Assembly: GCA_946408315.1 (NCBI GenBank)
Contig: CAMJRV010000015.1
Coordinates: 1 to 16,878, forward strand
Length of the DNA stretch: 16,878 nt
Origin: an uncultured Bacillota bacterium
GTDB taxonomy: Bacteria > Bacillota > Clostridia > Peptostreptococcales > Anaerovoracaceae
Direction: 5' to 3'
Positions 1 through 16,878 of this stretch are shown here, piece by piece. The notes beneath the pieces are model-generated. The model saw only the letters and a list, made by a program, of their open reading frames with translations, was not told where the DNA came from and did not search any database. Each line of letters opens with the position of its first letter. The stretch's first letter is position 1. Both the position numbers and the translations under genes were made by a program.

Positions 1-184
1 CAACCGGAGAAACCTCTCGATGACGGAACAGTTCCGCACGCTGTTTTACGGGGAGATCGCCCCAAAGCTGGAAGAATGCGTGCGCGAAGCCACGGGGTAT
101 CAGGCGGAGGTAACGTCTTTGCAGGTTGACGGGGCGAAAAGAGTAGATAAAATTGTCTTGACGATGATCGGAAATACATGGTAA
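1..184 (+). CDS. C-terminal end of a small protein, possibly MpsC/DUF2294-like (5' end outside window)
   Basis: An open frame enters from the left edge (codons from base 2) and ends with TAA at 182-184, giving about 60 residues and no start in view. The visible tail has a pattern of the type Y-x-EIAPKLEE-x(3)-EATGY-x-x-EVTSL followed by a short hydrophobic strand ending in IVLTMIGNTW. This resembles the end of MpsC (DUF2294) domains, where a helix and a TG motif precede a final beta strand. That match is from memory and is weak. Codon use fits the neighbouring genes, so a real coding end is likely. Nothing more can be said about function. The next gene starts about 390 bases downstream, behind a riboswitch. 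Confidence 0.5.
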   Translation, partial: NRRNLSMTEQFRTLFYGEIAPKLEECVREATGYQAEVTSLQVDGAKRVDKIVLTMIGNTW

Positions 185-261
185 ATTTAACGGAGAAGGT
201 TCTGCAAATCGGATACGAGGTGCAGAATTTTATTTCATCGAACCGAATATTTCGGAAGAAA

Positions 262-462
262 GCAGCCCTAGACGTTGCACACCGAACCACATTTGTATCT
301 CAAATGCGGTCCGGTACGCAGGGCCGAAGAAGCAAAGGAGCACGGTGGCAGTCATGCTCTGGAAACTGACAGGCAAAAGGAAGGCTGCGGGACGATACTT
401 TGGAGAGACTTCATTCAATTGGAGCGCCAACGAGGCTATAACCAACAGGCAAAAGGACAGAG
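262..462 (+). promoter_or_regulatory. Tandem glycine riboswitch (two aptamers)
   Basis: Two copies of the conserved glycine-aptamer 3' core AGGCAAAAGGA are present, at about 371-381 and 447-457. Aptamer 1 is closed by a P1 helix, GCAGCC (262-267) with GGCTGC (383-388), and has the conserved GCCGAAGAAGCAA segment near 323-335. The linker GCGGGACGATACTTTGGAGAG leads straight into aptamer 2, as in known tandem glycine riboswitches. Aptamer 2 is closed by CTTTG (398-402) with CAGAG (458-462). Its internal GCGCCAACGAGGC segment departs from the usual GCGCCGAAGGGGCAA, so it may be partly diverged. The element lies on the same strand as, and 115 bases before, the saccharopine-dehydrogenase-family gene. 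No clear terminator with a T-run follows, so control could be translational or by an unrecognised fold. Confidence 0.88.
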
Positions 463-521
463 GAATTATGATTTGTAATCGGTCATAGGAATATTTGGTT
501 TCCAACTGCTGAGTAAGATTT

Positions 522-551
522 GCAGACAGCGTGGATTGATCGGCTGTCTGC
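522..551 (+). other. 9-bp hairpin between riboswitch and start codon
   Basis: GCAGACAGC (522-530) and GCTGTCTGC (543-551) form a perfect 9-bp stem with a 12-base loop. No T-run follows, so it is not a standard intrinsic terminator. It ends about 11 bases before the AAGGAGG ribosome binding site of the gene starting at 577. It could be part of the riboswitch expression platform or an mRNA-stabilising stem; the sequence alone does not decide. Confidence 0.6.
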
Positions 552-576
552 CGCCAAAAGCAAGGAGGAAAAGAAG

Positions 577-1935
577 ATGAGAATGTTATTGATCGGAGCA
601 GGCGCGGTGGGTGAATCCATTTTGCGTATCCTGGAGGTCAGAGATCCGAAGCGGACCTGGCTGGAGCACGTAGTGGTAGCCGATTGCAGCATGGAAAAAG
701 TAAGGTCGGTATGCGAGCACCTGAACGACAGCGACAGGTATACGCCGGAGTTTGTGGACGCCCACAAAGAAGAAGACGTGGTAAATCTGATCAAAAAATA
801 CGACTGTGATTTTGTCATGGACGCTGCGGCGCCCTATGTGACAAACCGGATTTTTGACGCGGCGTTTCAGGCGGGAGCGAAGTATGCGAATATGGGAACC
901 CTGTCCGTGCCCTTCGACCCGCCCCAATATGGAATCGGTCTGGAAAACTGCTATAAGGAACCGATGACGAAGTACAATTTTGACAGGCATGAAGCGTGGG
1001 CGGAAAAGGGAAACATGGCGGTGATCTGTCTGGGTATCGATCCCGGCGTCGTCAATGTTTTCGCTAAATTCGCGGCGGAATACCTTTTTGATGAACTCTA
1101 TGAGATCCATGTCAAGGATGGGGGTAACCTCACCATCCCCAGCGCCGGAGAGGACGATATCGCCTTCGGCTTCAATGTCTGGACGGTTCTGGACGAATGC
1201 ATCAATCCCAATGTGGAGTGGAACAAGGATTACGGTTTCATCGTAGACCGTCCTTTTGCCGGAGAGGAAACGTTCCAGATGCCGGCCGGAGTCGGCGCCA
1301 ATACCCTCGTCAAGATCGAGCATGAGGAGACGGTTACGATCCCCAGGTACCTGCAGCGGTACGGCCTTCGCAGGTGCACGTTTAAAATCGCCCTGGACGA
1401 CAATCTGGTAAAAGCGCTGAAGGTCATCAGCGCCCTCGGACTGAGAAGCCTGAAGCCCGTCGAAGTAGACGGTGTGAAGGTCATTCCAAGAGACGTAGTC
1501 GCCGCCTGTGCGCCCCAGCCGGAAGATCTCGGGGATGAGATGATCGGAAAGATGTGCGTGGGGATCCACTGCAAGGGAGTCAAGGACGGAAAGACGAGGG
1601 AAGTCTTCATGTACCAGCCTTTTGACAATCAGATCGCCATGAAAAACTGGAATATGCAGGTCGTGGTGGCTCAGACCGGATTTGGAGCCGCCGTAGGCAT
1701 TGAGCTCATCGGAAGGGGAATCTGGAACGACGCGGGCGTGTTCTCGCCGGAGTATTTCGATCCTATTCCGTTCCTGCGGATCATGGATGAGTCTGGGTTT
1801 GAATACGGTATCGTGGAAATGGATTCCGAATACAAGACGGTCAACGATAAGAAAATCATGGCCCAGATTTACAAGGAGGCAGCCAGGTCTCAGAAGGAGA
1901 AGGAGAAGAAAAGCGAGGGGAAACGCTCCAGATAA
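577..1935 (+). CDS. Saccharopine-dehydrogenase-family NAD(P)-dependent oxidoreductase
   Basis: The 452-residue protein opens with a Rossmann nucleotide-binding motif, MRMLLIGAGAVGES (GxGxxG at residues 7-12). It continues with the family's NADP domain (VMDAAAPYVTNRIFDAAFQAG) and a C-terminal catalytic-type domain starting around GIDPGVVNVFAKFAAE. Family members reduce or oxidise secondary amines formed between an amino group and an aldehyde: saccharopine, carboxynorspermidine and relatives. The sequence does not settle the substrate. The start at ATG 577 is chosen because AAGGAGG lies a few bases upstream and the Rossmann strand begins immediately; an in-frame ATG at 520 would put extra residues inside the leader hairpin. 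The tail is rich in Lys, Arg and Glu. The gene lies behind a tandem glycine riboswitch and ends at a strong terminator, so it is probably a single-gene unit. Family assignment is firm; the reaction is not. Confidence 0.88.
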   Translation: MRMLLIGAGAVGESILRILEVRDPKRTWLEHVVVADCSMEKVRSVCEHLNDSDRYTPEFVDAHKEEDVVNLIKKYDCDFVMDAAAPYVTNRIFDAAFQAGAKYANMGTLSVPFDPPQYGIGLENCYKEPMTKYNFDRHEAWAEKGNMAVICLGIDPGVVNVFAKFAAEYLFDELYEIHVKDGGNLTIPSAGEDDIAFGFNVWTVLDECINPNVEWNKDYGFIVDRPFAGEETFQMPAGVGANTLVKIEHEETVTIPRYLQRYGLRRCTFKIALDDNLVKALKVISALGLRSLKPVEVDGVKVIPRDVVAACAPQPEDLGDEMIGKMCVGIHCKGVKDGKTREVFMYQPFDNQIAMKNWNMQVVVAQTGFGAAVGIELIGRGIWNDAGVFSPEYFDPIPFLRIMDESGFEYGIVEMDSEYKTVNDKKIMAQIYKEAARSQKEKEKKSEGKRSR

Positions 1936-1962
1936 ACGGTATCGTCTAAACAGCATCGTCAG

Positions 1963-2010
1963 AAAAAACGTCCCAAAACGGTCAGTACCGACCGCTTTGG
2001 GACGTTTTTT
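1963..2010 (+). terminator. Intrinsic terminator after the oxidoreductase gene
   Basis: AAAAAACGTCCCAAA (1963-1977) pairs perfectly with TTTGGGACGTTTTTT (1996-2010), with an extra CGGT/ACCG stem in the loop. A-run before and T-run after mean it could also work in the reverse direction, but no reverse-strand gene is seen here. Confidence 0.92.
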
Positions 2011-2073
2011 CTCGCGCCCAGCAGGCAGATTTCTGTAAATTTCATCAAGAATCGAGTTAATTTCTACGTTTTA

Positions 2074-2102
2074 TTGAATTAATGAAATAATTACGCTATA
2101 TT
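2074..2102 (+). promoter_or_regulatory. Sigma-A type promoter for the sigma-factor gene
   Basis: TTGAAT (2074-2079) and TATATT (2097-2102) are separated by 17 bases in an AT-rich stretch, about 54 bases before the ATG at 2156. The spacing is ideal and the boxes are near consensus. Confidence 0.6.
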
Positions 2103-2155
2103 AAACTAATAGTATAGAAAATAGCGATTAATTGTTGAATTATTGGGTGAATTCA

Positions 2156-2671
2156 ATGAATCGTGTCGAAAACAGATCTCAGAGAATACAACTGTTTGAA
2201 AAGGTCTGCACGGTTTGCGGAAGGGAACTCCAGGGCTTCATCTATACCATGACCAGAAGCGATCCCTTTGCCATGGAAGAGATCTATCAGAATACCATGC
2301 TGGGAGCATTGGCGGGACTGGAGTATCTGCGCGATATCGGAAAGATGAAATCATGGCTCTTTTCCATCGCAAAGGCGGAGGCCAGGCGATATTATGCCGC
2401 CATTGCAAAGGCAGAGGTCAGGTGCTGCCATGCCCCACCGGGAACTGAGACAGATTTTACGAAATCCGTCGAAGACAGCGAGTCTGTGAAAAATTTGATC
2501 GGTGTGCTGTCGGACGAAGAGCAATTGCTGTGTATCCTCCACTATTATTACGACCTGCCGCTGAAGAAGATCTCTGAAAAAATGAATGTAAACTACAACA
2601 CGGTCCGGTCCATGCATATGCGGGGAATGTCCAAAATGAGGAAGGAATTGAAGGAACTTGCAAGCTGGTGA
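2156..2671 (+). CDS. ECF-like sigma-70 family RNA polymerase sigma factor
   Basis: The protein has about 171 residues. The N-terminal half has a region-2-like helix set (LQGFIYTMTRSDPFAMEEIYQNTMLGAL, then a KMKSWLFSIAKAEARRYY segment typical of region 2.4). The C-terminal half has a region-4 helix-turn-helix (LKKISEKMNVNYNTVRSMHMRGMSKMRKEL). Size and layout fit a group 4 (ECF-type) sigma factor. The start at ATG 2156 is preferred because GGGTGA lies five bases upstream; the frame is also open to TTG 2132 and GTG 2147. The linker between regions 2 and 4 contains a diverged 12-residue duplication (IAKAEARRYYAA / IAKAEVRCCHAP). No anti-sigma membrane protein follows. The neighbours are a DUF4125 gene and a TPR-DUF4037 gene, which suggests a dedicated regulatory cassette. 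Confidence 0.8.
   Translation: MNRVENRSQRIQLFEKVCTVCGRELQGFIYTMTRSDPFAMEEIYQNTMLGALAGLEYLRDIGKMKSWLFSIAKAEARRYYAAIAKAEVRCCHAPPGTETDFTKSVEDSESVKNLIGVLSDEEQLLCILHYYYDLPLKKISEKMNVNYNTVRSMHMRGMSKMRKELKELASW
2364..2435 (+). repeat. 36-bp in-frame tandem duplication inside the sigma-factor gene
   Basis: Bases 2364-2399 and 2400-2435 align without gaps at about 27 of 36 positions and encode two related 12-residue blocks beginning IAKAE. The copies have diverged, so the duplication is not recent. It lies in the linker between sigma regions 2 and 4. Confidence 0.7.
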
Positions 2672-2730
2672 GCCCGATTGAAAAAATGTCAGAATAGATT
2701 GCAAAATAACTAGTAAAAATTTCAATCCCA

Positions 2731-2758
2731 TTGAATTTTAGTCGAGTTGTGCTATGAT
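2731..2758 (+). promoter_or_regulatory. Sigma-A type promoter for the DUF4125/TPR genes
   Basis: TTGAAT (2731-2736) and TATGAT (2753-2758) lie 16 bases apart, and the -10 box is preceded by TGC, an extended -10 motif. The ATG at 2808 is 49 bases further on. The -35 hexamer is the same as in the promoter of the upstream sigma gene. Whether that sigma factor reads this promoter cannot be told from sequence. Confidence 0.6.
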
Positions 2759-2807
2759 TACAGATACTGGACCGCCTTAGAGCGGCATCCCACAGGAGGT
2801 GTTGTAA

Positions 2808-3443
2808 ATGTACGATACGATGATGAAGCCGGAAACACGAAATCTGATCATAGAAAAAATAATCCGGGGAGAATGGGAAATGTTCCAATCCGTTGAGGAG
2901 ATTGAAGGAAAAGCGAGCTGCAAGGAGGAATGGCAGACGTTTCATATCATGAGATATTCTTATTACAATGCCTGGTCCGACCAGATGATAAAAAGTTATC
3001 TGAGAGACTTGGACGACGCCTTTCGGGAACATAGAAATCTCGTGATGGAAAAGTATGCGTATATGATGGAATCTACCGATCCGGAATATTACAGAAGCAA
3101 GCTTGAGCCGCACCTGCCCAAGGGCGATGAGGAGACGAAGGCGATGATCGGGGAGATTGCAGAATACCTGGTCGGCTGCGATCGGGAATTTGCGCTGCAA
3201 TATCCCGGACTCGGACGGAAGAGCCGCCCCATTTCCGCAGAGCAGGACAGCGGTTATGAGACGTCGGCCGAAACCTACATAAAGGGCGAGCTGAGAACCT
3301 ATTCCAAATTTACGCTGAAGCATTTTCTGGACTATGTTCGGGCTTGCCGGGGAGACGGCGTCAATTTTTCTTTCCTGGTCAAGGATAAGATGGTCAGGAT
3401 GTACGGATTCGATTCGCTGGAAGATGCGGAACGGAAGATGTGA
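2808..3443 (+). CDS. DUF4125 family protein
   Basis: This 211-residue soluble protein has no signal peptide or membrane segment. It follows the DUF4125 pattern as remembered: EWEMFQSV near the N-terminus, a TFHIMRYSYYNAW segment, a SYLRDLDDAFREHRNLVMEKYAYMME helix pair, then TSAETYIKGELRTYS and a final VRMYGFDSLEDAE. The many conserved charged and aromatic residues suggest a compact helical domain, possibly enzymatic, but no function is established. The start is well placed behind AGGAGGT (2794-2800). The next gene begins 12 bases after the stop, so the two are almost certainly co-transcribed. A sigma-factor gene lies directly upstream. Confidence 0.85.
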   Translation: MYDTMMKPETRNLIIEKIIRGEWEMFQSVEEIEGKASCKEEWQTFHIMRYSYYNAWSDQMIKSYLRDLDDAFREHRNLVMEKYAYMMESTDPEYYRSKLEPHLPKGDEETKAMIGEIAEYLVGCDREFALQYPGLGRKSRPISAEQDSGYETSAETYIKGELRTYSKFTLKHFLDYVRACRGDGVNFSFLVKDKMVRMYGFDSLEDAERKM

Positions 3444-3455
3444 GGCAGGTGGGCT

Positions 3456-5258
3456 ATGGAAACGGGGAAATTTTTTCAGGAACTGGACGCGATGTTCAGA
3501 AACGGAAACATCAAGGATGCCGAGACATATGTGATGGGCTCGATGGAGCGCGTTACGGAAGAGAAGAACCTGCCCGCGCTGCTGGCGATGGCAAATGAGC
3601 TGGGAGGCATCTACCGAGTGACGAACCGGCTGGAAGAGGCAAAGAAGGTGTACGGGGCTGCGGTGGAGATCATCCGCCTGCTGGGGCTTGAAAACGCCGA
3701 GCAGCACGGAACGACGCTCCTGAACCTCGGAAGCGTTTATACGGAAGCGAACGAGCCGTCGGAGGCTCTGCGGCTCTATGAAGAGGCGGAGGCGATCTTT
3801 CAGCGCGTCGGATTGGAATCGGAATATCAGATGGCCGCGCTTTACAACAACAGGAGCCATGCCTTCGATAAGCTCGGAGAGCCGGAAAAAGCGCTGGCCT
3901 GGGCGGAGAAAGCCATGGGCGTCATCCGGAAGCTGGAGGATTATGACACGGAGCTGGCGACGACCTATACGACGCTGGCCGCCCGCTGTTCAAAGATGAT
4001 GCGATACGATGAGGCGTGGGATTATCTCAAAGAAGCGGAGGCGATCTTTCTGAAGCTGCCGGGGAAGCCGAACGTTCACTATGCTGCTACGCTGAATTCT
4101 CTGGGAGAAATCTGCTACCGGAGAGGCAGCTATGAAGAGGCGGCGGCCTATTTTGAGAAAGCGCTGAAGATCATTGGAGAGAACTACGGGGAGAACCAAT
4201 CCTACCGGGATGTTTCCGCAAACCTTGCGAGGGTCAGAGAGGCGGCCGGGAAAGCTCCCGCAGCGTCCGGGCAGGGTGCAGCTTCCGGGCAGTTGTCCGC
4301 GGCTTCCGGGACCCGGCGGCTATCGGGGCTGGAAATGGCGGAAGCTTACTATAATGAATACGGGAAGCGAATGATCGAGGAGAATTTTTCAGAATATAGG
4401 AAGTACGTGGCCGCAGGGCTTGTGGGCGAGGGTTCCGAATGCTTCGGCTTTGACGACAGCCTGTCGGAGAGTCACGACTACGGTCCGGGCTTTTGCATCT
4501 GGCTTCCCGATGAGATATACAAGAGCGTGGGCCACAGGATGCAGGAGGAGTATGACAAGCTTCCCAAGAGCTATCTGGGCAGGTGCAGAATGGAAACGGC
4601 GGAGGGCGCGGGAAGAGTGGGCGTCTTCAGCATCCGGGAGTTTTACAGGAAATATACGGGCTGCGACGGGATTCCCGAAAATCAGATCGCATGGCTTCTC
4701 ATCCCGGAGACCAGCCTTGCCACCGCCGTAAACGGCAGAGTCTTTGAGGATCATCCGGGCGAGTTTACGAAGATCAGAAACGGCCTGCTCGATTTCTATC
4801 CGAGAGACGTCTATCTGAAAAAATTGACGGCGAGAATGGCGATGATGTCACAGGCCGGTCAGTATAATTACGAGCGGTGTATGAAGCGGGGAGAGTACGG
4901 CGCCGCCTATCTTTCCTGCGGGGAATTTATTAAAAATGCGGGTTCTATCGTCTATCTGCTGAATCATAAATACATGCCGTTTTATAAATGGATGTTCCGG
5001 GGGATGGGAGCGCTTTCCCGGCTGGGCGAGGTGAAACCGATGATGGAGAGGCTGGCTGCGGTCCCGGATCTGCCGGAGAATGCGGCGGAAAAGGTCTCTC
5101 TGATCGAAGAGATCTGTGTTCTGGTTCGGGACGAGCTGGAACGGCAGGGGCTTGTCGGCGGGAAGGACCCGTTTCTGAACAGCCATTGCCGCGACGTGAT
5201 CAGCCTCATATCTGATCCGCAGATCAGGAAGCTGCCGGTTATGTTTGACGGAAGATAA
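3456..5258 (+). CDS. TPR-repeat protein with DUF4037 (nucleotidyltransferase-like) C-terminal domain
   Basis: The 600-residue soluble protein has two parts. Residues about 40-265 are a run of roughly five TPR-like helix pairs (for example ATLNSLGEICYRRGSYEEAA and ALYNNRSHAFDKLGEPEKAL). An Ala/Ser/Gly-rich linker with three AASG units follows at about 265-290. The C-terminal half looks like DUF4037, with the motif GSECFGFDDSLSESHDYG at residues 326-343, which resembles the GS...DxD signature of nucleotidyltransferases. At the position where I recall an Asp-His-Asp triplet this protein has Ser-His-Asp (339-341), so activity may be altered. The TPR part probably binds a partner protein. Tight linkage to the DUF4125 gene (12-base gap) suggests that the two act together. 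Domain calls are from memory; the biochemical role is unknown. Confidence 0.82.
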   Translation: METGKFFQELDAMFRNGNIKDAETYVMGSMERVTEEKNLPALLAMANELGGIYRVTNRLEEAKKVYGAAVEIIRLLGLENAEQHGTTLLNLGSVYTEANEPSEALRLYEEAEAIFQRVGLESEYQMAALYNNRSHAFDKLGEPEKALAWAEKAMGVIRKLEDYDTELATTYTTLAARCSKMMRYDEAWDYLKEAEAIFLKLPGKPNVHYAATLNSLGEICYRRGSYEEAAAYFEKALKIIGENYGENQSYRDVSANLARVREAAGKAPAASGQGAASGQLSAASGTRRLSGLEMAEAYYNEYGKRMIEENFSEYRKYVAAGLVGEGSECFGFDDSLSESHDYGPGFCIWLPDEIYKSVGHRMQEEYDKLPKSYLGRCRMETAEGAGRVGVFSIREFYRKYTGCDGIPENQIAWLLIPETSLATAVNGRVFEDHPGEFTKIRNGLLDFYPRDVYLKKLTARMAMMSQAGQYNYERCMKRGEYGAAYLSCGEFIKNAGSIVYLLNHKYMPFYKWMFRGMGALSRLGEVKPMMERLAAVPDLPENAAEKVSLIEEICVLVRDELERQGLVGGKDPFLNSHCRDVISLISDPQIRKLPVMFDGR

Positions 5259-5273
5259 AATCAGCGGTATACT
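5245..5273 (+). promoter_or_regulatory. Sigma-A type promoter for the sigma-54 activator gene
   Basis: TTGACG (5245-5250) and TATACT (5268-5273) are 17 bases apart and lie 26 bases before the GTG start at 5299. The -35 box overlaps the last codons of the TPR gene. This suggests the activator is transcribed independently of the upstream cassette. Confidence 0.62.
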
Positions 5274-5298
5274 TACGGGATAAAATGGAGTAAGGAGT

Positions 5299-7161
5299 GT
5301 GAACCGGTTGTCTCATAACCTTCAGCAATTTGGAATCCTTGCCGATATGGTGAAGGAAGGCTTTATCTATATCGATAAGGATGCTCGGATTCAGATCTAT
5401 AACAAGAGCGCGAAAGAAATCTTCAGAATTGATAAGAGCGTTGGCACAGGCCATCCTGGCGGCTCGATCAAGAAGGGGGATATTGTCATCATCGGGGACA
5501 ACTGCCTTGGCAAGGATGACGGAGGGCTTGAGGCGGACAGCCTGATCAAGATCGGAATCAGAGATCCCAATATTGCGCCTCACGTTGCATTTTTAGGCAT
5601 GGGCCTGTATGAGGACGACAGTGCAGAGCCTGTCTACGAATATCACCATACGAACGATGGGTTTTCTTCCGTATATGAGCTGAAAGCGAATATTCTGGGC
5701 TACCGGGCCGCGGTTAAAATAGAGGAAAAGAGCATTGCGATTACGTTCGGTGAAGAATCGTTTTTGATGAGCTACCATAACTCCATCGGTCATATCGTTG
5801 TGGTCGATCCGCATACGGGAAAGGTTAAGTTTTATCAAACCGGCGGATATACCGCAAGGGGAGAGTCGGTAGCCGAACTGCTGAGCGGGAAGCCTTACCG
5901 GGCAAAAGGGCCGTCGGTCGATGATTTCGATGTAATCGGGAAAAATATTTTCAGCATTCAGAACGGCGTGGCCATACAGGAGCTGTACAAGGTTGCCAGG
6001 GGAGGCGATCATGATCCCCGGGATAAGTTTGCGGAAATAAACGGCATTCCTGCCCTATACTCCATTTTCCCTGTGGAAGGTGAGACGGGACGGAATGGAG
6101 CTGTATTGAGGGTTGAAGATATTTCCGCCATGAATAAGGTGATCCGGGAAAGGGACGAGGCCCTTCTGTTTGTCGAAGAGATGAAGAAAATCATCGACGA
6201 CAGTGTATTTGAATGGGAAGGGTTCTCTCAGCTTGACGGCGAGAGCAAGGCCATGCGGAATATAAAGAAGCTTGCCTATAAAGCCTCCCGGTCCAATTCC
6301 ACCGTTTTAATCCTCGGAGAGAGCGGAACGGGAAAGACTTTTCTTGCCGAATCGATTCATAAAGCGGGGAGTAAACGGAATCAGGCGTTTATCCATGTCA
6401 ATTGCGGAGCGATGCCGGAAACACTTTTGGAGAGCGAACTCTTCGGCTATGAACGGGGTTCGTTTACCGGAGCGAGTACGGAAGGAAAGATCGGGCTGTT
6501 TGAGAAGGCGAAGGGCGGAACGATTTTTCTTGACGAGATCGGCGACCTCAGCCTCACTTCCCAGGTAAAGCTGCTGAAGGTTCTGCAGGATAAAACATTT
6601 TTCAAGATCGGGGGAACGACGGAGATCAGCACCGACGTAAGGATCATTGCCGCAACCAATAGAAATCTTGAGGATGAGATCCGGTGCGGCCGGTTCCGGG
6701 AGGATCTGTTCTATCGTCTGAACGTCTTCCCGATCTGGATGCCGGCTCTCAGGGAACGAAAGGAAGATATTGACGCTCTGTCCAATCGTTTCTTAAAGCG
6801 AATCTGCAGCAGGCTCGGGTGTGAAGATAAATTTATTTCTCCCGATGTGCAAAAATGCCTTCTGTCGTATGACTGGCCCGGCAATATCAGGGAATTGGAA
6901 AATGTGCTTGAGCGGGCGGCCAATATCTCGGATGGGAGAATCATTAATATGGTGCACCTGCCCTCAAAGATCACCGGCAATCACATGAAATCAGCCCAAT
7001 CAGAATGGAAAAGCTTTAAAGAATCTATTGAGGAAGCTGAGAAAAAAGCGATTGTAGAAGCCCTGGCCTATTATAAAAATGATAAGAAGAAGGCGATGAA
7101 AGCGCTGCAGATCGGAAAGACAAATTTTTATGAGAAATTAAACAAGTATGGTATACGATGA
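5299..7161 (+). CDS. Sigma-54-dependent transcriptional activator (PAS-like, AAA+, Fis-type HTH)
   Basis: The protein has 620 residues. Residues about 12-45 look like a PAS domain (FGILADMVKEGFIYIDKDA). Residues about 46-310 form a sensory region I do not recognise. The AAA+ core has Walker A GESGTGKT (340-347), the sigma-54 contact loop GSFTGA (387-392; usually GAFTGA), Walker B IFLDE (409-413) and the RFREDLFYRLNVF motif. The C-terminus (about 580-620) is a Fis-type HTH (KKKAMKALQIGKTNFYEKL). The start is GTG 5299, with GGAG eight bases upstream; an in-frame TTG at 5308, behind AAGGAG, is an alternative. No receiver domain is present, so it probably senses a small molecule. The likely target is the sigma-54 promoter of the downstream decarboxylase-symporter operon. 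Confidence 0.93.
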   Translation: MNRLSHNLQQFGILADMVKEGFIYIDKDARIQIYNKSAKEIFRIDKSVGTGHPGGSIKKGDIVIIGDNCLGKDDGGLEADSLIKIGIRDPNIAPHVAFLGMGLYEDDSAEPVYEYHHTNDGFSSVYELKANILGYRAAVKIEEKSIAITFGEESFLMSYHNSIGHIVVVDPHTGKVKFYQTGGYTARGESVAELLSGKPYRAKGPSVDDFDVIGKNIFSIQNGVAIQELYKVARGGDHDPRDKFAEINGIPALYSIFPVEGETGRNGAVLRVEDISAMNKVIRERDEALLFVEEMKKIIDDSVFEWEGFSQLDGESKAMRNIKKLAYKASRSNSTVLILGESGTGKTFLAESIHKAGSKRNQAFIHVNCGAMPETLLESELFGYERGSFTGASTEGKIGLFEKAKGGTIFLDEIGDLSLTSQVKLLKVLQDKTFFKIGGTTEISTDVRIIAATNRNLEDEIRCGRFREDLFYRLNVFPIWMPALRERKEDIDALSNRFLKRICSRLGCEDKFISPDVQKCLLSYDWPGNIRELENVLERAANISDGRIINMVHLPSKITGNHMKSAQSEWKSFKESIEEAEKKAIVEALAYYKNDKKKAMKALQIGKTNFYEKLNKYGIR

Positions 7162-7212
7162 ATCCGGTCATTTTATTGTCTTATTGATTATGGTCCGGGG
7201 AAAAATAGAATA

Positions 7213-7301
7213 GTTCGGAAACGCGGAATGCAGTTCGGAAATGCGGACTGCATTTTTCAGTCTTCAGACCGATTCGATCGTTTTGATTCCGGAAATGCGG
7301 A
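7213..7301 (+). promoter_or_regulatory. Three direct repeats, putative upstream activator sites
   Basis: The 12-base core CGGAAAYGCGGA occurs at 7216-7227, 7236-7247 and 7290-7301. The first two are preceded by GTT and lie 20 bases apart, about two helix turns. The third lies 54 bases further on. They sit roughly 55-140 bases upstream of the -24 element, the usual place for enhancer-type sites of sigma-54 activators. Binding by the adjacent activator is inferred. Confidence 0.65.
7227..7257 (+). terminator. Likely intrinsic terminator after the activator gene
   Basis: AATGCAGT (7227-7234) pairs with ACTGCATT (7247-7254) around a 12-base loop, and the T-run extends to 7257. The stem is short, so termination may be partial. 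The loop is itself one copy of the repeated putative activator site, so this segment may have two roles. Confidence 0.5.
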
Positions 7302-7354
7302 AAATTTATTGACAAAAGAAATCAAAAAGCGAGCAATTTCAACAAAAAATTTTT

Positions 7355-7370
7355 TGGCATGATTCTTGAT
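7355..7370 (+). promoter_or_regulatory. Sigma-54 (-24/-12) promoter
   Basis: The sequence TGGCATGATTCTTGAT matches TGGCAYG-N4-TTGCW except for A in place of C in the -12 dinucleotide. The -24 GG (7356-7357) and the -12 GA (7368-7369) are separated by the required 10 bases. It lies 43 bases before the decarboxylase start and directly follows a sigma-54 activator gene, which supports it strongly. Confidence 0.8.
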
Positions 7371-7412
7371 AATTAGTCATGCAGAAACGAAACCATAAAA
7401 AAGGAGAAGAGG

Positions 7413-8681
7413 ATGGACAAGCAGGAATTAATCTTTGACGGCTGCAGCATGACAGAGCTTGCTGCAAAATACGGCACTCCGCTTTATGTGATGTCGGAAA
7501 GCTCGATTTTGGAGAGATGCCGGGAAATTAAAAAAGATTTTCTCGAAAAATACCCCAATACCAGAGCTGCATTTGCATGCAAAGCCTTTCAGTCTTTAGA
7601 AATCTGCAGGATCGTTACGAAAGAAGGTCTCAGTCTCGATACTGTGTCGGGGGGCGAGATCTATACGGCATTTAAAGCGGGCGTTCCCATGGAAAACTTA
7701 TATTTCCACGGCAACAACAAATCGCTGGAAGAGATCAGAATGGCCGTCGACTACCGGGTGGGCAGGGTTGTCGTAGACAATCTATATGAATTGGAGGCGC
7801 TGAACGATTACGCCCGCGAAAAGAATGTCACGATGAAAATCCTGTACAGGATTACGCCGGGAGTAGACAGCCACACGCACAAATTTATTTCGACCGGACA
7901 GTTGGACTCCAAATTTGGAATCCCGCTGGACACGAGGGTAACCGGCGCATACATAAAAAAGGCGCTGGATATGTCAAATCTGGAGCTGATGGGATTTCAT
8001 TTTCACGTAGGCTCTCAGCTGGCGGTCAATGATTCCCACCTGGCGGCCCTCGCTGTCGCAGTCAATCTCATGCGGGACGTGAAAAATTCGCTCGGGTTTG
8101 AGACGCAGGAATTGAACATCGGAGGCGGAATCGGAATTCACTATGTGGAAGGGGATCACCGGCCGACCGTCAGTGAATTTTTAGATCCTGTCATGAAAGA
8201 ACTGTACGATAAGTGTGAAAAGCACGGCTTGGCGGTTCCCCTGGTCACGATCGAGCCTGGCCGGTGGATCGTAGGCGAAGCGGGGATTACACTGTATACC
8301 GTGGGTTCTATAAAGGAAATACATAATATCAGGAAATACGTAGGAGTCGACGGCGGTATGGCAGATAACCCGAGGCCGGGACTTTACGAAGCGAAGTACA
8401 ATGCGGTGATCGCCAATAAGATGGGCCTCCCGACAAAAGAAAAGGTAACGATTGCGGGCAAATGCTGCGAGAGCTCGGATATTTTGATCTGGGATATCGA
8501 ATTGCCTGAAGTGGAATCGGGCGATATTCTGGCAGTATTCAGCACCGGAGCCTACAACTATTCCATGGCCAGCAATTACAATCGGATTCCAAGGCCGGCA
8601 GTGGTTATGGTCAAGGACGGCAGTGACCGGCTTATTGTGAGAAGAGAAACATACGAGGATTTAATTGCAAAAGAAATATAG
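7413..8681 (+). CDS. lysA: Diaminopimelate decarboxylase family PLP enzyme (LysA-like)
   Basis: The 422-residue protein is a fold-type III PLP decarboxylase. It has the PLP lysine in AFACKAFQ (K57), FHFHVGSQ, the glycine-rich LNIGGGIG phosphate loop, EPGR (281-284), DGGMADNPRPGLYEAKY, the second active-site motif CCESSD (351-356) and GAYNYSMASNYN near the C-terminus. All are typical of LysA, which makes L-lysine from meso-diaminopimelate in the cytoplasm. AAGGAG at 7401-7406 fixes the start. The sigma-54 promoter and the co-transcribed AGCS symporter (12-base gap) are unusual for biosynthetic lysA. A catabolic relative such as the D-ornithine/D-lysine decarboxylase described in Salmonella, which is LysA-related and, as I recall, also next to a sigma-54 regulator, is a real alternative. 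The family is certain; the substrate is not. Confidence 0.9.
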   Translation: MDKQELIFDGCSMTELAAKYGTPLYVMSESSILERCREIKKDFLEKYPNTRAAFACKAFQSLEICRIVTKEGLSLDTVSGGEIYTAFKAGVPMENLYFHGNNKSLEEIRMAVDYRVGRVVVDNLYELEALNDYAREKNVTMKILYRITPGVDSHTHKFISTGQLDSKFGIPLDTRVTGAYIKKALDMSNLELMGFHFHVGSQLAVNDSHLAALAVAVNLMRDVKNSLGFETQELNIGGGIGIHYVEGDHRPTVSEFLDPVMKELYDKCEKHGLAVPLVTIEPGRWIVGEAGITLYTVGSIKEIHNIRKYVGVDGGMADNPRPGLYEAKYNAVIANKMGLPTKEKVTIAGKCCESSDILIWDIELPEVESGDILAVFSTGAYNYSMASNYNRIPRPAVVMVKDGSDRLIVRRETYEDLIAKEI

Positions 8682-8693
8682 GAGGTAATTGAC

Positions 8694-10271
8694 ATGAATC
8701 AATTATTTGAAGCGGTTAACAATGTCTTCGCATTTATAGTACCAATTTCTGATTTCTTATGGGATTTCCCGACAAATTTTGCATGGTATGCTCAAATTCC
8801 AATACTTGGGCATTTCTCGCTGGCAATTCTGATCCTGGTCGGCGCGGGAATTTATTTCACAACAAAGACCAGAGTGGTGCAGCTGAAGCGGTTTACGAGA
8901 AGTATTAAAATCGTAGCAAACCGCCAGGCGACTGAGACCGGTATTACTCCATTTGCGGCATTTATGCTGAGCTCCGCAATGCGCGTGGGCCCGGGGAATA
9001 TCATGGGCGTCACCGGCGCCGTTTCCGTCGGCGGACCCGGCGCACTGTTCTGGATGTACGTTATGGCTGCCTTCGGAATGGCGACCGGATTTACAGAGGC
9101 CGTGCTTGCACAGCTGTTTAAAGAGAAAAAGGAACAGGAATACGTCGGAGGGATGCCCTTCTACGGGATGAAAATTCTCGGCAATAAAAAGTGGATCGGA
9201 ATCGCACTTTCCCTGCTGTTTATCATCTATGCGCTGTTCAACGTTCCAAGCCAGACGTTCCATCTGTTTACGGCGCTGGGTTCGGTGGCGGACACCATCG
9301 GACAGACCACATACGACAGAACTTCCCCCGTCTATTACACGATCGGGATCATTTTGATCGTTGCGATCTCCGCCCTCGTTTTAGGCGGAATGAAGCGTGT
9401 CACAAGATTTACGGATATCTGCGTCCCCGTTATGGCGGTAGCCTATTGCGGAATTGTAATTTTATTGATCCTCATTAATTTTCAGGCGATCCCGTATTTC
9501 TTTAAAGCCGTAATTGGCGGAGCCTTTTCTCCCGACGCGATTTTCGGCGGCCTGTTCGGCGTAGCCTTGCAGCAGGGAATCAAAAGAGGACTTATGGCCA
9601 ATGAGGCAGGGCAGGGCACCATTACCATGGCGGCGTCCGCGTCCAGCAACAAACACCCGGTAGAACAGGGCCTGGTACAGTCTATGGGCGTATTTTTCGA
9701 CAGCTTTATCATCTGCTCGATGGCCGGATTTGTAGTAGTTATGGCTCACTTATGGACAGGCGACGGCGGCGTTGCCTGGGACAGCATTAAAGACGCCAAG
9801 CTTGACGTATTCATGCTGTCCGCACAGCATCTCGTTCCGGGCGTCGCCTTGGATTCGATCGTGCAGGTGATCCTCTCTCTCTGCTACGCGCTGTTTGCGT
9901 TCACCACCCTGATCGGCATGATCGTCTTTGCGGAAATCAGCGCCAACATGATTTCAAAAGACAAGAAATTCATCATGGGGATCAGAGCCCTCGGTTCCCT
10001 GTTCTTTGTGCCTTTTGGAGTTCTGACCGTATTGGCGAATTTACAGCTCGGGAACATCTGGTATCTTGCAGACCTGATGAACATCCTTCTCGTCTTTGTA
10101 AACGTACCGATCATTTTCCTGGGAAGCAAATATGTGATAAAAGCACTGGATCATTATAACAGGACCGACGGAAAATCAGGCTTCGTATCCCTGCGTGATA
10201 TCGATCTTGAAACGGACTACTGGACGGAAAAAAATCAGGCCGAGAGGGATTCGTTCTATAGTAAAGTCTGA
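8694..10271 (+). CDS. AGCS family sodium:amino acid symporter (alanine/glycine type)
   Basis: This 525-residue polytopic membrane protein has about ten to eleven hydrophobic segments. The AGCS signature is clear: LSSAMRVGPGNIMGVTGAVS then GGPGALFWMYVMA near residues 84-125, and later GLFGVALQQGIKRGLMANEAGQG and the SMGVFFDSFIICSMAG segment. The family couples sodium entry to uptake of small neutral amino acids such as alanine or glycine, and some members take D-amino acids. AGGAGGT lies just upstream. The gene follows the LysA-like gene by 12 bases and ends at a strong terminator, so both belong to the sigma-54 operon. It probably imports the substrate of that decarboxylase or a counter-metabolite, which is inference. 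Confidence 0.94.
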   Translation: MNQLFEAVNNVFAFIVPISDFLWDFPTNFAWYAQIPILGHFSLAILILVGAGIYFTTKTRVVQLKRFTRSIKIVANRQATETGITPFAAFMLSSAMRVGPGNIMGVTGAVSVGGPGALFWMYVMAAFGMATGFTEAVLAQLFKEKKEQEYVGGMPFYGMKILGNKKWIGIALSLLFIIYALFNVPSQTFHLFTALGSVADTIGQTTYDRTSPVYYTIGIILIVAISALVLGGMKRVTRFTDICVPVMAVAYCGIVILLILINFQAIPYFFKAVIGGAFSPDAIFGGLFGVALQQGIKRGLMANEAGQGTITMAASASSNKHPVEQGLVQSMGVFFDSFIICSMAGFVVVMAHLWTGDGGVAWDSIKDAKLDVFMLSAQHLVPGVALDSIVQVILSLCYALFAFTTLIGMIVFAEISANMISKDKKFIMGIRALGSLFFVPFGVLTVLANLQLGNIWYLADLMNILLVFVNVPIIFLGSKYVIKALDHYNRTDGKSGFVSLRDIDLETDYWTEKNQAERDSFYSKV

Positions 10272-10312
10272 CGAATTCCGGGAGGCTTAAGAAATCCGTC
10301 TCGCACAATATG

Positions 10313-10370
10313 AAAAAAAGGAAATGATACCGTTTCGATCACAATGAGGGATGGTATTATTTCCTTTTTT
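10313..10370 (+). terminator. Strong intrinsic terminator of the decarboxylase-symporter operon
   Basis: The left arm 10313-10331 (A7 then GGAAATGATACC) pairs with the right arm 10353-10370 (GGTATTATTTCC then T6), with one G-T pair and a loop of about 21 bases. The A- and T-runs make it look bidirectional. Confidence 0.93.
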
Positions 10371-10422
10371 ATAAGGAAGACAAATCTAAAGGAATATTTT
10401 CAATTCCCCTGCGAGCTTTCTT

Positions 10423-10431
10423 TGGTATAAT
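10423..10431 (+). promoter_or_regulatory. Extended -10 promoter element for the SMR gene
   Basis: TGGTATAAT provides a perfect TATAAT preceded by TGn. No convincing -35 hexamer is seen at the right spacing. The element lies 63 bases before the ATG at 10494 and just after the upstream operon's terminator. Confidence 0.5.
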
Positions 10432-10493
10432 AAATAATGAAACAGTGCGCCGCCGTCGTATAAATTATAGAAAGAAGTGAGGAGCAAGGACAT

Positions 10494-10823
10494 ATGGCAT
10501 ATTTATATCTGGCTATTACGATTACAGGAGAGCTGGTCGGAACGACCTTTCTGAAATATTCGGAGGGCTTTACAAAGCTGACGCCTTCTGTGGTCAGCGT
10601 TATTTCTTATTTGATCTGTTATATCTCCTTCTCGAAAGCAGTGCAGCATCTGCATCTGGGGGTTGCCTACGCGACCTGGTCGGCCGTCGGCCTTGTTGTC
10701 ACGACGCTGATTGGCTTCTTTCTTTTCAAGCAGCAGCTTACCCCTGTGGGAATCGCCGCTATCGCGATGATTGCTTCAGGCGTCATCATCCTGAATCTGT
10801 ACGGCACTCCCGCAGGCCAGTAA
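10494..10823 (+). CDS. Small multidrug resistance (SMR) family transporter, Qac/EmrE type
   Basis: This 109-residue protein has four hydrophobic helices, the normal SMR length. The essential membrane glutamate is present (E13 in ITITGELVGTTFLKYSEGF), as is the AYATWSAVG motif of helix 3 and the helix-4 dimer segment GIAAIAMIASGVIILNLYG. The GTTFLKYSEGFTKL stretch resembles the EmrE/Qac branch more than the guanidinium exporter (Gdx) branch. Members act as dual-topology dimers exchanging cationic amphiphiles for protons, and some relatives export polyamines. A role with amines would suit the neighbouring agmatine genes but is only contextual. The gene appears to be its own unit. The ATG follows GTGAGGAGCAAGG. 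Confidence 0.92.
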   Translation: MAYLYLAITITGELVGTTFLKYSEGFTKLTPSVVSVISYLICYISFSKAVQHLHLGVAYATWSAVGLVVTTLIGFFLFKQQLTPVGIAAIAMIASGVIILNLYGTPAGQ

Positions 10824-10893
10824 CGAGAGGGAGGCAGATGGCTTTCTTGGAAAACCTTTAGGGAATTGCATCTGATGAAAGGAGCGATTTAAT

Positions 10894-11658
10894 ATGGTAT
10901 TTTCAGAAAAAGAATTGTCCTTAATTAATGATACGATTATTTCCATCTATTCCATTGATGACTTAAAAAATATGAGAAATAATTTCTTATTAGAAGTCAG
11001 TCAGATTATACCTTATGATTGCGCGATGTTTGATTTTGCAAATAGTGACAGAGCAAAGCAATGGAATTTTTTTGATCCGGTATCAATTAACATCAATGAG
11101 AGCTATGTAAAAGAATACTATTCTCATTTTCAACAGATAGACTATACCTATTGGTTCTTTTTCCAGTTTGATTACAGTGTCTATAAAGATACTGATTTAA
11201 TAAAAAATTCTGTAAGAGAAAAAACGGAAATCTATAACAATTGGATGAAACCTTTGGGAGTATATTATGGCAGCGGATCAAGCATCAATAAAAATGGGAC
11301 CATGCTGGGGTCGGTGAGCCTATTTAGAGGAAAAGCCAGTTCCGATTTTACATCAAGAGACTTGTACCTGTTGAATTTATTCAATCAGCATTTAGCGAAC
11401 AGATTGTATCAACTGTTTCCAAGGGGAATCGATCCCGGCAATTATATTGATCAAGAATATAAAGACGGAACTTTTTTAAGATACAATTTAACGGTCAAAG
11501 AAAAAGAGGTGGCTGAGCTCTTATTTGAGGGATTAAATAACGCCCAGATCGGAGAAAAATTATTTATCACCGAATCCACCGTAAAAAAACACCTGACCAG
11601 CATTTTCAACAAGTGTGAGGTAAAAAGCAGGGTTCAATTGATAAAATTGCTGGCTTAG
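10894..11658 (+). CDS. LuxR-type transcriptional regulator
   Basis: The 254-residue soluble protein has a C-terminal GerE/LuxR helix-turn-helix at about 200-254 (LTVKEKEVAELLFEGLNNAQIGEKLF then TESTVKKHLTSIFNKCEV). The 190-residue N-terminus is rich in aromatic residues and looks like a GAF- or autoinducer-like sensing fold (YDCAMFDFANSD, YYGSGSSINKNG); I do not recognise the ligand. AAGGAG precedes the ATG. The gene is visibly richer in A and T than its neighbours on both sides, hinting at separate acquisition or a different evolutionary rate. It is followed by its own terminator and then the agmatine deiminase run, so it is a candidate regulator of that run. LuxR-type AguR regulators are known next to agmatine deiminase operons in lactic acid bacteria, though those are membrane proteins. 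Confidence 0.88.
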   Translation: MVFSEKELSLINDTIISIYSIDDLKNMRNNFLLEVSQIIPYDCAMFDFANSDRAKQWNFFDPVSININESYVKEYYSHFQQIDYTYWFFFQFDYSVYKDTDLIKNSVREKTEIYNNWMKPLGVYYGSGSSINKNGTMLGSVSLFRGKASSDFTSRDLYLLNLFNQHLANRLYQLFPRGIDPGNYIDQEYKDGTFLRYNLTVKEKEVAELLFEGLNNAQIGEKLFITESTVKKHLTSIFNKCEVKSRVQLIKLLA

Positions 11659-11683
11659 GTCCATATGGCAAGAGAAAGGAATA

Positions 11684-11711
11684 AAAACCTCGGAGTATCC
11701 GGGGTTTTTTT
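11684..11711 (+). terminator. Intrinsic terminator after the LuxR-type gene
   Basis: AAAACCTCGGA (11684-11694) pairs with TCCGGGGTTTT (11698-11708), with one T-G pair, a three-base loop and a T-run to 11711. Confidence 0.92.
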
Positions 11712-11775
11712 ATTACTACTTTAGTGCTAGATACATTTTTCCACTACCGTACAGTTTCTATATTTGTGAAAAGGA

Positions 11776-11826
11776 ATAAAATAGAAGCAGAAGATAACTT
11801 ACATAAAATAGAAACAGAAGATAACT
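11776..11826 (+). repeat. Tandem 24-bp direct repeat (27-bp period) upstream of aguA
   Basis: Bases 11776-11799 and 11803-11826 are identical except for one G/A change. The core is ATAAAATAGAARCAGAAG followed by ATAACT. They lie 28-78 bases before the agmatine deiminase start. They may be a recent slippage duplication or paired binding sites for a regulator such as the LuxR-type protein upstream. A possible -10 box TATATT is at 11759-11764, just before the repeat, without a good -35 box. Confidence 0.85.
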
Positions 11827-11853
11827 GAAATCACAATGAATCGGAGGAGAAGA

Positions 11854-12954
11854 ATGGCCAGAACAATGATAGACAGCACACCCAAAAAGGATGGATTTAA
11901 AATGCCGGCAGAGTTTGATACGCATGAAAAGTGTTGGATGCTATGGCCTGAGCGTCCGGACAACTGGAGACTTGGCGCTATGCCCGCGCAAAAGGTATTT
12001 GCAGAAGTCGCTTCGGCTATTTCAAAGTTCGAGCCGGTGACTGTAGGCTGCAGCTCAGATCAATTTGATAATGCCAGGGCGATGCTGCCGGAAGAAGTAA
12101 GAGTTGTTGAAATGGCCCATGATGACGCATGGATCAGAGATTGCGGTCCCGCCTTTATAAGAAATGATCAAGGCGAGATACGCGGCGTTCATTTTGGATT
12201 TAATGCGTGGGGAGGGCTTTATGACGGTTTATACTTTCCGTGGGATAAGGATCAAAAGGTTTCTCAAAAAATAATGGAAATTGAAAGCTGCATCCGATAC
12301 GATGCCCGGCACTTCATATTAGAAGGCGGCTCCTTTAGTGTAGACGGAGAAGGAACAGTCATTACGACAGAAGAATGCCTGCTGAGTCCGGGACGCAACC
12401 CTAAAATGTCCAAGGAAGAAATTGAAGAAAATCTGAAAGAGTATCTTGGCGCTGAAAAAGTAATCTGGCTGCCCCGCGGCATTGATCCGGAAGAAACCAA
12501 TGGACATGTTGACGACGTCTGCTGCTTTGCCAGACCGGGAGAAGCGGTAATCGCATGGACTGACGATGAAATGCACCCTTATTATGATATCTATAAAGAG
12601 GCGCGCGCCGTTCTTGAGAACACCGCCGACGCAAAGGGAAGAAAATTAAAGATCCATACGGTCCCCTGCTTAAGACCCCAAAAACTAACGAAAGAGGAAG
12701 CGGAAGGCGTGACCAGGGGCAACGCAATACAGCGGATGGAAGGAGATGAATATGCCCCTTCTTATATGAACTATTTAACCGTAAATGGGGGCATTATTTG
12801 TCCGCAATTCGGACTTGACAGCGACATTGAGGCGGTAAAAGCGCTGCAAAAAATATATCCTGACAGGGAAGTCGTTGGAGTATATACCCATGAAATAATT
12901 TTAGGAGGAGGAAATATTCATTGTATTACACAGCAGCAGCCGAAAGGAAAGTGA
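11854..12954 (+). CDS. aguA: Agmatine deiminase
   Basis: The 366-residue enzyme hydrolyses agmatine to N-carbamoylputrescine and ammonia in the cytoplasm. It closely resembles Enterococcus faecalis agmatine deiminase as remembered, starting STPKKDGFKMPAEF and WPERPDNWR. The known catalytic residues fall at the same numbers: D96 in WIRDCGP, E157 in LEGGSF, H218 and D220 in NGHVDD, and the nucleophile C357 in GGGNIHCITQQ. That agreement supports ATG 11854, which also has GGAGGAG five bases upstream; an ATG at 11836 in the same frame would precede the ribosome binding site. No carbamoyltransferase or carbamate kinase gene follows. Instead a YtcJ-like amidohydrolase starts 17 bases after the stop, so the fate of carbamoylputrescine is open. 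Confidence 0.96.
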   Translation: MARTMIDSTPKKDGFKMPAEFDTHEKCWMLWPERPDNWRLGAMPAQKVFAEVASAISKFEPVTVGCSSDQFDNARAMLPEEVRVVEMAHDDAWIRDCGPAFIRNDQGEIRGVHFGFNAWGGLYDGLYFPWDKDQKVSQKIMEIESCIRYDARHFILEGGSFSVDGEGTVITTEECLLSPGRNPKMSKEEIEENLKEYLGAEKVIWLPRGIDPEETNGHVDDVCCFARPGEAVIAWTDDEMHPYYDIYKEARAVLENTADAKGRKLKIHTVPCLRPQKLTKEEAEGVTRGNAIQRMEGDEYAPSYMNYLTVNGGIICPQFGLDSDIEAVKALQKIYPDREVVGVYTHEIILGGGNIHCITQQQPKGK

Positions 12955-12971
12955 AAGGAGAAGGAATTGAA

Positions 12972-14585
12972 ATGTTTCAGAGTATAAAGGCAGACCATCT
13001 ATTCTTGGGAAATTCTATATTTACAGGCTGCTGTCAGCAAACCGTCAGCGGCGGCGTGGCAGTAAAGGACAACAGGATCATTGCTGTCGCATCTCAGGAG
13101 AAAATTTTTGAATGGGCTGATAAAAAAACGAATGTAATTGATTGTCAAGACCGGCTAATCATGCCCGGATTTCACGACAGCCATTTTCATGTTGCCCACG
13201 GGGTTCTGCGTGAAAATGGGGTGGATTTATCCGGCGCAAAATCCGAGGAAGAAGCGGCTGTGATGGTGGCGGAGTTTGCACGGGAGCATCCCGGGGAGCC
13301 GATTATTTTCGGTTTTTATTGGTATCACATGAACTGGGACAGAAAAGAACTTCCGACAAAAAAATCCCTGGACAGATTGATACCGGACCGGCCTGTTGTT
13401 TTATACAGGGTCGAGAGCCATGGAGCCTGGCTGAATTCGAAAGCCCTTGAAATGTGCCGGATAACAAAGGACACGATACCTCCGGAAGGAGGAGATATCG
13501 TGAAGGACAGTGACGGGGAGCCAAACGGTTATCTGCATGAGTATGCCATCTTTTTAATGGGCCCGAACTATGGCTTTACTCCCGAACAGGAGAAAAAGAA
13601 GTTTCTTGGCTTTTTTGACAAGCTGACTTCTTTCGGCATTACCTCTATCAGCGATCTGGAATACGATGTTCCTACGAATTTTGATCTTTTCCTTGACTGG
13701 GAGAAATCCGGAGATCTGAAACTGCGATATGGATTCGCAACGTTAATGGACGGTGACTTGGAAAAGCCCAGACGTTATCGGGAGCGCTATCGCTCAGACA
13801 AGGTTAAATATTTAGGGCTTAAATGCTATACCGACGGAACCGCTTTAGGGTATACTGCCGAGCTGCTGCAGCCCTATTCCGATAAACCGGGAACCCGCAA
13901 TGACGCGCCTCTGGATTATCATAAAATCCTCCGAAATGCCTTAGACGCCGACAGGGAAGGCTTCCGCATCCGGTTCCATGCAATCGGAGACGGCGCTGTC
14001 AGATTCAGCCTGGATACCTTTGAGGAATGCAGGCGAATAAACGGAGCGCGGGATTCCAGACATTCCATTGCGCATATAGAAGTGATCCATCCGGATGATA
14101 TCCGGCGGTTTGCAGAGCTGGGCGTTATTGCGGAGATACATCCGGCCCACGTTAATCTGCCCTGTGAGAAAGCGGCGGATAATCCGTATCCGATCCACCT
14201 TGGTGAAAGAACAAAATACTGTTTTCCTTATAAATCGATCCTCGAGTACGGCGGAAAGATCGCGGTCGGGTCAGATTATCCGGTTGTGGACCCAAATCCT
14301 ATGCTGGGAATTTACAGAGCGGTTACAAGGCGCTTTGACGACGGGCTGCCGGAAAGCGGGTGGCTGCCGCAGCAACGGCTGACGATGGGGGAAGTGCTGC
14401 AGGGATATACCGCCGGCACCGCCTATCATGATTTTAAGGAGAACAAAACAGGTACTCTTGAAGTGGGAAAGCTTGCCGATATTGTTGTCCTTGACAGAAA
14501 TCTGTTTGAAATTGATCCGGAAGAGATTAGACAAACGGAAGTGCTGCTAACCATGTTTGACGGCAATATTATTTATCAAAGGTAA
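12972..14585 (+). CDS. YtcJ-like metal-dependent amidohydrolase (Amidohydrolase_3 family)
   Basis: This 537-residue cytoplasmic protein has a small N-terminal beta domain, a TIM-barrel core and a C-terminal beta segment (GTLEVGKLADIVVLDRNLFEI). Metal-site motifs are GFHDSHFH (H71, H73), LKCYTDGTALG, FHAIGDGAV, HSIAHIEVI and GSDYPV. Family members hydrolyse C-N bonds of amides, formamides and related compounds; few have known substrates. ATG 12972 is chosen because AAAGGAG and AAGGA precede it; the frame is open back to an ATG at 12921 inside aguA, without support. It lies between two agmatine-deiminase-type genes in one apparent operon. It could act on N-carbamoylputrescine or on a related N-carbamoyl or guanidino-derived compound, which is inference. 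The family call is firm. Confidence 0.9.
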   Translation: MFQSIKADHLFLGNSIFTGCCQQTVSGGVAVKDNRIIAVASQEKIFEWADKKTNVIDCQDRLIMPGFHDSHFHVAHGVLRENGVDLSGAKSEEEAAVMVAEFAREHPGEPIIFGFYWYHMNWDRKELPTKKSLDRLIPDRPVVLYRVESHGAWLNSKALEMCRITKDTIPPEGGDIVKDSDGEPNGYLHEYAIFLMGPNYGFTPEQEKKKFLGFFDKLTSFGITSISDLEYDVPTNFDLFLDWEKSGDLKLRYGFATLMDGDLEKPRRYRERYRSDKVKYLGLKCYTDGTALGYTAELLQPYSDKPGTRNDAPLDYHKILRNALDADREGFRIRFHAIGDGAVRFSLDTFEECRRINGARDSRHSIAHIEVIHPDDIRRFAELGVIAEIHPAHVNLPCEKAADNPYPIHLGERTKYCFPYKSILEYGGKIAVGSDYPVVDPNPMLGIYRAVTRRFDDGLPESGWLPQQRLTMGEVLQGYTAGTAYHDFKENKTGTLEVGKLADIVVLDRNLFEIDPEEIRQTEVLLTMFDGNIIYQR

Positions 14586-14614
14586 TTCCATAGATTGATA
14601 AGAGGAGAAGAAAA

Positions 14615-15793
14615 ATGATAGAGAAAACAGACGCAAAACTTGTAAATCCGAAAGACTTGGAACTGCTGGAGAAAATTAACCCCCTGGACTTCAGGATGCC
14701 TGCCGACTTTGAGCGGCAAGGAGCCACCTGGCTCGTCTGGCCACATGATTACACCTGGAAAGGGGAAGGCTATACGTCATACCAGCTTAAACTGGAAAGA
14801 CAGTGGATAAAGATGGCAGATATTCTCACAAGATATGGCAATAAAGCAAATATCATAGTTCAGGATGGACGGATCAGAGACCATGCGGACCATATGCTCA
14901 CTTATTACGGTGTTGATATGAAAAAAGTAGAGTACTTTGAGATTTCCAGTGACGATATTTGGATTTGCGACCCATCTCCTGCCTTTTCCGTCAATGCAAA
15001 AGGAGAAATGATCGGAATTAACTGGACCTTTAACGGATGGGGCGGGAGATATCCCAGTGAAAATGATAATAAAATAGCGCCCTTAATGTGCGAAAAGCTT
15101 GGGATTCCTTATTTCTCTCCTCCGCTCTGTCTCGAATCGGGACATGAGCTGAATGGAAAAGGAACCTTTATTGCGACCAGGACATCGATCATAAATCCGA
15201 ATAGAAACCCCCACTTAAATCAGCAGGAAGTCGAGAAAATATTAAAAACCTACATAGGCGTCAAGCATTTCATATGGCTGTCCGGCATGAGCGGAGACGA
15301 TCCGGAATTAGGACCTGAGGACACAGATTGCCATATCGATCTTGAGACCAGATTTGTAAATGAAAATACACTTTTGTACCGCTGGCCCGAGGACGAAAGC
15401 GGACCCTGGTTCGAACGGGTCACGAAGGTTCATATGGAAGAACTAAAAAATGCCGTTACGGAATCCGGTAAAAAAATCGAGATCGTAAAGGTTCCCGCTC
15501 CAAAAAATACGTATTGGACAACGGAAAACGTCGGCGGCGGCGGGGGAATGCAGGCATTGGGAGCTCGAAAAGAGTGTATGGGAAGTTATCTCGACTGGCA
15601 CGTGGCCAACGGAGTCGTAATGGTTCCTGTGTACGGGGATGTTAACGACGAGCGCGCTTTAAAGATCATCCAGGAGCACTTTCCGGGCCGCGACGTGATC
15701 GGGATGGATATTCGTGAAATTTGGGAGAACGGCGGCGGCAACCATTGTGTCACAAAAGCACAGCCCCAGGGAATCCCCTGCAGATTAAAATAA
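14615..15793 (+). CDS. Divergent agmatine-deiminase-family protein (guanidino hydrolase of unknown specificity)
   Basis: This 392-residue relative of agmatine deiminase (PAD_porph family) has about 25 extra N-terminal residues. The catalytic set is kept: D119, E174 (LESGHE), H240 and D242 (DCHIDL), and the nucleophile C378 (GGGNHCVT). Surrounding substrate-site positions differ from aguA 1.6 kb upstream: WIRDCGP has become WICDPSP, EGGS has become ESGH, GHVDD has become CHIDL, and one residue is missing between Asn and His before the nucleophile. It is therefore probably an active guanidino-group hydrolase with a different or modified substrate. AGAGGAG precedes the ATG. It is the third gene of the run and is followed by a terminator. 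An inactive or regulatory paralogue is possible but less likely, as the catalytic residues remain. Confidence 0.88.
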   Translation: MIEKTDAKLVNPKDLELLEKINPLDFRMPADFERQGATWLVWPHDYTWKGEGYTSYQLKLERQWIKMADILTRYGNKANIIVQDGRIRDHADHMLTYYGVDMKKVEYFEISSDDIWICDPSPAFSVNAKGEMIGINWTFNGWGGRYPSENDNKIAPLMCEKLGIPYFSPPLCLESGHELNGKGTFIATRTSIINPNRNPHLNQQEVEKILKTYIGVKHFIWLSGMSGDDPELGPEDTDCHIDLETRFVNENTLLYRWPEDESGPWFERVTKVHMEELKNAVTESGKKIEIVKVPAPKNTYWTTENVGGGGGMQALGARKECMGSYLDWHVANGVVMVPVYGDVNDERALKIIQEHFPGRDVIGMDIREIWENGGGNHCVTKAQPQGIPCRLK

Positions 15794-15812
15794 TTTGAGC
15801 TGATAAAGCAAC

Positions 15813-15866
15813 CGAGGCCCTGTTTCCAAGCCTTTTCAGAGGCGGGAAGCAGGGCTTCGTTTTTTT
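15813..15866 (+). terminator. Intrinsic terminator of the agmatine gene run
   Basis: CGAGGCCCTG (15813-15822) pairs with CAGGGCTTCG (15850-15859), extended by TTTCC/GGAAG, and is followed by seven T. One G-T pair occurs in each stem part. Confidence 0.9.
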
Positions 15867-16115
15867 ATGGATATTGTCCAATATTTTCTTGGCATGGGCA
15901 CTTTATTCCAATCAAAAGATAGTTTTTGTACAAAAATATAACGAAAGTACAATCTTGCAAAAAAAATAAGGGAGATTATGCAGTAAAGTTTTTCGATTTA
16001 TGCCATGAAAAAAAAACCTGGTCAGGTATTATGGTATCGAGTGCTCGGTCATTATTTTTTTAATAAATGATACACCTGTTATTAAAGCTGTTTAAATGAA
16101 AGGAGTTTTTGTTTT
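15867..16115 (+). promoter_or_regulatory. AT-rich leader of the DMT-type gene, with palindromes
   Basis: This roughly 250-base stretch holds no gene. It contains the perfect 14-base palindrome TTTTTGTACAAAAA (15923-15936), the inverted repeat ACCTG-GT-CAGGT (16016-16027) and CGAGTGCTCG (16038-16047). These look like operator sites, but no binding protein can be named. A weak promoter is possible (TTGCAA at 15955 and TATGCA at 15977). The ribosome binding site AAAGGAG lies shortly before ATG 16116. Confidence 0.4.
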
Positions 16116-16878
16116 ATGAACGACGTTTCAGGTTCGGCGAACGCAGCCGCAGCTGCGAAAAAAAAGCTATCATCTCAATTTTTTAGGAAAGGTGTTACCG
16201 TTGCAACCCTCTCGGGAATATTCTACGGATTTTACACCGCGTTTCTGACTTGGGGTATGTCAAACGGGGTTTGGGCGGACTGGTATGGCGCCAACACCGC
16301 AGCCCTGTCGGCTTTCGTAATCGTATACCTGCTCGGCGCGATGGGAAGCGCCATCAACGATACGATCAGCGCGATCTGGTGTATCGGAATCGCCGCTTTC
16401 AAAGGGAAGCTGGGCGACTTCTTCCGGACGCTGAAGACAAAGCCGGGCAGAATGATGATCGCCGCCGCTGCGATCGGAGGACCGATCTCAAGCGCCGCAT
16501 ACATCATCGCCATTCAGATGGCCGGTTCCATCGTAATTCCGATCACCGCCCTTTGCCCTGCAATCGGCGCGATCCTGGCCAGAATCTTATTCAAACAAAA
16601 ACTGACGCCCCGCATGATGCTCGGTATCGCAGTCTGCTTCGGAGCGACGCTCATGATCGGAAGCACAGGCATGAGCGCGGACGCGCCGGACGGCCTGCTT
16701 CTCGGAATCTGTATCGCATTCATCGCCGCTTTCGGCTGGGGCCTGGAAGGCTGTGTCGCAGGATACGGAACTTCCATGATCGACTACGAAATCGGTATCA
16801 CCATCCGTCAGTGTACCTCCGGACTTGGAAACCTGATCATCCTGGTTCCGATCATGGCGATCATGGCAGGAAATTTCA
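16116..16878 (+). CDS. DMT superfamily (EamA-like) transporter, 3' end outside window
   Basis: The frame from ATG 16116 stays open to the window edge, giving about 254 residues. After a short hydrophilic, Ala-rich N-terminus come several hydrophobic helices. The segment GGPISSAAYIIAIQMAGS, followed by PITALCPAIGAILARI, KQKLTPRMMLGIAVCFGATL and a G-S turn, is the usual EamA repeat pattern: a helix pair, a P-rich helix and a basic loop. A second repeat begins near the edge. Such proteins move metabolites such as amino acids or amines across the membrane. Its place after the agmatine run, though behind a terminator and its own leader, makes amine or amino acid transport plausible. The start is supported by AAAGGAG. 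The substrate is unknown. Confidence 0.85.
   Translation, partial: MNDVSGSANAAAAAKKKLSSQFFRKGVTVATLSGIFYGFYTAFLTWGMSNGVWADWYGANTAALSAFVIVYLLGAMGSAINDTISAIWCIGIAAFKGKLGDFFRTLKTKPGRMMIAAAAIGGPISSAAYIIAIQMAGSIVIPITALCPAIGAILARILFKQKLTPRMMLGIAVCFGATLMIGSTGMSADAPDGLLLGICIAFIAAFGWGLEGCVAGYGTSMIDYEIGITIRQCTSGLGNLIILVPIMAIMAGNF

Follow-up and report, generated by a model that had tools for sequence, protein, structure and literature searches.

The stretch of DNA analysed here (the window, 16,878 nucleotides from an uncultured Bacillota bacterium of the family Anaerovoracaceae) carries near its start a tandem-aptamer RNA that is followed, on the same strand, by a gene of the saccharopine dehydrogenase (SDH) family. 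A search of the whole window with Rfam cmscan returned a single RNA above its gathering score, RF03166 (glycine-GGAnGA), with 143.2 bits against a gathering score of 110 and an E-value of 2.1e-31 (8.9e-33 when bases 1-700 alone are searched). The match is full-length, all model positions 1-177 being covered, and the structure line of RF03166 places within it two glycine-type aptamers, each with its own P1, as well as a pairing between leader and linker; a second, lower-scoring match of the same clan is omitted from the Rfam listing, where its name is not given. The SDH gene starts 112 nt after the end of the RNA. The features of the region are the following:

252-464, plus strand: tandem variant aptamers, RF03166 glycine-GGAnGA (cmscan)
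252-260, plus strand: 5′ leader, with 252-254 paired to the linker at 393-395 (structure line of the RF03166 alignment)
261-389, plus strand: aptamer 1, with P1 at 261-268/382-389 and J1/2 UAGA at 269-272 (RF03166 alignment)
369, plus strand: A matching U81 of Vibrio cholerae in aptamer 1, CUGACAGG versus CU[C/U]UCAGG
398-462, plus strand: aptamer 2, with P1 at 398-402/458-462 and core at 426-450 (RF03166 alignment)
445, plus strand: A matching U81 in aptamer 2, CCAACAGG
499-571, plus strand: second conserved leader element, UUUCC-AA-CUGCUGAGUA-[hairpin]-CCAAAAGCAAGGAGGAAA, with a predicted stem over the Shine-Dalgarno sequence
563-568, plus strand: Shine-Dalgarno sequence AGGAGG
577-1935, plus strand: SDH-family gene, 452 aa, 'type A' (PF03435, PF16653)

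The first-pass annotation had described two glycine aptamer cores with P1 helices upstream of an oxidoreductase gene on the same strand, and this arrangement is borne out by the RF03166 match and the gene behind it, as is its remark that the AGCS transporter gene of the window (8694-10271; TIGR00835, 301.6 bits, cut-off 272.65) lacks a riboswitch, since 252-464 is the only Rfam match above gathering score. Its naming of a glycine riboswitch before the SDH gene was right in that a tandem-aptamer riboswitch is present, but not in the type, which is the variant modelled by RF03166 and not the standard glycine riboswitch. At 281-317, P2 of aptamer 1 has 37 bases against 2 in the model, and P3b of aptamer 2 is very short. 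In the same-genus loci L008 and L010, long inserts resembling a repeated element occupy the P2 of aptamer 1, the window insert being shorter. Locus L107 (around position 1580) holds a variant copy in which the P3b of aptamer 2 is still long and from which the homologous positions can be read; it is perhaps an intermediate between the standard and variant forms.

Assignment to the variant type follows from the core motifs, both of which are identical to the RF03166 consensus in the window RNA, because the core motif separates variant from standard copies. The best-family call alone does not discriminate, since RF03166 is kept as the best family of its clan for the window RNA but likewise for two standard-type copies of the same genome, listed under RF03166 with 93.8 and 68.9 bits, below the gathering score. 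RF03166 exceeds its cut-off in 21 of the 297 genomes of the order, and by motif 15 of these carry the variant type and six the standard type (L006 and L110-L114). We take RF03166 to be one of the glycine variants of Weinberg et al. 2017. In the accessible passages of one paper mentioning glycine-GGAnGA, RF03166 is singled out as exceptional with regard to score thresholds.

Further copies were collected by an RNA-only scan whose exact pattern describes the core of aptamer 2 and derives from the RF03166 consensus together with L001, L004, L005 and L008. It overlooks copies that deviate from it, as happened with L107 and L108, which were added via RF03166 instead. This pattern occurs in 66 loci of the species-genome collection, all titled Clostridia or other Firmicutes, and the 81 matches on loci fetched through the scan and the searches for relatives reduce to 70 distinct copies when identical 153-nt stretches are collapsed. 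The first downstream gene is an SDH gene in 51 distinct copies, an amino-acid permease in 11, a cation efflux gene in six and neither of these in two (L073, where the locus ends after 152 nt, and L074, where an amidohydrolase follows). In eight of the 11 permease-first copies SDH comes next within the locus; for the permease-first L044 and L091 an SDH-B gene lies further along the contig, and the likewise permease-first L038 has no SDH in its locus. The permease is also the second gene in five SDH-first copies; none of its model matches reaches the cut-off, and an amino acid transporter and a basic amino acid/polyamine antiporter (L060, L086) rank highest. Since an SDH-family gene is in addition downstream in all 15 variant-type genomes of the order, the pairing that the first-pass annotation had proposed to look for in relatives does recur. 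At an E-value of 1e-60, SDH was found in one of 291 genomes across the class, namely the window's own, with five copies. Locus L129 (G000:C366) holds a second SDH copy, 89% identical over 232 residues and followed by a permease, its upstream part being lost at the contig end. Amidohydro_3 proteins, lipoprotein-like by eye, are encoded directly behind the riboswitch in L074 and as the third gene of the operon in L086. Six loci (L041, L042, L049, L068, L069 and L079) have a cation-diffusion-facilitator gene after the variant RNA and keep a U in aptamer 1 (CUAUCAGG), and are perhaps a further sub-variant; in L048 a gene of this kind comes after SDH.

The base of the binding pocket equivalent to U81 is the one preceding CAGG, as placed by alignment to the V. 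cholerae sequence. In the window it is A in both aptamers (A369 and A445). Among the 70 distinct copies, of which 65 were parsed by pattern and the other five read individually, aptamer 1 has A in 58, G in four and U in seven, the motif being absent from one (L074); U is found in all six cation-efflux copies and, in addition, in the SDH copy L077. In aptamer 2 the pattern used for the search itself prescribes the A of the other copies, which therefore give no independent count. This sets the variant apart from RF00504, since the loci of the order first classed as standard type (41 loci, 43 strand matches) carry U in 40 of 43 matches; of the other three, two come from L107 and L108, now recognised as variants, and one is a chance match in L002. 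Two further glycine-type copies in the window's genome both have U at this position, and one of them sits, by eye, upstream of a thioredoxin-reductase-like gene. In the passages seen of a structure preprint, U81 is placed at the pocket and its Fusobacterium nucleatum equivalent is quoted as contacting the carboxylate, but the preprint's own data favour another orientation of glycine. As a chemical guess, replacing a hydrogen-bond donor to a carboxylate by an acceptor from an ammonium group at this base would be in keeping with an amine as ligand. The small size of the glycine pocket counts against a long polyamine.

The overlap of the aptamers with a terminator indicates how the switch may work. 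In 61 of the 70 distinct copies (L086 being a doubtful case among them), a terminator hairpin before a U-run uses the 3′ strand of P1 as its 5′ arm. These relatives are predicted to be ON switches, because a P1 stabilised by ligand would block a terminator built on its own 3′ strand. Of the remaining copies, four (the window copy among them) lack a U-run in range and five fail the criterion; in the window copy no terminator was seen within the range considered. There, control may act on the Shine-Dalgarno sequence through the second leader element, judging from its predicted pairing. This element is common to 11 distinct copies (window, L045, L008, L050, L059, L073, L086, L088, L092, L097 and L108) and precedes the SDH gene in the copies seen, the gene being cut off after a few codons in L073. 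It shows one compensatory G-C/A-U position: rows with GAAUA have U before AAAAGC in three of three cases, two of them from one genus, and rows with GAGUA have C in seven of eight, L108 conforming only after a one-base shift. The stem rests on this comparison of sequences, because the stability of the minimum free energy fold of window positions 440-600 does not exceed that of shuffled sequences (z -0.44). No Rfam match to the element was found in bases 1-700, and its pattern was recovered in one of 61 genomes, the window's own, a weak negative given that the gap limit of 40 misses longer same-genus spacers.

It is the gene neighbourhoods of the variant copies that narrow the search to polyamine metabolism. 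The clearest operon is on L172, the contig of the record behind L062, where the riboswitch is followed on one strand by SDH, PotD, P-II, PotA, PotB, PotC, a second SDH paralogue, a putrescine aminotransferase and an aldehyde dehydrogenase. Its PotA scores 392.2 bits with TIGR01187 (cut-off 355.6) and its putrescine aminotransferase 682.8 with NF008570 (cut-off 612) and 493.2 with TIGR03372 (cut-off 658.65); PotB (304.9, cut-off 348), PotC (282.9, cut-off 326) and PotD (238.3, cut-off 582) are below cut-off though best matches. Pot-like genes for spermidine/putrescine transport were found in eight of the 70 loci, several of which are close relatives: downstream in L035, L039 (a lone PotD at the end of the locus), L056 and L062, divergent in L082 and L095, and upstream in L070 and L071 (35-49% identity). 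In L157 the riboswitch is followed in turn by a permease, SDH-B, an aldehyde dehydrogenase and a small lyase-like protein, and about 4 kb on lies a second cluster with a putrescine aminotransferase (NF008570, 657.7 bits, over cut-off) and a further copy of the aldehyde dehydrogenase. L093 encodes an aldehyde dehydrogenase that shares 96% identity, over the matched part, with the one in L157; CoA-acylating models fit it best, all below cut-off. In L159 (Clostridium sp. MD294) aminotransferase, aldehyde dehydrogenase and lyase-like gene stand together. A close aldehyde dehydrogenase (at least 58%, fragments included) is present in eight of 12 SDH-B genomes, beside SDH-B in four of them, and none was found at E 1e-60 in three of the 12; among the 11 SDH-A genomes searched the best was 45%, with none in three. 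Operons with polyamine transport or metabolism genes are thus a feature of relatives and not of the window itself: in most SDH-A loci no further polyamine gene was found within the fetched stretch, nor was one found in the window's own operon. The window does encode two agmatine-deiminase-family proteins, at 11836-12954 (TIGR03380, 552.7 bits, over cut-off) and 14615-15793 (228.8 bits, below cut-off), both at least 10 kb from the riboswitch.

The SDH protein of the window matches Sacchrp_dh_NADP (PF03435) with 52.2 bits and Sacchrp_dh_C (PF16653) with 58.7 bits, against Pfam gathering scores of 25.1 and 31. An AlphaFold2 model (mean pLDDT 86.9) has as its nearest folds in the PDB 4ina, 8deb, 4rl6 and 8h4z. 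Two of these, 8deb and 8h4z, carry the label carboxyspermidine dehydrogenase (the enzymes of Bacteroides and Helicobacter), while 4ina and 4rl6 are labelled saccharopine dehydrogenase; lysine dehydrogenase, saccharopine reductase and homospermidine synthase come lower in the list. The fold is the same as in these four structures (TM by target 0.85-0.89) at 21-27% identity, and where 4ina and 8deb read YLDTANYE, the window protein has YANMGTLS. A further contrast to carboxyspermidine dehydrogenases is that no decarboxylase partner (nspC, TIGR01047) exceeds its cut-off in any of six variant-RNA genomes, weaker matches occurring in four and the window's metagenome-assembled genome (MAG) being 67% complete. 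The fold near carboxyspermidine dehydrogenases, the missed cut-offs of nspC and of the synthase model discussed below, and an nspC-like fragment beside another paralogue lead us to propose that SDH is an NAD(P)-dependent polyamine dehydrogenase with a catabolic role, which would oxidise the secondary amine of a polyamine to an amine and an aminoaldehyde.

Taken with the RNA type, the gene pairing, the changed pocket base, the overlap of P1 and terminator in relatives and the polyamine genes in a minority of loci, all of which were observed directly, this points to a switch that would turn on the uptake and breakdown of polyamines, in which a glycine variant with a changed pocket would sense a polyamine, a diamine or a close product, and SDH would be the catabolic polyamine dehydrogenase. 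We hold the chance of this reading to be slightly better than even. Ligand binding would hold the P1 of aptamer 2 together, so that in most relatives the intrinsic terminator would be avoided and genes for the uptake and oxidative breakdown of polyamines turned on. SDH, as a relative of carboxyspermidine dehydrogenase, would then oxidise a secondary amine to a smaller amine and an aminoaldehyde, which in some lineages could be processed by the aldehyde dehydrogenases and the CoA-lyase. In the window copy, control would perhaps be translational. The cation-efflux group, L074 and L077 are unaccounted for by the polyamine reading. The wider claim, that this is a second natural class of polyamine riboswitch, a rebuilt glycine aptamer acting in gut and soil Clostridia as ON switch for polyamine import and also for an NAD(P)-dependent polyamine dehydrogenase of a new kind, whose aminoaldehydes enter CoA-dependent fermentation, we put forward tentatively, as something a little short of an even chance.

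The variant RNA could also sense an omega-amino acid such as beta-alanine or GABA; these arise when polyamines are broken down and are close homologues of glycine, keeping its chemistry and adding one or two CH2 groups. This would fit the lyase-like gene and aldehyde dehydrogenase that accompany SDH-B in some loci, as well as the carbon-nitrogen hydrolases in the vicinity of L078 and L036. With the model of 3-aminobutyryl-CoA ammonia lyase, an enzyme of lysine fermentation, the lyase-like protein scores 114 bits against a cut-off of 160, and its close homologues in Anaerotignum and Intestinimonas are given that name by some sources. It presumably resembles beta-alanyl-CoA lyase. Beta-alanine as the whole story was reduced to a rival once the Pot-like genes and the putrescine aminotransferase were found, as these indicate amine substrates, and the base that has changed is the one reported, in the preprint passages seen, to contact the carboxylate in F. 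nucleatum, with the orientation in dispute. We consider an omega-amino acid ligand rather unlikely.

Another possibility is that SDH makes a carboxy-polyamine or an opine-like amino acid, or serves lysine metabolism, and that the RNA senses an intermediate of that route. The only NCBIfam match of the protein is indeed carboxynorspermidine synthase (NF043000), lysine dehydrogenase and saccharopine reductase appear in the fold list, and the lyase model belongs to lysine fermentation; but the NF043000 score is 153.6 bits against a cut-off of 800, the nspC matches in the variant-RNA genomes are at best weak, and the predicted ON logic suits breakdown better. In L126 (G000:C309) of the window's MAG, a distinct SDH paralogue is directly followed by an nspC-like fragment at the contig end, likely a pair for carboxy-polyamine synthesis, and such a fragment adjoining a different paralogue speaks against the same role for the riboswitch-associated enzyme. 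On these grounds carboxy(nor)spermidine synthesis was dropped as the role of SDH, and the possibility as a whole appears quite improbable.

The polyamine reading also replaces the view of the first-pass annotation that glycine is the ligand and that the enzyme takes part in glycine metabolism. Glycine is probably not what the window RNA binds, given the variant core, the A at the U81 position in both aptamers, the polyamine genes in a minority of neighbourhoods and the statement, in the part seen of a review that leaves the variants unspecified, that core-mutated glycine riboswitch variants reject glycine; and no glycine cleavage or glycine reductase gene was noticed by eye in the neighbourhoods read. 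An RNA that still senses glycine in the ordinary way despite its core changes, together with a glycine-handling enzyme, would explain the unchanged architecture, the cross-matching of standard copies to RF03166 and the standard motif in six of the 21 over-cut-off genomes, but is very unlikely; control of a glycine enzyme by glycine was dropped on core type, pocket base and neighbouring genes.

With the standard riboswitch of RF00504 the variant shares the tandem aptamers, the leader-linker pairing and, in relatives, the overlap of P1 and terminator; standard copies, as far as the sources were accessible, serve glycine-cleavage and transport genes, and the genes of the variant copies differ. 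The window RNA agrees with RF03166 in score and in both core motifs; the present analysis adds a gene context, a predicted ON logic and a proposed ligand. The 2017 PNAS paper on glycine variants may already list these gene associations. Our literature search, which left most subscription journals uncovered, returned no paper with both 'glycine riboswitch' and 'saccharopine dehydrogenase', and in the passages searched glycine-rejecting variants are reported with no ligand named for them.

A precedent for an aptamer re-adapted to a polyamine is the spermidine riboswitch, a SAM-I variant (PMC10853860). In the passages seen of that work, a known aptamer has likewise been adapted to another ligand in association with polyamine genes, but the scaffold is another one and the riboswitch is an OFF switch on biosynthesis, whereas the variant here looks like an ON switch for uptake and breakdown. 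Its authors state there that more polyamine riboswitches must exist. If the reading proposed here is true, the variant would be another polyamine riboswitch class, one that turns breakdown on rather than synthesis off, and a reaction would be suggested for a large clostridial family that is labelled only saccharopine dehydrogenase.
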